Below, piece after piece: positions 1 to 64,000 of a stretch of 64,000 bases of DNA (its first letter is position 1; each line of letters opens with the position of its first letter). The stretch comes from Verrucomicrobiaceae bacterium E54. GTDB lineage: Bacteria; Verrucomicrobiota; Verrucomicrobiia; Verrucomicrobiales; Akkermansiaceae. A model generated the notes under the pieces. The model had not been told where the DNA came from and ran no database searches. It was given only the letters and a program-made list of their open reading frames with translations. The stretch is taken from NCBI GenBank assembly GCA_022548915.1, contig JAKZES010000012.1, forward strand, positions 1-64,000, in the 5' to 3' direction. Both the position numbers and the translations under genes were made by a program.

Positions 1-1
1 G

Positions 2-19
2 GCCGATTTCATCATCGGC
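2..19. repeat. Short palindromic repeat (GCCGAT/ATCGGC hairpin)
   Basis: GCCGAT and ATCGGC form a 6-bp stem around a 6-base loop. The hairpin and the next bases (through about 26) are nearly identical to 13141-13165, 11 kb away, and an inverted partial copy lies at 13047-13063. Three copies in one window argue for a dispersed intergenic repeat rather than a chance hairpin. Confidence 0.55.
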
Positions 20-72
20 GGTCCTCCACGGCGATGGAAGTTGCCATCTGCCCACTCCGTAAGGGACCGATC

Positions 73-1485
73 ATGATTCTCCGCAACCTGGTTCGCGTCC
101 TTCCCGCTATGGGGCTGCTCTTGCTATCGCAAGTTCAGGCAGACGTTTCCTCTCCAAAACCCAACATCCTCTTCATCATGGCCGATGATCTGGGGAAGGA
201 ATGGATCAGCTGCTACGGTGCCGAAGACATCGAGACGCCCCACATCGACACCCTGGCGGCGGGTGGCATGAAATTTCACAACGCCTGGTCGATGCCGCAG
301 TGCACGCCGTCGCGGGCAAGCCTGCTGACTGGCACCTACCCCTGGCGCAACGGCTGGGTGAACCACTGGGACGTGCCGCGATGGGGAGTCGGCTACTTCG
401 ATTGGAAGCAGCCGGAGAACATGACCTTTGCCCGGCTGATGAAGGATCTCGGCTACGCCACCTGCGCGGCGGGCAAGTGGCAGATCAACGACTTCCGGAT
501 CGAGCCCCAGGCGATGAAGAAGCACGGCTTCGACGACTGGGCGATGTGGACCGGCTACGAGACCGGTGTGAAGGCGAGTGCCGATCGCTACTTTGATCCC
601 TACGTCCACACGCCCGAGGGGAGCCGGACCCTGGAGGGCGAGTTCGGTCCGGACGTCTTTGCCGACCGGTTGATTTCCTTCATGAAGGATCATCGGGACG
701 AGCCGATGTGCCTGTATTTTCCCATGGTCCTGCCTCACGGGCCCTTCACCACGACGCCCGATGAACCCGATGCGGAGGGCAATCTCCCCAAGCACAAGGC
801 GATGGTAAGGCACGTCGACAAGCTCGTCGGCCGGCTGGTCGCCGCATTGGACGAACTCGGGCTCCGGGACCGGACGGTCGTCATCTTCACCACCGACAAT
901 GGCTCGGGCAGCGGCGTGACCGGCACGCGGAACGGCCGCAAGGTCAAGGGCGGGAAGGCAAAGGAGAACGAGGCCGGCGTGTGTGCGCCCTTCATCGTGA
1001 ATGCACCGGGCCGGGTTCCGGCCGGGGTGGAGACCGATGCGTTGACGGATTTCTCGGACCTGCTGCCGACCTTTGTCGAACTCGGAGGAGGCAAGGTGCC
1101 GGAGGAGTTGGACATCGACGGCGTCTCGATCGCGCCGGTGATTCTCGGCAAGGCGAAGGACAGCGGCCGCGAGTGGATCATGGCCCTCGGGCATGGTCCG
1201 GCGGTGCTCGACGCGGAGGGAGTACGGGGGAAGGTGGATTTCGCGACCCGCGTCATCCGTGACAAGTGCCACAAGGTCTGGGTGTCGAGCGAACGAAAGA
1301 TCATCCGGCTCCACGACCTCAATGAGGATCCCTTTGAAGAGACCAACCTGATCGACAGCGACCAAGCCGCGCACCGGGCGGCACTGGAGAAGTTCCGCAA
1401 GGTGGTGGCCTCCCTGCCGGAAAAGGATGCGCGGCCCCGCTACGAACCCCGCGCGGCGAATCCGTGGGACCGGAAGCGCAAATAG
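73..1485 (+). CDS. Secreted sulfatase (arylsulfatase family S1)
   Basis: Hydrolyses sulfate esters, probably on polysaccharides outside the cytoplasm. The start at 73 is preferred over 34 because it gives a clean signal peptide (basic start, hydrophobic run, cut near VQA) and has AAGGGA six bases upstream. The N-terminal NILFIMADDLG metal-binding stretch lies near residues 30-40. The signature CTPSR has the cysteine at residue 77, the one converted to formylglycine, and is followed by ASLLTG. GKWQ (about 134-137) and TTDNGS (about 273-278) are further active-site elements. Length (470 residues) is normal for the family. It converges on the next gene, with a hairpin doublet at its stop. Substrate cannot be told from sequence. 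The maturase is not in this window unless the SUMF1-type protein at 22856 acts as one. Confidence 0.93.
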   Translation: MILRNLVRVLPAMGLLLLSQVQADVSSPKPNILFIMADDLGKEWISCYGAEDIETPHIDTLAAGGMKFHNAWSMPQCTPSRASLLTGTYPWRNGWVNHWDVPRWGVGYFDWKQPENMTFARLMKDLGYATCAAGKWQINDFRIEPQAMKKHGFDDWAMWTGYETGVKASADRYFDPYVHTPEGSRTLEGEFGPDVFADRLISFMKDHRDEPMCLYFPMVLPHGPFTTTPDEPDAEGNLPKHKAMVRHVDKLVGRLVAALDELGLRDRTVVIFTTDNGSGSGVTGTRNGRKVKGGKAKENEAGVCAPFIVNAPGRVPAGVETDALTDFSDLLPTFVELGGGKVPEELDIDGVSIAPVILGKAKDSGREWIMALGHGPAVLDAEGVRGKVDFATRVIRDKCHKVWVSSERKIIRLHDLNEDPFEETNLIDSDQAAHRAALEKFRKVVASLPEKDARPRYEPRAANPWDRKRK

Positions 1486-1559
1486 GGAGAAGGGGCTTCC
1501 TGCCCCTTTGCAACGGTCGAGGGCGCATCAAGTAAGGGGTTGGAAACCCCTTCTCCCTA
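1483..1559. repeat. Paired inverted hairpin arms between convergent genes
   Basis: The left arm TAGGGAGAAGGGGCTTCC (1483-1500) and the right arm (1542-1559) are inverted copies matching at 17 of 18 positions. The left arm begins with the TAG stop of the sulfatase. The right arm ends one base before the stop of the minus-strand gene. Each side also folds alone: AAGGGGC/GCCCCTT (1490-1508) and AAGGGGTT/AACCCCTT (1534-1552). It likely terminates transcription from both sides and may be a REP-doublet-type repeat. Confidence 0.6.
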
Positions 1560-2336
1560 TCACCTCGGCAGCAGGATCTCGTCGTCCTTGAGGCCGGTGA
1601 GTGCGGACAGTCCGCCCATCAGGCGCTTGAGGATGAGGAACATGATCGCGAGCAGCGGGATGCCGATGATCGCGAAGCCCCAGCCGGTGAGCTTGCCGAT
1701 GATGCCGTTGTAAACCTCGAGGGCATCGGTTGCGGAGCGGTCGAAGCCCTTGAAGAACCAGAGCGCCATCACCAGGTTCAGCGCGGAGCTCAGGAAGAAC
1801 GATCCGGCGAACATCGCGTTGGCCTGGTCGAGCAGCTTTTCGTAGCCCGGCTGATTGTCGTGCTCCTCGACGCGTTTCTCGATTTTCGGGATGTCGAAAA
1901 GCGAGTCGTTGTAGAGGAAGACGTTGAGCAGGGGCGTCGCGCTGCGGCGTGAGAGGAAGATCGCGACACCGAGCACCAGCGGGATCATCGCCTCCTTGAG
2001 TCCGAAGAGCAGGCCGGCGTGTTCCTTCACGCTGCCGTCCTTGTTCCAGAGGTAAAGCGTGAGCCCGCCGGTCAGCAGGACGGAGAACAAGCCGAGGCCG
2101 GAGAAGAAGTTCGCCTTGCGGGTCTTGATGAAGTGCCAGACGCCGTAGCCGAAGGGCAGCGCGATCGCGACGAGCATCGCCTTGAGCGGGCCGATGTGCC
2201 ACGGCTTGGCGTCCTTGCCAAGCTGCTCCTGCAGCGCCGGGTCCTTGCTCAGGTAGCTCAGCACGAGCACCGGGATCAGGACGTTGATGAGGATGTTGGC
2301 GAGCGGATGCTCCTGGTGGGTCTTGGGGTCGTGCAT
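1560..2336 (-). CDS. VC0807-like multi-pass membrane protein
   Basis: A 258-residue integral membrane protein with about six hydrophobic segments. The first follows a short polar start and reads NILINVLIPVLVLSYL; the last is near the C terminus before a charged tail. The pattern resembles the uncharacterised VC0807 family, distantly like septation/intracellular-growth membrane proteins; the function is unknown. The start at 2336 is preferred over 2378 because the extra 14 residues are proline-rich and poorly protein-like. It lies downstream of the cyclic-nucleotide-binding protein on the same strand, with about 80 bp between, and may be co-transcribed with it. Confidence 0.72.
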   Translation of the reverse strand: MHDPKTHQEHPLANILINVLIPVLVLSYLSKDPALQEQLGKDAKPWHIGPLKAMLVAIALPFGYGVWHFIKTRKANFFSGLGLFSVLLTGGLTLYLWNKDGSVKEHAGLLFGLKEAMIPLVLGVAIFLSRRSATPLLNVFLYNDSLFDIPKIEKRVEEHDNQPGYEKLLDQANAMFAGSFFLSSALNLVMALWFFKGFDRSATDALEVYNGIIGKLTGWGFAIIGIPLLAIMFLILKRLMGGLSALTGLKDDEILLPR

Positions 2337-2417
2337 GGCCTCGGGCGGCAGGCAAGGGGACGGCGGTGTCCGTGGCAAGGAAAAGGGGTGGCGGCAGGGC
2401 GGTGCTTGGCGCCCCGG

Positions 2418-2918
2418 TCAGCGTCCCGTGCCCGGCTGGTCGCCCAGCTTGGCCTCGAGTTCGGCGACCCGTTCGGAGGTCTTGTCGAGGCGGCGGGCGA
2501 GCAGTTCGCTCAGGAAACGGTAGAGAACCAGTTCGTAGGCGGTGCGCTGGCGGCCGGAGAGGTCGTCGAGGAACTCCGGCTTCACCTTCAGCAGGAAGCA
2601 ATGGGTGGCGGCGGTGAGCGATGCCGAGCGGTTGCCGCCCTTGAGCGCGGCCTGCTCGCCGAGAAGCTCTCCCTGCCGGCTGACCAGGGCAACCGGCCTG
2701 CCGTCCTTGGCCACCTGCACCTCGCCCTTGAGGAGGATGTAGAATTCCCGGGAGTCGTCACCCTCGCGGACGATGGTTTCGCCGAACTCGAACTCGACCA
2801 GCGCGCTGTTGTTGAGAATCGCGTCGAGCGCCTTGCGGTCGACCTCGTTGAGGAAATCGATCCGGGCCAGCGTCGGCGGGAGCTTGCCCTTCTCGTGGTT
2901 GTAGGCGTATTCGCGCAT
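2418..2918 (-). CDS. Cyclic nucleotide-binding (CRP-like effector) domain protein
   Basis: A 166-residue protein with one cNMP-binding beta-roll of about 110 residues: FEFGETIVREGD, then FYILLKGEVQV, then GELLGEQAAL followed by RSASLTA, which is the phosphate-binding-cassette region. No helix-turn-helix follows; the C terminus is a helical tail (LLARRLDKTSERVAELEAKL) that could form a short coiled coil. It is therefore a stand-alone ligand sensor or partner protein rather than a DNA-binding CRP. Whether it binds cAMP or cGMP, or has lost binding, cannot be decided here. It lies 54 bp after phosphofructokinase on the same strand. Confidence 0.82.
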   Translation of the reverse strand: MREYAYNHEKGKLPPTLARIDFLNEVDRKALDAILNNSALVEFEFGETIVREGDDSREFYILLKGEVQVAKDGRPVALVSRQGELLGEQAALKGGNRSASLTAATHCFLLKVKPEFLDDLSGRQRTAYELVLYRFLSELLARRLDKTSERVAELEAKLGDQPGTGR

Positions 2919-2972
2919 GCCTGATCCAATCCGCTCGATGCGGTCTTGGCAAGGAGGCGGGCCGGCTCGCCG

Positions 2973-4235
2973 TCAGCCGAATTTCGCCGGTTGTCCAGTG
3001 GCGGCCAGAACGGCGGCCCAGCTCAGGCCGTCGGGGTCGAGTTGCTTCTTCTCGGTCGCCAGCATTTCGATCGGGACATGGATGAAGCGGTCGTGCAGGC
3101 AACCCACCACCAGTCCGGTCTTGCCGGCCATCGCGGCGTGGGCCGCGTTGCGGGCGAAGCGGTCGCAGAGGATCGAGTCCTCGGCGTCGGCGGGCGTGCT
3201 GCGGATGATGTAGCTGGGATCGATGTAGCGCAGCACCACCGGGATGCCGCGCTGGCGGAAGTGCTCCTTGATGCGGTCGCGCAGGAACGGTCCGATGTCG
3301 CCGAGCTTGAGGTTGCCGGAGGCATCCCGCTCGGTGGCCTCCTGTTCGAGGAGGTCCTGGCCGGCGCCCTCGGCCACCGCGATGAGCGCGTGTTCGCGAC
3401 GCAGCAGCCGGTCCTCGAGGGCCGCGAGAAATCCGCGCTCGCCCTCGAGTTTGAAGGGGACCTCCGGCACCAGTGCGAAATTCACGTCCTGCGAAGCCAC
3501 GGTGGCACCGGCGGTGATGAAGCCGGCGTTGCGTCCCATCAGCTTCACCAGCGAGACCCCGAAGCGCACGCTGCGGGCTTCGACGTGCGCGCAGTTGAGC
3601 ACCTTCTCCGCCTCCTCGACGGCAGTGAGGTAGCCGAAGGTCCGGGCGACGAAGGCGACGTCGTTGTCGATGGTCTTGGGAATGCCGACCACTGCCAGCG
3701 GATGGCCGCGTCGGCGGGCTTCCTGGTAGAGGGCGTTGCCGCCGCGCTGGGTGCCGTCGCCACCGATCGTGAACAGGATGTCGACGCCGAGGCGGATCAG
3801 GTTTTCCACGGCCTTGCCGATGTCGACCGGCCCGCGCGAAGTGCCGAGCGCGGTGCCGCCCTCGGTGTGGATCGAGTCGACGAAGTCGGTGTCGAGTACA
3901 TAGGGTTCGAGGCCGAGGTCCGGATCCAGTCCCTGGTAGCCGCCGCGGAATCCGAGCACTTCCTTCACGCCATAGGCGTGATGGAGTTCGAGGTAGAGCG
4001 AGCGGATGACGTTGTTCAGTCCGGGACACAGGCCCCCGCAGGTCACGATGCCGGCGCGCGTCTTCGCGGGATCGAAGAACAGTTTCTCGCGCGGCCCTGC
4101 GATTTCGAAGGAAAGCGACGCCTTCGAAGGATTCTTCGGGTCGAGAACGATGTCGGCCGGCAGACGCAGGTCGTCGCGGACCGAGCGGCGGAGGGGTGAG
4201 GGAAAGCGCGGCTCTCCGAGGGTGGTGATTTTCAC
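2973..4235 (-). CDS. pfkA: 6-phosphofructokinase
   Basis: Phosphorylates fructose 6-phosphate to the 1,6-bisphosphate, the committing step of glycolysis. The 420-residue length and N-terminal extension fit the long group of the family. Visible motifs are GGLCPGLNNVIR (67-78), GGDGT (158-162) and PKTIDND (186-192) with the catalytic aspartate, then MGRNAGF (about 235). In this group GGDGT generally points to ATP, while the lysine of PKTIDND is shared with pyrophosphate-type and plant-like enzymes, so the phosphoryl donor needs an assay. The class II aldolase, next enzyme of the pathway, lies just upstream on the same strand, separated by a terminator. Confidence 0.9.
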   Translation of the reverse strand: MKITTLGEPRFPSPLRRSVRDDLRLPADIVLDPKNPSKASLSFEIAGPREKLFFDPAKTRAGIVTCGGLCPGLNNVIRSLYLELHHAYGVKEVLGFRGGYQGLDPDLGLEPYVLDTDFVDSIHTEGGTALGTSRGPVDIGKAVENLIRLGVDILFTIGGDGTQRGGNALYQEARRRGHPLAVVGIPKTIDNDVAFVARTFGYLTAVEEAEKVLNCAHVEARSVRFGVSLVKLMGRNAGFITAGATVASQDVNFALVPEVPFKLEGERGFLAALEDRLLRREHALIAVAEGAGQDLLEQEATERDASGNLKLGDIGPFLRDRIKEHFRQRGIPVVLRYIDPSYIIRSTPADAEDSILCDRFARNAAHAAMAGKTGLVVGCLHDRFIHVPIEMLATEKKQLDPDGLSWAAVLAATGQPAKFG

Positions 4236-4386
4236 GGCTCGACCGCCTATTCCGGGTATTCGGGATGGTGAATCAAGCTTCGTTTTCGGGTGTTCTCAGA
4301 ACTCGTCCCGCCGGGCACTTTTTTCCAGGGTCTCAAGCGCCTTCAACGTGCCGGCCACCGTGCCGAAGGTCGGGGCGAACATCCAA

Positions 4387-4500
4387 GCCAAGGCTACGGG
4401 GGCCAGGGAAGTTCGCGGTCCGTACGGAGAAAGGCCCGGCGGGTGCCGGGCCTTTGAAAGAGGGGAGAGCGGGTTTGACCTGGCCTGCCGTAGCCTTGGC
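4387..4500. repeat. Inverted repeat pair GCCAAGGCTACGG enclosing a terminator
   Basis: GCCAAGGCTACGG (4387-4399) and its exact complement CCGTAGCCTTGGC (4488-4500) lie 88 bp apart. Similarity continues outward from the core as GGCCAGG with one base of offset. The terminator at 4430-4455 sits in the enclosed segment. The arrangement matches the other hairpin pairs of the window. Confidence 0.5.
4430..4455 (-). terminator. Rho-independent terminator of the aldolase gene
   Basis: AAAGGCCCGGC and GCCGGGCCTTT make a perfect 11-bp stem with a 4-base loop. Read on the minus strand the stem is followed by TTTCTCC. It lies 134 bp after the aldolase stop. Confidence 0.8.
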
Positions 4501-4588
4501 GGAGGAGGTAACCCGCTGCCGCAGGCTGTGGAAGCGGCTTGCATCCTCCGTCGCTCTGCGAGCTCTGGAGGACAAGAAGCCGCGCTCC

Positions 4589-5620
<1,032 letters not shown>

Positions 5621-5729
5621 GACGGGGGCGAGTTAGCGACCAGGGCGGTGATTGTCTAGGGTTCAGTAAGGAATGCGCGGTGGCTGCCGGGGATTGCGGA
5701 CTCCGGCGGGCTGTGGTTCGGTCATCGGC

Positions 5730-6575
5730 ATGATCGCAGGCATTGAAATGGGAGGGACCAAGACCGTGGTCGCCGTCGGGGAGTCCGACGGGACCGTTTT
5801 GGAGGAAAACCGCTACCCGACGACCGACGGTCCGGAAACCTTCGCGACCGCGATCGATTGGCTGCGGGAGCGGGGGGTGCCCGGGGCGATCGGGGTCGCG
5901 GCCTTCGGGCCGGTGAGCGTGACGAAAAACCGGCCGGACTACGGTTCGATGCTGGCGACGCCGAAGCCGGGCTGGGCCGGGTTTTCGATCACCGGGGCTC
6001 TGGGCAAGGCCTTTCCGGAAGCGCGGGTGACGATCGAGACGGATGTGAATGCCGCCGTGCTGGCGGAGGCGGATGGGTTGGAGGATGTCGTTTACATCAC
6101 GATCGGCACCGGGCTCGGGGCCGGGATCCTGAGCGGCGGGCGCCTGATTCATGGCGTGCTGCACTCGGAGTTCGGCCATTGGTTGCCGAGAAAATCGCCC
6201 GGCGATGACTTCGAGGGCGTGTGTCCCTTCCACGGCGACTGCCTGGAGGGACTGGTGAGCGGTCCGGCGATTGCCAAGCGCTGGGGAAAGGAAGCCAAGG
6301 ACCTGCCGGCCGACCATCAGGCCTGGGATTTCGAGTGCGACTACCTGGCCCAGGCGGTGCAGGTGCTGCTCGCGACGGTGAACCCGGCGCGGGTGGTGAT
6401 CGGCGGTGGGGTGTCCCAGGCGGAGGGATTCCACCGGCGTGTCGAGGAAATCGTGCGGGAACGCACGGCCGACTACTTCCCGGCGCTGGCGGAGAATCGT
6501 CCCTTCGTCGTGCCGCCGATGCACGGCCAGCAGGCCGGCATCCGCGGGGCGCTGCTGCTCACCCGCCGGGATTGA
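5730..6575 (+). CDS. ROK-family fructokinase
   Basis: Likely phosphorylates fructose to fructose 6-phosphate, feeding the phosphofructokinase and aldolase beside it. The start at 5730 (MIAGIEMGGTKTVVAVGE) places the ATP-binding DxGGTK-like loop at the N terminus, here with glutamate in place of aspartate, as in the bacterial fructokinase branch. TIGTGLGAGIL is the second phosphate loop. The zinc site appears as SEFGHW and CPFHGDCLEGLVSGPA. GGGVSQ lies near the C terminus. The 281-residue length is normal. Glucokinase or mannokinase activity is the alternative, but the CPFHGDC zinc motif and context favour fructose. Confidence 0.87.
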   Translation: MIAGIEMGGTKTVVAVGESDGTVLEENRYPTTDGPETFATAIDWLRERGVPGAIGVAAFGPVSVTKNRPDYGSMLATPKPGWAGFSITGALGKAFPEARVTIETDVNAAVLAEADGLEDVVYITIGTGLGAGILSGGRLIHGVLHSEFGHWLPRKSPGDDFEGVCPFHGDCLEGLVSGPAIAKRWGKEAKDLPADHQAWDFECDYLAQAVQVLLATVNPARVVIGGGVSQAEGFHRRVEEIVRERTADYFPALAENRPFVVPPMHGQQAGIRGALLLTRRD

Positions 6576-6581
6576 CCGCGC

Positions 6582-6854
6582 TTACTTGCTGCCGGCGTAG
6601 CCCTGCTTGTAGCCCTCGGTGTAGCCCCAGAGGTAGTCCTTGCGGAAGGCGGCGGGCGTTTCGTGAGGCTCGTTGATGTGCGGATTGTGAGCCCGACCGG
6701 CGGCCCGGTCGGCGCTGCCATCGCGGAAGCCGAGCTTGTAGGCGTCGCGGGCGTCGTAGCCGGAGGCCACGTAGGCATTCTCGGTGTAGGTTTTGCAGGA
6801 AATGCTGCCCAAGGCAAAGATGGCGGCGACCAGGGCGTAGAAGGGTGTCTTCAT
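6582..6854 (-). CDS. Small hypothetical lipoprotein
   Basis: A 90-residue protein with a signal peptide ending in a lipobox LGSISC (cysteine 20), so it is probably lipid-anchored. The rest is rich in Tyr, Gly and Asp with YKLGFRDGSADRAAG and WGYTEGYKQGYAG, two related YxxGYxxG-type segments also seen in small surface lipoproteins. No function is known. It converges on the fructokinase with 6 bp between stops. Its start lies 30 bp from that of the divergent peptidase gene. Confidence 0.65.
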   Translation of the reverse strand: MKTPFYALVAAIFALGSISCKTYTENAYVASGYDARDAYKLGFRDGSADRAAGRAHNPHINEPHETPAAFRKDYLWGYTEGYKQGYAGSK

Positions 6855-6883
6855 GGCGGAGTATGATTAGCTTTTCTGAAACA

Positions 6884-9028
6884 ATGCGTCCAGACTGGAT
6901 TCTTGCACTGTTGCTGGCGGCCCCGGTCCTGGCGGAACACGGCGGCACCGAAGCCTTCAATCGCAAAACCGGGGACTGGTTTCGCATTTCGGAGACAAAA
7001 GTTCCCAACGCGCAGGTCGAAGTGGCGTGGGCTCCGGGCGGGAGTGACCTGGTCATCGAGCGGGAAACGCCGGAAGGACGGGTGCTGGTGCCGGTCGATC
7101 CGCTGCAGGGCAGGCAGGGTGAGGTCATTGACCCGGGCATTCCGTGGAAGTCGTTTCGGCTGGAACCGGGAGGCTCACTGCTGCTCGAGACGAAGGATGG
7201 CTGGAGGCGCTGGAGCGAGGGGAAACTGGCTGAGGCCGAGGCACCGCCGAAGCCGGCCAGCCAAGAGCCGCGTGCAAAGACCGGTCGACCCGGCTGGAAG
7301 TCGCCGGACGGCACACATGAGCTGAAGGTCGAGAAGGGGGCGCTGGTCCGGATCAGCGGCGGCGATCGCGTGGAGGTGATCGCCGCCGAGGAGGGCTTCG
7401 TGTTCCGCGACGAACCGCTGTGGACGCCCGATTCGTCGCGGTTCGCAATCTGGCGCACCCGCGACTTCGATGACCGGCAGGTCCACTACGTCGATTCGGC
7501 ACCGGACGACCAGCTCCAGCCGAAGCATTTCACCCGCAGCTACCCGAAGCCGGGCGACGAGATCGACACCCGGGCGCCGTGGATCGGCTTCACCGACGGG
7601 CGGGAACCCATCGCGCCGGATCCCTCCCTGATCGCGGATCCATTCAGCTGCCGGCATCTCGCCTGGCGGGCCGACGGGAAGCGCCTGAGCTTCGAATTCA
7701 TCGAGCGCGGCTTCGGCACGTTCCGGGTGATCGAGGTCGACAGCGAAACGGGCGGGCAGCGGATCGCGGTCGACGAGGAGAGCGAGACCTACGTCTTCGT
7801 CTTCGGTGGCAGCTTCCGCCACGACCTCGATGACGGGGCCGAGGTGATCTGGATGTCCGAACGCGACGGCTGGCGGCATCTCTACCTGCTGGACGGGGCA
7901 GACGGCTCGGTGAAGCGCCAACTCACCAAGGGCGAGTGGGTGGTCCGGGAGGTCGTGGACGTGGACGAGGAGGCCCGTGAATTGCTCATCATCATCGGCG
8001 GCTACCATGAGGGGCAGGATCCCTACTATCTCCACTATGCGCGGGTCGGGATCGATGACGGGAAACTGACGGTGCTGACCGGGGCCGACGGCACCCACGA
8101 CCGCTTCGAGCGTTCACCGGACGGGCGGTTTTTCACCTGCCGCTGGTCGCGGATCGACCACCCGCCGGTGACGGAACTCCGGCGGTGGTCGGACGGCGGA
8201 CTCGTCATGGTTCTGGCAGAGGCGGACGACGCGGCACTGCGCGAGGCCGGCTGGGAAATGCCCGAGCCGTTCGTCGCCAAGGACCGCGAGGGGAAGTTCG
8301 ACATTCACGGCATCATCGTGAAGCCGCCGGACTTCGATCCGGGCAAGCGCTATCCGGTGGTCGAGCACATCTACGCCGGACCGCACGATGCCTTCGTGCC
8401 GAAGTCTTGGCGGCCGTGGATGCGGCCGATGCACGAGGTCGCGGCCTACGGCTTCATCGTGGTGATGATCGATGGCCGGGGAACCAACCACCGCAGCCGG
8501 GAGTTCTCCCATTTCTGCTACAAGAACCTGAAGGACTCCGGCTTTCCCGACCGCATCGGGTGGATGAAGGCGGCGGCGGAGAAATACCCGCAGATGGACC
8601 TGTCGCGGGTCGGGATCTTCGGTGGCTCGGCGGGTGGCCAAAGCGCGTTGGCGGCGCTGCTCTTCCACGGGGGGTTCTACCGGGCGGCGGCGGCGGACTG
8701 CGGCTGCCACGACAACCGCATGGACAAGATCTGGTGGAACGAGCAGTGGATGGACTGGCCGGTCGGGCCGCACTACGCCGACAACTCGAACGTGACTCAC
8801 GCCGGAAAGCTCGAGGGCGCGCTGCTGCTGACCGTCGGCGAACTCGACACCAACGTCGATCCCTCGTCGACCGAACAGGTGGTCGATGCGCTGATCAAGG
8901 CCGACAAGGACTTCGAGTACCTGCGCTTTCCCGGCGCCGGGCACGGTGTGGGCGAGTCGGGATACGCCAAGCGCAAGCGGGTCGAGTTCTTCCAGCGCCA
9001 TCTCGGCGGGCCGACGAGCGCGAAGTGA
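6884..9028 (+). CDS. Secreted S9-family (dipeptidyl peptidase IV-like) serine peptidase
   Basis: Cleaves short peptides, probably removing dipeptides after proline. The start at 6884 (RPDWILALLLAAPVLA) is chosen because it gives a signal peptide; longer starts would add a polar leader and overlap the lipoprotein gene. Residues about 60-480 form the beta-propeller domain. Residues about 490-714 form the alpha/beta-hydrolase domain with GGSAGG (Ser 582), D655 or D659 in GELDTNVD, and H687 in GAGHG. Classical DPP4 has GWSYGG around the serine; the GGSAGG here is a divergent variant. Length (714) is typical. It ends convergently to the next membrane protein with a hairpin between. Confidence 0.88.
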   Translation: MRPDWILALLLAAPVLAEHGGTEAFNRKTGDWFRISETKVPNAQVEVAWAPGGSDLVIERETPEGRVLVPVDPLQGRQGEVIDPGIPWKSFRLEPGGSLLLETKDGWRRWSEGKLAEAEAPPKPASQEPRAKTGRPGWKSPDGTHELKVEKGALVRISGGDRVEVIAAEEGFVFRDEPLWTPDSSRFAIWRTRDFDDRQVHYVDSAPDDQLQPKHFTRSYPKPGDEIDTRAPWIGFTDGREPIAPDPSLIADPFSCRHLAWRADGKRLSFEFIERGFGTFRVIEVDSETGGQRIAVDEESETYVFVFGGSFRHDLDDGAEVIWMSERDGWRHLYLLDGADGSVKRQLTKGEWVVREVVDVDEEARELLIIIGGYHEGQDPYYLHYARVGIDDGKLTVLTGADGTHDRFERSPDGRFFTCRWSRIDHPPVTELRRWSDGGLVMVLAEADDAALREAGWEMPEPFVAKDREGKFDIHGIIVKPPDFDPGKRYPVVEHIYAGPHDAFVPKSWRPWMRPMHEVAAYGFIVVMIDGRGTNHRSREFSHFCYKNLKDSGFPDRIGWMKAAAEKYPQMDLSRVGIFGGSAGGQSALAALLFHGGFYRAAAADCGCHDNRMDKIWWNEQWMDWPVGPHYADNSNVTHAGKLEGALLLTVGELDTNVDPSSTEQVVDALIKADKDFEYLRFPGAGHGVGESGYAKRKRVEFFQRHLGGPTSAK

Positions 9029-9047
9029 TCCGCAGGCGGGAGAGGAG

Positions 9048-9065
9048 CGGGCGGGCTCGCGCCCG
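9048..9065 (+). terminator. Possible terminator after the S9 peptidase
   Basis: CGGGCG and CGCCCG form a 6-bp stem with a 6-base loop, 20 bp after the peptidase stop and just before the stop of the convergent gene. No clear T-run follows, so support is modest. Confidence 0.4.
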
Positions 9066-9071
9066 GGGCTG

Positions 9072-9656
9072 TCAACCGTCGCCCCGTTGGGGTTGTTCCG
9101 GTGGGCTCGGCCGTTTGCTGGTGATCAGGATGACGACCCCGGCGATGACTAGTCCGAGTCCGACGAAGCCGCAAACCATGCCGATGCCCATGCCTCCAAG
9201 GAATCCACCCACGCCCGCCATGGTCCCTCCTTCCGTCACCGAGAAGATGCGTGGCTCCGGACCGTCAATGCGGATTTCGTAGCTTTGGGCCTCCGGGGTT
9301 TGAAAGGATCCCACGGCCATGCGCTGGACCGAACCCGAGGACATGGTTGCGCTCGAGTGGTAACTCAATGACTGGGGGCCGCGCACCGGGTCGATGAGTT
9401 CGAAGGTGAAGCCTCCCGGAAGCGAGGAGGGGTGGTTGACGGTCGTGCCGTTGTGGATCGTTTCGAAATCATGCCACAGCGTGACGGTGCCCGGCTCGGT
9501 CACCTCAAAGAGGGTCGAGCCCGGCGCTTCAAAGGTGGCGATGGTCTGAAAGGACGAGACCATCTTCGAGATCCCCCAGCCGATCGAGGTGATGCCGCCC
9601 ATCATGCTGAGGCTGCCGATGGCGAGAAGGGTGATCCCGACGGATTTCCGGCTCAT
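9072..9656 (-). CDS. Hypothetical two-helix membrane protein
   Basis: A 194-residue protein with a hydrophobic segment near the N terminus (SVGITLLAIGSLSMMGGITS) and a long glycine-rich hydrophobic segment near the C terminus, enclosing about 110 residues of beta-rich sequence. This predicts an extracytoplasmic domain held by two helices. The short proline-rich C-terminal tail is cytoplasmic-like. I do not recognise the family. The start at 9656 (MSRKS) is preferred to 9674 because positive charges then directly precede the first helix. It lies 55 bp downstream of the 6-phosphogluconate dehydrogenase terminator on the same strand, so it is probably a separate unit. Confidence 0.62.
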   Translation of the reverse strand: MSRKSVGITLLAIGSLSMMGGITSIGWGISKMVSSFQTIATFEAPGSTLFEVTEPGTVTLWHDFETIHNGTTVNHPSSLPGGFTFELIDPVRGPQSLSYHSSATMSSGSVQRMAVGSFQTPEAQSYEIRIDGPEPRIFSVTEGGTMAGVGGFLGGMGIGMVCGFVGLGLVIAGVVILITSKRPSPPEQPQRGDG

Positions 9657-9711
9657 GGACCCATCTTCCCGCATCGCCCGCCACTGTCAATGCGGGGTGG
9701 ATCGACACGCA

Positions 9712-9737
9712 AACGGCCGGGGCGAGGCCCGGCCGTT
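9712..9737 (-). terminator. Terminator of 6-phosphogluconate dehydrogenase gene
   Basis: AACGGCCGGG and CCCGGCCGTT form a perfect 10-bp stem with a 6-base loop. On the minus strand the stem ends in GTTTGCG. It lies 31 bp after the gnd stop. Confidence 0.78.
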
Positions 9738-9768
9738 CGTGGGTTTTCTGAAGCAGCCCTGCGGCCGG

Positions 9769-11202
9769 TCAATCGATCAGTTCGGGCCAGTCTTCGGTGT
9801 GGAAGAACTCACCCTCGGGCTTGTCGAGGCGCTCGTAGGTGTGGGCGCCGAAGAAGTCGCGCTGGGCCTGGAGCAGGTTGGCCGGCAGACGCTCGCTACG
9901 GTAACTGTCGTAGTAGGCCAGCGAGCCGGAAAACGACGGCGTCGGAATCCCGCTGCGCACCGCGAGGGCGACGACCTCGCGCCAGTTCGCCTGCGTCTGG
10001 GTGAGGATGTCGGTGAAGAAGGGCGCGAGCATCAGGTTGGTCAGCCCGGGATCGGCCTCGTAGGCCTCGGTGATGCGGTTGAGGAAGCGGGCCCGGATGA
10101 TGCAGCCGCCGCGCCAGATGCGGGCGATCGCGCCGAGGTCGAGGCCCCACTTCTTGTCGGCGCCGACCTTGGTGATCAGGTCGAGGCCCTGGGCGTAGGA
10201 AACGATCTTCGAGGCGTAGAGCGCGTCGCGCACCATGCCGACCAGCTTTTCCTTCGACACCGAGTCGAGGTCGAACTGGGCGTTGCTGGGGCCGGTGAGG
10301 ATCTTCGAGGCGGCGATCCGCTGGTCGCGCATCGACGAGAGGATGCGGGCCTCGACCGAGCCGCCGATGCACGAGAGCGGCACCGCCTGCTCGACGGCCG
10401 CCATCATCGTCCAGCGGCCGGTACCCTTCTGACCGGCCTTGTCGACGATCAGGTCGACGATGTCCTTTCCGGTCTCCGGGTCCTTTTGCTTGAAGATGTT
10501 GGCGGTGATCTCGATCAGGAACGACTCGAGGTCGCCGGCATTCCAGTCGGCGAAGATGTCGGCGAGTTCCTCGTTCGAGAAGCCGGCGGCCTTGAAGATG
10601 TTGTAGGCCTCGCAGATCAGTTGCATGTCGCCGTACTCGATGCCGTTGTGGACCATCTTGACGAAGTGGCCCGCGCCGCCGGGGCCGATGTGGGTCACGC
10701 AGGGGACTCCGTCGACCTTGGCGGCGATGCTCTCGAAGATCGGCTTCATCACCTCCCAGGTGGAGGGCGGGCCTCCGGGCATGATGGACGGACCCTTGCG
10801 CGCGCCTTCCTCGCCACCGGACACGCCGGCGCCGATGAAGCGGAGGTTCTCCTTCGAGCACCACGCGTCGCGGCGCTCGGTGTCGGTGTAGAGCGAGTTG
10901 CCGCCGTCGATGATGATGTCGTCGTCGTCGAGCAGCGGGATCAGCGACTCGATCACCTTGTCGACCGGTCCCCCGGCCTTGACCATGATCATCACCTTGC
11001 GCGGCTTGGCGAGGGACTGGACGAACTCCTCGAGGGTTTTCAGGCCGACGATCTGCTTGTCCGGGTGGTCGGAGACGAATTTTTCCATCGTCTCGGTGGT
11101 GCGGTTGTACACCGAGACCTTGAAGCCGCGGGATTCCACATTGAGGACGAGGTTTTGGCCCATCACGGCCAGGCCGATGAGGCCGAAGTCACTGTTACTC
11201 AT
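9769..11202 (-). CDS. gnd: 6-phosphogluconate dehydrogenase (decarboxylating)
   Basis: Oxidises and decarboxylates 6-phosphogluconate to ribulose 5-phosphate in the pentose phosphate pathway. The 477-residue length equals that of the long dimeric enzymes. The N-terminal GLAVMGQNL is the Rossmann dinucleotide loop. GVSGGEEGARKGPSIMPGG, GPGGAGHFVKMVHNGIEYGDMQ (catalytic lysine and substrate contacts) and the C-terminal arginine/histidine region are intact. The start at 11202 (MSNSDFGLIGL) gives the usual N terminus; the 28 residues upstream are non-homologous. It is divergent from pgsA with about 100 bp between starts. Confidence 0.95.
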   Translation of the reverse strand: MSNSDFGLIGLAVMGQNLVLNVESRGFKVSVYNRTTETMEKFVSDHPDKQIVGLKTLEEFVQSLAKPRKVMIMVKAGGPVDKVIESLIPLLDDDDIIIDGGNSLYTDTERRDAWCSKENLRFIGAGVSGGEEGARKGPSIMPGGPPSTWEVMKPIFESIAAKVDGVPCVTHIGPGGAGHFVKMVHNGIEYGDMQLICEAYNIFKAAGFSNEELADIFADWNAGDLESFLIEITANIFKQKDPETGKDIVDLIVDKAGQKGTGRWTMMAAVEQAVPLSCIGGSVEARILSSMRDQRIAASKILTGPSNAQFDLDSVSKEKLVGMVRDALYASKIVSYAQGLDLITKVGADKKWGLDLGAIARIWRGGCIIRARFLNRITEAYEADPGLTNLMLAPFFTDILTQTQANWREVVALAVRSGIPTPSFSGSLAYYDSYRSERLPANLLQAQRDFFGAHTYERLDKPEGEFFHTEDWPELID

Positions 11203-11303
11203 AGGTCGAAAAGCTGTATGACAGCTCGCGGGGTTTAGGGGACGGGCGGGCCGGGCGCAACCCCTTGTTGCCATCGGGGCGTGCATTTCCCACAGTCCGG
11301 GCC

Positions 11304-11888
11304 GTGAACCTGCCGAATGCCATCACTTTGTCCCGGTTGGTCCTCACCGCGGTGTTCGTCGTGGCGATGGGTTTCGAGGGCCTCGGCGGGAAAATGACGG
11401 CCCTGGTCAGTTTCTCGGTGGCCGCCGCCACCGACTGGCTCGACGGCTACCTGGCGCGGAAAATGGGGCTGGTCACGCCTCTCGGAAAGCTCCTCGACCC
11501 GCTGGCCGACAAGATTCTGGTCTGCGCCGCCTTCGTCTTCATGTCGGTGGAGGGCTTCGCCCCGGTGTGGGTGACAGCGGTGATCATCGGCCGCGAGTTT
11601 CTGGTGACCGGCCTGCGCCAGATCGCGATCGAGGCGGGTCAGGTCCTCGCGGCGGACAATCTCGGGAAATGGAAGACGACCTTCCAGCTGATCTTCATCA
11701 TCACCGCACTGGTCTGGATGGCCTTTTCGGAAATCACGGAGCGCGGGCCGGTGGCGGAGTTCCTCTGGAAGCTCGCCGACCCTTCGGGCTGGCTGATCCC
11801 CACCTCCTTGTGGCTGGCCCTGGCGCTTACGGTGATTTCCGGCGCCAACTACCTCTGGAGCGGACGGAACCTGCTGCGGACGGACTGA
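11304..11888 (+). CDS. pgsA: CDP-diacylglycerol-glycerol-3-phosphate phosphatidyltransferase
   Basis: Makes phosphatidylglycerol phosphate in the inner membrane, the committed step to phosphatidylglycerol. A GTG start at 11304 gives the characteristic start (NLPNAITLSRLVL). The CDP-alcohol transferase signature D..DG..AR...G...D...D reads in pieces as DWLDGYLAR, then PLGKLLDPLADK (about residues 44-72). Several hydrophobic segments follow, for 194 residues in all. nagA begins 17 bp downstream, so the two are probably one operon, although their pathways are unrelated. Confidence 0.9.
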   Translation: MNLPNAITLSRLVLTAVFVVAMGFEGLGGKMTALVSFSVAAATDWLDGYLARKMGLVTPLGKLLDPLADKILVCAAFVFMSVEGFAPVWVTAVIIGREFLVTGLRQIAIEAGQVLAADNLGKWKTTFQLIFIITALVWMAFSEITERGPVAEFLWKLADPSGWLIPTSLWLALALTVISGANYLWSGRNLLRTD

Positions 11889-11905
11889 AACTTTTCTCCA
11901 AAACC

Positions 11906-13042
11906 ATGAAGACGTTGATTCAGAACACCCACCTGATTTCTCCTGATCGGGAAATCGAACAGGCTTCATTGATGATCGAGGACGGCCGGATTTCGGCGGT
12001 GATCGAGGATGGTTCGGCACCGCCGGCGGATCGCGTGATCGATGCCGCCGGCCGGATGGCGATGCCCGGCTTTTTCGACATCCACTCGCACGGCGCCGAT
12101 CGCCACGATGTCTGCGACGACGACCTGCAGGGCATCCGCCACATCGCCGAGCGCAAGCTGCGCGAGGGCGTGACGACCTGGCTGCCGACCACGCTGACCC
12201 AGCCGAAGGAAAAGCTGCAGAGCATCGTGGGCACGGTGGCGGAGTACATCGCCGACCCGAGCTTCACGCGGTGTCCGGGGCTGCATGTCGAGGGACCCTT
12301 CATCAACGTCGAGAAGGCCGGGGCACAGAATCCCGAGTTCGTGCGCGAGCCGGATTTCGAGGAGCTGGCGGCGCTCCACGCGATCGCGCCGGCCCTGATC
12401 GTCTCGGTCGCGCCCGACGTTCCCGGTGCCGTGGATTTCATCCGCCAGGCTGCCGGTGCCGGGATCACCTGCTCGGCCGCCCACACCGCGGCGACCTGCG
12501 CCCAGGTGATGGAGGCCAAGGACGCCGGACTGCGGCACCTGACCCATTTCGGCAACGCGATGACCCCGCTGCACCACCGGGAGATCGGCGTCGTCGGTGC
12601 CGGTCTGCTCGACGACTCCCTGATGATCGAGCTGATCTGTGACACCATCCACCTCTGCCCGGACATGCTGAAGATGCTTTTCGAGCGGGTGGACATCGAC
12701 CGCTTGATGATCATCACCGACTCGATGGCCGCGTCGTGGATCGATCACGGCGAGGTGATGCTCGGTGGCCTGGAAGTCGTGGTGAAGGACGGGGCCGCCC
12801 GCCTCAAGCAGGGCGGGGCGCTCGCCGGCTCGGCGCTGCGTTTCAACCACGGCCTGCGGCACGTGGCGGAAATCACCGGCATGCCGCTGCACCAGCTCGT
12901 CAAGGCGACCTCGTGGAACCAGGCCCGCTCGCTGGGTCTGGAGGGTTTCGGGAAACTCGAGCCGGGATTCCATGCGGACATCGTGCTGCTTGATCCGGAC
13001 TTCGGCGTCTGGAAGACCCTGGTCGGTGGCGAGGAGAGGTAG
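11906..13042 (+). CDS. nagA: N-acetylglucosamine-6-phosphate deacetylase
   Basis: Removes the acetyl group from GlcNAc 6-phosphate during amino-sugar catabolism or cell-wall recycling. The 378-residue amidohydrolase has DIHSHGAD (H60, H62), HVEGPF with the metal-binding glutamate, AHTAAT and HFGNAM with metal histidines, and ITDSMAAS with the catalytic aspartate. The start at 11906 (MKTLIQNTHLISPD) gives the small N-terminal beta domain of the family; longer upstream frames overlap pgsA. No nagB or transporter lies beside it, so a recycling role is possible. Confidence 0.92.
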   Translation: MKTLIQNTHLISPDREIEQASLMIEDGRISAVIEDGSAPPADRVIDAAGRMAMPGFFDIHSHGADRHDVCDDDLQGIRHIAERKLREGVTTWLPTTLTQPKEKLQSIVGTVAEYIADPSFTRCPGLHVEGPFINVEKAGAQNPEFVREPDFEELAALHAIAPALIVSVAPDVPGAVDFIRQAAGAGITCSAAHTAATCAQVMEAKDAGLRHLTHFGNAMTPLHHREIGVVGAGLLDDSLMIELICDTIHLCPDMLKMLFERVDIDRLMIITDSMAASWIDHGEVMLGGLEVVVKDGAARLKQGGALAGSALRFNHGLRHVAEITGMPLHQLVKATSWNQARSLGLEGFGKLEPGFHADIVLLDPDFGVWKTLVGGEER

Positions 13043-13046
13043 GGGG

Positions 13047-13158
13047 GCGATGATGAAATCGGCACCGCCCGGTCACCCGGCCCCGCGCCGTCCGGGAGGG
13101 GCGCACCGCACCCGCATTCTCCATCGATTTCCCTGCGCATGCCGATTTCATAATCGGC
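13047..13158. repeat. Inverted pair of the GCCGATTTCATAATCGGC repeat
   Basis: GCGATGATGAAATCGGC (13047-13063) and GCCGATTTCATAATCGGC (13141-13158) are inverted copies of one element about 77 bp apart. The second is itself a hairpin, and its extension to 13165 matches bases 2-26 of the window. The unit fills most of the gap between nagA and trpE. Two inverted palindromes about 80 bp apart is the layout of a REP doublet (REPIN). Confidence 0.5.
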
Positions 13159-13213
13159 GCTCCTCTTCCCCGAGGCTTGCACCCGGAGCCTTCCCGGGCA
13201 CACTCCGCCGCAG

Positions 13214-14710
13214 GTGAAGCCGATCCCGATCGAACCGTCGCTCGAGGAGTTCGCCGAGCTGTCGAAGCAGGGCAATGTCGTCCCGCTCTACACGCAGCTC
13301 GCCGCGGACTTCGAGACGCCCCTGTCCGCGTACCTCAAGGTGCGCGACGGGCGGGCGTCCTTCCTGCTGGAAAGTGCCGAGAGCACCGACAAGAGCGGGC
13401 GATGGTCCATCCTCGGCAGCGGCCCGCGCCGCATCATCGAGGCCCGCGGCAAGGAAATCACGGTCCGTGAGGATGGGGAGGCGACCACCGAGACGGTCGG
13501 CGACGACGTGCTGGCCGCCCTCGAGCGCCACATGGCACCCTACAAGCCGGTCGTCCATGGCAACCTGCCACCCTTCTGCGGCGGACTCGTCGGCTACCTC
13601 GCCTACGATGCGGTCCGCCAGTTCGAGCCGACCATTTCCGAGCCGCCGGCGGATCAGCTCGGCGTGCCGGACGCCGTCTTCATGCTGGCCGACACCCTGG
13701 TGGTCTTCGACCAGAAGCTGCGCCGCGTCCAGGTCATCGCCAATGCGATCCTCGATGAGCACGAGGACCCCGAGCACGCCTACGTCGCCGCCCGCGAGCG
13801 GATCGCGGCCATGGTCGAGATGCTCAACCGTCCGCTCCACGTGCCGGCCCTGAACGGTCTCGCCGCGGTCGAGCCGGGCGAGGCCGCCAGCAACACGACC
13901 CAGGCCGAATACGAGGCCATGGTGCTCCGCGGAAAGGAATACATCGCGGCCGGCGACGTCTTCCAGTTCGTGCCGAGCCAGAGGTTTGAGACGCCGTTCA
14001 CCCGGTCGGCGGTCGACCTCTACCGCTCGCTGCGCCACGTCAATCCCTCGCCCTACATGTTCATCCTCGAACTCGAGGGCTTCTCGCTGGTCGGCAGCTC
14101 GCCCGAGGTCCACGTGCGCTCGATCGAGGGCCGCATCGACATCCGCCCGATCGCCGGCACGCGCTGGCGCGGGAAAACCCCGGAGGAGGATGATGCGCTG
14201 GCCGCCGACCTGCTCGCCGACCCGAAGGAGCGGGCCGAGCACCTGATGCTGGTGGATCTTGCCCGCAACGACGTCGGCCGCATCGCCGCCCACGGCAGCG
14301 TGGTCGTGGATGATTTCATGATCGTCGAGCGCTACAGCCACGTGATGCACATCGTGTCGAACGTGCATGGCACGCTGGCACCCGGCCACAGCGCCTACGA
14401 CGTGCTGCGCGCGACCTTCCCGGCGGGCACCGTCTCGGGTGCCCCGAAAATCCGGGCCATGCAGATCATCAACGAGCTCGAGAAGTCCAAGCGGGGCGCC
14501 TATGCCGGGGCGGTCGGCTACTTCGGCTTCGACGGTTCCCACGATTCCTGCATCACCCTGCGCACCTGCCTGCTCAAGGACGGCAAGGCCTACGTCCAGG
14601 CCGGTGCCGGCGTGGTGGCCGACTCCGACCCGACCTACGAGTACAACGAGACGGTCAACAAGGCGAAGGGCATGCTCCGCGCCATCGCCCTCGCCGAAAC
14701 CCTCGACTGA
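13214..14710 (+). CDS. trpE: Anthranilate synthase component I
   Basis: Converts chorismate to anthranilate with ammonia from component II, the first step of tryptophan synthesis. It starts at a GTG ([12 protein letters not shown]). The N-terminal domain carries the inhibitor-site motif LLESAE (about 52-57), expected to bind tryptophan. The C-terminal chorismate-binding domain shows [55 protein letters not shown] and [11 protein letters not shown], all in order. Its 498 residues are standard. trpG follows after 55 bp. Confidence 0.96.
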
Positions 14711-14740
14711 AGTTCCAAGTAAGAAGTTCCAAGTTCCAAA
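14709..14740 (+). repeat. Short direct repeat in the trpE-trpG gap
   Basis: GAAGTTCCAAGT occurs at 14709-14720 and again at 14723-14734, followed by TCCAAA. The first copy overlaps the trpE stop. The gap has no hairpin. Confidence 0.5.
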
Positions 14741-14765
14741 CTCAGAGCGCCGAACTCCCGCGACC

Positions 14766-15329
14766 ATGTTGCTGATCATCGACAACTACGACTCCTTCAC
14801 CTACAACCTCGTCCAGTATTTCGGCGAGTTGGGGGTGGAGATGAAGGTGGTGCGCAACGACGCGCTCGACGTCGAAGGGGTCAAGGCGCTGGGTCCCGAG
14901 CGGATCTGCATTTCGCCCGGCCCGTGCACGCCGAACGAAGCCGGCATCTCCTGCGACGTGATCCGTGAACTGGGTGCAAGTACGCCGATCCTCGGAGTTT
15001 GCCTCGGCCACCAGTCGATCGGCCAGGTGTATGGCGGCGACGTGGTGCGGGCCGACCGGTTGATGCACGGCAAAACCTCGCCCATCCTGCACCAGGGCGG
15101 CAGTGTCTTCGCCGGGCTGCCGAGCCCCTTCGAGGCGACGCGCTACCACTCGCTGATCGTGAAGCGGGACACGCTGCCGGATTGCCTCGAGATCACGGCC
15201 TGGACCGGGGAGGGGGAGATCATGGGCCTGCGCCACAAGCAGGATCCGGTCCACGGCGTCCAGTTCCACCCCGAGTCCATCCTCACCGAGCAGGGGAAGA
15301 AGATGCTGGAGAACTTTCTGAGGTTCTAG
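14766..15329 (+). CDS. trpG: Anthranilate synthase component II (glutamine amidotransferase)
   Basis: Releases ammonia from glutamine for TrpE. The 187-residue class I amidotransferase has the nucleophile C79 in GVCLGHQ, the catalytic histidine and glutamate in QFHPESI near the C terminus, and the oxyanion region SPGPCTP (50-56). Start 14766 ([15 protein letters not shown]) is the universal family N terminus. In some bacteria the same subunit serves p-aminobenzoate synthase. Being next to trpE, the tryptophan role is primary. Confidence 0.95.
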
Positions 15330-15406
15330 AGTGGGCTACCTTACAGAGGAGCTATGATCTACCAGAGCTGGATCCTGCAACCTACCACGGATTGGGGGGG
15401 TTAAAC

Positions 15407-15449
15407 GGATTGCGCAGATTTTCTGGTCTCTGGTTAATCTGCGCAATCC
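15407..15449. repeat. Perfect 14-bp inverted repeat between convergent trpG and ACT gene
   Basis: GGATTGCGCAGATT (15407-15420) and AATCTGCGCAATCC (15436-15449) surround a 15-base loop. Weaker inverted similarity extends outward (about 15385-15470), broken by an inserted GTTAAAC. It probably acts as a bidirectional terminator. The sequence looks like a dispersed intergenic repeat rather than a simple GC hairpin. Confidence 0.6.
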
Positions 15450-15496
15450 CCCTAATCTGCGGTTTCTAAAACTACCAGTTACACTAACGAGGCTAC

Positions 15497-16006
15497 CTAC
15501 TCCACCGTCACCGAGAGATCGGCGCCGAGATTTTCGATGGCGGCGATCAGGTCGCTGGATGACAGCCCCTCGGGCAAGGCGACGGTGCCCCGGGCCTGGA
15601 AGATGGGGTGTCCGGCCATGGGTGCGCTCTCGAGGGTCGTCTGGAGTTCCTCGAGATTCGCCCCGGTCGCGGCGATCGCCGCCGAAAGCTCGCGGACAAT
15701 GCCGGGTCGGTCGTTGCCGACGACCTCGAGCTTCACCAACTCGACCTCGGGGGTGGATGCGGGTTCTTCGCGGGTCGCCTGGATCGAGACCCCTTCGAGG
15801 GACTCGAGCGCCTTGATCAGGGCATCGGCACGGTCGTCCGGGCATTCGACCCGGAGGATGCCGGCGAAGTGCCCCGCGAGGCGGGCCATCCGGCTTTCGA
15901 GCCAGTTGCCGTCATGGGCGGCGACGGTTTCGGACAGGGCCTTCACGATCCCCGGGCGATCCGGAGCGAGGACGGTCAATACGACGCAAGCATTCATCAG
16001 CCCCAT
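15497..16006 (-). CDS. Tandem ACT-domain protein (GcvR-like)
   Basis: A 169-residue protein made of two ACT domains. The first starts VVLTVLAPDRPGIVKALSETVAAHDGN; the second starts LEVVGNDRPGIVRELSAAIAATGAN. Both have the DRPGIV ligand-binding loop. This is the layout of the glycine cleavage repressor-like group, which acts through ligand sensing or protein contact and not by direct DNA binding. There is no catalytic domain. The ligand is unknown; an amino acid is likely. Start 16006 is used; 15997 is equally possible. A TCCCGA/TCGGGA hairpin lies upstream at 16040-16057. Confidence 0.8.
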   Translation of the reverse strand: MGLMNACVVLTVLAPDRPGIVKALSETVAAHDGNWLESRMARLAGHFAGILRVECPDDRADALIKALESLEGVSIQATREEPASTPEVELVKLEVVGNDRPGIVRELSAAIAATGANLEELQTTLESAPMAGHPIFQARGTVALPEGLSSSDLIAAIENLGADLSVTVE

Positions 16007-16039
16007 CAAGCATCGCCCGTCGGTCCGCGTCAGGTCTTT

Positions 16040-16057
16040 TCCCGAAAGAAATCGGGA
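16040..16057 (-). promoter_or_regulatory. Leader hairpin upstream of the ACT-domain gene
   Basis: TCCCGA and TCGGGA form a perfect 6-bp stem with a 6-base A-rich loop, 34 bp before the ACT gene start on its strand. It could be a leader hairpin or a protein-binding dyad; no T-run supports a terminator. Confidence 0.3.
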
Positions 16058-16100
16058 GCGGAGCCAATGTTTAAGATAAATTGATCATTGACCCTGCCGT

Positions 16101-16661
16101 ATGTTTGTTCGTATTTTTGAAGCAATCAGACAGGCGATGATTCTCCCCAATGATCTTCATCCGCTCCCGGTCTCCTCCGACGAGTTGGATTCCCATGTGG
16201 ATCGTGCTCCCCAAGGGTTCGTGAACGAGTCCGCGGTGCGCCATCTGCTCGTTGGGCCGCTGACGGTGGGCCATGCGACCAACTGCTACCGCGGCCGGGA
16301 CGGGGAGTTTGCCGGAACGGTGGAGGAATCGCCCTTCGTCTCGCTGGCGATCGCCGAGTTGCATGAGGAGGAGCCCGCCAAAGCCTTTGGGGCCCCGGCC
16401 GGCGAGCCCCGGACAGCGCGGCGGGCCGCGCCGCCGAGGCCACGCCGCCGCGAGCCGCTCGACGCCGCGCCCTCGACCCGCCCCTGGGTGATCTCCGCCG
16501 CCATGCTGATGGTGGGTTTCTTCGTGGGTAACGTGATTTTCGCGCTGCAGAATCCGATTGCAAAAGATCCGCCGGCTCCCGTGGTGCCCACCGCGCTGCA
16601 GGCCCCGTCGCCCGAAGAAGCCGGTCCGGCGCTGGTATCGGCGCATTCGACACTGCCCTGA
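16101..16661 (+). CDS. Hypothetical protein with one membrane segment
   Basis: A 186-residue protein of unknown function. Residues 1-90 are soluble-like. A proline/arginine-rich linker (about 95-125) follows, then a single hydrophobic helix (WVISAAMLMVGFFVGNVIF, about 128-146), then a short proline-rich tail. This predicts a one-pass membrane protein with the larger domain in the cytoplasm. Start 16137 (MILPNDLHPL) is an alternative. It sits between the ACT-domain gene (divergent) and purU, which starts 30 bp downstream. I recognise no family. Confidence 0.55.
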   Translation: MFVRIFEAIRQAMILPNDLHPLPVSSDELDSHVDRAPQGFVNESAVRHLLVGPLTVGHATNCYRGRDGEFAGTVEESPFVSLAIAELHEEEPAKAFGAPAGEPRTARRAAPPRPRRREPLDAAPSTRPWVISAAMLMVGFFVGNVIFALQNPIAKDPPAPVVPTALQAPSPEEAGPALVSAHSTLP

Positions 16662-16691
16662 GGCTTGGCAATCGCCGGTAGGTGGGTCTGA

Positions 16692-17564
16692 ATGCCGCCC
16701 GCCATGGCCCGACCCGGACTGATCCTCAAGCTGAGCTGCCCCGATCAGCCCGGCATTGTCGCCAAAGTCTCGAACTACGTCGCGAGCTATTCGGGCAACC
16801 TCGTCGAGTTCGCGCAGTTCTCCGACAAGCTGAGCTCGCGATTCTTTGCGCGCCTGGAGATCGAGACCAGCGGCCTCGAAGTCGAGGTCGGCGACTTCAT
16901 CGATGGTTTCGGCACCCTGGGCCGGGCGCTGGATGCCCAGTGGCATTTCCGCCGCCTGCCCTACAAGATGCGCACGGCGGTGCTGGTGACCAAGACCGAC
17001 CACTGCCTGCGCGAGATCCTGTGGCGCACCGAACTCGGCGAAATGCCGGTCGAGATCACCTCGGTGATCGGCAACCGTGACGACTGCCGCCCGGTCGCCG
17101 AGCAATCGGGGCTGCCCTTTCACCACATCGAAATGGCGGGTGAAGCCAAGGCCGCGGGCTTCGAGAGGATCCGGGCGATTCTTGCCGACGAAGATGTCGA
17201 ACTGGTCGTGCTCGCCCGCTTCATGCAGATCCTCCCGGAGGATTTCTGCCGCGACTACGAGGGCCGCATCCTCAACATCCACCACAGCTTCCTGCCGGCC
17301 TTCATCGGGGCCAATCCCTACCGCCAGGCCTACGAACGCGGCGTGAAGCTCATCGGGGCCACCTGCCACTACGTCACCAGCGATCTCGATGCGGGTCCGA
17401 TCGTCGAGCAGCAGGTCGAGCACGTGCAGCACTTCCACTCGCCGCAGGACCTGGTGCGCCTCGGGCGCGATTGCGAGCGTGCGGCCCTGGCGCGTGGCAT
17501 CCGCTACCACGTGAACGACCGCACGATCATCGATGGCAACCGGGCGATTGTCTTTCCGGATTGA
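16692..17564 (+). CDS. purU: Formyltetrahydrofolate deformylase
   Basis: Hydrolyses 10-formyl-tetrahydrofolate to formate and tetrahydrofolate, balancing the one-carbon pool and supplying formate for purine synthesis. The N-terminal ACT domain (LKLSCPDQPGIVAKVSNYV, about 9-27) is followed by the formyltransferase fold with ILNIHHSFLPAF (catalytic Asn and His) and ATCHYVTSDLDAGPI (catalytic Asp). Its 290 residues match the family. The last 38 bases overlap the 3' end of the convergent GNAT gene. Confidence 0.94.
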   Translation: MPPAMARPGLILKLSCPDQPGIVAKVSNYVASYSGNLVEFAQFSDKLSSRFFARLEIETSGLEVEVGDFIDGFGTLGRALDAQWHFRRLPYKMRTAVLVTKTDHCLREILWRTELGEMPVEITSVIGNRDDCRPVAEQSGLPFHHIEMAGEAKAAGFERIRAILADEDVELVVLARFMQILPEDFCRDYEGRILNIHHSFLPAFIGANPYRQAYERGVKLIGATCHYVTSDLDAGPIVEQQVEHVQHFHSPQDLVRLGRDCERAALARGIRYHVNDRTIIDGNRAIVFPD

Positions 17565-18000
17565 GCTGTCGCCGCATCCGGCGGTGGGGAATGCCGACTT
17601 CGGTGAATTCGGGGCCTTCTTCCCGGAAGCCGCACTTTTGGTAGAAGCCGAGCACCGGTTTCCGGGCGTGCAGCACCACCTGCCCGATTCCTTCGGAGGC
17701 AAGTCTGGCCAGGACCCCCTCAAGCAGGGCCCTGCCGAGTCCCATCCCGGCGAGATCGGGTTCCACCCACATCTGGCGCAACCGCACTTCCCCCGGCTCC
17801 GTGGCCCTGGCCACGACCCCGGCCAGGGGACGGCCATGGTCCAGAATCACAAAGTGGCGCTGGGATTGCTCGCCCCGGGTGTCTTCCTCGGTGAGCCGCA
17901 ATCCGAGCGGCTGTCGCAGGATCCGGTTACGGGCCTCCAGCGTGGCGAGATGGATGTCGCCGCCGTGCTCGATTTCCTGAATGGACGGCTGCCGGGGCAT
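17527..18000 (-). CDS. GNAT-family N-acetyltransferase
   Basis: About 157 residues. The acetyl-CoA loop is visible in VEPDLAGMGLGRALLEGVLARL, matching the RxxGxG-type pattern in divergent form. The late segment VVLHARKPVLGFYQKCGFREEGPEF is the usual strand-helix with Tyr as likely general acid. It resembles the ElaA-like branch; the acceptor is unknown. Start 18000 (MPRQPS) is used because residues upstream to 18033 are not family-like, but 18033 is possible. Its tail overlaps purU on the other strand. Confidence 0.8.
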   Translation of the reverse strand: MPRQPSIQEIEHGGDIHLATLEARNRILRQPLGLRLTEEDTRGEQSQRHFVILDHGRPLAGVVARATEPGEVRLRQMWVEPDLAGMGLGRALLEGVLARLASEGIGQVVLHARKPVLGFYQKCGFREEGPEFTEVGIPHRRMRRQLNPERQSPGCHR

Positions 18001-18090
18001 GAGGGTTTCCGGTTTGGAGAACCATCGACCCAATCGGGGGCTTTACAAGAGGCGAGGGGTTGCTAAAACCCGCGCCCCGTCCAACGGGAC

Positions 18091-18107
18091 AACGGAGAGA
18101 TGGCTGA
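18091..18107 (+). repeat. Duplicated 5' end of tRNA-Ser
   Basis: AACGGAGAGATGGCTGA is identical to 18218-18234, covering the 5' acceptor strand and start of the D-arm of the tRNA-Ser gene. What follows is not a tRNA: it folds as GCTGAAC/GTTCAGC with no T-arm. A remnant from duplication, or a partial tRNA left by a recombination event. Confidence 0.6.
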
Positions 18108-18220
18108 ACACGCTTGCCGCGTTCAGCGGCTTTCCACATATTCGCGAAGCGCTGTCTGGTGTGGTCTTGCCGAAGGCGAGACAATCCGGGAACCGGACGA
18201 AAGGCAGCACGGAGTGAAAC

Positions 18221-18312
18221 GGAGAGATGGCTGAGTCCGGTCGAAGGCACTCGACTCGAAATCGAGCGTGGCAGTGATGTCACCGTGGGTTCGAATCCCA
18301 CTCTCTCCGCCA
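18221..18312 (+). tRNA. tRNA-Ser (CGA anticodon)
   Basis: The acceptor stem GGAGAGA (18221-18227) pairs with TCTCTCC (18302-18308), followed by discriminator G and an encoded CCA. The anticodon stem CTCGA/TCGAG holds loop CTCGAAA with anticodon CGA at 18257-18259. A long variable arm is typical of class II tRNA. The T-arm is GTGGG-TTCGAAT-CCCAC. It reads UCG codons. It lies at the edge of the accessory carbohydrate region. Confidence 0.96.
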
Positions 18313-18446
18313 TCTGGTCCCATAATGGGGCTCTGTGCGTCTTTTTTCGTGTTCATGGGGATTCTTGCGGGTCGTGGTTTGGGCGGTGACGCATGGTGGC
18401 GCACCGTTTGACGTGAGATTGTCCGAAATCCGTCCGAAATGCCGGA

Positions 18447-19520
18447 TCAAACCTGTCGCGGATTGGCCGGGCCAATCGTTCCTCCATCGACGAACTCGGC
18501 CTTGGTCAGCGTCTGGCGCCGGTCGTCCCTTCCACGGGCTATGCTGTTGGCCCAGCGCAGAATGCGACGCTCGATGAGGTCGCCATCGTGGGATATGTGG
18601 GCCACCGAGGGGGTGAGCCAGGCGAAGGTCGGATCGGGCTCCGAACAGATCACGGAAACCTGCTCCGGGATGCCGACTCCACGGCGTTCGAGGTGCTCCT
18701 TGACCGCATGGAAGAGAAAGGGTTCGTCGATGATCAAGGCGGTGGGCGGGGTGACCCGGAACAGTTCGTCAAGCACCCGGCGCAAGTCTTCCGCAGAATC
18801 CTCCCAGTCCGGCAGGTTGTACGAGCCTGTCGGCACTCCGTGGGACTCCATTTCCTCGAAGATGGCGCGTTCGGCGGCCCCCGGCCCTCCCGCCCGCTGG
18901 CTTTCGCGGGCGAGAACGACGATGCGGCGATGTCCCAGTTCGATCAACCGCCGGACCGCCTCGCGGCATGCGGCAGGATGGTCCGGGCCGGCACCGGCGA
19001 TGGGCAGTGTTCTGCGGCGCCCGAACATCGCGAAGACCGGAGTCTCCCGCTCCGCGAACCACGCCAGGACGTCCCGCGATCCGCTGTGGACGATCCAGGC
19101 ATCGGCCGGAGTCTGCGCCACAAGCCGGGCAATCCTGGGCACGTCGAATCTGAGCTCCATCTGGGATCTCTCGGCGAAGAACGCGGTGTGCCCCTCATCG
19201 ATCAGTTTCTGCTTCAGCAGGAAAACCTTGGCTTCGACCTGCGCCAGCGGTTCATAGTTCAGGATCGCCAGCCGCAGGGACGGCGGTGCGACGTTCGCCG
19301 GCAGTTCGATGCGCCGCCGCCGGCCCGGCCCTTGCCGAACCAACAGGCGCTCTTCTTCCAGCAGGCCCAACGCCGCCTCGACCGTCTTCTTGTCGATTCC
19401 CAGGGCCGCCGCCAGCGACGGCCCCCCCGGCATGGTTTCTCCCCAGCGCCCCCGCAACAGCTCCTCGCGCAGATGCGCCGCCACTTGTTCGGAGGGCGAG
19501 AGAATCGTCAGCTCGGACAT
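18447..19520 (-). CDS. GntR-type winged-helix regulator with sugar-binding (LacI-like) domain
   Basis: A 357-residue transcription regulator. Residues 1-75 form a GntR winged helix (LSPSEQVAAHLREELLRGRW, then PSLAAALGIDKKTVEAALGLLEEE). Residues about 90-350 form a periplasmic-binding-protein-like effector domain (RLIELGHRRIVVLARES, PPTALIIDEPF, GIPEQVSVIC). This AraR-like combination usually responds to a sugar. Start 19520 is preferred: the 41 residues upstream in frame are not protein-like. It probably controls the divergent genes from 20112 on. Its own promoter region holds CCTGCCCAA and TGGGAAAGT, both repeated upstream of the gene at 22856. Confidence 0.88.
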   Translation of the reverse strand: MSELTILSPSEQVAAHLREELLRGRWGETMPGGPSLAAALGIDKKTVEAALGLLEEERLLVRQGPGRRRRIELPANVAPPSLRLAILNYEPLAQVEAKVFLLKQKLIDEGHTAFFAERSQMELRFDVPRIARLVAQTPADAWIVHSGSRDVLAWFAERETPVFAMFGRRRTLPIAGAGPDHPAACREAVRRLIELGHRRIVVLARESQRAGGPGAAERAIFEEMESHGVPTGSYNLPDWEDSAEDLRRVLDELFRVTPPTALIIDEPFLFHAVKEHLERRGVGIPEQVSVICSEPDPTFAWLTPSVAHISHDGDLIERRILRWANSIARGRDDRRQTLTKAEFVDGGTIGPANPRQV

Positions 19521-19563
19521 GTGCCAAACCTGCCCAATGATGGGAAAGTGTCGATGCAAATGA

Positions 19564-19728
19564 AGATTGCGGGAGTGCCGCAACAAGGACCTCGATGACG
19601 CCCGCGACGTGCACTCCGTTCGGGGCCCGGAAACCTTCGACACCGCCTACATCGAAAACGGGTTCTCGCAACACGGCACCCGCCCGCGGCTGCGCGAGGC
19701 GCTCGTCGGGATTCCGCCGCCGGGTTGA
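19564..19728 (+). pseudogene. C-terminal remnant of a nucleotidyltransferase-like protein
   Basis: About 54 codons without a proper start encode RNKDLDDARDVHSVRGPETF followed by DTAYIENGFSQHGTRPRLRE, then a stop. This resembles the tail of nucleotidyltransferase-fold proteins, which commonly end in K-DLDDAR-(10)-DxxYIExW-xxHGT-L. No N-terminal domain is found upstream, where the divergent regulator begins. It is a truncated leftover; assignment is from memory of the family pattern. Confidence 0.5.
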
Positions 19729-19767
19729 GCACTGGGGTGATCCTACCCCCAATCCGCCGCTCAACCC
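19722..19767. repeat. Inverted repeat overlapping the remnant's stop
   Basis: GGGTTGAGC (19722-19730, containing the TGA stop) and GCTCAACCC (19759-19767) are exact inverted copies. Between them GGGGT/ACCCC (19734-19749) forms a nested stem. It was probably the terminator of the lost gene. Confidence 0.5.
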
Positions 19768-20062
19768 ATAACCGAGCCGACTGTCATCGGGGAGGCCGGC
19801 GCCGAGGTGGCCGAAGGCGTTCTGATGGTCTCCATTGCCCGCCGAGGGAAGCATGGCCGTGAAACGGCGGTGCGCCGTCGCCGCAAGGTTGATGATTGAC
19901 GAAAGAAGCCGGCTTCGAATGACCTGGTCCACGCGGAAACAGGCACCGCATTTCGAGCGCATGGCCGGGCCCTTTCCATGGATACGTGCCGACGCCGACG
20001 CCTGCCCGCACTTGGGTAGGCGGTCGTCAGAATTCTTGGAAAATCCGACGGTCGGTCCGGGT
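19768..20062. other. Non-coding stretch, nothing recognised
   Basis: No convincing gene on either strand. Short open frames here have no recognisable motif. It lies between gene fragments and the SASA esterase promoter and may be decayed coding sequence. Confidence 0.45.
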
Positions 20063-20091
20063 AATGTGGTTTGGCTCGATCGAGAACCACA
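20063..20091. promoter_or_regulatory. Candidate operator upstream of the SASA esterase
   Basis: ATGTGGTT (20063-20070) and AACCACAT (20084-20091) form a perfect 8-bp dyad with a 13-base spacer, ending 20 bp before the start codon. The position would block transcription or translation initiation. A sugar-responsive repressor site is a reasonable guess. Confidence 0.35.
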
Positions 20092-20111
20092 TCATCCATT
20101 CACCGTCCACC

Positions 20112-21161
20112 ATGAAACAGCATCACATCCTGAGAACTTGCGGCATCGTTGCCGCGATGAGCCTCGCCATCACCGCCGCCACCGCGGCTGAGAACCAGCT
20201 CCCCGATCCGGACGGCAAGCCGGCCGACATGACCAAGCCGGTCCAGGTTTACATCCTGATGGGCCAGTCGAACATGGTCGGCGCCGGCAACGTCAATGGC
20301 GACAAGGACGGCACTCTCGCGCATGCCGTGAAGGAGAAGGGCAGGTATCCCTATCTCGTCGATGACCAGGGCAAGTGGACCGAGCGCAAGGACGTCCGCT
20401 ACGCGCGCGTCATGAACAACCGCCACTTCAACAACGAGTGGCTGAGCATCGAGGGCGACGGCAAGATCGGCCCCGAGTTCGGCATCGGCCACCAGCTCGG
20501 CCACGCCATCGACGCCCCGGTGCTGATCCTCAAGAGCTGCATCGGCAACCGCTGCCTCGGCTTCGACCTGCTGCCGCCCGGCAGCGAGCCCTTCGAGTTC
20601 GAGGAAAAGGGCAAGACGATGGTCCACGCCGGCTACAAGGGATTCGGAATCTGGGAAAAGGGCACCGAGCCGCCGACCAGCGGCTGGTATGCCGGCACCC
20701 AGTACGACGCCGATGTGGATGCCGCCAAACGGGTGCTCAAGCAGCTCGACAAATACTACCCGGATGCCAAGGGATACGAGGTCGCCGGTTTCTTCTGGTG
20801 GCAGGGCGACAAGGACCGCTACCGCGATGTCTGGGCAGACCGCTACGAGGCCAACCTCGTCCAGCTGATCAAGGCGCTTCGCAAGGAGTTCGACGCGCCG
20901 CAGGCGAAGTTCGTCTGCGCCACCCTCGGCCAGACCGAGAAGGGTGCCGAAGGCAACGACGGGAAGATCCTCAATGCCATGTTCGCGATCAGCGATGCGG
21001 AGAAGCATCCCGAGTTCAAGGGTCACGTCGCCACCGTGTACAGCCACCCGCTGAGCATGGGCGGCAGCTCGAACGGCCACTACAACGGCAACGCCGAAAC
21101 CTACATGAACGTCGGCGAGGCCATGGGCGCGGCGATGGTCGGGTTGCTCGGGGCCGAGTGA
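20112..21161 (+). CDS. Secreted sialate O-acetylesterase-type (SASA) carbohydrate esterase
   Basis: Removes acetyl groups from polysaccharide sugars. Start 20112 gives a signal peptide (cut near TAAENQ). The SGNH-like SASA domain begins with VYILMGQSNMVGAG (about 48-61; nucleophile Ser in GQSNM), continues with GPEFGIGHQLG and ILKSCIGNRCLGFDLLPPG, then WWQGDKDRY and a late YNGNAETYMNVGEAMG with the likely catalytic His just upstream (GHYN). 349 residues. It is a paralogue of the esterase domain at 34134-36959. A family of xylan/sialate acetylesterases (CE6-like) is meant; the substrate is not known. Confidence 0.85.
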   Translation: MKQHHILRTCGIVAAMSLAITAATAAENQLPDPDGKPADMTKPVQVYILMGQSNMVGAGNVNGDKDGTLAHAVKEKGRYPYLVDDQGKWTERKDVRYARVMNNRHFNNEWLSIEGDGKIGPEFGIGHQLGHAIDAPVLILKSCIGNRCLGFDLLPPGSEPFEFEEKGKTMVHAGYKGFGIWEKGTEPPTSGWYAGTQYDADVDAAKRVLKQLDKYYPDAKGYEVAGFFWWQGDKDRYRDVWADRYEANLVQLIKALRKEFDAPQAKFVCATLGQTEKGAEGNDGKILNAMFAISDAEKHPEFKGHVATVYSHPLSMGGSSNGHYNGNAETYMNVGEAMGAAMVGLLGAE

Positions 21162-21183
21162 CCCCTTGCCGTTCCGCCGGGGG

Positions 21184-21421
21184 AATGCCACAAGATTTCA
21201 TGGCACTGGAATATGAAGCTTCCCGCGCCGCTCGGGAGGGCGGCTGCGGGGAGTTTCTCACGAGAGAACGCGCGGAGCATCCGGCGCGGGGCACCGGTTT
21301 CCTGGCCGCGCTTATCCTGCCGGCCCTCCCTTGCGCGGCCCGGACCGCGGCGGACCAGGTCCGGATCATGACCTTCAACATCGTGCCCCGTGCGGAGAAT
21401 ACGGATGTTGGCCGCAAATGA
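21184..21421 (+). pseudogene. N-terminal remnant of an endonuclease/exonuclease/phosphatase-family gene
   Basis: This reading frame has a hydrophobic signal-like segment (FLAALILPALPCAA) followed by DQVRIMTFNIVPRAENT and a stop at 21421. RIMTFNI at the mature N terminus is the hallmark start of secreted EEP-fold hydrolases. The remaining roughly 230 residues, including all catalytic motifs, are missing, and an unrelated gene starts 62 bp later. Interpreted as a 5' fragment left by deletion. Confidence 0.5.
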
Positions 21422-21482
21422 TCCCGGAGCCGAACCACACGCGCCGCGAAGTGCCCGAATCTCCACCCAGCCATCCAAGCCG

Positions 21483-22496
21483 ATGAATTCCGGATTTGTT
21501 CTTACCTTGATTGTCGCATGGCTCTTCGTGCCACTCGTCCCCGTCCACGCCGCCACCTTCAACGTCACCGACTACGGCGCGGTGGGTGATGACAGCACCG
21601 ACAACACCGCCGCGTTTGCGAAATGCATCGAAAAGGTCATCGCGGCGGGCGGCGGGAGGATGTATTTTCCCGACGGCGTCTACCGCGGCCGGATCATCAT
21701 CCCGCCGCAGGGCGGACCGGGCTGGATCACGATCGAGATCGTCGGCGAGAGCGAACCGACGCCGGTCTTCGGTACCATCGGGTCGTTTCCCCCTCAGAAC
21801 GGCGGCACCATCGTCAAAAGCCTGGAGACTTCCGGCGCCGCAGTAATCTCGGCACCCCCGGGGAATCTCTACATGGGCTTCTCCGGGGTTTACGTGGTGA
21901 TCCGTAACCTGAATGTCCGGACCTACGACAATCCTCGTATCAGCGGCATCGACCTCAACCACGCCGCGCAATGTCGGCTGGAAAACGTGGTGGTTTCCAC
22001 CGGCGTGTACAACGTGCAGGCCTCCCAGCCGACGCACGGCAAAGCCGGCCTTGTGACGCCGGCCAACAACAACGCCGCACTGACCATCCTGCGCAACGTC
22101 CTGGTCACCGGCTACGACACCGGCATCGTGGTCAACGAGCACACCGACGCCGACAACATCGTGGTCGCCAGCAACATTCATGGCATCAAGTTCAATACCG
22201 CCAACCACGCCTCGCGTTTCGGCCGGATTGGCACCTACCGCAACACCCACCATGTCACGGTCGCGGGCCGGCACGGATTCCTGATCCAGCAGATGAACAC
22301 CGAACAACCGGGGCCGCGTCAGACGAATGAGCGGAACGCGTGGCAAAAGCTGGTCAGCGACGTCAACGACCCCGCCAGCCTCGGAACCGGCGACATCAAC
22401 TACTGGGTCGTCGTCGGCAACGTGGGTCCGGTGGACACCTTCACGAAGATCGGTGGCAGCGGCATCCGGGCCCGGCGGATCGGTTCCGCTCCCTGA
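21483..22496 (+). CDS. Secreted pectate-lyase-fold (right-handed beta-helix) protein
   Basis: A 337-residue protein with signal peptide (cut near VHAATF) and the N-terminal hallmark of the pectate lyase 3 family: FNVTDYGAVGDDSTDNTAAF (residues about 25-44), then GGGRMYFPDGVYR. The following repeats (IRNLNVRTYDNPRISGIDL, LENVVVSTGVYNV, LRNVLVTGYDTGIVV) are beta-helix rungs. Such proteins are polysaccharide lyases, GH28-like hydrolases or tailspike-like binders; no catalytic set can be assigned. The end may be damaged: after the stop, another frame reads SNGRASEIQSWQGRPVSGYD to 22635, which could be a frameshifted tail. Confidence 0.72.
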   Translation: MNSGFVLTLIVAWLFVPLVPVHAATFNVTDYGAVGDDSTDNTAAFAKCIEKVIAAGGGRMYFPDGVYRGRIIIPPQGGPGWITIEIVGESEPTPVFGTIGSFPPQNGGTIVKSLETSGAAVISAPPGNLYMGFSGVYVVIRNLNVRTYDNPRISGIDLNHAAQCRLENVVVSTGVYNVQASQPTHGKAGLVTPANNNAALTILRNVLVTGYDTGIVVNEHTDADNIVVASNIHGIKFNTANHASRFGRIGTYRNTHHVTVAGRHGFLIQQMNTEQPGPRQTNERNAWQKLVSDVNDPASLGTGDINYWVVVGNVGPVDTFTKIGGSGIRARRIGSAP

Positions 22497-22509
22497 TTTC
22501 GGGGGAGTT

Positions 22510-22530
22510 GGCGGGTTTCTTCACCCCGCC
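22510..22530 (+). terminator. Possible terminator after the beta-helix gene
   Basis: GGCGGG (22510-22515) and CCCGCC (22525-22530) form a 6-bp stem with a 9-base pyrimidine-rich loop, 14 bp after the stop. No T-run follows, so it is uncertain. Confidence 0.4.
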
Positions 22531-22639
22531 AGCAACGGCCGGGCAAGCGAGATCCAAAGCTGGCAGGGCAGGCCGGTCAGCGGCTACGACATCGGCACCG
22601 GCGCCGGCGCCGGTTGTATCGGCGCGACGCCCTGAGCTT

Positions 22640-22855
22640 CAAGTGTCGGACTGCGCACCTGCCGCGACCGCCCCGACGATTTCCTTCCTGGGGTAGGGGA
22701 GATGAGGCCCACCCTGCCCAAACAGGGGTAGGAAACTTCGGAAATTTTTTGGGAAAGTCGGTTCTTGAGCGGTGTATGAAGTTGGTAACCTTCGCCAGCC
22801 TTGAACCCCGCTGCCCCCGGCAGGATGGTCAATCGGTGAGGGCAACCCACCAACC
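22640..22855 (+). promoter_or_regulatory. Upstream region of the SUMF1-type gene
   Basis: A 216-bp gap before a long gene. It holds GGGGTAGG twice (22690-22697, 22725-22732), an imperfect dyad ACCCTG-CCCAAA-CAGGGGT (about 22711-22729), and TTTTTTGGGAAAGTC (about 22746-22760). CCTGCCCAA and TGGGAAAGT also occur together just upstream of the regulator gene ending at 19520, so these may be its binding elements. No clear -35/-10 pair stands out. Confidence 0.35.
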
Positions 22856-25291
22856 ATGAACATGATCAAGAATCTCTTCCTGACATTCCTCACCCTCGCG
22901 GTCGGAGCCGCAAATGCCTGGGCCGCCGACGAGGCCGAGTATGCGCGCATGCTCGAGCAGTTGCGCACGGAACTCACCGCCAAGCTGCCGGATACCGCGA
23001 AGACCGATCAGGTGAACGCGTTCCTGTCCAGTGACAAGCTCGACCCGAAGTTGGCGAAGTTTGTCGTCCTGCACGAGGCCACGCCCAAGGGCTTGGCGGA
23101 ATTTGCGCAGCAGGGCAAGGAACAGGCGGCGCTCATCGACAAGTTGCTCTCGGACCCGCAGCTCATGAAACGCATGCTGGTCGCCGATGGCGCCAAGGAC
23201 GGCAACTACGGTCGCGCGATGGAGATCTACACCGACATCCGCAAGGCCAGCGGGAAGGCCTCAAGTGGCGTGCTCGAGCGGCTGGCGCTCGCGATCGCCC
23301 TGGAACACGCGGTGCCGGTCAAGCAGGACAACCCGCCGGCGCTCACCGACGCGCCGGACACCGTCGATCCGGTGAAGCGCTACCTGCACTACGAGAAGGC
23401 CTATCTCGCCGGCGAACTCGACCCGGCCTTCGACACGCTGGATGTCTGGAGCCTGCGCATGGTCGTCGATGGCGACGAACCCGACGAGACCCTGACGTGG
23501 GGACGTGAAATGCTGCGCAATTTCCGGCCCGATCACATCTACACCTCGAACCACGGCTGGCGCTACACCGGCCTTGTCGGCAGCGACGTCCGCTACGGCT
23601 CCGGCGACGTGAAATATGACCGGCCCGAGTTGCAGCGCTACCAGAACATCCTCATGAATGGCGGAGTCTGCGGCCGCCGCGCGTTCATCGGGCGCTTTAT
23701 CCTCCGCGCCCACGGCATCCCGACCATTGCCAAGCCCAGTCGCGGCCACGGCGCGCTGGCGCGCTGGACGCCCGATGGCTGGGTCGTCAACCTCGGCCCG
23801 AATTGGGGCGGCGGCTGGACGGGCACCCGCTATAAGAACGACCACGATTTCGTCGCCACCACCCAGGCCCGTCCCCACCGCGACGCCTTCCTGAAGGTCA
23901 AGCGGGCGCAATGGGCCGGCGACGTTGCGGGGGAACCGCGGCTCTACGGCGAGAACGACCAGGGCACGGCCGGCCCCTGGTATACCCTCTCGTTCCGCAC
24001 CCAGCGCGCGATCATCGAGAAGGCCGGCACCAAGACGCTGGCCGCACTCGGCACCGAACTTGGCGAATCCAACTCGCCGCTGTCGGTCGCCGAGGAACTT
24101 CTCGCCACCGAAATCAAGCCTGAGGACAAGCAGATCGCCTACGGCGCGGACGGCACCATCTCGATTCCCAGCGCCGCCTTCAGCAAGCCCGCCGGCAGCA
24201 CGCGGGACGTGCTGGTGATGCGCAGCTTCGCCGGCGGCCAGCAGATTTATCTGCCGCGTTTCGCCCGCCAGGGTCTGACGATCCTGCGCGGCGGCACCTG
24301 GAAGGACGGCATCGAGCGCTGCTCTCCCGGGGCGCGCCTGCTCAGCGGTGGCTACGGTCGATACAACGATTGGGGATTTCGGGCCGCGGTGACGCCTGCT
24401 GACGGCGCACCGCCGAAGGAATTGAGCCTCGACCTCGCCAACGGGGTGAAAATGGAACTGGTGTACATCAAACCCGGCACCTTCACCATGGGCGGCGAGC
24501 GCACGACCGATGGCCGCTTCGAATGCGTCGAGGTGCCGAAGCACGAGGTCAAGCTCACCAAGGGATATTACCTCGGCAAGTACGAGGTGACCCAGGCCCA
24601 GTATGAAGCGATCATGGGTTCCAATCCCAGCCGTTCCACCAAGGGCCCGGACCATCCGGTTGACAATGTCGGCGAGCAGGACGCCCGCGAATTCTGCGAG
24701 AAACTCGCCGAGAAAACCGGTCAGGAAGTGCGCCTGCCGACCGAGGCGGAGTGGGAGTATGCCGCCCGCGCGGGCACGGACACCAAGTGGTTCTTCGGCG
24801 ACGACCCCTCGGCGCTCGGCGACTATGCCTGGTTCAAGGAAAACTCGGGCGGCAAGTCGCATCCGGTCGGCCAGAAGAAACCGAATCCGTGGGGGCTCCA
24901 CGACATCTACGGCAACGTCTGCGAGCGGATCTCGGACACTTATGCCAAGGACTACTATGCCAAGGGCCCGAAGGTCGATCCGACCGGGCCGAGCCAGGGC
25001 GACAGTTCGCGTTTCGAATACCAGGTCAACGCGCCCCGTGCCGGCACCTATTCGCTGACGGCCAAGGTGGTCACCGCCAACTACGACCAGCGGCTCAACG
25101 TCGCCGTCAATGACAGCGGCTCCGCGACCACGCTGACGCTGCCCTTCACGCTCGGCAAGTGGCAGGATTCCGAGCCGGTCACGGTCACGCTGAAGGAGGG
25201 CGTGAACACCCTGCGCTTCTGGCGCGACAACCCGCCGCAACAGGGCATCTCCGTCAGTTCCTTCACCTTGAAGCCGGTTTCAGGCACCTGA
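22856..25291 (+). CDS. Secreted transglutaminase-like protein with inserted, permuted SUMF1 domain and C-terminal CBM
   Basis: An 811-residue exported protein (signal peptide 1-23). Residues about 100-340 are transglutaminase-like: GGVCGRRAFIGRF with C272, then SRGHGALARW with the histidine. Residues 474-512 (LTILRGGTW ... WGFRAAVTP) have the pattern that normally ends a SUMF1/formylglycine-generating-enzyme domain. Residues 532-712 (MELVYIKPGTFTMGGE ... KYEVTQAQYEAIMGSNPS ... RLPTEAEWEYAARAGT ... NPWGLHDIYGNVCE ... VDPTGPSQGD) are the part that normally precedes it. The SUMF1 pieces are therefore in swapped order. Residues about 717-811 are a beta-sandwich carbohydrate-binding-like tail. The paired cysteines of true sulfatase-activating enzymes are not visible, so activation of the nearby sulfatases is doubtful. 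Confidence 0.8.
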   Translation: MNMIKNLFLTFLTLAVGAANAWAADEAEYARMLEQLRTELTAKLPDTAKTDQVNAFLSSDKLDPKLAKFVVLHEATPKGLAEFAQQGKEQAALIDKLLSDPQLMKRMLVADGAKDGNYGRAMEIYTDIRKASGKASSGVLERLALAIALEHAVPVKQDNPPALTDAPDTVDPVKRYLHYEKAYLAGELDPAFDTLDVWSLRMVVDGDEPDETLTWGREMLRNFRPDHIYTSNHGWRYTGLVGSDVRYGSGDVKYDRPELQRYQNILMNGGVCGRRAFIGRFILRAHGIPTIAKPSRGHGALARWTPDGWVVNLGPNWGGGWTGTRYKNDHDFVATTQARPHRDAFLKVKRAQWAGDVAGEPRLYGENDQGTAGPWYTLSFRTQRAIIEKAGTKTLAALGTELGESNSPLSVAEELLATEIKPEDKQIAYGADGTISIPSAAFSKPAGSTRDVLVMRSFAGGQQIYLPRFARQGLTILRGGTWKDGIERCSPGARLLSGGYGRYNDWGFRAAVTPADGAPPKELSLDLANGVKMELVYIKPGTFTMGGERTTDGRFECVEVPKHEVKLTKGYYLGKYEVTQAQYEAIMGSNPSRSTKGPDHPVDNVGEQDAREFCEKLAEKTGQEVRLPTEAEWEYAARAGTDTKWFFGDDPSALGDYAWFKENSGGKSHPVGQKKPNPWGLHDIYGNVCERISDTYAKDYYAKGPKVDPTGPSQGDSSRFEYQVNAPRAGTYSLTAKVVTANYDQRLNVAVNDSGSATTLTLPFTLGKWQDSEPVTVTLKEGVNTLRFWRDNPPQQGISVSSFTLKPVSGT

Positions 25292-25795
25292 GACGGCCGA
25301 CAAACCCGACAGGAGCCTTCTCGGAGGAAGGATCCGGTCGACCGCCAGCTTTACAACGACGCCAAGCGCCCCTTGATGGTGTTTCCGGAGATCTTGATGT
25401 ATCGGAACCACCGCGGCATGTTGGTCAAGAAGGACTACTGGAAACAACTGCAGGACGAGTTCAACAGCTACGATGCCGCGCTGATGAAAGGCGGCTGGCC
25501 CTACGCCGAGCGCTGGAACACCGACATCGCCTCCGTGATGTTCCTGTCATGGTTCCGGGATCCTTCCCAGTCCGTGGATGCGATTCTGAACGAATACGCC
25601 GCGACCTACTTCGGCCCCGCCACGGAGACCGGCAGGAAGCTGCTCGATCTGCTTGACGACGGCAACGCCGATCCGGAACGCAAACAGAAGATCCAAGCCA
25701 CGCTCGCCACTCTCGAACGCACCGCCCCCGAATGGGTCAAACACGACTGGCGCTGGCAGGAAATCGTCACCGCCTGCGCCACGAAGAGCCGATGA
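25292..25795 (+). pseudogene. 3' remnant of a DUF4838-like glycosidase gene
   Basis: Coding-like sequence without its own early start, running in the same frame directly after the TGA of the preceding gene (25289-25291). It encodes DPVDRQLYNDAKRPLMVFPE, then a helical segment with WPYAERWNTDIASVMFLSWF and VDAILNEYAATYFGP, then a stop. This looks like the C terminus of a large DUF4838/alpha-glucuronidase-like enzyme of about 700 residues or more. The internal ATG at 25373 or 25376 could start a 140-residue product, but no catalytic part would remain. Confidence 0.6.
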
Positions 25796-25820
25796 TGGGA
25801 TCCGGGCGACTCGAGAAGAA

Positions 25821-26771
25821 ATGAACGGCAAGAACCACCCTCCATCCATCGCCCACCGTTTCCCCTTCGCCCTGCGTGGCCTGATCGGAGTGGCCTTGGC
25901 CGTGCTTTGTTTCCAGCCCGCGGGCGCGGCGGGGGACTCGGTCCGGCTGATCCTTCGCCCGCAGGCGGACAAGGTGCTGGGAAGGCTCGGCGAGGTGTTC
26001 GAACGGCAGCTCGGACAACGCTGCGAGGCCAGGGTGAATCGTGAAGGGGAAGCAGCGCTCACCGTGGAGTTGGCGGTCGCGCCGGGGTTCGGCACGGAGG
26101 GATACCTCATCAAGGACCGGCGGGGCGGGGGAGTGCGCATCGTCGGCAACGACGTGCGCGGCGTGGTCGCAGGCACCGGGAAATTCCTCCGCACCTCGCG
26201 CTACGACCAGGGCGGCTTCACCGCCGGTACATGGCGCGGCACCTCGGTCCCGCAAAAACCCCATCGCGGCATCTACTTCGCCACCCATTTCCATAACTAT
26301 CTCGTCTACAGCCAGTTATACTGGAGCGACCGCCCGGCGGCGGAAACGGTGGAGGAATACATCGCCTTCGAGTTCTCGCCGGATGTGGTGGCCGAGGTGG
26401 CGGAGGTCATCCGGACGCTCGAGCGGAACCACCGGATGCGCTGGTGGCCGGGGAAACTGGAAGGAGTACCGCTGCTCATGAACTGGTTCCCGTCACGGGG
26501 CGCAGAACCGAGGGACGATCCAGGCGCCGAGGAGGCTTACGCCACGATGCGGAAGGTGGACGCCGCCATGACGCCCCAGGCGAGGAAGTCATGGCGCTGG
26601 CGGCAGCTCTACCTGCGCGCCTTGCTCGATTCCGAACTGAAAACCAATGGCGGCAGCCCGAACGACCTCTGCAACGAGGCATTCGCCGAGTTGATCGAAA
26701 TCTATCATGCCGAGAACGCCATCGGCACCGTCCGGCCGCCCCTGCCAAAGGGCTGGAAACGATCGGAGTGA
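25821..26771 (+). pseudogene. Internally deleted DUF4838-like glycosidase gene
   Basis: An open frame of 316 codons with signal peptide. The N terminus (residues about 35-150: LRPQADKVLGRLGEVFERQL, VRIVGNDVRGVVAGTGKFLR, PHRGIYFATHFHN) is the beta-alpha module that precedes the catalytic barrel in DUF4838-type enzymes. It jumps straight to a C-terminal helical domain (YWSDRPAAETVEEYIAFEFS, NHRMRWWPGKLEGV, WRWRQLYLRALLDSELKTNG). The catalytic barrel of some 300 residues between them is missing, though the frame is kept. It may still be expressed but is unlikely to be an active hydrolase. The preceding fragment belongs to the same kind of gene. Confidence 0.6.
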
Positions 26772-26884
26772 GTCGCGCTCCCAACCCGGAGCAACCGTGC
26801 TTTTGCAGGGCCGAAAATTTCCAAATGACGGAGCACCAGATTCCCAAGGAGTCCCAAGTTTCCGAATCCTGAAATCCGAATCCC

Positions 26885-29155
26885 ATGAATGCGAAACCAA
26901 TCATCACAGGAATCATCAGCGCGACCTTTGCGGCGTCTTGCCTGGCGGATGAACGGGTCGATCGAACGGCACCCGGGATCGATGATGTCATCTGGGATTC
27001 GCCGAGCGACGATTCCCTCGGCTCGATGCCGCTCGGCAACGGCGATGTCGCCGCCAACGTCTGGGTCGAGCCCACCGGCGACCTCGTGCTGCTGCTCTCC
27101 AAGACCGATGCCTACGACGACTTCGCCCGCCTGCTCAAGATCGGGCGCGTCCGGATCCAGACCGACCCGCCCTTGGTTCTTCCCGGCGTGCCATTCAAGA
27201 AAAGCCTGAAGCTGCGCGACGGGCACATCGAGATCGCGGCCGGCGAGGTGATCGTCCGGGTCTGGATCGATGCCCACCATCCGGTGGTGCAGGTGGACCT
27301 GCATAGTCCGCAGCCGGTCTCGGCCAAGACTTCCGTTGAAATCTGGCGCACGGAAACGCGGATGCTTGACCGGGTCGAGGGGCGCGAGAAGGAATCGCAC
27401 AGCAGCTATGAGAATTTTTCCGACCTGTGCAAGGTGCACCCCGACACCGTCCTGCCACATGACGGCTTGGGCATCGCGTGGTGCCATCACAACACCGAGT
27501 CGATCTGGGAGCGCAACATGCGGCACACGGGGCTGGAGGAGGAGATCTCCAAGCATCGCGACCCGTTGCTGCAACGAACCTTCGGTGCGGTGATCCGGGG
27601 CGAGGGCATGCGGGCGGAATCCGACCTGGTGCTGGCAAGCGCGGAACCCTCCACCGACCAGCGCATCCAGATCACGGTGCTCACCGACTTCGCGGACTCG
27701 CCCGCCGAATGGCGGAAGCAGGCGGACGCCCTGGCCGCGCGGATACCCGCCGACCACGCGGCCCGCTTTGACGCGCACCGTGAATGGTGGCATGCGTTCT
27801 GGGATCGAAGCTGGATAGGCATCGGCGACGACTCAAGCGGGACTGAGCGTTCTGACCCGCAGGTAGTCAGCCAGGCCTACGCCCTGCAACGTTACATCAA
27901 TGCCTGCGCCGGACGCGGCAAGCTGCCGATCAAGTTCAACGGGTCCTTGTTCACGGTGGATGAGGTGTTCGATCCCGACTACCGGCGCTGGGGCGGCCCG
28001 TATTGGTTGCAGAACACCCGGCTGCCCTACTGGTCCATGCTGTATTCGGGCGATTACGAGCTGATGCGGCCCCTGTTCCGGATGTACCGGGACCAGCTTC
28101 CCTTGAGGGTGGCGGCCACCAAGACCTACTTCGGCCATGGCGGCGCCCAGTTTCCGGAGACCGCGCATTTCTGGGGCAACTACGCGGATGGCAATTACGG
28201 GTTCGAGCGCGGGGACCTGCCCCACGGGACCACCCAGAACCAATTCATCCGCCGCCATTGGGTGGGCATCATTGAAATCGTCGGCATGATGCTGGATTAC
28301 TACGAGGCAACCGGGGACACCGCATTTCGCGACGACACGCTCATTCCCATGGCGGTGGAAACCTTCCGCTTCTACGACCAGCATTGGCAGCGGGACCAAG
28401 AGGGCAGGATCCGCTATGATCCTGCCCAATCGCTCGAAACCTATTGGGATGTGGTCGACCCGACGCCCGACGTCGCGGCCATGCGGTATCTGATCCCCCG
28501 CCTGCTGACCCTGCCGGTGCCCGGCGCCGTCCGGGCGGAGTGGGAACGACAACTGGCCGACCAACCGGAGATCCCGATGACCGGGGAGGGCGGGGAGACC
28601 CGGATCGCCGCGGCCAGGGAGATCAAGAGCAGGATGCGCAACTTCGAGAATCCCGAGTTATATGCTGTTTTCCCGTTTCATCTCTTCACCCTGGCCACCG
28701 CCTCGGAGGACGGGTTGCGGACCGCCATCCGCAGTTTCCACGCCCGTCGCCACAAGGTCAACATGGGCTGGCAGCAGGGCCCCATCTGGGCGGCCATGCT
28801 CGGGCTGACCGATGAGGCGCGGGCGATGGTGGTCGAACGGGCGCGGGACAAGGCCAAAGGATACCGTTTTCCGGGCTTCTACGGGCCCAACTACGACTGG
28901 ACGCCGGACCAGGACCAGATCGGCGTGTTCCAGATCGCGCTTCAGCGGATGCTGATGCAATGCGAGGGCGATCGCATCCTGCTGCTCCCTGCCTGGCCGG
29001 AGGAATGGGACGTCCATTTCAAACTCCATGCGCCCCGGCAGACGACTGTCCAAGCGCGGGTCAAGGACGGCAAAGTCGTGGCTCTGAAGGTGCATCCCGA
29101 ATCGCGTCGCGGCGATGTGGAAATCCGCAAGCCGTTCGTGATCGCTGAACCATGA
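26885..29155 (+). CDS. Secreted DUF5703-type (GH95-like) glycoside hydrolase
   Basis: A 756-residue exported protein (signal peptide about 1-21). The N-terminal beta domain begins DDVIWDSPSDDSLGSMPLGN followed by GDVAANVWVE and LLLSKTDAYDD, the DUF5703 signature. The middle and C-terminal part is an (alpha/alpha)6 barrel (WGGPYWLQNTRLPYWSMLYSGD, WGNYADGNYG, DYYEATGDTAF, SFHARRHKVNMGWQQGPIWA), similar to GH95 alpha-L-fucosidase/galactosidase enzymes. A fucose- or galactose-type substrate is plausible but unproven. Its TGA overlaps the next start (ATGA at 29152), implying translational coupling. A second GH95-like gene lies at 43250-45511. Confidence 0.82.
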   Translation: MNAKPIITGIISATFAASCLADERVDRTAPGIDDVIWDSPSDDSLGSMPLGNGDVAANVWVEPTGDLVLLLSKTDAYDDFARLLKIGRVRIQTDPPLVLPGVPFKKSLKLRDGHIEIAAGEVIVRVWIDAHHPVVQVDLHSPQPVSAKTSVEIWRTETRMLDRVEGREKESHSSYENFSDLCKVHPDTVLPHDGLGIAWCHHNTESIWERNMRHTGLEEEISKHRDPLLQRTFGAVIRGEGMRAESDLVLASAEPSTDQRIQITVLTDFADSPAEWRKQADALAARIPADHAARFDAHREWWHAFWDRSWIGIGDDSSGTERSDPQVVSQAYALQRYINACAGRGKLPIKFNGSLFTVDEVFDPDYRRWGGPYWLQNTRLPYWSMLYSGDYELMRPLFRMYRDQLPLRVAATKTYFGHGGAQFPETAHFWGNYADGNYGFERGDLPHGTTQNQFIRRHWVGIIEIVGMMLDYYEATGDTAFRDDTLIPMAVETFRFYDQHWQRDQEGRIRYDPAQSLETYWDVVDPTPDVAAMRYLIPRLLTLPVPGAVRAEWERQLADQPEIPMTGEGGETRIAAAREIKSRMRNFENPELYAVFPFHLFTLATASEDGLRTAIRSFHARRHKVNMGWQQGPIWAAMLGLTDEARAMVVERARDKAKGYRFPGFYGPNYDWTPDQDQIGVFQIALQRMLMQCEGDRILLLPAWPEEWDVHFKLHAPRQTTVQARVKDGKVVALKVHPESRRGDVEIRKPFVIAEP

Positions 29156-30253
29156 GACCAATGAGGAAGTTCGCATTGACGGTCATGCTGGCGGCGCTTC
29201 CGGCGACGGCGGCGGAAGTGAATACCGTTTTCGAGGCCGCCTTCGAGTCGTCGAAGGTCCGCGGCAATCCCTTCCTGGAAGTCGAAGTCGATGTGTTTTT
29301 CAGCAAGGACGGAAGGGAGTGGAAGGTTCCCGCCTTCTGGGATGGCGGCAAGACGTGGAAGGTCCGTTTCGCCGCTCCGGAGGAAGGGGAATACCGTTAC
29401 CGCGCGCTACGGCGCCTACCCGGTGATCTGGATCCTCGGCGGTGAGACGGAGAAGAAGCAGGGGGCATGGCATGAGCTGGCGGAATATGTCGATGCCATC
29501 GATCCCTTTGGCCGCTTGCTGACGAATCACAGTTCCCATCTGCGAGGCGCGCTGGAGGGGCATGCGGTCTTCGACTTCGACATGGACGCGACCGGTCATG
29601 ACTCGTGGAAGACGGTGAGTCAGGTGCTCGCCAAGCTCAGGAAATCGGCGGACGACAGCCCGCTGAAACCATTTGTCAGCGGTGAGTCGTGCTATGAGCT
29701 CCACATGCAGCAAAACCCCGACTACCTGCAGCGGTATCAGTTCTGGGCCCTGATGCTGGCCGGCGCGGCCGGTCACACCTACGGAGCCGCCGGCATCTGG
29801 CACATGGGCACGCCGGAAGAGCACGGCAACTGGGGAGGCTGGGATCATCAACCCTACGACCTGACGACCTGGAACGAGGGCATGCACTTCCCGGGCTCCG
29901 CCCAGCTCGGTCGGGGCAAGGCACTGCTCGAAAGCCTGCCGTGGCAGCAGTTCGCGGAGCATCCCGAATGGGTCGGGAAAGATGCCTTTGCCGCCGGGAT
30001 CCCAGGCAGGGTGCGGGTGATCTATCAGCCGATCCGCGGCGTTTACCAGTGGGGCGGCATTGCGATGAAGGGAATCCAGCCCGGATCCTGGTCGGCCTTC
30101 TATTTCGACCCGGTTTCCGGACGACGCTACGATCTGGGCGTCCACAAGCTCTCCGGCGAGTGGAAGTCACCGAACGTGCCATCACCGCAGGACTGGGTGC
30201 TGGTCATGGAGCGGGTGAATCGTTCCGACAAGATATCCAGCCCCGCCAAATGA
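29152..30253 (+). pseudogene. DUF5060/DUF4038 (apiosidase-like) gene with internal deletion and frameshift
   Basis: Starts by ATGA overlap with the gene before it. Codons to about 29400 encode a signal peptide and a DUF5060 Ig-like domain (VFEAAFESSKVRGNPFLEVE, then DGREWKVPAFWDGGKTWKVR, PEEGEYRYRA). The reading frame then changes. From about 29405 to 30253 a second frame encodes the end of a DUF4038-type barrel (YGAYPVIWILGGETEKK, PFVSGESCYE, YGAAGIWHMG) plus a C-terminal beta domain. The first half of the barrel, some 200-300 residues, is absent. The unit is therefore broken, yet its stop still overlaps the start of the following gene. Confidence 0.75.
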
Positions 30254-32598
30254 CCGCACGCATTCTCTTCCCCGTTCTTCTCGCCTCTTCCCTGCTTGCG
30301 GCAGGGCAGGAGCCGTTCCAGCCGCTTGAACGCATCGGTATTCAACCGGGCGGCGACAGGGCGCGGTTTGTTCACGCCGGCTCCAAGGCGCCTTTCTTCG
30401 TGAAGGGCTTCAACTACGTGCGCCTGCGGGGTGACCACGCCACCTTCAATGCCGATACCGAGAACACCAGGGCGCACTACGATCCCGAGCAGGCCGAGGC
30501 GATGTTCGGTGCCTTGAGCCAGGCGGGCTACAACACGGTGCGGGTGTTCATCATCGGCCGCACCAAGGTCAATCCCGGCATCGCGGGGGACTTCGGGACC
30601 ACCGGGGCGCTCTACGAACCCTACATGGAGAACGTGCTGGATTTCCTGCGCCGGGCGACGCGCCATGGGATCCGCGTGTTTCCGACCTTCGGCGACGGTG
30701 GCATTCCGCTCAATGCTTACTATCGACACCGGAATATTCACGGCAACGGTCACAACAAAAACGCCCTGATTCTCACCAGGGAGGGGATCGATGCCCGCGT
30801 CGAACATGTCACTTCGTTCCTGACCTACGTGAAGGAGAAGGAGCCGCGCCTCCTGCCCACCTTGCTGGGCTTGCAATGCCAGAACGAAGCCTATCTGCGT
30901 GCCGACCAGTGGCCCTTCACCATGAAGGAGGGAGCGTTCACCGCGGCCAACGGCAGGACCTATGACATGGCTTCCACCGACCAGCGGCAGGCGCTGATGG
31001 ACGAGGGGTACCTTCACTATCATGAACGCATGTTGGCGGCCGTGAAAGCGATCGATCCGGAGATGCTGGTGGCCGAGGGGGTCTTCGTCCCGCGGGCCGT
31101 CGGCAAGGACCCGGCGGTTCACGCCGGGGTGTGGCCCGGCAAGACCAAGGACGAACGCTACCCACCCACTTTGACGTCGCTTGGCGCCGGGCCGCTCGAT
31201 TTCCTCGATGTGCATTTTTACCGGAACAACCGGAACGAGTCGGTGGACGAGGCCTTCCGCCTGAATCTGGCATCGACGGGGTTCTTCACGCCGGAGATGG
31301 CTGGGATCCTCAGGCGAAAACCCGTCATCATGGGCGAACTCGGAGCCTTCGACCATGTCGAGGAGACCTTCGGGGAGGCCGTCGACAGCATGGTGCGGGT
31401 GCGCGACCTCGCGCTGGATGCCGGCGTTAGTGGCATGTTGTTCTGGACCTACGACTGCTTCGAACAGCCGCGGCTTCATCATGCGGCCACGGATTGGCCC
31501 CTGTTCGTCCGCAAGATGGGTGACTTCGGAGAGCCCGACAATGGCGTGCTGGTGGGTGTCAACTACTTCGCCGGCTGGTGGAAGGAGCTGCCAAACAAGT
31601 GGCACGGACAGGGCTGGAGTATCGATCAGCCGGACTGGCGTCCCGATTATCCGGAGCGCGTGCCGCTGCTCGGCGAATACAATGACCAGGCCACCATGGA
31701 TCGCGAGATCGTGGCGGCCGCCGGCCACGGCGTCGATTTCTTCGCCATCCTCTGGTACTTCCCGAAGCCCGGCGGCCGGGAGACCCAACACGCGCCGCGG
31801 CTAAACCGGGGCCTCGAAACCTTCCTCACCTCACCCGAGGCCGGGAAGATGCGTTTCTGCATCGAATACTGCAACTCGCCCAATTTTTCGGCGGTGGGTG
31901 AGGAAGAGTGGGCCGCCTGCATTACTCCTTGGGTGGAAGCGATGAAGCACCCGAGCTACCTGCGGGTTGACGGTCGTCTGGTGTTCAAGATCCACGGCAT
32001 CACCGAGTTCCTGCGGGCGAATGACAACGACCTCGACCTCTGCCGGCAGCGTCTCGACACCCTGCGGGCCGCGGTGCGCGATGCCGGCCTGGGCGAGATG
32101 ATCATCGGGGTCGGGATTTCCGGCCAAACGCCGCCGCTGGGTGCCAAGTGGCCGCCGGCCGCACTCTTCGATTTCACTGGCACCTACATGTGCGTCCCGG
32201 AGGTCGAGGAACGAGCCGCCGAGCACTCCTACGCAACGCTTGCCGCCCAGGCCCGCGGGACGCTTGCGAACCGCGTCGACGATCCGCTTCCCTGGATGCC
32301 CTACCTCGCCGCCGGCTGGAACCCGCGCCCGTGGACGTATCCCAAGGCACCACCGCACTACCAACGCTTTTTCAGCTTTCCGACCCGTGACGAATGGGCC
32401 GGGGAACTCCGGGCAATGAGGGATGCGCTGGCGGAACACCCGTCACTCGGGTTGCCGCGCAAGGACGGCACCATGCGCAAGGCCTTCACGATCTATGCAT
32501 GGAATGAATTCGGAGAGGGAGGCATCGTCGCGCCGACCCAAGGCAATAAAACTATGATGCTGGAGGCGATCCAGGACGTGTTTGAAGAAGCCGAATGA
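30250..32598 (+). CDS. Secreted two-domain glycosidase: GH5-like barrel fused to GH99-like domain
   Basis: A 782-residue protein with signal peptide (about 1-19). Residues about 40-425 are a clan-A TIM barrel: FVKGFNYVRLR near the N terminus, CQNEA with candidate acid/base E213, and MGELGAFD with candidate nucleophile E363. Residues about 432-782 are a GH99-like (WbsX-type) domain: GVNYFAGWW, then YPERVPLLGEYND, GVDFFAILWYF and IYAWNEFGEGGI. The usual proteins carry one or the other, so this is a fusion of two possible activities, perhaps acting on a mannan-type substrate. Start 30250 overlaps the previous stop (ATGA). Confidence 0.8.
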   Translation: MTARILFPVLLASSLLAAGQEPFQPLERIGIQPGGDRARFVHAGSKAPFFVKGFNYVRLRGDHATFNADTENTRAHYDPEQAEAMFGALSQAGYNTVRVFIIGRTKVNPGIAGDFGTTGALYEPYMENVLDFLRRATRHGIRVFPTFGDGGIPLNAYYRHRNIHGNGHNKNALILTREGIDARVEHVTSFLTYVKEKEPRLLPTLLGLQCQNEAYLRADQWPFTMKEGAFTAANGRTYDMASTDQRQALMDEGYLHYHERMLAAVKAIDPEMLVAEGVFVPRAVGKDPAVHAGVWPGKTKDERYPPTLTSLGAGPLDFLDVHFYRNNRNESVDEAFRLNLASTGFFTPEMAGILRRKPVIMGELGAFDHVEETFGEAVDSMVRVRDLALDAGVSGMLFWTYDCFEQPRLHHAATDWPLFVRKMGDFGEPDNGVLVGVNYFAGWWKELPNKWHGQGWSIDQPDWRPDYPERVPLLGEYNDQATMDREIVAAAGHGVDFFAILWYFPKPGGRETQHAPRLNRGLETFLTSPEAGKMRFCIEYCNSPNFSAVGEEEWAACITPWVEAMKHPSYLRVDGRLVFKIHGITEFLRANDNDLDLCRQRLDTLRAAVRDAGLGEMIIGVGISGQTPPLGAKWPPAALFDFTGTYMCVPEVEERAAEHSYATLAAQARGTLANRVDDPLPWMPYLAAGWNPRPWTYPKAPPHYQRFFSFPTRDEWAGELRAMRDALAEHPSLGLPRKDGTMRKAFTIYAWNEFGEGGIVAPTQGNKTMMLEAIQDVFEEAE

Positions 32599-32774
32599 AC
32601 AACCCGGGAATGAAATCCGGATCCACACCTTTCGTTCCCCGATTCTCCGAACGGCAACCCCGGAGCGGAGGAGCCGCGCCGGGTGCGACTGGGCATCAGG
32701 CCTGAGGAGGTGGAAGCCAAACCGGTGCAGGAATCCGCCTTTTTTTCCCGTAGTCCACCCGTCCCGTTGGGCGA

Positions 32775-33944
32775 ATGAGTTCCACCCAGCGCAACTCCCT
32801 CATGTCCCTGTCCCGCAGAAAATTCATGGCGATGGCCACTGGCACCGGCGCGTCGGTCGCCGGATTCCGCTCCGCCCGGGCCGCCCGGCCACTGGCGATC
32901 AAGGACTTTCCCGATGCGGCATCCGGTCCGGGCGCGGGATGGACGACGGTGGTGTTTCCCGACACCCAGAACTACGCCAAGTTCGCCAAGAACCAGCCGA
33001 TCTTCGAGTCGATGACGCGCTGGGTCGCGGATCACGCGAAACCCTGGAACATTGGGCTCGCCCTGCACGTCGGCGACCTCGTCGAACAGAACGACATCGC
33101 CGTGGGCGGCGGCCGGGGCTGGGGCGACCGGAATGGTGCCGAGCAGTGGGCATCGGCGAAACGGGCTCTGTCGATCCTCGACGACCGGGTGCCCGTGATC
33201 ATCGCGACCGGCAATCATGACTACGGCGAACGCAACGCCGAAGACCGCCGCACCCGCTTCAACAACCATTTTTCCCTCACCGACAACCCCCTGGTCGCCG
33301 ACGGCCGCGGCCGGGGGATCTGGATTGAATCCGCGCCCAACTCGTTCGGCGCGCGGACGCTTGAGAACGCGGCCTATGTGATCACTCCGCCGCACGGCCC
33401 GCCGTGGGTCGTGGTCGCCCTCGAATGGGGCCCGCGGAAGGCGGCGGTGGAATGGGCCTCGCAGCTTATGGCCCGCCCGGAGTTCGCCTCGCACCGCGGC
33501 CTCCTGCTTGTCCACTCCTACCTGAACGATGACAACCGCCGCTGTGGCGACCACTCGCGCCCCGGAAATGCCCATTGGTATCCCACCGGGAAATCCGGCG
33601 ACACCCACGACGGCGAGGATCTTTGGAGAGCCCTCGTCAAGCCTGCCAGGCAGATCGATCTCGTCTTTTGCGGGCACGTCATGGGACGCCACGTCGGCTA
33701 TCGCAGCGATCCCAACGACCACGGACGGAGCGTCCACCAGATGCTCTTCAATGCCCAGGGCCTCGGCGGCGGCTCCGACGAGCGGGGAAACGGCGGCGAC
33801 GGCTGGCTGCGCCTTCTCACCCTGCGACCCGATGGTCACACGCTCGATGTCAGGACGTTCTCGCCCCACTTCCTCGCCACCGGCAGGGACCCTTGGCGCC
33901 GTGGAGTCGACCACTCTTTCACCCTCCGCCTCGATCCGGTCTGA
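32775..33944 (+). CDS. Tat-exported calcineurin-like metallophosphoesterase
   Basis: A 389-residue protein with a twin-arginine signal (SRRKFM, about residues 13-18; cut near ARAARP), so it is exported folded with its metals. The core has VVFPDTQNY, LALHVGDLVEQND, IIATGNHDYGE and FCGHVMGRH, the ordered D-x-Q, GD-x-x, GNHD and GH-x-x blocks that bind two metal ions. It probably removes phosphate or cleaves phosphodiesters; the substrate is unknown. Start 32802 (MSLSRRKFM) is an alternative nearer the Tat motif. It sits in the glycosidase series on the same strand. Confidence 0.85.
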   Translation: MSSTQRNSLMSLSRRKFMAMATGTGASVAGFRSARAARPLAIKDFPDAASGPGAGWTTVVFPDTQNYAKFAKNQPIFESMTRWVADHAKPWNIGLALHVGDLVEQNDIAVGGGRGWGDRNGAEQWASAKRALSILDDRVPVIIATGNHDYGERNAEDRRTRFNNHFSLTDNPLVADGRGRGIWIESAPNSFGARTLENAAYVITPPHGPPWVVVALEWGPRKAAVEWASQLMARPEFASHRGLLLVHSYLNDDNRRCGDHSRPGNAHWYPTGKSGDTHDGEDLWRALVKPARQIDLVFCGHVMGRHVGYRSDPNDHGRSVHQMLFNAQGLGGGSDERGNGGDGWLRLLTLRPDGHTLDVRTFSPHFLATGRDPWRRGVDHSFTLRLDPV

Positions 33945-34076
33945 GAGCCGGTGTGCCGTTGATGTCGTGAAGGAAGGCGTGCCGCTGGCGGAGGATCCCC
34001 GGCCTGCCCGCTTTGGGTGAGCTTGTCCGGAGGATTTCATGAAGATCCCGCGTCCCGGTCCTGTAGCAATGGGAGG

Positions 34077-34096
34077 GCCCGGACGGGATGCCGGGC
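34077..34096 (+). terminator. Possible terminator after the phosphoesterase
   Basis: GCCCGG (34077-34082) and CCGGGC (34091-34096) pair with an 8-base loop, 38 bp before the next start codon. No T-run follows. It could equally be a leader hairpin of the next gene. Confidence 0.35.
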
Positions 34097-34133
34097 ACCG
34101 GGCATTTCCAACGAATCAAAACCGAAACTCTCG

Positions 34134-36959
34134 ATGAGACCATTTACCAAGAGCTGTTCCTTCAAACTCCTGATCGCCGCTGTGCTCGTCATCCCGGCGA
34201 CGCAGGCCGAAACCGTCCTTTACCGCTCGGGTGGCGGCAAGTGGGACGCGACAACGAAATCCTGGAGCCCCGTTTCCGGTGGCCCGTATGACGCGGCGTG
34301 GGTTGACGGCGGCAAGGCTGTCTTCGAGGGCACACCGGGCACGGTGACGCTGGGCGGCGACGTGAGTCTCAAGGCGCTCGAGTTCACCGCGGCCAGCTCC
34401 GGATTCCGGATCGAGGGACACACCCTGAAGTTCGGGCCCGGCGGCACGATCACGAATGCGGTTCCGAACGTGGACCACACCATCACCTCGGCGATCACCG
34501 GCAAGCCGGCCGTGCGGATCGCCGACAACTCCGGCGGAATCTATCTCGGCCTCACCTTTGCGCCCACCGAAGGCAGCATGGCGCTCGGCGGCGTGATGCT
34601 GCCCTATGAAAGCGGCAAGGGCGACAAAGGCGGGATCACCTTCGCGGGCTCCACCACCGGCAACACCATCGGCGAGGTCGATTTCGAGGGCGGCAACCGC
34701 TACGCCGATTTCCGCAAGGAGGGGCCGGGCACCTGGACGGTCGAGGGCGGCACGCGGATCGGCACCATCAAGCTCGCGGAAGGCACCCTCGCCCTGCACG
34801 GACCGGTCGAGTGCGTCTACTCGGGCTTCCAATTCACCGGAGGCACGCTGGCCGGCACCGGTCCGATCAAGAACGATCTTGTGGTGCCCGCCGGTGGAAA
34901 GCTCGCTCCGGGAGCGCCGACCGGTCCGCTCGGCATCGTGGGAACGCTTGACCTTTCCGCGCTGGCCGCGGGCGAAGGCACGATCGAACTCCAGCTCGAC
35001 GCCGCGGGCCGGCCGAGCGACCGGATCGAGGTCACCGGCACGGTCGACATCGGCGATGGGGCGCTCGGTTTCAGCGATTTCACCTTCACCGATCTGGGTG
35101 GCGTCGAGGCGGGAGCCTACGTGCTCGTCAGCGCCACCGGGGGCATCACCGGCACCCTTGATCCCGACGACCGCCTCGGCACCATCGGCGGCCTGAACGG
35201 CGCCTTGCAGATCAACGGCAAGCGCCTCGAATGGGCCACCGACGCCGACGGCGACGGGATTCCCGATCCCTTCGAGCTGGCGCACACCCGCCCGGCCTCC
35301 GCGACCGCGCTCAAGCCCGGCGACGACCCGGATGACGACGGTCTCGACAACCTCGGCGAGTATCTCCACGGCACCGATCCCAACAACCCGGACAGCGACG
35401 GCGACCAACTCGAAGATGGCGCGGAAGTTGCGGGTGCCGGGGGGCGTCCGGCGACCGATCCGACCCTGGCCGACACCGACGCCGATGGCTTGAGCGACCG
35501 GGCGGAAACGCACACCGGCAAGTGGATCGATTCCTCCAACACCGGGACCAACCCCGCCGTAGTCGACAGCGATGGCGACGGCCTTTCCGATACGGTGGAA
35601 ACGAACACCGGGAAGTTCGTCGACGCCACCAACACCGGCACTGACCCGAACCTGTCTAACAGTGATGGGGACCGGGCGGGCGACTGGTATGAGGTGGCGG
35701 CTTCGTTCACCGACCCGACCGACCCGCAGGACCAGCCCGGCATCCCGCTGCCGCTGCCCGATCCCGACCCCGCGGACCAGGGTGCCACCGGCAAGCCGGT
35801 GAAGGTTTACATCCTCTCCGGGCAGTCGAACATGGTCGGCTTCGGGCGAGTTTACGGCGAGGGCCCGGGGACGCTGGAAACCGTGACCAAGGTCCAGAAC
35901 CGCTTTCCGAACATGCTCGACGAAGCGTCCGGAGGCTGGACGGTGCGCAACGATGTCTTTTACCGCGGCGTGGTCTCCGACATCGGTGCCGGACCGCTCA
36001 AGCCTGACGTGGCGGGCGACAGCTTCGGGCCCGAACTCGGGTTTGGCCATGTGATGGGATACCACCACGACGCGCCGGTCCTCCTTATCAAGAGCTGCAT
36101 CGGCAACCGCAGCCTGAGCTGGGATTTCCTGCCCCCCGGCAGCGGGTCTTTCGACCGCACCGAGGACGGCGAAACCTTCACCTATGCCGGCTACGGCCAG
36201 TCGCCCAACCGCTGGCCGGCGGACGGGGGGGCGAGTCCCTTCGTGTGGTATGCCGGGAAGCAATACGACGACTGCTTTCTCGACGGGGCCGATATGGGTG
36301 CGCCCGCTTGGGCGGCCGACCTTTCCTACCCGAAAGGCTCGCAGGTCCGCCATGGCGGCGTGGTTTACCTCGCCACGGCGGAGCATCGATCCAGCAAGAC
36401 CAACGAACCCGGGTCCGGCGCGGACTGGAAGAAGAACTGGGAGGTTTACTCGGTCTTCAACGTCACCGACATCCTAGACCACTTCGCCACTGAGTATCCG
36501 CAGTGGGCGGACCAGGGGTTCGAGATCGCCGGCTTCGTCTGGTGGCAGGGTCACAAGGACGGCGGCGAGCAGGGTTCCGGCGAGGCCGGTGCCGCGGCGT
36601 TGCGATACGAGCAGAACCTCGTCAACCTGATCGAAAGCCTGCGCAACTACTATGAGGACCGTTATCCCGGGAACACCGTCAAGGATGCGCCCTTCACGGT
36701 GGCCACGGTCGGCTTCGGCGGCGGTGGCTGGGACCCGGGCAGCAGCGCCGACGTCATTTTCAAGGCGCAGCTAGCGGTGAGCGATCCCGAGCGCCATCCG
36801 GACCTCGCGGGCACGGTGGGCTCGGTCGATACCACTGGCTACTGGCGCGATGAGTCCGTGTCACCGAAGGGCCAGGGCTTCCACTACAATCACAACGCCG
36901 AGACCTACCTGCTCACCGGTGACGCCCTCGGCCGGGCGATGATCGAACTCGAGAAGTAG
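34134..36959 (+). CDS. Large secreted SASA esterase with passenger-like repeats, calcium-type repeats and inserted CBM
   Basis: A 941-residue exported protein. Start 34134 gives a signal peptide ending near TQAETV. Residues about 25-360 are autotransporter-passenger-like beta repeats (GPGTWTVEGGT, LAEGTLALHG, FTGGTLAGTGPI). Residues about 370-540 hold several aspartate-rich calcium-binding repeats (DADGDGIPDPFE, DSDGDQLEDGAE, DTDADGLSDRAE, DSDGDGLSDTVE). From about 550 a SASA esterase domain starts with VYILSGQSNMVGFG and includes LLIKSCIGNRSLSWDFLPPG and FVWWQGHKDGG. About residues 724-768 are a CBM5/12-like insert (DLSYPKGSQVRHGGVVYLA ... SGADWKKNW). It probably deacetylates a polysaccharide while bound to it or to the cell surface. 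The esterase resembles 20112-21161. Confidence 0.85.
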   Translation: MRPFTKSCSFKLLIAAVLVIPATQAETVLYRSGGGKWDATTKSWSPVSGGPYDAAWVDGGKAVFEGTPGTVTLGGDVSLKALEFTAASSGFRIEGHTLKFGPGGTITNAVPNVDHTITSAITGKPAVRIADNSGGIYLGLTFAPTEGSMALGGVMLPYESGKGDKGGITFAGSTTGNTIGEVDFEGGNRYADFRKEGPGTWTVEGGTRIGTIKLAEGTLALHGPVECVYSGFQFTGGTLAGTGPIKNDLVVPAGGKLAPGAPTGPLGIVGTLDLSALAAGEGTIELQLDAAGRPSDRIEVTGTVDIGDGALGFSDFTFTDLGGVEAGAYVLVSATGGITGTLDPDDRLGTIGGLNGALQINGKRLEWATDADGDGIPDPFELAHTRPASATALKPGDDPDDDGLDNLGEYLHGTDPNNPDSDGDQLEDGAEVAGAGGRPATDPTLADTDADGLSDRAETHTGKWIDSSNTGTNPAVVDSDGDGLSDTVETNTGKFVDATNTGTDPNLSNSDGDRAGDWYEVAASFTDPTDPQDQPGIPLPLPDPDPADQGATGKPVKVYILSGQSNMVGFGRVYGEGPGTLETVTKVQNRFPNMLDEASGGWTVRNDVFYRGVVSDIGAGPLKPDVAGDSFGPELGFGHVMGYHHDAPVLLIKSCIGNRSLSWDFLPPGSGSFDRTEDGETFTYAGYGQSPNRWPADGGASPFVWYAGKQYDDCFLDGADMGAPAWAADLSYPKGSQVRHGGVVYLATAEHRSSKTNEPGSGADWKKNWEVYSVFNVTDILDHFATEYPQWADQGFEIAGFVWWQGHKDGGEQGSGEAGAAALRYEQNLVNLIESLRNYYEDRYPGNTVKDAPFTVATVGFGGGGWDPGSSADVIFKAQLAVSDPERHPDLAGTVGSVDTTGYWRDESVSPKGQGFHYNHNAETYLLTGDALGRAMIELEK

Positions 36960-37044
36960 GTTATCCAGGAATGCAGATTCGCCCCCCTGGCGCACCATCA
37001 TGAAAGCAACCACGGACAAGAATCCCCACTCAACTCCCAGAACC

Positions 37045-38175
37045 ATGAACTTCCGCCACCTCCGCATCGCCGCCGCCCTTGCCATCGCCTGCCACGTCTG
37101 CCCCGACACCGTCCGGGCGGCCAAGCCTGCGGTGCCTGACAGCATCAAGTCCTACTGCCTGGACTTCAACTGGGGTGGCAGGCGCCAGTTCGCTGCTCCC
37201 GGATCGTGGAGCCAGGCGGATCCCGCGCAGCATGTCGCCTGGTACAAGGCCATCGGCGCCAATGTCATCCAGACCTTCGCGGTGTCCTGCAACGGATACG
37301 CCTGGTACAAGAACGGCTTCGTGCCGGAACAACCGGGACTGAAGCACGACTTCCTGCCCGAGATGGTCCGTCTCGGTCATCAGGAAGGCATGCTCGTGTT
37401 CGGATACTTCTGCATTTCCGCCAACCCGAAGTGGGCCGCGGACCACCCCGAGCTCAGCTACGGCGCGCCCGCCGACTATCACATCCCCTACACCGACGAG
37501 TATCTCGACTACCTTTCCAAGTCGATCACCGACGCCGTCAGCAAGACCGGGATCGATGGCTTCATGATCGACTGGCTGTGGCAGCCGAAGCGGCTCTCCA
37601 CCGGGGGCAAGTGGCTCGATTGCGAAAAGAAACTCTACCAGCAGTTGATGGGTGAGCCATTTCCCGGCGAGGGGAAACTCACGAAGGAGCAGGACCTCGC
37701 CTACAGCCGCAAGGCCATCGACCGTTGCTGGAAAGCCATTCGCAAGGCCGCCAAGGAGGCGAACCCGGACTGCATCATCTGGGTGACGAGCAACCACATG
37801 GACCATCCGCATGTCATCAACTCCGACATGTACAGGGAGGCCGACTGGCTGATGAACGAGTCCGGCGACATGAAACGCATCCAGGGAGCGAAGAACATGG
37901 TCGGCGAACACACCCGGCTCATCACCTGCCTGGCGCTCTGGAACCGCATGGACGCCACCAAGGTGGTTCCCGAGGCCCAGGCGGCGGGTGTCGGGCTCTA
38001 CGGCTTCACCAAGCCTCGCAAGCATGGCAGCGGCCTGGTTCCGCTGGAGCCCATCCTCAGCCGTCCGGTCCGTGAACTGAGGGGCGACGACCGCAACATC
38101 GCCACCCTCGCGCGGGCTTACCATGGGCTTCCGCTGGACGCGGCATGGACCGCGGAGGAGGGCTTCATCAAGTGA
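37045..38175 (+). CDS. Secreted TIM-barrel protein, putative glycoside hydrolase
   Basis: A 376-residue protein. Start 37045 gives a signal peptide (FRHLRIAAALAIACHV, cut near VRAAKP). The pattern WYKAIGANVIQTFAVS, EGMLVFGYFCIS, GIDGFMIDWLW and CIIWVTSNH is that of a beta/alpha barrel with acidic residues at strand ends (D in FMIDWLW, E in LMNESGD). It is reminiscent of GH29-like or glycosyl-hydrolase-like barrels, but I cannot assign a family. It lies in line with esterases and sulfatase, 20 bp before the sulfatase start. Confidence 0.65.
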   Translation: MNFRHLRIAAALAIACHVCPDTVRAAKPAVPDSIKSYCLDFNWGGRRQFAAPGSWSQADPAQHVAWYKAIGANVIQTFAVSCNGYAWYKNGFVPEQPGLKHDFLPEMVRLGHQEGMLVFGYFCISANPKWAADHPELSYGAPADYHIPYTDEYLDYLSKSITDAVSKTGIDGFMIDWLWQPKRLSTGGKWLDCEKKLYQQLMGEPFPGEGKLTKEQDLAYSRKAIDRCWKAIRKAAKEANPDCIIWVTSNHMDHPHVINSDMYREADWLMNESGDMKRIQGAKNMVGEHTRLITCLALWNRMDATKVVPEAQAAGVGLYGFTKPRKHGSGLVPLEPILSRPVRELRGDDRNIATLARAYHGLPLDAAWTAEEGFIK

Positions 38176-38195
38176 GAAAACCTTCAGTGAAAGAC

Positions 38196-39680
38196 ATGAA
38201 GCACTACCGTCACTCCCTGTTCCCTTCGACGTCCCGTCCGCGTGGAACCATGGTCTTCAGGCTCGCGGATTCGCTCCGCACCGCCTGGTGCCGTCTTGCG
38301 GCCATCGGCCGGCTCCTGTCCGCCGTGACGACGCTCCCGCTCATCGCGCACGCCGAGGTGGCAAGGCCGAACTTCATCTTCGTGATCGCCGACGACCACC
38401 GCTGGGACGCGATGGGGGTCGTCCAGCGCGAGCAGGGCGACAAGGCGCGCTTCCCTTGGTTCGAGTCGCCGGCGATGGACCGCCTCGCGGCCGAAGGCGT
38501 GCGTTTCCGCCAGGCCTTCGTCGTGCACTCGATCTGCTCGCCCGGCCGCGCGGCCTTCCTCACCGGCCTCTACAACCATGTCAACGGCATCACCAACAAC
38601 CACACGCCCTTCCCCGAGGACTCGGTGACTCATGCCACGCTGCTGCGCGACGCCGGCTACCGCACCGCCTACTTCGGCAAGTGGCACATGGGCAACCAGA
38701 AGGGTCGCCCCGGGTTCCAGCACTCGGCCAGCTTCATCAACCAGGGCATCTATCAGGACTGCCCGTTCCAGATCAACGGCGAGATGGTGCAGACCAAGGG
38801 CTGGGTCGATGACGTCAGCACCGACTTCGCCATCGAATGGCTCAAGCAGAACCGGGATGCCGCCAAGCCGTTCTCGATGGTGCTCGGCTTCAAGAGCCCG
38901 CACAACCGCCGCGGCGGGGCCAACCTGCCCGAGCGCCTGCGCGAACTTTACGCCGGCGAAACCAGCCGTCCCGTGCCGAATCTCAAGGTCCCGGCGATCT
39001 ATCACAAACCGGACCCGGAAACCGGCGAATACCCGCGCGGCCTCGCCGACAACGCCGTCCACCTCGACTACCTGCGGCATATCAAGGGCATCGACGAGAA
39101 CCTCGGCCGCCTGCTCGACACGCTCGACGAACTCAAGATCGCCGACGACACCGTGGTCGTCTACACCAGCGACAACGGCTATTTCCTCGGCGAACACGGC
39201 TGCGGCGACAAGCGCGCGCTCTACGAGGAATCCTTGCTCATCCCGTTCCTCGTCCGCTATCCGCGCGAGTTCCCGAAGGGGCTCGTCGTCGATGAAATGG
39301 TCCTCAACATCGACCTCGCGCCGACCTGGCTCGACCTCGCCGGACTGCCGGCCCGGCCGGAAATGCACGGTGTCAGCTGGAAGCCGCTCGCCGCGGGCAA
39401 CAAGCCGGCCGACTGGCGCCAGTCCTTCCTCGCCTACTACTACAAGGACCTCGGCGACACCCCGACCTGCGTCGGCGTGCGCACCACCACCGCCAAGCTC
39501 GTCCATTACCACGGCAAGCCCGAGTTCACCGAGGCCTTCGATCTGGCGAAGGACCCCTACGAGACCCGCAACCTCGCCAAGGATGCAGCGTTCACCAAGC
39601 CGCTGCGGGCCGAACTCAACCGCCTCGCGGCGGAATACGAATATCAACTGCCGCCCGAAGCCGTCGTGACCGGGCCCTGA
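38196..39680 (+). CDS. Secreted sulfatase (CSPGR variant)
   Basis: A 494-residue sulfatase. Start 38196 leads to a hydrophobic segment ending near IAHAEVARP; a later ATG (38250) would give a shorter signal. FIFVIADDHRWDAMG (61-75) supplies the metal aspartates. The active-site motif is CSPGR (C114 as formylglycine precursor) followed by AAFLTG; glycine in place of serine or alanine is allowed by the CxPxR rule. YFGKWHMG and YTSDNGYFLGEHG follow. It is close to choline-sulfatase/heparan-type S1 enzymes. It acts within the cluster on a sulfated glycan, probably together with the deacetylases and glycosidases around it. Confidence 0.92.
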   Translation: MKHYRHSLFPSTSRPRGTMVFRLADSLRTAWCRLAAIGRLLSAVTTLPLIAHAEVARPNFIFVIADDHRWDAMGVVQREQGDKARFPWFESPAMDRLAAEGVRFRQAFVVHSICSPGRAAFLTGLYNHVNGITNNHTPFPEDSVTHATLLRDAGYRTAYFGKWHMGNQKGRPGFQHSASFINQGIYQDCPFQINGEMVQTKGWVDDVSTDFAIEWLKQNRDAAKPFSMVLGFKSPHNRRGGANLPERLRELYAGETSRPVPNLKVPAIYHKPDPETGEYPRGLADNAVHLDYLRHIKGIDENLGRLLDTLDELKIADDTVVVYTSDNGYFLGEHGCGDKRALYEESLLIPFLVRYPREFPKGLVVDEMVLNIDLAPTWLDLAGLPARPEMHGVSWKPLAAGNKPADWRQSFLAYYYKDLGDTPTCVGVRTTTAKLVHYHGKPEFTEAFDLAKDPYETRNLAKDAAFTKPLRAELNRLAAEYEYQLPPEAVVTGP

Positions 39681-39703
39681 GAGCACTCCACTCATCGAGC
39701 ATT

Positions 39704-40774
39704 ATGAAATCCCTGGTGCTCATCCTGGCCGCCGGCGTCCTGCATGCCGCCGAGCTGCCGGAGATCGATGCGGCGACACTCGCGAAGTGGTCGGCACCCT
39801 ACCGCGGCTGGCATTACCACCCGGATCATGTCATTCCCGCCAAGCCCGGAATCGAGGGCTACGGGGATGTCAGGATGACCGATGTGCCCACCGTGTTCCA
39901 GCTCCCCGGTGATCCGAAATGGTATCTGTCGTTCATCGGTTTCGATGGCAGGGGCTACCAGTCGTTCGTGGCCGAAAGCGAGGATCTCGTGAACTGGACC
40001 AACCCGCGCCTCGCCATGGGCTACGGGCCGGAGGGCGAATTCGACCACGGCGGAGTCGTGCTCGGTGCCTACCTCTACGAGTCATACGATATCAGGGCCC
40101 CGCGCACGCTGAAGAGAAAGGACGGGAAATTCTGGTCGCTCTACGGCGCCTATCCGCGCCAGGGCGGCTACGAGCTGCGGCCGGGATACGAGGGCGTCGC
40201 TGTGAGCGACGACGGACTGAGCTGGCGGCGCGCCAAGGACGAGCCGATCCTGTCGATCCACCAGGATGACTGCGGCGAATGGGAGCAGGATTGCATCTAT
40301 CAGCCGTGGCTGGTCGAGCATGGCGGGCGCTACCACAACTTCTACAACGCCGCCAACGGCAAGATCGAGCAGCTCGGACTGGCGTTTTCGGACGACCTTC
40401 TTGAATGGCGGCGCCACCCGCAAAACCCGGTGATCCCCCACGGTCCCAAGGGCAGTTACAACCAACAATTCTCCGCCGACGCGAAGGTGTTCCGCGACGG
40501 CGACCACTGGACCGCCTTCTTCTTCGGGGTTGGCCGGGGCGGTGCGCACATCATGGCCGCCTTCTCGCGCGACCTGCTCCACTGGACCGTCGATCCGGAG
40601 CCGCTCTACAAGGCCGGCGGGAATCCGTCCGGGCTCGACAAGCAGTACGCCCACAAGATCTCCTTGGTCTGGGACCCGGCCAACGAGACCTACTACCTGT
40701 TCTACAACGCGGTCGGCAACGAGGGCCGCGGCATCGGCCTCATCACCAGCAAGCCGCTTGCCCAAGGCTCCTGA
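39704..40774 (+). CDS. Secreted five-bladed beta-propeller glycosidase (GH43/GH117/GH32-like)
   Basis: A 356-residue protein with a short signal peptide (VLILAAGVLHA). Repeated blade motifs of the type W-x-L-S-F-(I)G with YQSFVAESEDLVNWT, FWSLYGAYP, SDDGLSWRRA, HNFYNAANG, SDDLLEWRRHP and FSRDLLHWTVDP indicate a five-bladed propeller of the GH43/GH32/GH117/GH130 superfamily. Acidic residues near D in VRMTDVPTVF and E/D in CGEWEQDCIY may be catalytic. Exact family and sugar are undecided. It is 24 bp after the sulfatase, probably co-transcribed, and ends 35 bp from the convergent GH92 gene. Confidence 0.78.
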   Translation: MKSLVLILAAGVLHAAELPEIDAATLAKWSAPYRGWHYHPDHVIPAKPGIEGYGDVRMTDVPTVFQLPGDPKWYLSFIGFDGRGYQSFVAESEDLVNWTNPRLAMGYGPEGEFDHGGVVLGAYLYESYDIRAPRTLKRKDGKFWSLYGAYPRQGGYELRPGYEGVAVSDDGLSWRRAKDEPILSIHQDDCGEWEQDCIYQPWLVEHGGRYHNFYNAANGKIEQLGLAFSDDLLEWRRHPQNPVIPHGPKGSYNQQFSADAKVFRDGDHWTAFFFGVGRGGAHIMAAFSRDLLHWTVDPEPLYKAGGNPSGLDKQYAHKISLVWDPANETYYLFYNAVGNEGRGIGLITSKPLAQGS

Positions 40775-40808
40775 CTTTTGTGAAGGAAGCAGGTGGGTGA
40801 GCGGGAGA

Positions 40809-43181
40809 TCATTTTTCCGTGCCGTGACGGGGTGGGGGTGGGACGCCGGCGGTGCCGGTGCCCCAGGCCTTGTTGGGTTGGGCACCCATGGTCAACACAA
40901 GATGTCCGCCGGCCAGCGCCTCGCTGGCGTAGAACCATGGTTGGTCGAGCGGTTTGCCGTTCAGGGTGGCGGATTGGATGTAGATGTTCTTCGGAGAATT
41001 GTTGCGGGCCTCGACGACGAACCGCCCGCCTGGATGGTAGGCGGGATCCAGCCGGATCACCGCGCGGTCGAAGAGCGGTGAGCCGATTTCGTAGATGGGA
41101 TCGACGCGGCACCCGCCGTCGGTTTGGAACAGGCCCAGCGCACTCATGGCGAACCAGGCTCCGCCCTGACCCTGATCCTCATCGCCGGGCCAGCCGTCGT
41201 GCGGAGTGTCGCCGTAATAGCGGTCCATGATCGAGCGCGTCCACTTCTGGGTGAGCCAGGGCTCCCCGGCGTGGTTGAACAGGTAGGCGACCTGCATGCT
41301 CGGCTGGTTGCCGTGGTTGATCGGCACCGTGGACATGCGGTCATTCGGGGCGTTGAAGTCGTGCCGGGAGGATGTTTCGAGGCCCTCGTTGAGTCGTTCC
41401 ACGAAACGCTCGCGGCCCATGAGTTCGATGAGTGCGGGCAGGTTCTGCGGCACGAACCAGGTGTATTGCCAGGGGTTGCCCTCGACCCAGCCGCCCTCCC
41501 TGCCGTAGGGATTAAAGTCCTTCTGCCAGCTCCCGTCCGGGTGACGTGCCCGCATGAAGCCGGTTTCCTTGTCGAAAAGGTTCCGCCAGTTTTCCGCACG
41601 TTTGGAGAACTGTTCGTATTCCCGTTCGCGGCCCACTGCGAGGGCCATCTGCGCGACGCACCAATCGTCGTAGGCATACTCCAGGGTATTGGACGCGAAG
41701 CCCTTGCCGATGGGGACGTAGCCGTGCTCGAGGTAGGGTTGCAAATCCCTGTTGCCGACATGTCCGCCGGCCGGGTGGTTGCGCGCCGGTGTCGTCTGGC
41801 TATGCAGCATCGCCTCGAAGGCCTTCTCCACATCGTATCCACGGATGCCGTGCTGGTAAGCCGCCACGATGAGCGGAATCGCGTGGGAGGCCTCCATGAT
41901 GGATGAATACTCGATGCCGGTCGGCCCCTTCGGCAGCCAGCCGCCCTTGTCGTGGATTTCGAGCAACGAGCGGACCCATTTTTCCGAGACGTCCGGCGTG
42001 ACGAGGTTCCACAGCGGGTTGAGGTTCCAGAAGGTGTTCCAGAGGGCATCGCTGCCATACACCGGGGAGTCGGGATCGGGAAGCTGTTGCACCCGCTCAT
42101 ACATGTCCGTGTATTTCCCGTTCACGTCCGACCAGATGGTCCGGGCGCAATACGCCCGGTAGAGGTTGGTGTAGAATTTCAGGCGGTCGCTCTCCCGGCC
42201 GCCCTCGACCGTGACCCGTCCGAGCAGGTCGTTCCAGGTCTTGCGGGCGGCCTTGCGGCAGGCGTCGAAATCCCATCCGTAGGGTTTCATCTCCGTATCG
42301 AGGTTCAGCCGGGCCTGCTCGATGCTCACCAGCGAGATGCCGGTTTGCAGCAGGATATGCTCGCCCCGCGCCGTCCTGAAGTTGAGGCAGACGCCGTTGT
42401 CTCCCCGGCCGTTCAGCGCCTTGACATCCCGTGACACCGCATCGCGCTGCCAACGGTCCATGCTGTCGAAGGCCCTGTTGGTGCGCGCCACGAAATGCAA
42501 CGTGTAATCCTGGTAATGAACGGCCTTGTAGTGGAGGCCGGCAGACATCTCGACGGAGCCGGCGATTTCCGTGTCGCTGACTTTTTCCACCACGGCCTTG
42601 GTGACCTGCGTGCCGTATTCGGTGGGGATCCACAGATCGAACAGGATGCGTGCCTCCCGGGATTCGGGGAAGGTGTAGCGCTGGAAACCCGCGCGGGTGG
42701 TGCAGGTCAGCTCGGCGCGGATGCCGTGGTCGTCGAGGGTGACGGCGTAGTAGCCAGGCTCGGCGGTTTCCGTCTCGTGCCGGAACCGGCTCCGGTAGCC
42801 GGCGTCGGGATCGTCCTCCGGCCCCGGCTGTGTTTGCAGCGGGCCGGTGGCCGGCATGGTGAGCAGCCCGCCCATCGTCCACGAGTGGACGTGGCTGAAG
42901 CCCATGATGTTGTCGATGGTGTATTCGTAGCCCGCCTTCCAGTGCCGCCGGGCCGGGTCGTCGCCCTGGTTGTCCGGGCTGAGTTTCACCATCCCGAAGG
43001 GCATCGAGGGCCCCGGATACAACATCCACCGCGACGAGGAGGTTCCAATCAGGCAGTCCACCCAATCGACCGGCTCACGCGGCAGGGCCGGTGGCGCATC
43101 GGCGAACTTCGCCGCATCCTCCGCGGCGCTACCCGCAGCGATTGCTAGCATTTGGCAGAGGGCCAGGACGAGGTGTTTCAA
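40809..43181 (-). CDS. GH92 family exo-alpha-mannosidase
   Basis: A 790-residue secreted enzyme that removes alpha-linked mannose with a calcium-dependent mechanism. The start is TTG (43181), giving KHLVLALCQMLAIAAGSAAE as signal peptide. DWVDCLIGTSSSRW opens the N-terminal beta domain; FSHVHSWTMGG, the (alpha/alpha)6 barrel with NPWQYTWFVPQNLPALIELM, and WPGDEDQGQGGAWFAMSALGLF (acid/base glutamate region) follow. The last signature region differs slightly from the usual GNDDxGQMSAW. It follows the GH95-like gene on the same strand, 68 bp on. Confidence 0.9.
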   Translation of the reverse strand: MKHLVLALCQMLAIAAGSAAEDAAKFADAPPALPREPVDWVDCLIGTSSSRWMLYPGPSMPFGMVKLSPDNQGDDPARRHWKAGYEYTIDNIMGFSHVHSWTMGGLLTMPATGPLQTQPGPEDDPDAGYRSRFRHETETAEPGYYAVTLDDHGIRAELTCTTRAGFQRYTFPESREARILFDLWIPTEYGTQVTKAVVEKVSDTEIAGSVEMSAGLHYKAVHYQDYTLHFVARTNRAFDSMDRWQRDAVSRDVKALNGRGDNGVCLNFRTARGEHILLQTGISLVSIEQARLNLDTEMKPYGWDFDACRKAARKTWNDLLGRVTVEGGRESDRLKFYTNLYRAYCARTIWSDVNGKYTDMYERVQQLPDPDSPVYGSDALWNTFWNLNPLWNLVTPDVSEKWVRSLLEIHDKGGWLPKGPTGIEYSSIMEASHAIPLIVAAYQHGIRGYDVEKAFEAMLHSQTTPARNHPAGGHVGNRDLQPYLEHGYVPIGKGFASNTLEYAYDDWCVAQMALAVGREREYEQFSKRAENWRNLFDKETGFMRARHPDGSWQKDFNPYGREGGWVEGNPWQYTWFVPQNLPALIELMGRERFVERLNEGLETSSRHDFNAPNDRMSTVPINHGNQPSMQVAYLFNHAGEPWLTQKWTRSIMDRYYGDTPHDGWPGDEDQGQGGAWFAMSALGLFQTDGGCRVDPIYEIGSPLFDRAVIRLDPAYHPGGRFVVEARNNSPKNIYIQSATLNGKPLDQPWFYASEALAGGHLVLTMGAQPNKAWGTGTAGVPPPPRHGTEK

Positions 43182-43249
43182 CGGATTGGAGCTTTTTTGG
43201 GCGGCAAGTCAGCACGTCCCGCGTGGCAAGTCGGATGATGGATTCCAGT

Positions 43250-45511
43250 CTAACGGACAGTGGATGGGGCGCTTTTCAGCATCACTTCCTCGCCGCGTTC
43301 GAGTTGCAGTTCATAGACTCCGGGGGCGACTTGGACGGGTTGCGGGTTGCCGGGGCCTTCGGCCATGATCTCGCCCTCCATCCCGGGCCGCACCCGGCAC
43401 GGTTCGCCGGCCAGGCTGCGGATGCGGATCCACTCGGTCTTGCCCTTGCTGCGCTTGGCGCTGACGAGGAAGGCCCCCTCTGCACGAAGGTCGCGGAACT
43501 CGACGTCTTTCCATGCCGAGGGCAGGGCAGGGAAGATGCGGATCGGGCCCGGTTCGTCGCGCGCCGGGTTGCTCCAGCTCTGCAGCAGCATGTCCTGGAT
43601 GATGTTGGCGGCGGCGAGTGTCGATTCGATGCAGGGGCTCTCATACCAGAGGCCGTTCGGGTAGAGGTCGCCCTGCAGGCGCTCGAGGCTGACCAATGTC
43701 CGGTCGCCGAGGCCGAGGGCGGCACCGATCGGGCCGGCGTGGGCCTGGACCATGGCCTGCCGCTGGCCGGGGCCGGCGGTTCCCAGCGCGCGCTCGAAGG
43801 AGCGTTCGAGGACGTCGCGGGTGCCCTCCTGCTCGATGTTGACCAGGAACAGCGGATAGATCATCAGCAGGTTGGAAAAGTGCTGGTGGTTGGCCGAGGA
43901 GGTCCGGTCGCGGCCGAGGCGGTAGCCGTGCTCGTCGGCCGGGTAGTCCGGCAGGTTTTCGGCGACTTGTTTCCAGCGGGGGATCAGCGGGTCGTCGATG
44001 CCGAGGCGCTCGCTGGCCTTGAGCAGGGTGAGGCAGCCCCATTTGAGCAGCGCGAGGTCGAAGTTGCAGTCCTCGAAGACGCCGGTTTCCGGCGAGTAGG
44101 TCGGCGGCAGGCGCAGGGTCCCGTCGTCTTCCTCGACGACCATGTGGAGGTAGAGGTTGACCGCCCGGCGGAGCAGCGGAAAGACCTTCTCGCGCAGCAG
44201 GTCCTCGTCCATCGAGTAGCGGTATTGCCACCAGGCGTTGTGCATTGCCCAGGGCAGGTTGCCGACGAGGTGGAAGTAGCGTTTGTCACCGTCGCGTTGG
44301 CCGCGCATGTCCCAGGCGACGGCCAGCGGCAGGTAGGCCGAGTCCTGCTGCCACTCGACCGGGCGTACCGCTTTGATGAGTTCATCCCGCTGTTCGTGCA
44401 GGCGGTCGATGAGCGCCCGGCCCTGCTTGAGGCGGTTGGCGGTGTAGACCGGCCAGTGGGCGCTCTGGATGTTCCAGTCGGTGGTGAAATAGGGCCAGGA
44501 CTTCCCCTGGAACCAGATCCCCGGCGTGTCGACCATGCAGCGCCCGGCCCGGCTGGTGCAGCCGAAGCGGCAGATCGTCTGCCAGTAGAGCGACTCGAGA
44601 TCCTTGTCCGGCAGGGTGACGAAACTACGAGGGTAGTAGTCGTGCCACCACGCCCGGTGGCCGCGCACCCGGGCATCGCGATCGAGTGCGAGGACCCGCC
44701 GGACCTCGGCCACCGCGGTGTCGGGAGCGGTTTGTTCGGGATAGCTGTTGGCAATTGAAGCGACGAGGGTGCGGGTGTTGCCCTCGGTCCGCTCGCCCCA
44801 GGCGGTGGCGTAGCCGCCGCCGGCCAGCAGGTCTTGAATCCAGACTTGGGTGCCCCGGCGCGTTTCCAGCCGCCCGTCCGGGTTCGGCTTCCACGGGACG
44901 TGCATGTCCTGGTAGAGCTCGCCGTATTTTTTGACGAAGCGCTGGAGTTCGGCCTCGTTCTTCGGGTAGCCGGGTCGGGTGGTGCGGGCTTCCTCCGGGT
45001 GCCAGGTCCAGCGGCAGGCACGCTCGCCGTCGTCGGGGGTCAACTCGGTGACGATCGCCATGTCCTCCGCGTGAACGTAGTGGCGGATGCGGATTTCTCC
45101 CTCGGTGGTGGTGATGGTGCCGGTGAGTTCGGCATTCCAGAGGTCCTTGCGCCAATGGCAGCCGGTGAGCTTGCCGACCGGGTGGAGAGAGAAGTGCCCG
45201 ATTTGCAGACGCGGACGGCTGTAGGCCGTCCAGCCCCAGCTGTTGTCGCGGTGGTCGTGAACGTCGGCGCGGAAGACCTGAAGCCGCAGCGAGTCGTCGG
45301 CTTGATAGAGCATCGATCCGAGCATCGCGTTGCCGAAGTGCGGCGCCTCGGTCCAGCCGGCCGGGAGTTGCTCGAAGCGCATGTCGTGGCGGGCGATGAA
45401 CTCCGGCCAGTCGATATCCTCGACCTCGGCATGGGCGGCGGTAAACAGGGCGCACAGGGCCGCTGCGCTCAGGGTTCGGCTGAGTGTGCCTGGATCGGGA
45501 GTGGTCATCAT
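43250..45511 (-). CDS. Secreted GH95-like glycoside hydrolase
   Basis: A 753-residue protein with signal peptide (LSRTLSAAALCALFTAAHA). The N-terminal beta domain has GWTEAPHFGNAMLGSMLYQ and VFRADVHDHRDNSWGW. The (alpha/alpha)6 domain has WPYFTTDWNIQSAHWPVYTA, FHLVGNLPWAMHNAWWQYRY, LRLPPTYSPETGVFEDCNFD and RTSSANHQHFSNLLMIYPLF. These resemble GH95 alpha-L-fucosidase/galactosidase enzymes and the DUF5703 group. Start 45511 shares ATGA with the stop of the aminotransferase gene, so the two are translationally coupled. It is a distant paralogue of the gene at 26885. Exact substrate unknown. Confidence 0.8.
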   Translation of the reverse strand: MMTTPDPGTLSRTLSAAALCALFTAAHAEVEDIDWPEFIARHDMRFEQLPAGWTEAPHFGNAMLGSMLYQADDSLRLQVFRADVHDHRDNSWGWTAYSRPRLQIGHFSLHPVGKLTGCHWRKDLWNAELTGTITTTEGEIRIRHYVHAEDMAIVTELTPDDGERACRWTWHPEEARTTRPGYPKNEAELQRFVKKYGELYQDMHVPWKPNPDGRLETRRGTQVWIQDLLAGGGYATAWGERTEGNTRTLVASIANSYPEQTAPDTAVAEVRRVLALDRDARVRGHRAWWHDYYPRSFVTLPDKDLESLYWQTICRFGCTSRAGRCMVDTPGIWFQGKSWPYFTTDWNIQSAHWPVYTANRLKQGRALIDRLHEQRDELIKAVRPVEWQQDSAYLPLAVAWDMRGQRDGDKRYFHLVGNLPWAMHNAWWQYRYSMDEDLLREKVFPLLRRAVNLYLHMVVEEDDGTLRLPPTYSPETGVFEDCNFDLALLKWGCLTLLKASERLGIDDPLIPRWKQVAENLPDYPADEHGYRLGRDRTSSANHQHFSNLLMIYPLFLVNIEQEGTRDVLERSFERALGTAGPGQRQAMVQAHAGPIGAALGLGDRTLVSLERLQGDLYPNGLWYESPCIESTLAAANIIQDMLLQSWSNPARDEPGPIRIFPALPSAWKDVEFRDLRAEGAFLVSAKRSKGKTEWIRIRSLAGEPCRVRPGMEGEIMAEGPGNPQPVQVAPGVYELQLERGEEVMLKSAPSTVR

Positions 45512-46743
45512 GAAGTCCGGGTGAATTGCTGTTTCAGGATCTCCGCCAGCCGCTCGAACTGGGCCAGATGATTGTAGGCCTGGGCGCTGATTCTCAGGGT
45601 CTGGCGTGGTGGTGCCGGCCACGGTGAGACCGGAACGTCGATGTTGTGTTCGCGAAGCAAGTGGCAGTAGAGCGGCAGGCTGGGGGACGGGCTGGTGGTG
45701 AAATCCATCTGGTCCGGCTGTGACTCGTCGGGCAGCACCACGGTGGCCATCGTCCCGAGCATCGAATTGGGAGCCGGGGGATCGCCACTCAGGGCCCGGC
45801 ACAGCAGGTCGCGGGCGGCCAGGGCGAGCCGGCGGTTGCGCGCGGCGAGCCCCGCCGCCCCGCCCGGGAAGGCAGACTCTAGGAACTCGATCGAGTCCTT
45901 GACGCAGATCCACGGGGTCGGATCGATCGTGCCGATCCAGTCGAAGAGATCGTGGAACCGGGAGCGGCCGGGTCGCCGCATGTTCATCCCGTGGCTGATC
46001 ACCGCAGGCACGATCGGCTCCTGCCGGTCGCGGCGCACGTGCAGGAATCCCGCGCCCTTCGGTGCGCACATCCACTTGTGGCAGTTGCCGGTGTAGTAGG
46101 CCGCGCCGAGGGCATCGAGGTCGAGCGGCACCATCGCCGGTGCATGGGAACCATCGACCAGCACGTCAATCCCCCGGCCCTGGATTTCGGAGACCAGACG
46201 GTCGATGGGAAAGATCAGCGCCGTGGGGCTGGTGACGTGGTCGAGCATCACCAGGCGGGTGCGGTCGGTCAGTGCCCCCAGCACCGCCTCGACCACCTGT
46301 TCGGCGTCACTGAGAGGGAAGGGCACCTCGGCGACCCTGAGTTGGGCACCGCAGCGTTCCGCGACGTAGCGCAGGGCGTTGGTGCAGGCGTTGTAGGCGT
46401 GGTTGGTGGTGAGCAACTCGTCGCCGGGTTCGAAGTCGAGCGACCGGACCACCGCGCTGACGGCGCTGGTCGAGTTCGGCACCGGCACGATGTCCTCGAA
46501 GCGGGAGCCGAGGAAGTCGCATAGCGCCTGCCGCGCTTCGTCCTGCAAGGGGCCGCGGCGGGCGGTCATGAAGCGGACCGGTTCGCGCTCCATTTCCTCG
46601 CGATACCGGGACTGCGCCTCGAGCACCGGCCTTGGACAGGCACCGAAGGAGCCATGATTCAGGAAGTCGACGGACCGATCGAGGATCCAGTGTTCCGGAT
46701 CCCCTGCCGGGGACTCGATGCAAAGACTGCTATTCGTGGTCAT
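45508..46743 (-). CDS. PLP-dependent class V aminotransferase (isopenicillin N epimerase-like)
   Basis: A 411-residue cytoplasmic fold-type I PLP enzyme. FLNHGSFGACPRPVLEAQ (about 28-45) is the group N terminus; VPNSTSAVSAVVRSL the cofactor phosphate region; VLVDGSHAPAMVPLDL carries the PLP aspartate; YYTGNCHKWMCAPKGAGFL holds the Schiff-base lysine (in NCHK). Relatives include isopenicillin N epimerase-like proteins and the C-S lyase EgtE of ergothioneine synthesis. No other ergothioneine gene is here, so the role is open. It has no visible signal peptide, in contrast to the exported glycosidases around it. It is downstream of the LacI gene on the same strand and overlaps the GH95-like gene by 4 bp. 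Confidence 0.85.
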   Translation of the reverse strand: MTTNSSLCIESPAGDPEHWILDRSVDFLNHGSFGACPRPVLEAQSRYREEMEREPVRFMTARRGPLQDEARQALCDFLGSRFEDIVPVPNSTSAVSAVVRSLDFEPGDELLTTNHAYNACTNALRYVAERCGAQLRVAEVPFPLSDAEQVVEAVLGALTDRTRLVMLDHVTSPTALIFPIDRLVSEIQGRGIDVLVDGSHAPAMVPLDLDALGAAYYTGNCHKWMCAPKGAGFLHVRRDRQEPIVPAVISHGMNMRRPGRSRFHDLFDWIGTIDPTPWICVKDSIEFLESAFPGGAAGLAARNRRLALAARDLLCRALSGDPPAPNSMLGTMATVVLPDESQPDQMDFTTSPSPSLPLYCHLLREHNIDVPVSPWPAPPRQTLRISAQAYNHLAQFERLAEILKQQFTRTS

Positions 46744-46850
46744 TCTGTCTGTCCTGTGGGGTTGAGCACTTGTTGGCCCGCCGGGTCGTACTCAAGCGAC
46801 AAGGCTGATATGCCAGGCATGCCGTTGGTACGAAAATTGAGAAATCGAGG

Positions 46851-47903
46851 CTAGTTTCCGGGAGCCGGTCCGCTCGACTCGCGGGCGATGAAGGTGGTCG
46901 GGAATTCGGCGCGACGCGGGGCGTCATCGATGCCTTCGATCCGCGACATCAGAAACTCCACGGCCCGGGCGACCATGCCGGCATGGGGCTGGGCGATGGT
47001 CGAGAGCGACACCGGAAGATGCGCCGCCATCGGCACTCCGTCGATGCCCACCACCGAGAGGTCTCCGGGCACCTTCAGCCCGGCGTCGATCGCGGCCCGC
47101 ATCACCCCGATCGCCGTGAGGTCGTTGAGGGCGACAACCGCGGTCGGGCGATCGGGCCGTGCCAGCACGGGCGCCATGGCCTGGCGGGCCTCGTCGATCG
47201 CCGGACCGCAGTGGAGGGTCTCGAGGGTCGCGCCATCCAGTGAGCTCACGTTCTCCTCGAAGATCGCGGGTCGCCTGCCGGCCCGCTGCCCCCGGGAGCG
47301 GGCATCGAGCATGGCGAAGCGGCGATGGCCGTCGGCATGCAGGGCCGCGGCGGCTTCGGCGAGGCCGGGCGCGAAGTCGGGCATCACCAGGTCCACCGGG
47401 ACCTCGCCGGCGCCGGGCATGCCGAGGGCGACGAAGGGGACGCCGGCGGCAGCCTGATTCCGGAAAATCTCGTGATGGGCGCCGACGTCGCTGACGAAGG
47501 CCAGCACGCCGTCCACGTTGCGCTCGGCAAAGTCTTGAAGGAGTTTCTTTTCCCGCTCGAGGTCGGTGCGCCAGCTCTCGATCACGAGATCGTAGCCGAG
47601 CGTCTCCACGGCCTCGCCGAAGAGTGAGGCGACGTGGGTGAAGTAGGGGTTGTTGAGGTCGGCGACCAGCAGCCCGATGCTCTGGAACCGGCCCGATTGC
47701 AGGGCCACCGCCGCCCGGTTGGGGCGGTAGCCGAGGGCTTCGGCCGCCGCGAAGACGCGCTCGACGGTGGCCTCCGAAGCCCACGAGTTGGGACGCCGGT
47801 TGAGGATGGTCGAGGCGGTGTTGACCGCCACCCCGGCGCGTTCGGCCACGTCCTTGAGACGCACGCGCTTGCCGGGGCCGGGACCTGTTGGCTTTCCGCT
47901 CAT
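46851..47903 (-). CDS. LacI-family transcription regulator
   Basis: A 350-residue repressor. The N-terminal helix-turn-helix (VRLKDVAERAGVAVNTASTI, about 14-33) plus hinge ALGYRPNRAAVALQ is followed by a periplasmic-binding-protein-like sugar domain (IGLLVADLNNPYF, VVALNDLTAIGVMRAA, LSVVGIDGVPMAAHL, LSTIAQPHAGMVARA). It is divergent from the permease/rhamnose isomerase operon, so it probably regulates that operon in response to rhamnose or a derivative. It may also control the minus-strand genes downstream (aminotransferase, GH95-like, GH92), which follow in the same direction. Confidence 0.93.
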   Translation of the reverse strand: MSGKPTGPGPGKRVRLKDVAERAGVAVNTASTILNRRPNSWASEATVERVFAAAEALGYRPNRAAVALQSGRFQSIGLLVADLNNPYFTHVASLFGEAVETLGYDLVIESWRTDLEREKKLLQDFAERNVDGVLAFVSDVGAHHEIFRNQAAAGVPFVALGMPGAGEVPVDLVMPDFAPGLAEAAAALHADGHRRFAMLDARSRGQRAGRRPAIFEENVSSLDGATLETLHCGPAIDEARQAMAPVLARPDRPTAVVALNDLTAIGVMRAAIDAGLKVPGDLSVVGIDGVPMAAHLPVSLSTIAQPHAGMVARAVEFLMSRIEGIDDAPRRAEFPTTFIARESSGPAPGN

Positions 47904-47964
47904 CGAATGCTTTCCGAATCAACCTGAGCGCAAGGCGGGTGGGGCGGAAGCCCAAAAATCGCCT

Positions 47965-47991
47965 TCAAGAATCGTTTCATGATTGGCTTGA
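47965..47991. promoter_or_regulatory. Candidate LacI-type operator in the divergent promoter region
   Basis: TCAAG (47965-47969) and CTTGA (47987-47991) are inverted, with an inner AATC...GATT dyad (47970-47984) around CGTTTCA. It lies 47 bp before the permease start in the only divergent gap of the locus. The CGTTTC core is typical of LacI-family operators. Confidence 0.35.
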
Positions 47992-48037
47992 CGGGGAACG
48001 GGCGTCTGGCCATTGCTCGCACGACCCAATTCAACCC

Positions 48038-49423
48038 ATGGCCGAAGAGCAACACGCCGCCACCGAGGAGTTCGAGCGCCGCCCGGTGCCGGATTCCGCC
48101 CTCAAGGGCCCCGGAAAATTCTGGGGCATGTATTCCGGCGAGCACGCCGCCGGCACCGAGTTCATGATCGGGCCGCTGTTCCTGCTGAGCGGGGTGGCAC
48201 TCAAGGATGTGTTTCTCGGACTGTTCGTCGGCAACCTGCTGGCGGTGCTGAGCTGGCGCTACCTGTGCGCGCCAATCGCCGTGCGGGCGCGGATGACGCT
48301 CTACTACCAGTTGGAGAAGATCGCCGGCGGCAATCTGGTGAAGCTCTACAACCTGGCGAACGGAGTCCTCTTCTGCTTCCTCGCCGGGGCGATGATCACG
48401 GTCTCCGCCACGGCGGTGGGCATTCCCTTCAACATCGAGATGCCGACCATCGACTCGGTCTATCCGAACAACGCCGCCTTCGTCGTGATCGTCCTGCTCG
48501 TCGGCGCGGTGATCGCGCTGGTGGCGGCCAAGGGCTACGACCTCGTCGCGCGGTTTGCCAATGTCGCCTCGCCCTGGATGGTGCTGGTCTTTCTCGGCTG
48601 TGGCCTGGTGGCCCTCAAGCAGATCGGTGCGGCTGACTGGGAAGGGCTGAACAAGGTGTGGAACGCCTCGATCACCACGGCCCAGGGAGGCGAGGCCAAG
48701 AGCACGATGGGCTTCTGGTCGATCGCACTGTTCGCCTGGTTCTGCAACTCCGCGATGCACATCGGCATGGCCGACCTCTCGGTGTTCCGCTACGCGCGGA
48801 AGGCCTCGTCCGGATGGGCCGCGGCGGGGGGCATGTATGTCGGCCACTACATGGCGTGGATCGCCGCCGCCTTCATGCTCGCGGCGCAGATCCAGGCGAC
48901 GGGCGATGCTAACCCGGTTCCGGGTCCGATGGCGGCCAATGTCGCGGGGCTTGCCGGAATCGTCTGCGTCGTGGTCGCCGGTTGGACCACCGCCAACCCG
49001 ACGATCTACCGTGCGGGTCTTGCCTTCCAGGCGATGATTCCCAACTCGTCCCGGACGACGATGACGCTGGTTGCCGGGGCGGTGGCGACGATTGCCGGGG
49101 TCTTTCCGGCCTTCGCCTGGAAGCTTCTGGGCTTCGTGGGTTTCTACGGCACCGTGCTGGCCCCGATGGGTGCGGTGATCGTGGCGGATTGGTATTTTTC
49201 GAAGAAGGCGGGCTTCCAGCAGTTTGCGGCCGAGCACAAGGGCTCGGGATTCAATATCTCGGTGGCATTGGCCTGGCTGATCCCGGTGGCGGTTGCGACC
49301 TACTTCATCAAGTTCGCGCCCGAGGGCGATCGCATCGACTCGTGGTTCTGCATCCTGCCCTGCTGGATCGCCACCGCCATCCTCCACGTCATCTTCAGCA
49401 AAATCTTCCACAAGACAGCCTGA
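48038..49423 (+). CDS. NCS1-type (cytosine/purine permease-like) transporter
   Basis: A 461-residue inner-membrane transporter with about 12 hydrophobic segments. The motif region SGEHAAGTEFMIGPLFLLSG, then VGNLLAVLSWRYLCAPI and the long VVIVLLVGAVIALVAAKGYD helix resemble the nucleobase:cation symporter 1 family. Members usually carry cytosine, purines or related ring compounds. Here the 66-residue membrane gene and L-rhamnose isomerase follow in tandem, so sugar (rhamnose) transport is the contextual guess. Start 48038 (MAEEQHAATEEFERR) gives the normal cytoplasmic N terminus. Confidence 0.82.
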   Translation: MAEEQHAATEEFERRPVPDSALKGPGKFWGMYSGEHAAGTEFMIGPLFLLSGVALKDVFLGLFVGNLLAVLSWRYLCAPIAVRARMTLYYQLEKIAGGNLVKLYNLANGVLFCFLAGAMITVSATAVGIPFNIEMPTIDSVYPNNAAFVVIVLLVGAVIALVAAKGYDLVARFANVASPWMVLVFLGCGLVALKQIGAADWEGLNKVWNASITTAQGGEAKSTMGFWSIALFAWFCNSAMHIGMADLSVFRYARKASSGWAAAGGMYVGHYMAWIAAAFMLAAQIQATGDANPVPGPMAANVAGLAGIVCVVVAGWTTANPTIYRAGLAFQAMIPNSSRTTMTLVAGAVATIAGVFPAFAWKLLGFVGFYGTVLAPMGAVIVADWYFSKKAGFQQFAAEHKGSGFNISVALAWLIPVAVATYFIKFAPEGDRIDSWFCILPCWIATAILHVIFSKIFHKTA

Positions 49424-49427
49424 TCCC

Positions 49428-49628
49428 ATGAAGAAGCTCCTTCCGTTCATCGCCTTGGCGGGCCTTGTGCTCACCATCGCCCCGCCCCTCATCCACCTCT
49501 TCGGCGACCTGCCGGTGAAGACGACCTTCCATCTGATGACGGCGGGCATGGTTCTCTGGTTCGCCGCCGCCACGCCGTGGCTCGGTCGCCGCAAGCTCGA
49601 GCCGACCGACACAGAGGTTCAGATCTAG
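49428..49628 (+). CDS. Small two-helix membrane protein of the rhamnose locus
   Basis: A 66-residue protein starting 5 bp after the permease stop. It has two hydrophobic segments ([19 protein letters not shown] and [19 protein letters not shown]) and a short charged tail. Its position between the permease and rhamnose isomerase suggests a small accessory subunit of the transporter; no family is recognised. Confidence 0.68.
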
Positions 49629-49671
49629 TGAAACGCTGATCTCCGCATCAGTCCTTTGCCATTTTCAGTCC

Positions 49672-50904
49672 ATGTACGATCAAGCCCGCGAACAATACGC
49701 CACTCTTGGCGTCGATACCGAAGCCGCGCTCGAGCGTCTCTCGAAGATCCCCGTTTCCATCCATTGCTGGCAGGGCGACGATGTCGGGGGATTTGAAAAT
49801 CCCGACGGCCAACTCGGCTCGGGTCTTGCCGTCACCGGCAACCATCCCGGCAAGGCGCGGACGCCGGACGAGCTTCGCTCCGACCTGGAGAAGGCGCTTT
49901 CGCTGATTCCCGGCGACCACCGCCTCAACCTCCACGCGATCTATCTCGAGACGGATACCAAGGTCGAGCGCGACGCGATCGAGACCCGCCATTTCCAGGG
50001 GTGGATCGACTGGTGCAAGAGCCAGAATCTCGGCCTCGACTTCAATCCCTCGTGCTTCGCCCATCCGCTGGCCGACAGTGGCCTGACCCTGGCCTCACCG
50101 GATGACGGGGTCCGCCGGTTCTGGATCGATCACTGCAAGGCCTGCCGCGTGATCGCCGACGACATGGGCGCCCAACTCGGCGACAAGACGGTCACCAACA
50201 TCTGGATCCCGGACGGCTACAAGGACACCCCGGCCGACCGGATGGCACCGCGCCAGCGCCTGAAGGCCTCGCTCGACGAGGTGCTGGCCTCGCCGACTCC
50301 GAACAATCTCGATGCGGTCGAATCCAAGCTCTTCGGCATCGGCTCGGAGGCCTTCGTCGTCGGCTCGCACGAGTTCTACCTGGGCTATGCCGCCGAAAAG
50401 CAGATCGTGCTGTGTCTCGATGCCGGCCATTTCCACCCGACGGAGATGATCTCGGAAAAGATCAGCTCGTGCCTGCTCTACGTGCCGGAGTTGCTGCTCC
50501 ACGTCTCGCGCGGCGTGCGCTGGGATTCGGATCACGTCGTCACGCTCTCGGACGAACTGCAGGCGATCACCCGTGAGATCGTCGCCAACCGGGTGGAGGA
50601 TCGCGTGCACATCGGACTCGATTTCTTCGATGCCTCGATCAACCGCGTCGCCGCCTGGGCCATCGGCGTGCGCAACACCCTACGCGGGTTGCTGATCGGA
50701 CTGCTCGAGCCGACCGACCGCCTGCGAGCCGCGGAGCTGGAGGGCGACTACACGACCCGCCTCGCCCTGCAGGAGGAGATGAAGAGCTTTCCCATCGGCG
50801 CGGTCTGGGACGAATACTGCAAGCGTCGTAGCGTCCCGGTCGGCCCCGCCTGGCTGGACGAGGTCCGGAGCTACGAGGACACGGTGCTTTCCAAGCGTTC
50901 GTAG
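49672..50904 (+). CDS. rhaA: L-rhamnose isomerase
   Basis: Converts L-rhamnose to L-rhamnulose in the cytoplasm, the first catabolic step. The 410-residue metal-dependent barrel has [16 protein letters not shown] near the N terminus, [55 protein letters not shown] with metal-binding Glu/Asp/His, and [20 protein letters not shown] (in segments) near the C terminus, all family hallmarks. Rhamnulokinase and aldolase are not in the window. It is the last gene of the permease operon. Confidence 0.94.
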
Positions 50905-50906
50905 TT

Positions 50907-50920
50907 CCCCGTTCACGGGG
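50907..50920 (+). terminator. Weak terminator after rhaA
   Basis: CCCCG and CGGGG pair with a TTCA loop directly after the rhaA stop and are followed by TCTTCT. The stem is only 5 bp, so confidence is low. Confidence 0.4.
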
Positions 50921-51052
50921 TCTTCTGGCAGCGTGTTCGACTCCGCATTTCACCGTGATCGCCAGAACCCGGGTGCCGTGGTTTCCGGGTCCTTCGGTGA
51001 AGACCTCCCAAAGGGGGAACTACGAACTGAACTTCCGGACATTCAAGGGGGA

Positions 51053-51631
51053 TCAGAAGGCGGTCCTGCCCGAAGCCATGCGCCGGGCCATGGCGGCGAC
51101 GAAGCGCCACTTGCGAACGATGACCGGCTTGTTGGCCAGGCGCAGGGGGATCCGGCCCTTGTGACGGAGGAAGAAGTTGAAGACTTCGGCGAAATCCTCG
51201 GCGGGCATCTCGGCGGCGTATTCGGTGACGTGGTGCGATGGATCGTAGGCGCGCGCGGGCCGGGGGTCGTGGTAGTCGCCTCCGAAGGCGCGCAGGAAGC
51301 GGAGCGATGCGGTGAAATCGGGAAAGCAGGCCGCCACCGCGTGCGACCACTCGTGGCGCAGGATGTCGGTGAGCAGGGTCTGGCGGCCACGGCGGTCGCA
51401 GAGGTCGCGCAGGCTGAGCCGCGAGATGTGGATGTTGCCGGGCGTGCCACTATGCCAGCCGTAGAAACTGCGGTCGCGATGACCGAGGTAGAGGCCGACC
51501 TGGTCGAGCGGCTCGACCCACATTCCGAGGCGGAACATTTCGCCGGTCACCCGACGGTTCGCGGCGTCGAGGCTTTCCAAGGTGATCAGGTGTCGCGTGG
51601 CCGGGCGGCGCGGCCTCTGGGCGTAGGGCAT
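51053..51631 (-). CDS. Putative zinc metallopeptidase-like protein (HEWSH motif)
   Basis: A 192-residue protein with HEWSHAVAACFPDF (about 93-106), an HExxH zinc motif, and a downstream AEVFNFFLRHKG that could supply the third ligand (glutamate of AEVF). There is no signal peptide, so it is probably cytoplasmic. It is a small 'putative zinc-binding metallopeptidase' type; the substrate is unknown. It lies convergent to rhaA. The next gene on the strand starts 70 bp upstream. Confidence 0.7.
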   Translation of the reverse strand: MPYAQRPRRPATRHLITLESLDAANRRVTGEMFRLGMWVEPLDQVGLYLGHRDRSFYGWHSGTPGNIHISRLSLRDLCDRRGRQTLLTDILRHEWSHAVAACFPDFTASLRFLRAFGGDYHDPRPARAYDPSHHVTEYAAEMPAEDFAEVFNFFLRHKGRIPLRLANKPVIVRKWRFVAAMARRMASGRTAF

Positions 51632-51701
51632 GGCGGTGTCCGGAAAGGTATTTTCCGCCGTGCCCGGCGCAAGTCCACGGGTGGGTCGATGGAGAAAATT
51701 T

Positions 51702-52298
51702 TCAGGCCTCCGCGCGGCGCCGGGCGAGGCGCTTGGCGACCTTCACCAGGACGAAGAAGGCCAGCAGCAGGGCGAGGCCTCCCGCCAGCATCGGCAGGAA
51801 GATCGTGAGCACCGATCCGAGCAGCGACCCGAGCAGTTCCAGCGTCGCGACGGCGAAGTTGCCGAGGCCACCCGTGGTGGCGGTCGACGCTCCCCGGAGG
51901 GCGACGGAGCCGCTCTGGATCAGACCGGCGGTACCGCCTCCGGCGATGGCGGCCAGGGCCCAGTCGATGGCCTGGTTTCCCCCCGGGAAGAGCGCAAACG
52001 CGACCAGGGTGCCGGCGACCAGGGCGGCGGGCGTGGCGATCGTGTCGAGGGCGTTGTCGAGCCAGGGAACGTAGTAGCCACCGATCTCGAGGACGGTGGC
52101 CACGCCCAGGGTGATGATGGCCGGCGTGCTGCCGACCCAGGCCAGGTCCTCCCCGAGCAACGAGGCGAGTTCGAATCCCGCCACGCCGTCGATCCCGGCA
52201 CGGACCGCCATGCTGGCGATGAACAGCGGGAGGAAGATCCGGAAGCCGCAGGCGGCGGCGAGTCCGATGCCCGCGAGGATGGCGAAGGTTTCGTTCAT
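51702..52298 (-). CDS. DUF4126 family membrane protein
   Basis: A 198-residue inner-membrane protein with about five hydrophobic segments. The opening FAILAGIGLAAACGFRIFLP and the ASLLGEDLAWVGSTPAIITLG, IGGYYVPWLDNALDTIATPA and glycine-rich IAGGGTAGLIQSGS segments match the DUF4126 pattern. Function unknown. It ends with a charged C terminus (KRLARRRAEA) in the cytoplasm. It is downstream of the desaturase, with 80 bp between. Confidence 0.82.
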   Translation of the reverse strand: MNETFAILAGIGLAAACGFRIFLPLFIASMAVRAGIDGVAGFELASLLGEDLAWVGSTPAIITLGVATVLEIGGYYVPWLDNALDTIATPAALVAGTLVAFALFPGGNQAIDWALAAIAGGGTAGLIQSGSVALRGASTATTGGLGNFAVATLELLGSLLGSVLTIFLPMLAGGLALLLAFFVLVKVAKRLARRRAEA

Positions 52299-52376
52299 GG
52301 ACCCCCGAAGGCTGACCCGGAAGTCACTTCAAGGGAATGGGAAACCCGATCGCAGATTGGAAAGGCCGTCAGGCCG

Positions 52377-53498
52377 TCAGGCCGCCACCGGAAGCCGCTG
52401 GGCCTTGAGCTCGGCGATGTGGCTCAGGATCTCGCGGATCTCGGAACTCCAGCGATCGATCGCCTCCCGGGAGAGCTGGACCTTCTCGGCGACGATCCGC
52501 TCGAGTTCCTGGTAGCTGGCGGTCAGCCTTTCATTGAGGGCCTCAAGCGCCTTGGTGGCCGACTCCCTCCATGCCGCGTCGTCGGAGGCGGCGACACGGG
52601 CCATTTCCGCATCGGCACGGCGGCGGGCTTCCTGCAGTTCGGCAAGAAGGATCTTCTCGTGGGGCACGCGCCGCAGGTTGCTCGCCAGCCCGACCTTCGA
52701 CAGGCACCAGATCGCCCACTTGGTCGGGTCGAAGTTCCACGGCTTCACGCCGTTGCGATAGTCGTGCTGGAACTCGTGGTGATAGTTGTGGTAGCCCTCG
52801 CCGAAGGTCACGAGCGACATCACAAAGCTGTCGCGGGCGCTGCATTTCGTCGAGTAGGGCTGGCTGCCGATGGTGTGGCAAAGCGAGTTGATGAAGAAGG
52901 TGCACTGCTGGACGACGAAGACCCGCAGGACTCCGGCGATGAGGAAACCGCCGAGCGCGCCGATCGGCCCGCTGTGGAGGTAGCCGAGCACCGCCGGCAG
53001 CATGAGCCCGACGGTGAGCGCGATGACCTTGTCCCACTTGGCCTGCCACACCACCAGCTTGTCACGGCGCAGGTCGGCGACGTTGTCGAGCGGCGGCTCG
53101 GGGAGCGTCTTGAAGAGAATCCAGCCGATGTGGGCCCAGAAGAAGCCCTTCGAGATGTCGTAGGGGTCGTCGTCGTGGTCGGTGTGCTTGTGGTGGCGGC
53201 GGTGGTCCGAAGCCCAGTTGATCACCGAGTTCTCAAAGGCGCAGGCGCCAAAAACCAGGGTGAACAGCCGGACCGGCCACTTGGCCTTGAAGGACAGGTG
53301 GGAGAAAAGGCGGTGGTAGCCGAGGGTGATGCTCATGCCGGTGGCGAGCACGTAGAAGATGAACATGCCGAGCTGGAATCCGTCCATGCCGTGGTGCCAG
53401 AGGTAGATGGGGGCCGCCACCAGGGCCAGCAGGCTGATCATCAGGAGGAAGACCGTGTTGATCCAGTCGACACGCTTGGGAATTTCCGGAAACTTCAT
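52377..53498 (-). CDS. Acyl-CoA desaturase (fatty acid desaturase type 1)
   Basis: Introduces a double bond into acyl chains, adjusting membrane fluidity. The 373-residue integral membrane di-iron enzyme has the three histidine boxes: HRLFSH, HRRHHKH and HNYHHEF, with four hydrophobic segments around them. The C-terminal 80 residues (from HEKILLAELQEARRRADAEM) are a long helical, charged extension that looks like a coiled coil, absent from many simple desaturases. Start 53498 (MKFPEIPKRVDW) is the family-like start; 53537 would add an unrelated leader. Confidence 0.92.
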   Translation of the reverse strand: MKFPEIPKRVDWINTVFLLMISLLALVAAPIYLWHHGMDGFQLGMFIFYVLATGMSITLGYHRLFSHLSFKAKWPVRLFTLVFGACAFENSVINWASDHRRHHKHTDHDDDPYDISKGFFWAHIGWILFKTLPEPPLDNVADLRRDKLVVWQAKWDKVIALTVGLMLPAVLGYLHSGPIGALGGFLIAGVLRVFVVQQCTFFINSLCHTIGSQPYSTKCSARDSFVMSLVTFGEGYHNYHHEFQHDYRNGVKPWNFDPTKWAIWCLSKVGLASNLRRVPHEKILLAELQEARRRADAEMARVAASDDAAWRESATKALEALNERLTASYQELERIVAEKVQLSREAIDRWSSEIREILSHIAELKAQRLPVAA

Positions 53499-53550
53499 TG
53501 AGGGCGGATGCTTAGGCCGGAAAAGGCCTGCGGTCAACCTCCGCCGACAA

Positions 53551-54009
53551 TCATTCGCCGCCCGGTCCTTGGCCTTTCTTGCGCATTTCTTCGAGCAGCG
53601 GGCTCATGTCCTCGAGGCTTTCCCAAAGATCCGCGACCACAAGTACGGGAGCTCCCGTGCGTACGCAGAGGGCCAGGCAATCGGATGGCCGGGCGTCGAG
53701 CTCGACAATCTTGCGCTCCATGATCTCGTTTTCCGCCTCCAGGATCAGCCGCGCGTAGTAGACCTCGTCCTCGACGGCGACGATGACGGCCCGCGAGACC
53801 TTGGCCCCGAAGCCCTCGAGGGCGTGGACGAAAAGATCGTGGCTGAGCGGTCGCGGAGGGGTCTGTCCGGCCAGGACGACGTTGATCGCCGATCCGATGG
53901 CGATGTCGATGTAGAAGACGATCACTTTCTTCCCATCGCCGAGAAACACCGCACATCCCGCCGGCGTGGGCATGAGGGCGATCGGTTCGACGCGAACGGT
54001 GGCAGCCAT
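53551..54009 (-). CDS. Bifunctional nuclease (DUF151) domain protein
   Basis: A 152-residue single-domain protein of the DUF151 bifunctional nuclease family. VRVEPIALMPTPAGCAVFLG opens the domain; RPLSHDLFVHALEGFGAKVSR and IVELDARPSDCLALCVRTGAPV are the conserved blocks, the latter carrying the ARPSDxxAL signature. Family members have DNase/RNase activity in some organisms; a role in regulation is also proposed. Start 54009 (MAATVRVE) is chosen over 54018. It diverges from recJ. Confidence 0.9.
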   Translation of the reverse strand: MAATVRVEPIALMPTPAGCAVFLGDGKKVIVFYIDIAIGSAINVVLAGQTPPRPLSHDLFVHALEGFGAKVSRAVIVAVEDEVYYARLILEAENEIMERKIVELDARPSDCLALCVRTGAPVLVVADLWESLEDMSPLLEEMRKKGQGPGGE

Positions 54010-54116
54010 CGCGGGCACGCTCGCCTTTCCCCGGCGGGCTCACAAGGAGAGACTTTCGGTCGGGCGGGGTTGAGGGTTGTAAGGTCTGGAAGGGCGTACA
54101 TACAGTGGAGGGACAG

Positions 54117-55829
54117 ATGAGAAACGAAGTCCGCCAATGGATTCTCCGTGGCGAGCCTTTCCAGATGAATGGAAACGGCTCGGTGGCGGGATTCCCGGCG
54201 ATCCTCGGGCATCTGATCGAGCAGCGCGGCCTGCCCGCAGGGGACCAACTGGAGGGCTTCCTGCGGCCGCGCCTCCGGGACATCGGCGACCCTTTCGAGA
54301 TCGTCGACATGCAGCCGGCCGTCGAGCGGGTGCTGCGGGCCGTCGATGCCGGCGAGCAGGTCTGCATTTTCGGCGACTACGATGTCGACGGGGTGAGTTC
54401 GGTGGCGGTGATGCGCCGGATGCTCAAGGCCTACGGGCTCGATCCGAGGCATTTCATCCCGCGCCGCAGTTCCGAGGGCTATGGACTCAGCAAGGCGGCG
54501 CTCGAGCGCTGCATGAGCGAGGGGGCGAAACCGGATCTCCTGATCGCGGTCGACTGCGGAACCGTGTCCGTCGATGAAATCGCCGGCCTGCGTGCCGATG
54601 GCATCGATGTGATCGTGGTCGACCACCACGAACCCGGTCCCCGCGGCCGACCGGATGTCGTCGCGCTGGTGAACCCGAAGTGCGGCGGCGGGCCCGAATA
54701 CCTGTGCGCCGCCGGAGTGTGCTTCAAGCTCTGCCACGCCCTGCTCAAGACGCGTCCGATCGAGGGCTTCGACCTGAAGTCGCTGCTCGAATTCGTGACC
54801 CTTGCCACGGTGGCCGACATCGTGCCGATGGTCGGGGAAAACCGGCTGATGGTGCGCCACGGTCTCAAGCGGCTGCCGGGCACCCTCAATCCCGGCCTGC
54901 AGGCGCTGCAGAAGATGGTCGGCATGAATGGACGCGCGACGTCGATGGACATCGGGTTCCGGATCGGCCCGCGGCTCAATGCGGCGGGCCGCATGGACGT
55001 GCCCGAGGATGCGCTCGGCATCCTGCTCACGGACTGCCGGCGGCGGGCGCTCGAGCTCGCCGAACGCCTGGAGGGCTACAACCGGCGCCGCCAGCAGCAC
55101 GAGGCGAGGATCCGCAAGGAGGCGCTGGAGATGCTCGCGCAACGTGACCCGGACGAGCCGGTGATCGTGCTTGGATCGCGCGACTGGCACCCCGGCGTGG
55201 TCGGGATCGTCGCCTCCCGCCTGATGCGGCAGTTCCACAAGCCGACCTTCATCGTGGCGATCGACAAGGACGGGGTCGGCAAGGGCAGTGGCCGCAGTGT
55301 CGAGGGCGTGTCGCTGGTCGAGGCGATCGATGTTTCCCGCGAGCACCTGGTGGCCGGTGGGGGGCATGAAATGGCGGCCGGAATCTCCGTTGAGGAGTCG
55401 AAGATGGACGCTTTCCGCGAGAGCTTTTCGCGCTACGTGATCGAGCAAACCGACCCGGAGGCCCGGCTTCCGCGCTTGTATCTCGATGCCGAGATTCCGC
55501 TCGACCAGCTGTCGCTGGACTTTCTGAAGGACTACGAACTGCTCCAGCCTTTCGGCAACGGCAACCCGCAGCCGATCTTCATGGCCAGCGGCGTGCACCT
55601 GTGCCGGTCACCCATGAGGCTGAAGAACCAGCATCTGCGACTGCAGTTGCGTCAGGGCTACCACGAGGTCGACGCCGTCTTTTTCGGCGGGGGAGAGCAG
55701 GATCTTCCCGACCCACCCTGGGACATCGCCTTCACGATCGACCGCAACCACTTCCGCGGCCGGACCAGCCTGCAGATGATCATTCAGGACGTGCGGGCGG
55801 CGGAGGGGAGGTCAGGCACTCCTGTCTGA
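54117..55829 (+). CDS. recJ: Single-stranded-DNA-specific 5'-3' exonuclease RecJ
   Basis: Degrades single-stranded DNA 5' to 3' in recombination and mismatch repair. The start at 54117 has GGAGGGA just upstream; 54105 (GTG) would add four residues. The DHH phosphoesterase motifs are present in order: FGDYDVDGVSS (about 85-95), VAVDCGT, VVDHHEPG, TVADIVPM, and the DHHA1-type RIGPRLNAAGRM and VAGGGHEMAAGISV. The C-terminal OB-fold domain is intact. Length 570 is normal. The TGA lies inside a hairpin arm shared with the convergent dapL. Confidence 0.95.
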   Translation: MRNEVRQWILRGEPFQMNGNGSVAGFPAILGHLIEQRGLPAGDQLEGFLRPRLRDIGDPFEIVDMQPAVERVLRAVDAGEQVCIFGDYDVDGVSSVAVMRRMLKAYGLDPRHFIPRRSSEGYGLSKAALERCMSEGAKPDLLIAVDCGTVSVDEIAGLRADGIDVIVVDHHEPGPRGRPDVVALVNPKCGGGPEYLCAAGVCFKLCHALLKTRPIEGFDLKSLLEFVTLATVADIVPMVGENRLMVRHGLKRLPGTLNPGLQALQKMVGMNGRATSMDIGFRIGPRLNAAGRMDVPEDALGILLTDCRRRALELAERLEGYNRRRQQHEARIRKEALEMLAQRDPDEPVIVLGSRDWHPGVVGIVASRLMRQFHKPTFIVAIDKDGVGKGSGRSVEGVSLVEAIDVSREHLVAGGGHEMAAGISVEESKMDAFRESFSRYVIEQTDPEARLPRLYLDAEIPLDQLSLDFLKDYELLQPFGNGNPQPIFMASGVHLCRSPMRLKNQHLRLQLRQGYHEVDAVFFGGGEQDLPDPPWDIAFTIDRNHFRGRTSLQMIIQDVRAAEGRSGTPV

Positions 55830-55905
55830 CATGCATGGTCTCGGTGTTCAAGGAGGGAGGCGATGGCGCTCTGGCTGCGCGGTCAGACAGGAGTGTCTGA
55901 CCTCC
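55807..55905. repeat. Paired inverted hairpin arms between recJ and dapL
   Basis: The left arm (55807-55830) and right arm (55882-55905) are inverted copies identical at 23 of 24 bases. The right arm contains GTCAGACAGGAGTGTCTGAC, an 8-bp stem with GGAG loop; the left folds the same way with one G-T pair. The recJ TGA (55827-55829) and the end of the dapL stop (55905) lie in the arms. The unit is 99 bp long with a 51-bp centre. Same plan as 1483-1559. Confidence 0.65.
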
Positions 55906-57137
55906 TATCCAAACACCGTCGCGATGCGTTGGCAGACTTCTTCGACGTTCGCGCGCGAGTTGAAGGCCGAGATGCGGAAGTAGCCCTCGCCCGCCGCACC
56001 GAAGCCGGCGCCGGGGGTGATGACGACCTGCGCTTCCTGCAGCATCTTGTCGAACATGTCCCACGAGCCGACGCCCTCGGGGCAGGCAACCCAGACGTAG
56101 GGAGCGTTTTCGCCGCCGTAAACGCTGAGCCCGGCCTTCCGGCAGGCCTCGCGCAACAGCGCCGCATTCCCCATGTAGTGCTCGATCAACGCGGCGACCT
56201 GAGCCTTGCCCTCCGGAGAAAAGACCGCGGCCGCGCCCTTCTGGACCGGGTAGGAGGCGCCGTTGAACTTGGTCGAGTGGCGGCGGCTCCAGAGTTGATG
56301 GAGCGGCACGCGGGTGCCGTCGGCGGTGCTGCCAGTGACCGTCTTCGGGATCACCGTGTAGGCGCAGCGCACGCCGGTGAAGCCGCCGTTCTTCGAGAAC
56401 GAGCGGAACTCGATCGCGCAGTCCCTCGCGCCCTCGATCTCGAAGATGGAGTGGGGGATCGCGGGGTCCTGGATGAAGGCCTCGTAGGCGGCGTCGAAGA
56501 GGATGATGGCGTCGTTGGCCTTGGCGTAGTCGACCCAGCTCTTCAGCTGCTCCTTCGTGGCGACGGTGCCGGTCGGGTTGTTCGGGAAGCAGAGGTAGAT
56601 CAGGTCGACCTTTTCCTGCGGCAGGTCGGCGACGAAGCCGTTTTCGGCGGTGCAGGGGAGGTAGAGCAGCCCTTCGTAGGATCCGCTTTCGTCGGCCTCA
56701 CCGGTGTTGCCGGCCATCACGTTGGTGTCGACATAGACGGGATAGACCGGATCGGTCACCGCGATGCGGTTGCCGGCGCCGAAGATGTCGAGGATGTTGC
56801 CGGAGTCGCACTTCGAGCCGTCGGAGATGAAGACCTCGTCGGCATTGATGCCGAGGTCGGCATACTGGTTCTCGACGATGGCCTCGCGCAGGAAGGCGTA
56901 GCCCTGCTCGGGGCCGTAGCCCTTGAAGGTCTCGCGATTTCCCTGCTCGTCCACCCCCTCGTGCATCGCCCGGCGCACGGCCTCGGGCAGCGGCTCGGTC
57001 ACGTCGCCGATGCCGCAGCGGATGATCCTGGCGGCGAGGTCGGGGTTTTCGTCGGTGAAGGCACCGACCCGGCGACCGATTTCGGGAAAGAGGTATCCGG
57101 CTTTGAGCTTGAGGAAGTTCGCGTTGATGGAGGCCAT
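55905..57137 (-). CDS. dapL: LL-diaminopimelate aminotransferase
   Basis: Makes LL-diaminopimelate directly from tetrahydrodipicolinate, a lysine/peptidoglycan precursor step found in plants, Chlamydiae, Verrucomicrobiota and some others. The 410-residue fold-type I PLP enzyme shows [68 protein letters not shown] and [15 protein letters not shown] with the cofactor lysine (SFSKN). All are diagnostic. The gene supports the Verrucomicrobiota assignment. Its stop is flanked by the hairpin arm at 55882. Confidence 0.95.
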
Positions 57138-57177
57138 GGCGGCGGTGGTTTAGACCCGCGGGCCGGACGGCGCAAAC

Positions 57178-58569
57178 TCAATCCAACGCCAGCTCGACCT
57201 GATCCTCGAAGGTCTCCAGCTCCGGATCGTCGACCTTCTTCATCCAGTGCCAAAGGGCCTTGGTCATGGCGCTGGTTTGGCCGGAATACTTGCCGCCCGG
57301 CTCATCGAGCAGGTTGTGCAGGCAGTCGGGGTCCTTGCGGATGTCGTAGAGTTCCTCGCGGGTGCGGTGGAGGTAGAAGTCGGCGCGGGCGCGGATCGCC
57401 GGGTCGTCGGCGTTGTTCATCGCCTTGAAGGTGAGCCCGCTCATCGATTCGTTGCGGAACTGCGTCTCGCCGTCCGACCAGCCGTTCCAGATGTAGAGGT
57501 AGTCGCCGTCGTTGACCGCGCGCATCGGCAGGCGTTTTCCGGAAAAGGGTTTCTGGTGGAAGGTGAAGACCTTGTTGCGGGCGGGTTGCTCCCCGCCCTT
57601 GAGCAGGGGCAGGAATGAAGACCCGTCGGCGCCCTCGAGGTTCCCGAGGCCGGCGGCGTCGAGGAAGGTCGGGGCGACGTCGATGCCGCTGACGAAGTGC
57701 TTCTTGTCGCTCGAGCCGGGATCGATGTGGCCGGGCCAGCGCAGGATCCAGGGCGTGATGTTCGAGGTGAGGTAGCAGTTGGTCTTGGCGAAGGGCAGCG
57801 GCATGCCGTGGTCGCTGAGGAAGAGGACCAGGGTGTTGCCGGCCTCGCCGCTCTTTTCCAACTCATCGAGGATCGTGCCGACGACCTGGTCGGCGCGGGC
57901 GACGGACTGGAAGTAGGTCGCAAGCTCGGTGCGGATGTCGGGCAGGTCCGGGAGAAAGCCGGGGACGGGCACATCCTTCGGATCGATCTCCCGCGGATAC
58001 GGGACTTTCTTGAAGGCGTCGCCGCTGGACCCGGCGAAGGGCCGGTGGGGGTCGGCGGCGTTGGCCGTGATGAAGAAGGGCTTGTTGGCCTCGCCGGCCT
58101 CGCGGATGGCGCTGCGGACGGCTTTGGCATAGGCCCCGGCACTCCGGCCACCGCCGAGATCGCGCTGCTTGTCGATCCGGTCGAAGGCCGCATGGCGCGA
58201 GGGGACGACGTGGGCTTCCTTGGCGATCAGGCTGTTGTAGTAGCCGGCCTTCTTCAGGGCCTCGGGGAGGGTGGGGACTCCCGGCTTGATCTTGTCGAAG
58301 CCGAGCGCGCCGCTGGTCTGCGGGTAGCGTCCGGTCATCAGGACGGCGCGGCAGGGTTGGCAGATGGCGACGTTGACAAAGCCGCGGTCGAACTGGATGC
58401 CCTGGCTGGCGAGGCGGTCGATGTTCGGGGTGATGTCCGGAATCGGGCAGCCGTAGGCGCCGACCGAGTCGCGGTTCATGTCGTCGACCGTGATCAGCAG
58501 CAGGTTGGGCCGTTTGGCGGCGAGGACGGGAGCGGCCAGGACCAGGGCGAGGAGGAATTTGGCGATCAT
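57178..58569 (-). CDS. Secreted sulfatase (CQPCR variant)
   Basis: A 463-residue sulfatase. Start 58569 gives a signal peptide (FLLALVLAAPVLA); upstream in-frame sequence belongs to other genes. NLLLITVDDMNRDSVG (22-37) carries the metal aspartates. The active-site motif is CQPCR with C70 as formylglycine precursor, followed by AVLMTGRYP. FLSDHGMPLPFAK supplies the further metal ligands. The second cysteine in the motif (CxPCR) is unusual and could disturb maturation. Role: removal of sulfate from polysaccharides or glycans. Confidence 0.9.
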   Translation of the reverse strand: MIAKFLLALVLAAPVLAAKRPNLLLITVDDMNRDSVGAYGCPIPDITPNIDRLASQGIQFDRGFVNVAICQPCRAVLMTGRYPQTSGALGFDKIKPGVPTLPEALKKAGYYNSLIAKEAHVVPSRHAAFDRIDKQRDLGGGRSAGAYAKAVRSAIREAGEANKPFFITANAADPHRPFAGSSGDAFKKVPYPREIDPKDVPVPGFLPDLPDIRTELATYFQSVARADQVVGTILDELEKSGEAGNTLVLFLSDHGMPLPFAKTNCYLTSNITPWILRWPGHIDPGSSDKKHFVSGIDVAPTFLDAAGLGNLEGADGSSFLPLLKGGEQPARNKVFTFHQKPFSGKRLPMRAVNDGDYLYIWNGWSDGETQFRNESMSGLTFKAMNNADDPAIRARADFYLHRTREELYDIRKDPDCLHNLLDEPGGKYSGQTSAMTKALWHWMKKVDDPELETFEDQVELALD

Positions 58570-58592
58570 GGGATGGTGAGGGAGGATTCTTG

Positions 58593-58985
58593 TCAGAGGC
58601 TGGAAACCCCGGCGATGGCCATGCAAGTGCCGAAGCCGAGGGTGGGCGTGAGCAGGAGCTGGCCGAGGAAGAAGAAGCCCGCCTGCTTCCAGGCCCGGGC
58701 ATTCCGTCCTTCCGGGCCTTGTTTGACCGCATTGATCCATCCGCACAGCCAGCAGCAGCCGACGACGAAGGCAAGCCACACGGCAGCGACGGCGATGGAC
58801 GAGGGCGCGACGTCGCTGCCGGCCGAGTAGCTGAACATGATGAAACCGAAGACCGCGGCCGGGGAGGTGAGAGCCGGCATCAGCAGGCCGATCCAGAAAA
58901 GCATCCGCTCGCCGCGGGTCAGGCGTCGCTCGGCGGCCACCGGCTGGGGCTCGAGATCGGGGGGTGGCTGGGGTTCCATGACCAT
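58593..58985 (-). CDS. Hypothetical multi-pass membrane protein
   Basis: A 130-residue protein with three hydrophobic segments (MLFWIGLLMPALTSPAAVFG, VAAVWLAFVVGCCWLCGWI, AGFFFLGQLLLTPTLGFGTC) after a polar proline-rich N terminus. Start 58985 (MVMEPQPPPDLEP); the longer start at 59021 is possible. No family recognised. It precedes the sulfatase on the same strand by 23 bp and may be co-transcribed. Confidence 0.6.
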   Translation of the reverse strand: MVMEPQPPPDLEPQPVAAERRLTRGERMLFWIGLLMPALTSPAAVFGFIMFSYSAGSDVAPSSIAVAAVWLAFVVGCCWLCGWINAVKQGPEGRNARAWKQAGFFFLGQLLLTPTLGFGTCMAIAGVSSL

Positions 58986-59045
58986 GGGTTCGAGCCTCGA
59001 TGATTCCCGGTCCGGCCACAAGACGGCAGCTTGGAAGCTGTGACC

Positions 59046-59867
59046 CTACCGCTGCTGATAGATGCGCACGTAGTCGACTTCGTAGATCTGGGGAAAGTCG
59101 GTTTCCGAGGGATCGCCACCATTCGAGCCGATGGCAAGGTTCAGGCGCATCCGGTGGGGTTCGTGAAACGGATGGGTTTCGCCGGGGCCGGTCTTCGGGA
59201 TGGGGGTGAGGTCGACCTCGTTGAGCAGGCGTCCATCGAGGTAGAAGGCGATGCGTTTTTCGTCCCACAGCATCACCCATTCGTGGAACTCCGCGTCCCA
59301 GGTCTCGACGTTGAATTCGTCGATGGGTGTGCGTGAGCTGTTCCAGACCTGTTCGCCCGATTTTCCCGCGTGAACGGTATTGGCGAGGATCAGGCCGCGG
59401 TAGAATTCCATGATGTCGATTTCCCCGGCGCCCGGCCACTTGCCGTGGCCGGTGCTCCAGATCGCGGGCCAGAGTCCGGCCTTCGCCGGGAAGCGGGCGC
59501 GGATTTCCCAGCGGCCGAATTTCCACGAGTGCTCGGGGCGGGTGATCAGCGATCCCGAGGTGTAGCGGGCAAACCGGCGGGCCTTGCGCCACGACCGGTG
59601 GCCTTTTTCAAAACCCGGGTTCGAGACCTGCTCGCGCCGGCCCTCGATGATCAGCTTGCCGTTGCGGCACGAGACGTTGTCCTGCCGGTACCACTGGAGT
59701 TCGCGGTTGCGCTTGAATCCCGTCTCGAGCTCCCAGATGGCCGGGTCGAGGCCTTCCACGGTGTCGAATTCCTCCGACCAGACGAGTTTCCAGGAATCGT
59801 CGCGGTCCGGGAGATCCGGTTCGGCGTGGAGGATGCCGGCGAGGGCCAGGTAGGGGAGCAGGCGCAT
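59046..59867 (-). CDS. Secreted GH16 endo-beta-glucanase-type hydrolase
   Basis: A 273-residue exported enzyme that cleaves beta-1,3 or beta-1,4 glucan or galactan chains. Start 59867 gives a signal peptide (RLLPYLALAGILHA). The active-site motif GEIDIMEF has nucleophile E149, D151 and acid/base E154. LVWSEEFD at the start and WDAEFHEWVMLWDEKRIAFY toward the end are the usual flanking strands. The laminarinase-type GH16 is most likely; agarase or carrageenase subfamilies cannot be excluded. It ends the minus-strand sulfatase-membrane protein-GH16 group. Confidence 0.92.
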   Translation of the reverse strand: MRLLPYLALAGILHAEPDLPDRDDSWKLVWSEEFDTVEGLDPAIWELETGFKRNRELQWYRQDNVSCRNGKLIIEGRREQVSNPGFEKGHRSWRKARRFARYTSGSLITRPEHSWKFGRWEIRARFPAKAGLWPAIWSTGHGKWPGAGEIDIMEFYRGLILANTVHAGKSGEQVWNSSRTPIDEFNVETWDAEFHEWVMLWDEKRIAFYLDGRLLNEVDLTPIPKTGPGETHPFHEPHRMRLNLAIGSNGGDPSETDFPQIYEVDYVRIYQQR

Positions 59868-60022
59868 GAAGGTGGATTCTACGGAGCCATCCGCGCCGGC
59901 TTTCGTCCGACTCCGGGTGACGCGGAAGCCTGCCAGAATGCATGCGGGAGCCAAGACCGGCGTGACTGCTGAGGCTTTTGCTTGCAGGGGCCGGACGAGC
60001 CGGGGGAGATTGTTTCCCGACG

Positions 60023-61102
60023 ATGACCACTCCCTCCTCCGTCAACATCGCCCGCCTGATCTACCTGCTGGTCTGCGAGGCGGCCGGGCTGGTGCTGGCA
60101 TTCAGTACCAGCGGGACCGGTTGGGAGATTCCGATGTGGGCCGGCCTGCTGGGCGGGTTGGTGGTCGCGGCCTTCTTCATTTTCGTCGAGACGCTGATCA
60201 AGAGCTTCACCCTGCGTGGCTTCTCCACGGCGACCTTCGGTCTGCTGGTGGGTTTGTTCTGCTCCTTCCTGCTGACACGGATCGGGTTTTCCGACGTGCT
60301 CGCCGCGGCGCTCAACCGCAACTTCGAGCTCGACAGCGGCGCGGTGATCGTGGGGCCCGACGTGGCGACGACGATCTCGCTGGGAGTCAGCTCGCTGCTC
60401 TATGCCAGCCTCGGCTTTCTCGGCGCGGTGCTCGCGCTGCGCAGCAGTCGCGATGACTTCGCCTTCATCCTGCCGTATGTGCGCTTCCGTCAGGACGGCA
60501 CCACCGGCCAGCCGGTCGTCCTCGATGGCGAGGCGATCATGGACGGCCGCGTGCCCGTTCTGGTGCGATCCGGGTTTCTCGCCGGGCGACTGATCGTGCC
60601 GCGTTTCGTGCTCGATGAACTGCAGGTGCTGGCGGAGTCGCCCTCGCAGAACAACCGCCAGCGTGCGCAGCGGGGACTCGACCTGCTCGAGAGCATGCAG
60701 TCTTCCAAGGAGGTGCCGATCTCGATCGAGGATGCCGTCGGGATTTCCGACGACGAAACCATCCAGTCGCGATTGCTCCAAAGCGCCCAGTTGTATGGCG
60801 CGCGCCTGATGACTTCCGACGAGAGCCTGAGCAAGGTCGCCCGGCTGCGCGGCGTCGAGGTGCTCAACCTCGAGGAGCTTCTCGAGGCGCTGCGCCCGCA
60901 GGTGGTCGTCGGCGAGAAGATCCGCATCGCCCTGGTGCGCCCGGGCAAGGACGATCATCAGGCGGTCGGCTATCTTTCCGACGGGACGATGATCGTGGTC
61001 AATCATGCCGTCGACAGGATCGGCAGCAGCTGCGACGTGCGGGTCGTCAGCACCTTGCAGACGGCCAACGGGGTGATGGTGTTCACCGAGTTGGAATCGT
61101 AG
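60023..61102 (+). CDS. PIN/TRAM domain membrane protein (YacL-like)
   Basis: A 359-residue protein. Start 60023 ([17 protein letters not shown]). Residues about 10-140 hold four hydrophobic segments. Residues about 150-300 are a PIN nuclease-like domain with DGEAIMDGR and [15 protein letters not shown], and later [20 protein letters not shown]. The last 60 residues ([20 protein letters not shown]) are a TRAM-type RNA-binding beta domain. Membrane-PIN-TRAM order is that of the YacL family, whose target RNA is not known. It is divergent from the GH16 gene. Confidence 0.9.
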
Positions 61103-61161
61103 CGGCGCGACTCGTCCGCAGGGAATTGACATCGGGGTGGAATCCGGATGGGTTGCGAGCC

Positions 61162-62520
61162 GTGATTTCCGCCCTCGAACTGTTCACAATCGGGATCGGT
61201 CCGTCATCGTCCCACACCGTGGGGCCGATGCGTGCGGCGGCGCGCTTTGCCCGGTCGCTCGAGGGTCTGGCCGTCGCGCGGGTGCGCTGTGATTTTCATG
61301 GCTCGCTGGCGGCGACGGGAAGGGGGCACGGGACGGATGGGGCGACGCTTCTCGGGCTGATGGGAGAGACGCCCGAAGACGTGGATGTGGACGCGGTGCC
61401 GGCGCTGCTCGGGCGGATCCGTGAAACCGGGCGGTTGATCCTGCCGGACGGGCGGGAGATTTGTCTGGATGAGAAGCAGGACCTGTCGTTCAAGCGTCTC
61501 CGGCCGCTTCCGGCGCATCCCAACGGCATGCATTTCGTCGCCCTCGATGCGGAGGGGGCCATTCTGGTCGAGGAGGTGTTCTATTCGCTGGGAGGCGGGT
61601 TTGTCGCCACCGAAGCCGAGATGGAGGCCGGGCCGGTCCCGGGCCTGAAGGTGATCCATACTTTCGCCTCGGCGGCCGAGCTGCTCGAGAACTGCCGCTC
61701 CACAAGATTGTCCATCAGTGAATTGATTCTCGCCAACGAGGAGGCCTTCCGGCCGGAGGCGGAGACCCGCGAACGACTCGACCGGATCTGGAAGACCATG
61801 CAGGCCTGCGTGAAGCGTGGATGCAGCGTTTCCGGCACCCTGCCGGGCGGCCTCGCCGTGGCCCGGCGGGCGAAGAAGATCTACAAGACGCTCCGCAGCA
61901 AGCAGGAGTCCGCCCTGTCGGACCCGCTGTCGGTGCTGGACTGGGTGAATCTCTACGCGCTGGCGGTCAACGAGGAGAATGCGGCGGGTGGTCGGGTCGT
62001 GACCGCTCCGACCAACGGGGCCGCGGGGATCATTCCCGCCGTGCTTCACTACGCGGTGAGGTTCAAGCACTCGCCGCATGCCGACGGGGTGCACCGGTTT
62101 CTGCTGGCGGCTGCGGCGATCGGCATGCTCTACAAGCGGAACGCCTCGATTTCCGGTGCCGAGGCGGGATGCCAGGGTGAGGTGGGGGTGGCGTGTTCGA
62201 TGGCGGCGGCCGGCTTGGTCGAGTATCTGGGGGGCACGCCGCTGCAGTGCGAGAATGCCGCGGAGATCGGGATGGAGCACAACCTGGGCCTGACCTGCGA
62301 CCCGGTGGGTGGCCTCGTCCAGATCCCCTGCATCGAGCGCAACGCGATGGGATCGGTGAAGGCGATCAATGCGGCACGACTCGCGATGAGCGGCGACGGC
62401 AAGCACCACGTCACCCTGGACAAGGTCATCAAGACCATGCGCGACACCGGCCGCGACATGAAGAGGAAGTACAAGGAGACCTCTCGCGGCGGGCTGGCCG
62501 TGAACGTGGTGGAGTGTTGA
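61162..62520 (+). CDS. sdaA: L-serine dehydratase (iron-sulfur type)
   Basis: Deaminates L-serine to pyruvate and ammonia. A GTG start at 61162 gives the typical [23 protein letters not shown] terminus; 61126 (TTG) would add 12 residues. The 452-residue single-chain enzyme joins the regulatory beta-type and catalytic alpha-type domains. [34 protein letters not shown] and [20 protein letters not shown] carry the cysteines that bind the [4Fe-4S] cluster. A 15-bp GC hairpin follows the stop. Confidence 0.95.
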
Positions 62521-62535
62521 GCCGCCTGCGGCGGC
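62521..62535 (+). terminator. Short GC hairpin after sdaA
   Basis: GCCGCC and GGCGGC pair with a TGC loop immediately after the sdaA stop. Convergent with alr, so it could serve both. No T-run. Confidence 0.4.
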
Positions 62536-62544
62536 AGTGCCGGG

Positions 62545-62567
62545 TGATCAGTGATCAGTGATCAGTG
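62545..62567 (-). repeat. Tandem TGATCAG repeat across the alr stop
   Basis: TGATCAG is repeated three times in tandem (62545-62565), and each unit contains the palindrome TGATCA. The last codons and stop of alr run through it, coding for LITDH. Tandem copy number could change the protein's C-terminal end. Confidence 0.6.
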
Positions 62568-63660
62568 GATGATGCACCCGGGTCACTCGGGGGGTGATGC
62601 CGGTGAGGATCTCCCAGGCAATCGTGCCGGCCTTGGCGGCGAGTTCATCGACCCGCAGGTTGGTGCCGAAGAGTTCCACTTCGTCGCCAACCGCGATGCC
62701 GGCGTCGGTGGCATCGACCATGATCTGGTCCATCGTCACCCGGCCGATCACCGGCAGGCGCTTGCCGCCGACGACCACCTCCGTGCCCTTGTCCGAAAGC
62801 GAGCGCGGGTAGCCGTCGCCGTAGCCGATGCCGATAGTGGCGACGGTGGTCGGCCGCCGGGTGACAAAGGTGCGGCCGTAGGAAACGCCGTGGCCGGCTG
62901 GCAGTTCGCGGATCAGGGTGACCCGCGATTTCAGGCTCATCACGTTGCGCAGGCGGTCCTGGTGGCCGGGCAGGGGCGAGATGCCGTAGAGCATGAGGCC
63001 CGGGCGGACCAGGTTGCACGGTGAGTTGTCGTAGCCGAGCAGGCCGGCGCTGTTGGAAAGGTGGATCCACTCGAAGCGCTCGCGACCGCCGAGCTGCCCG
63101 ACGATTTCCGCGAAGCGCTCGAACTGGTCGCGGGTGAAGGTCTCGTCCTCGTCGGCGCTCGGCAGGTGGGACCCGATGCCCTCGATCTCGATGCCGCCCA
63201 GCGCCTCGAGCTGCGGCAGGATGCCGGGCAGGACGTCGGGGACAAAGCCGCCACGGCCCATGCCGGTGTCGACGGCGAGGTGGCACTTCAGGCGGGTCCC
63301 GTCAGCGGTGGCGAGTTCGGAAAAATGGCGGGCCTCTTCCAGACTGGAAAGACAGGGCGTCCAGCGGCGGGCGACGACCTCGGCGCGCTCGGCTTCCCAG
63401 GTCGCACCGAGCAGATAGAGGCGGGTGGTCACGCCGGCATCCGCGATCCGGCGGGCCTCGCCGACATTGGCGACCCCGAAGAAGGCGATCTCTTCGCCGG
63501 CGAGGGTCCGGGCGATCTCCTCGAGGCCGTGGCCGTAGGCGCCGGCCTTGACCACCGCCATGACACGACAGCCGGAAATCTCGCGGGCGATGGCGAGATT
63601 GTGGCGAAGGGCATCGAGGTCGATCTCGGCCCAGGCGCGGGGAGGTGAGGGGGCGGGCAT
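62548..63660 (-). CDS. alr: Alanine racemase
   Basis: Interconverts L- and D-alanine for peptidoglycan. The 370-residue fold-type III PLP enzyme has the Schiff-base lysine K38 in VVKAGAYGHG (the usual asparagine is glycine here). VNHLG-type and later segments LKCHLAVDTGMGRGGF, HLSNSAG, GISYG-like HGVSYGRTF and GYGDGYPR complete the set. The C-terminal beta domain VTMDQIMVD and GDEVELFG is intact. The start at 63660 follows family length. Confidence 0.95.
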   Translation of the reverse strand: MPAPSPPRAWAEIDLDALRHNLAIAREISGCRVMAVVKAGAYGHGLEEIARTLAGEEIAFFGVANVGEARRIADAGVTTRLYLLGATWEAERAEVVARRWTPCLSSLEEARHFSELATADGTRLKCHLAVDTGMGRGGFVPDVLPGILPQLEALGGIEIEGIGSHLPSADEDETFTRDQFERFAEIVGQLGGRERFEWIHLSNSAGLLGYDNSPCNLVRPGLMLYGISPLPGHQDRLRNVMSLKSRVTLIRELPAGHGVSYGRTFVTRRPTTVATIGIGYGDGYPRSLSDKGTEVVVGGKRLPVIGRVTMDQIMVDATDAGIAVGDEVELFGTNLRVDELAAKAGTIAWEILTGITPRVTRVHHPLITDH

Positions 63661-63734
63661 CGCTTGCTTGGACCTAGGGGAACCGCCAGAGGGCCCGGGT
63701 GCAAAGCAATTGTGATGGAGTCATGGGATGGAGC

Positions 63735-63750
63735 GCCGGGTTTACCCGGC
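63735..63750. other. Hairpin in the gap upstream of alr
   Basis: GCCGGG and CCCGGC form a 6-bp stem with loop TTTA. The gap 63661-63879 otherwise shows only a repeated GCCCGGGTGC (two copies) and no gene; it should contain the alr promoter and the terminator of the next gene. Confidence 0.35.
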
Positions 63751-63879
63751 TGGAGCCCGGGTGCCTGTTCTCAAGTGCCTTCGAGCCTTTGCATCCATCA
63801 CGAATCCATATCGATGGAGGAAGAACGTGTGCCGGTGGGTTGGCTCGCCGAGGCTCCCTCCTTGGGCGGCCCCCGGCGT

Positions 63880-64000
63880 TCAATTCGGAAACTCCGGATG
63901 CCGGATGTCGATGGGGCGATTTTGCCAGATGGGACGGGCGGGGTCGAAGAGCAGTGTGCCGTCGGGGAGGAGGATCTCGCCGTGGCGGTTGACGGTGCAG
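63880..64000 (-). CDS. 3' end of an unidentified gene (cut by the window edge)
   Basis: The last 39 or so codons of a minus-strand gene that enters from beyond the window. The visible part reads TVNRHGEILLPDGTLLFDPA followed by RPIWQNRPIDIRHPEFPN and a TGA at 63880-63882. It is coding-like but too short to assign to a family. Confidence 0.5.
   Translation of the reverse strand, partial: CTVNRHGEILLPDGTLLFDPARPIWQNRPIDIRHPEFPN

Follow-up and report, generated by a model that had tools for sequence, protein, structure and literature searches.

A SUMF1/FGE domain in circularly permuted sequence order in the linker of a transglutaminase-like protein family of the PVC group

Natural circular permutations occur in many folds. 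In the SUMF1/FGE family (PF03781), the canonical order places the first and middle parts of the domain before its end, and the active site of FGE has two Cys residues five positions apart after the RGGS motif (C336 and C341 in the human enzyme). The best-scoring solved structure of this family in our searches was TvpA of Treponema denticola (2y3c). A literature search of open-licence papers returned, in the portions of text available, no report of a permuted SUMF1/FGE domain. The same applies to the retrieved sections of PMC8195603, PMC10907252, and PMC7824862, in which the items described as circularly permuted were a transglutaminase-like peptidase (PMC8195603) and a methylase (PMC7824862).

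Here we analyzed a stretch of 64,000 nucleotides (the window) from a Verrucomicrobiaceae genome. One of its genes very likely represents a family of the PVC group, probably secreted, in which a complete and circularly permuted SUMF1/FGE (C-type-lectin-like) domain sits in the linker that leads from a transglutaminase-like region to a CBM6/35-like module.

Order of the SUMF1 parts in the window protein

The protein starts with a stretch that resembles a signal peptide by eye. In what follows, the usual end of SUMF1 (residues 477-514) is called the C-part and the usual first ~80% (residues 531-712) the N-part. The features of the gene are:

22856..25291, + strand: whole ORF, 811 aa (translation), with the transglutaminase-like region, permuted SUMF1, and CBM-like module
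22931..24265, + strand: helical N-terminal part and transglutaminase-like Cys/His region, residues 26-470, GGxCG then His
24284..24397, + strand: moved SUMF1/FGE C-terminal part, residues 477-514, LRGGTW...WGFRAAVTP
24398..24445, + strand: new linker between the former C and N termini, residues 515-530
24446..24991, + strand: SUMF1/FGE N-terminal and middle part, residues 531-712, VKMELVYIKPG...DPTGP (PF03781, 6.4e-33)
25001..25279, + strand: CBM6/35-like beta-sandwich, residues 716-808 (PF03422, E 0.0042, below cut-off)

Pfam recognized PF03781 at residues 534-709 only, which correspond to profile positions 4-206 of 255, with a score of 114.9 bits that exceeds the curated cut-off of 23.3 bits. 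Since the match stops at position 206, the last ~49 profile positions are absent downstream of the N-part. A segment with homology to the final ~40 residues of SUMF1/FGE domains was found upstream of it, at 477-514. PF03781 was matched by all 42 family members at E<=0.1. When the window protein was compared with TvpA by phmmer, residues 562-622 aligned to positions 52-118 of the chain, residues 623-716 to positions 160-253, and residues 475-514 to positions 255-294, i.e., the end of the chain. This last piece was not significant alone (8.0 bits, i-E 5.8), and further tests of the homology of the C-part were therefore made.

Re-ordering the parts in silico produced a match to profile positions 4-254 of 255 in one stretch at 135.3 bits, so the domain is complete, as compared with 120.6 bits and positions 4-205 for the native order and 118.5 bits for the N-part alone; the C-part alone had no Pfam match. 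Likewise, the total against 2y3c rose from 92.4 bits in native order to 122 bits after re-ordering. A profile built from the C-parts of the family was also run on 3,972 non-family ORFs, where 36 of 43 matches at i-E<0.1 fell directly behind an N-part, as did 66/105 at i-E<1 and 93/159 at i-E<10. The comparison of this profile by hhalign with 48 distinct canonical C-parts scored 97.9% over 38 columns (4.1% for the reversed control), a test that is partly circular and favours a match because these C-parts were picked by their RGG...GFR motif, which makes the ORF test the cleaner one. In our motif classification, none of the 49 family rows had an RGG motif after the N-part, so no remnant was seen at the old place.

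The protein is thus a circular permutation in sequence, in which each part occurs once, swapped and joined by a new linker. With the C-part preceding the N-part, it is a permuted relative and not an ordinary member of PF03781. A sequence-only reading of this gene had taken residues 474-512 for the usual end of the domain and residues 532-712 for its beginning and middle, with the break between DPTGPS and LRGG. Both assignments proved correct, with boundaries shifted by no more than a few residues (first residue of LRGG at 477, last of AVTP at 514, first of MELVYI at 533), and the single-stretch match of the re-ordered parts supports the permutation itself and its break point.

Distribution and origin of the permuted insert

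A scan of a genome collection provided 61 related loci, which were sorted by domain order. The permuted order (transglutaminase-like part, C-part, N-part) was found at 46 of them (L012-L055, L060, and L061), and a CBM closes these proteins wherever the contig reaches. All four blocks lie in one frame at 41 of the 46; L044, L050, L052, and L055 run off the contig, and a stretch of N interrupts L053. The remaining loci comprised four in which the flanks are joined directly without an insert (L056-L059) and 11 coding for SUMF1 proteins without these flanks (L062-L072). According to the record titles, the loci derive from Planctomycetota, groups of Verrucomicrobiota, Lentisphaera, and one Latescibacterota MAG. 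The permuted domain is now present in Verrucomicrobiota, Planctomycetota, and Lentisphaerota, and the expectation of a one-off arrangement failed.

Three proteins of the window's own genome have unbroken flanks, and one further gene there is a permuted paralogue (L002, G000:C222:4907-7246; 53% identity) that is interrupted by an in-frame TAG. No end branch of the flank tree is longer than that of this paralogue (1.21), which is perhaps a decaying copy. PF03781 had ten matches in this genome. Five of them extend to profile position 254 and include a middle or N-part, those in the two permuted genes end at 206-207, and the remainder are fragments. One of these is a lone end part (positions 206-254) in an open frame of 132 aa at G000:C255:56491-56628, ~2 kb from a canonical copy.

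Outside the family, all SUMF1 copies that could be classified are in canonical order. Specifically, when 387 genomes of the phylum were searched with an alignment and the best six or fewer candidates per genome were scored, 165 had a match at E<=1e-30. Only four loci from three genomes exceeded 300 bits in this search, all of them family members, and the next match (215.6 bits) was canonical. Motif classification of loci L001-L125 found RGG upstream only in 49 rows, all belonging to the family and including repeat fetches of the same genes (L001/L073, L049/L074/L116, and L075/L115), downstream in 35, and in neither position in eight; of these eight, L002 and L053 are family members and the others are truncated or carry a deviant motif. 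A further 88 loci were classified, 78 from viral contigs (of 225 relatives found) and ten from the window's own genome. Their domain copies had RGG downstream in 118 cases, upstream only in one (the window itself), and neither in 16, comprising two of the own-genome paralogue, 12 with a canonical C-part by eye, and two incomplete ones. Among 38 plasmid records, none spanned 80% of the query, and the ten matches listed lay within residues 514-751.

Alignment of 42 permuted and seven unbroken proteins revealed a clean insertion between GGxQxHYSR (GGxQIFLPRF in the permuted proteins) and xxFEY. The seven unbroken seed proteins, three of which are same-genome paralogues, run directly through ...GGKQLHYSR-GxxxxFEY.... 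A tree was computed from the flanking segments only, with 45 permuted and 22 unbroken proteins (L049 and L074 being identical). All 45 permuted proteins formed one clade (support 99/100, present in 98% of bootstrap trees), separate from the unbroken ones, which points to a single insertion of a complete permuted SUMF1 domain into an existing linker. The proposal that GGQQIYLPRF and FEYQVNAP are one interrupted linker was upheld by the seven directly joined proteins and by this tree. Since the deepest branch is the unbroken pair L118/L123, the empty linker is likely the ancestral state, with the tree rooted by midpoint only. The arrangement looks like one old, conserved event and not an oddity of one gene.

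As to where the unit came from, tandem SUMF1 arrays occur in the phylum (L082, L083, L085, and L101), and in them the C-part of one copy is followed by the N-part of the next. A shifted C-part/N-part unit could have been cut out of an array such as that of L082. In relatives, pieces of one junction motif remain at either end of the insert (..PQGTTIMRGG and DPTGPSQGT.., by eye), as would be expected if the unit had been cut and closed within that motif. In a quick SUMF1 tree (54 rows with many open forks, L053 being entered as single although this locus is permuted and interrupted by a stretch of N), the permuted clade stands on its own long stem at a fork and not within the tandem arrays. Direct repeats at the insert ends were short and chance-like among the best 20 of 29 families, with none pairing both junctions. 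Neither a canonical nor a double SUMF1 was seen in this linker at the 61 loci or among 23 matches in 17 of the 387 genomes, obtained by a search with the unbroken alignment that took the best three candidates per genome and did not return the window's own gene. The sequence-only reading had offered either the insertion of a permuted copy or the collapse of two tandem copies by deletion, and had pointed to orthologues with an unbroken linker or with two full SUMF1 copies as a way to tell how it formed. Permuted insertion was right in kind, and unbroken linkers do exist (4/61 loci and the own genome); two full copies were absent from the loci surveyed, and, with no intermediates in these capped surveys and a quick tree without nesting in the arrays, either insertion or collapse may have formed the arrangement.

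Flanking regions and gene neighbourhood

Residues 1-471 had no Pfam match at E<=1, and the divergent sister L123 matched PF01841 below the cut-off (E 0.034, 14.9 bits against 23). Comparison of the transglutaminase-like region with 19 Transglut_core segments by hhalign scored 85% (0.3% for the reversed control) and aligned the GxC and the His with Transglut_core; this Cys and this His are invariant in eight diverse members. The third catalytic residue of transglutaminases is an Asp. The hhalign alignment ends before it, and by eye the residue right after the W of the GW motif is not an Asp in the window protein or the eight members. Profile searches of the PDB for solved relatives of the N-terminal region gave matches only in the CBM part. 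The region thus appears transglutaminase-like at the superfamily level only: the transglutaminase label is weaker than the earlier reading suggested.

At residues 714-788, the window protein has a sub-threshold match to CBM_6/CBM_35 (17.8 bits against a cut-off of 28.9). The sister L118 reached 25.3 bits against the same cut-off, and 25/42 members matched a CBM at E<=0.1. The model of this module is a beta-sandwich similar to solved CBM6/35 structures, with Foldseek E values of 2.5e-5 to 8.3e-4 among the 50 matches listed, many of which are named CBM35 or CBM6. In one divergent sister (L125, G268:C53; ORF of 717 aa), an F5/8 type C (discoidin) domain at residues 539-657 lies inside the CBM, which is split into profile positions 6-36 at residues 499-529 and 40-92 at residues 664-714. 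Judged by these matches, L125 appears to be a second domain insertion in the same protein family.

The gene of the window is flanked by those of SASA esterase, pectate-lyase-like, DUF5703/GH95-like, and apiosidase-like proteins. ORFs for SASA-type carbohydrate esterases lie at 19986-21161 and 34017-36959. An ORF with the SASA motif GQSNM was found near 23 of the 46 permuted loci as compared with 2.8 expected, an expectation taken from the density in one genome (the own genome, 60 matches in 49 frames) and applied to 46 loci that are not independent; such an ORF was also near 2/4 unbroken loci and 0/11 SUMF1-only loci. Just downstream of the gene, the overlapping ORFs 25373-25795 and 25653-26771 resemble by eye C-terminal and then N-terminal pieces of a glycosidase-like protein, and neither had a Pfam match at E<=0.001. 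The apiosidase-like ORF at 29291-30253 matches only positions 130-319 of the 320 of its profile, and its start may therefore be in another frame or lost.

Inferred fold, probable function, competing readings, and comparison with known systems

Mean pairwise identity within the protein is highest in the two SUMF1 parts (0.756 for the C-part and 0.757 for the N-part), ahead of the transglutaminase-like part (0.701), the CBM (0.597), and the joining linker (0.567, with 0/16 columns invariant). Within residues 474-514, 15 of 41 columns are invariant in 42 homologues. Such nearly equal conservation, with the order kept in 46 loci, largely refutes the notion that the gene holds two leftovers, i.e., the tail of one SUMF1 copy and a shortened second one that decay without sharing a domain, as does the fact that the parts jointly make up one domain. 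That notion, to which we assign very little probability, draws on the expectation that a collapse of tandem copies should leave fragments, tandem arrays being known in the phylum, and on pairwise identities of the C-part that track those of the N-part only moderately (Spearman 0.42, as compared with 0.75 for the transglutaminase-like part, the 41 columns of the C-part being noisy). An assembly or frameshift artefact in the window's contig might be suspected in a genome of 255 contigs, and was ruled out to near certainty because other assemblies show this order at 46 loci, among them the chromosome-titled L061 (CP036272) and the named strain L049. How the parts pack was addressed with AlphaFold models of the domain (42 sequences, mean pLDDT 66.5) and of the full-length protein (mean pLDDT 70.5). 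This structure prediction, proposed with the original reading, gave a divided answer: the N-part fold (in the domain model, Z 17.1 to 2y3c, rmsd 2.1 over 180 residues; ~Z 12 to several FGE structures) and the joining strands are confident (block-mean pLDDT 91-95 for residues 512-541 of the domain model, which hold the linker and adjoining strands, and 91-94 for the linker itself; 79-90 for residues 506-535 of the full-length model), whereas pLDDT is below 50 at residues 462-503 of the former and at 441-485 and 489-504 of the latter, so that the RGGTW loop is not confidently placed. We infer that the C-part would pack back onto the N-part of the same chain. The fold would then be the usual one, starting and ending at the loop that precedes the RGG strand, and the former termini would be closed by a linker of ~16 residues. 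Domain swapping, by which the C-part of one chain would complete the N-part of another, and dimers or filaments would form in place of a closed monomer, seems to us improbable. It gains from the unplaced loop and from the fact that packing within and between chains looks the same in sequence, but the stretch that joins the parts has just 26-28 residues in 42/42 members, measured between the Arg of GFR and the Glu of MEL (about as in the tightest tandem arrays, judged by eye from L082), and is modelled with high confidence within a single chain.

The first active-site position of FGE, fixed by alignment to 6muj, is a Cys in 1/42 members and G, D, N, S, or F in the other 41; the second, placed by spacing, is a Cys in 39/42. 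The only permuted member with Cys at both positions is at L060:7309-8091 (RGGTWKCDTGVC). Because the first Cys is so rare, catalysis of the FGE type is unlikely, and the Cys pair led us to reject an active FGE. An active FGE-type or related oxidase with neighbouring sulfatases as its targets would agree with the PF03781 homology, with the sulfatase at 34-1485 of the window, with an automatic cluster of sulfatase-like representative that touches 16/47 regions, and with a loose sulfatase motif in 10/46 loci. We hold it to be highly improbable in view of the missing Cys and of a stricter motif that left a sulfatase-like ORF in 6/46 loci only; with these counts, the linkage to sulfatases was not relied on. 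PVC genomes are moreover rich in sulfatases, which weakens the oxidase reading further.

The permuted domain is probably a non-catalytic binding or scaffold module. With less certainty, it would bind a ligand or act as a scaffold while attached beside the loop that holds the active-site Cys of FGE, and the protein would act on or at acetylated polysaccharide beside the SASA-type carbohydrate esterases. Our best guess, drawn from the neighbours and the sub-threshold CBM match, is that the protein is secreted and has an accessory role in polysaccharide breakdown, its permuted domain binding a ligand or keeping the flanking parts together. A bolder proposal, which we regard as doubtful, is that the SUMF1/FGE branch of the C-type-lectin-like fold has here its first natural circular permutation, fixed by selection. 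The termini beside the former active-site strand would then plug the domain in by its substrate face, placing the transglutaminase-like domain and the CBM over the SUMF1 ligand groove, which they may cap or feed, in a three-part device for a peptide or acylated glycan, unlike an appended lectin.

With 46 of 61 loci, several phyla, and an empty site still present in same-genome sisters, the family offers a clean natural experiment on the rise and retention of a circular permutation. It also carries a warning, namely that where a profile match breaks off after ~80% of a domain, the missing end may lie permuted upstream.

Compared with the SUMF1/FGE family as represented by TvpA, the window protein is alike in the sequence and fold of its N-part and in the homology of its C-part, and differs in the swapped order of the parts, in its position within a linker, and in having a residue other than Cys at the first active-site position of FGE in 41/42 members. 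The unbroken transglutaminase-like/CBM proteins (L003, L004, L005, and others, some from the own genome) share the same flanks, alignable on both sides of the insert, but are without SUMF1 and have a short linker. Tandem SUMF1 arrays (L082, L083, L085, and L101) show the same local order of a C-part running into the next N-part, although their copies are canonical, without these flanks, and not nested with the permuted clade in the quick tree. The best SUMF1-only match of the genome-collection scan, L062 from Planctomycetota, has 52% identity over its best segment. In that tree it joins the permuted clade at an unresolved fork, and what sets it apart is its canonical order, ...DPQGPDSGKRHVDRGGGW...GFRVVV.
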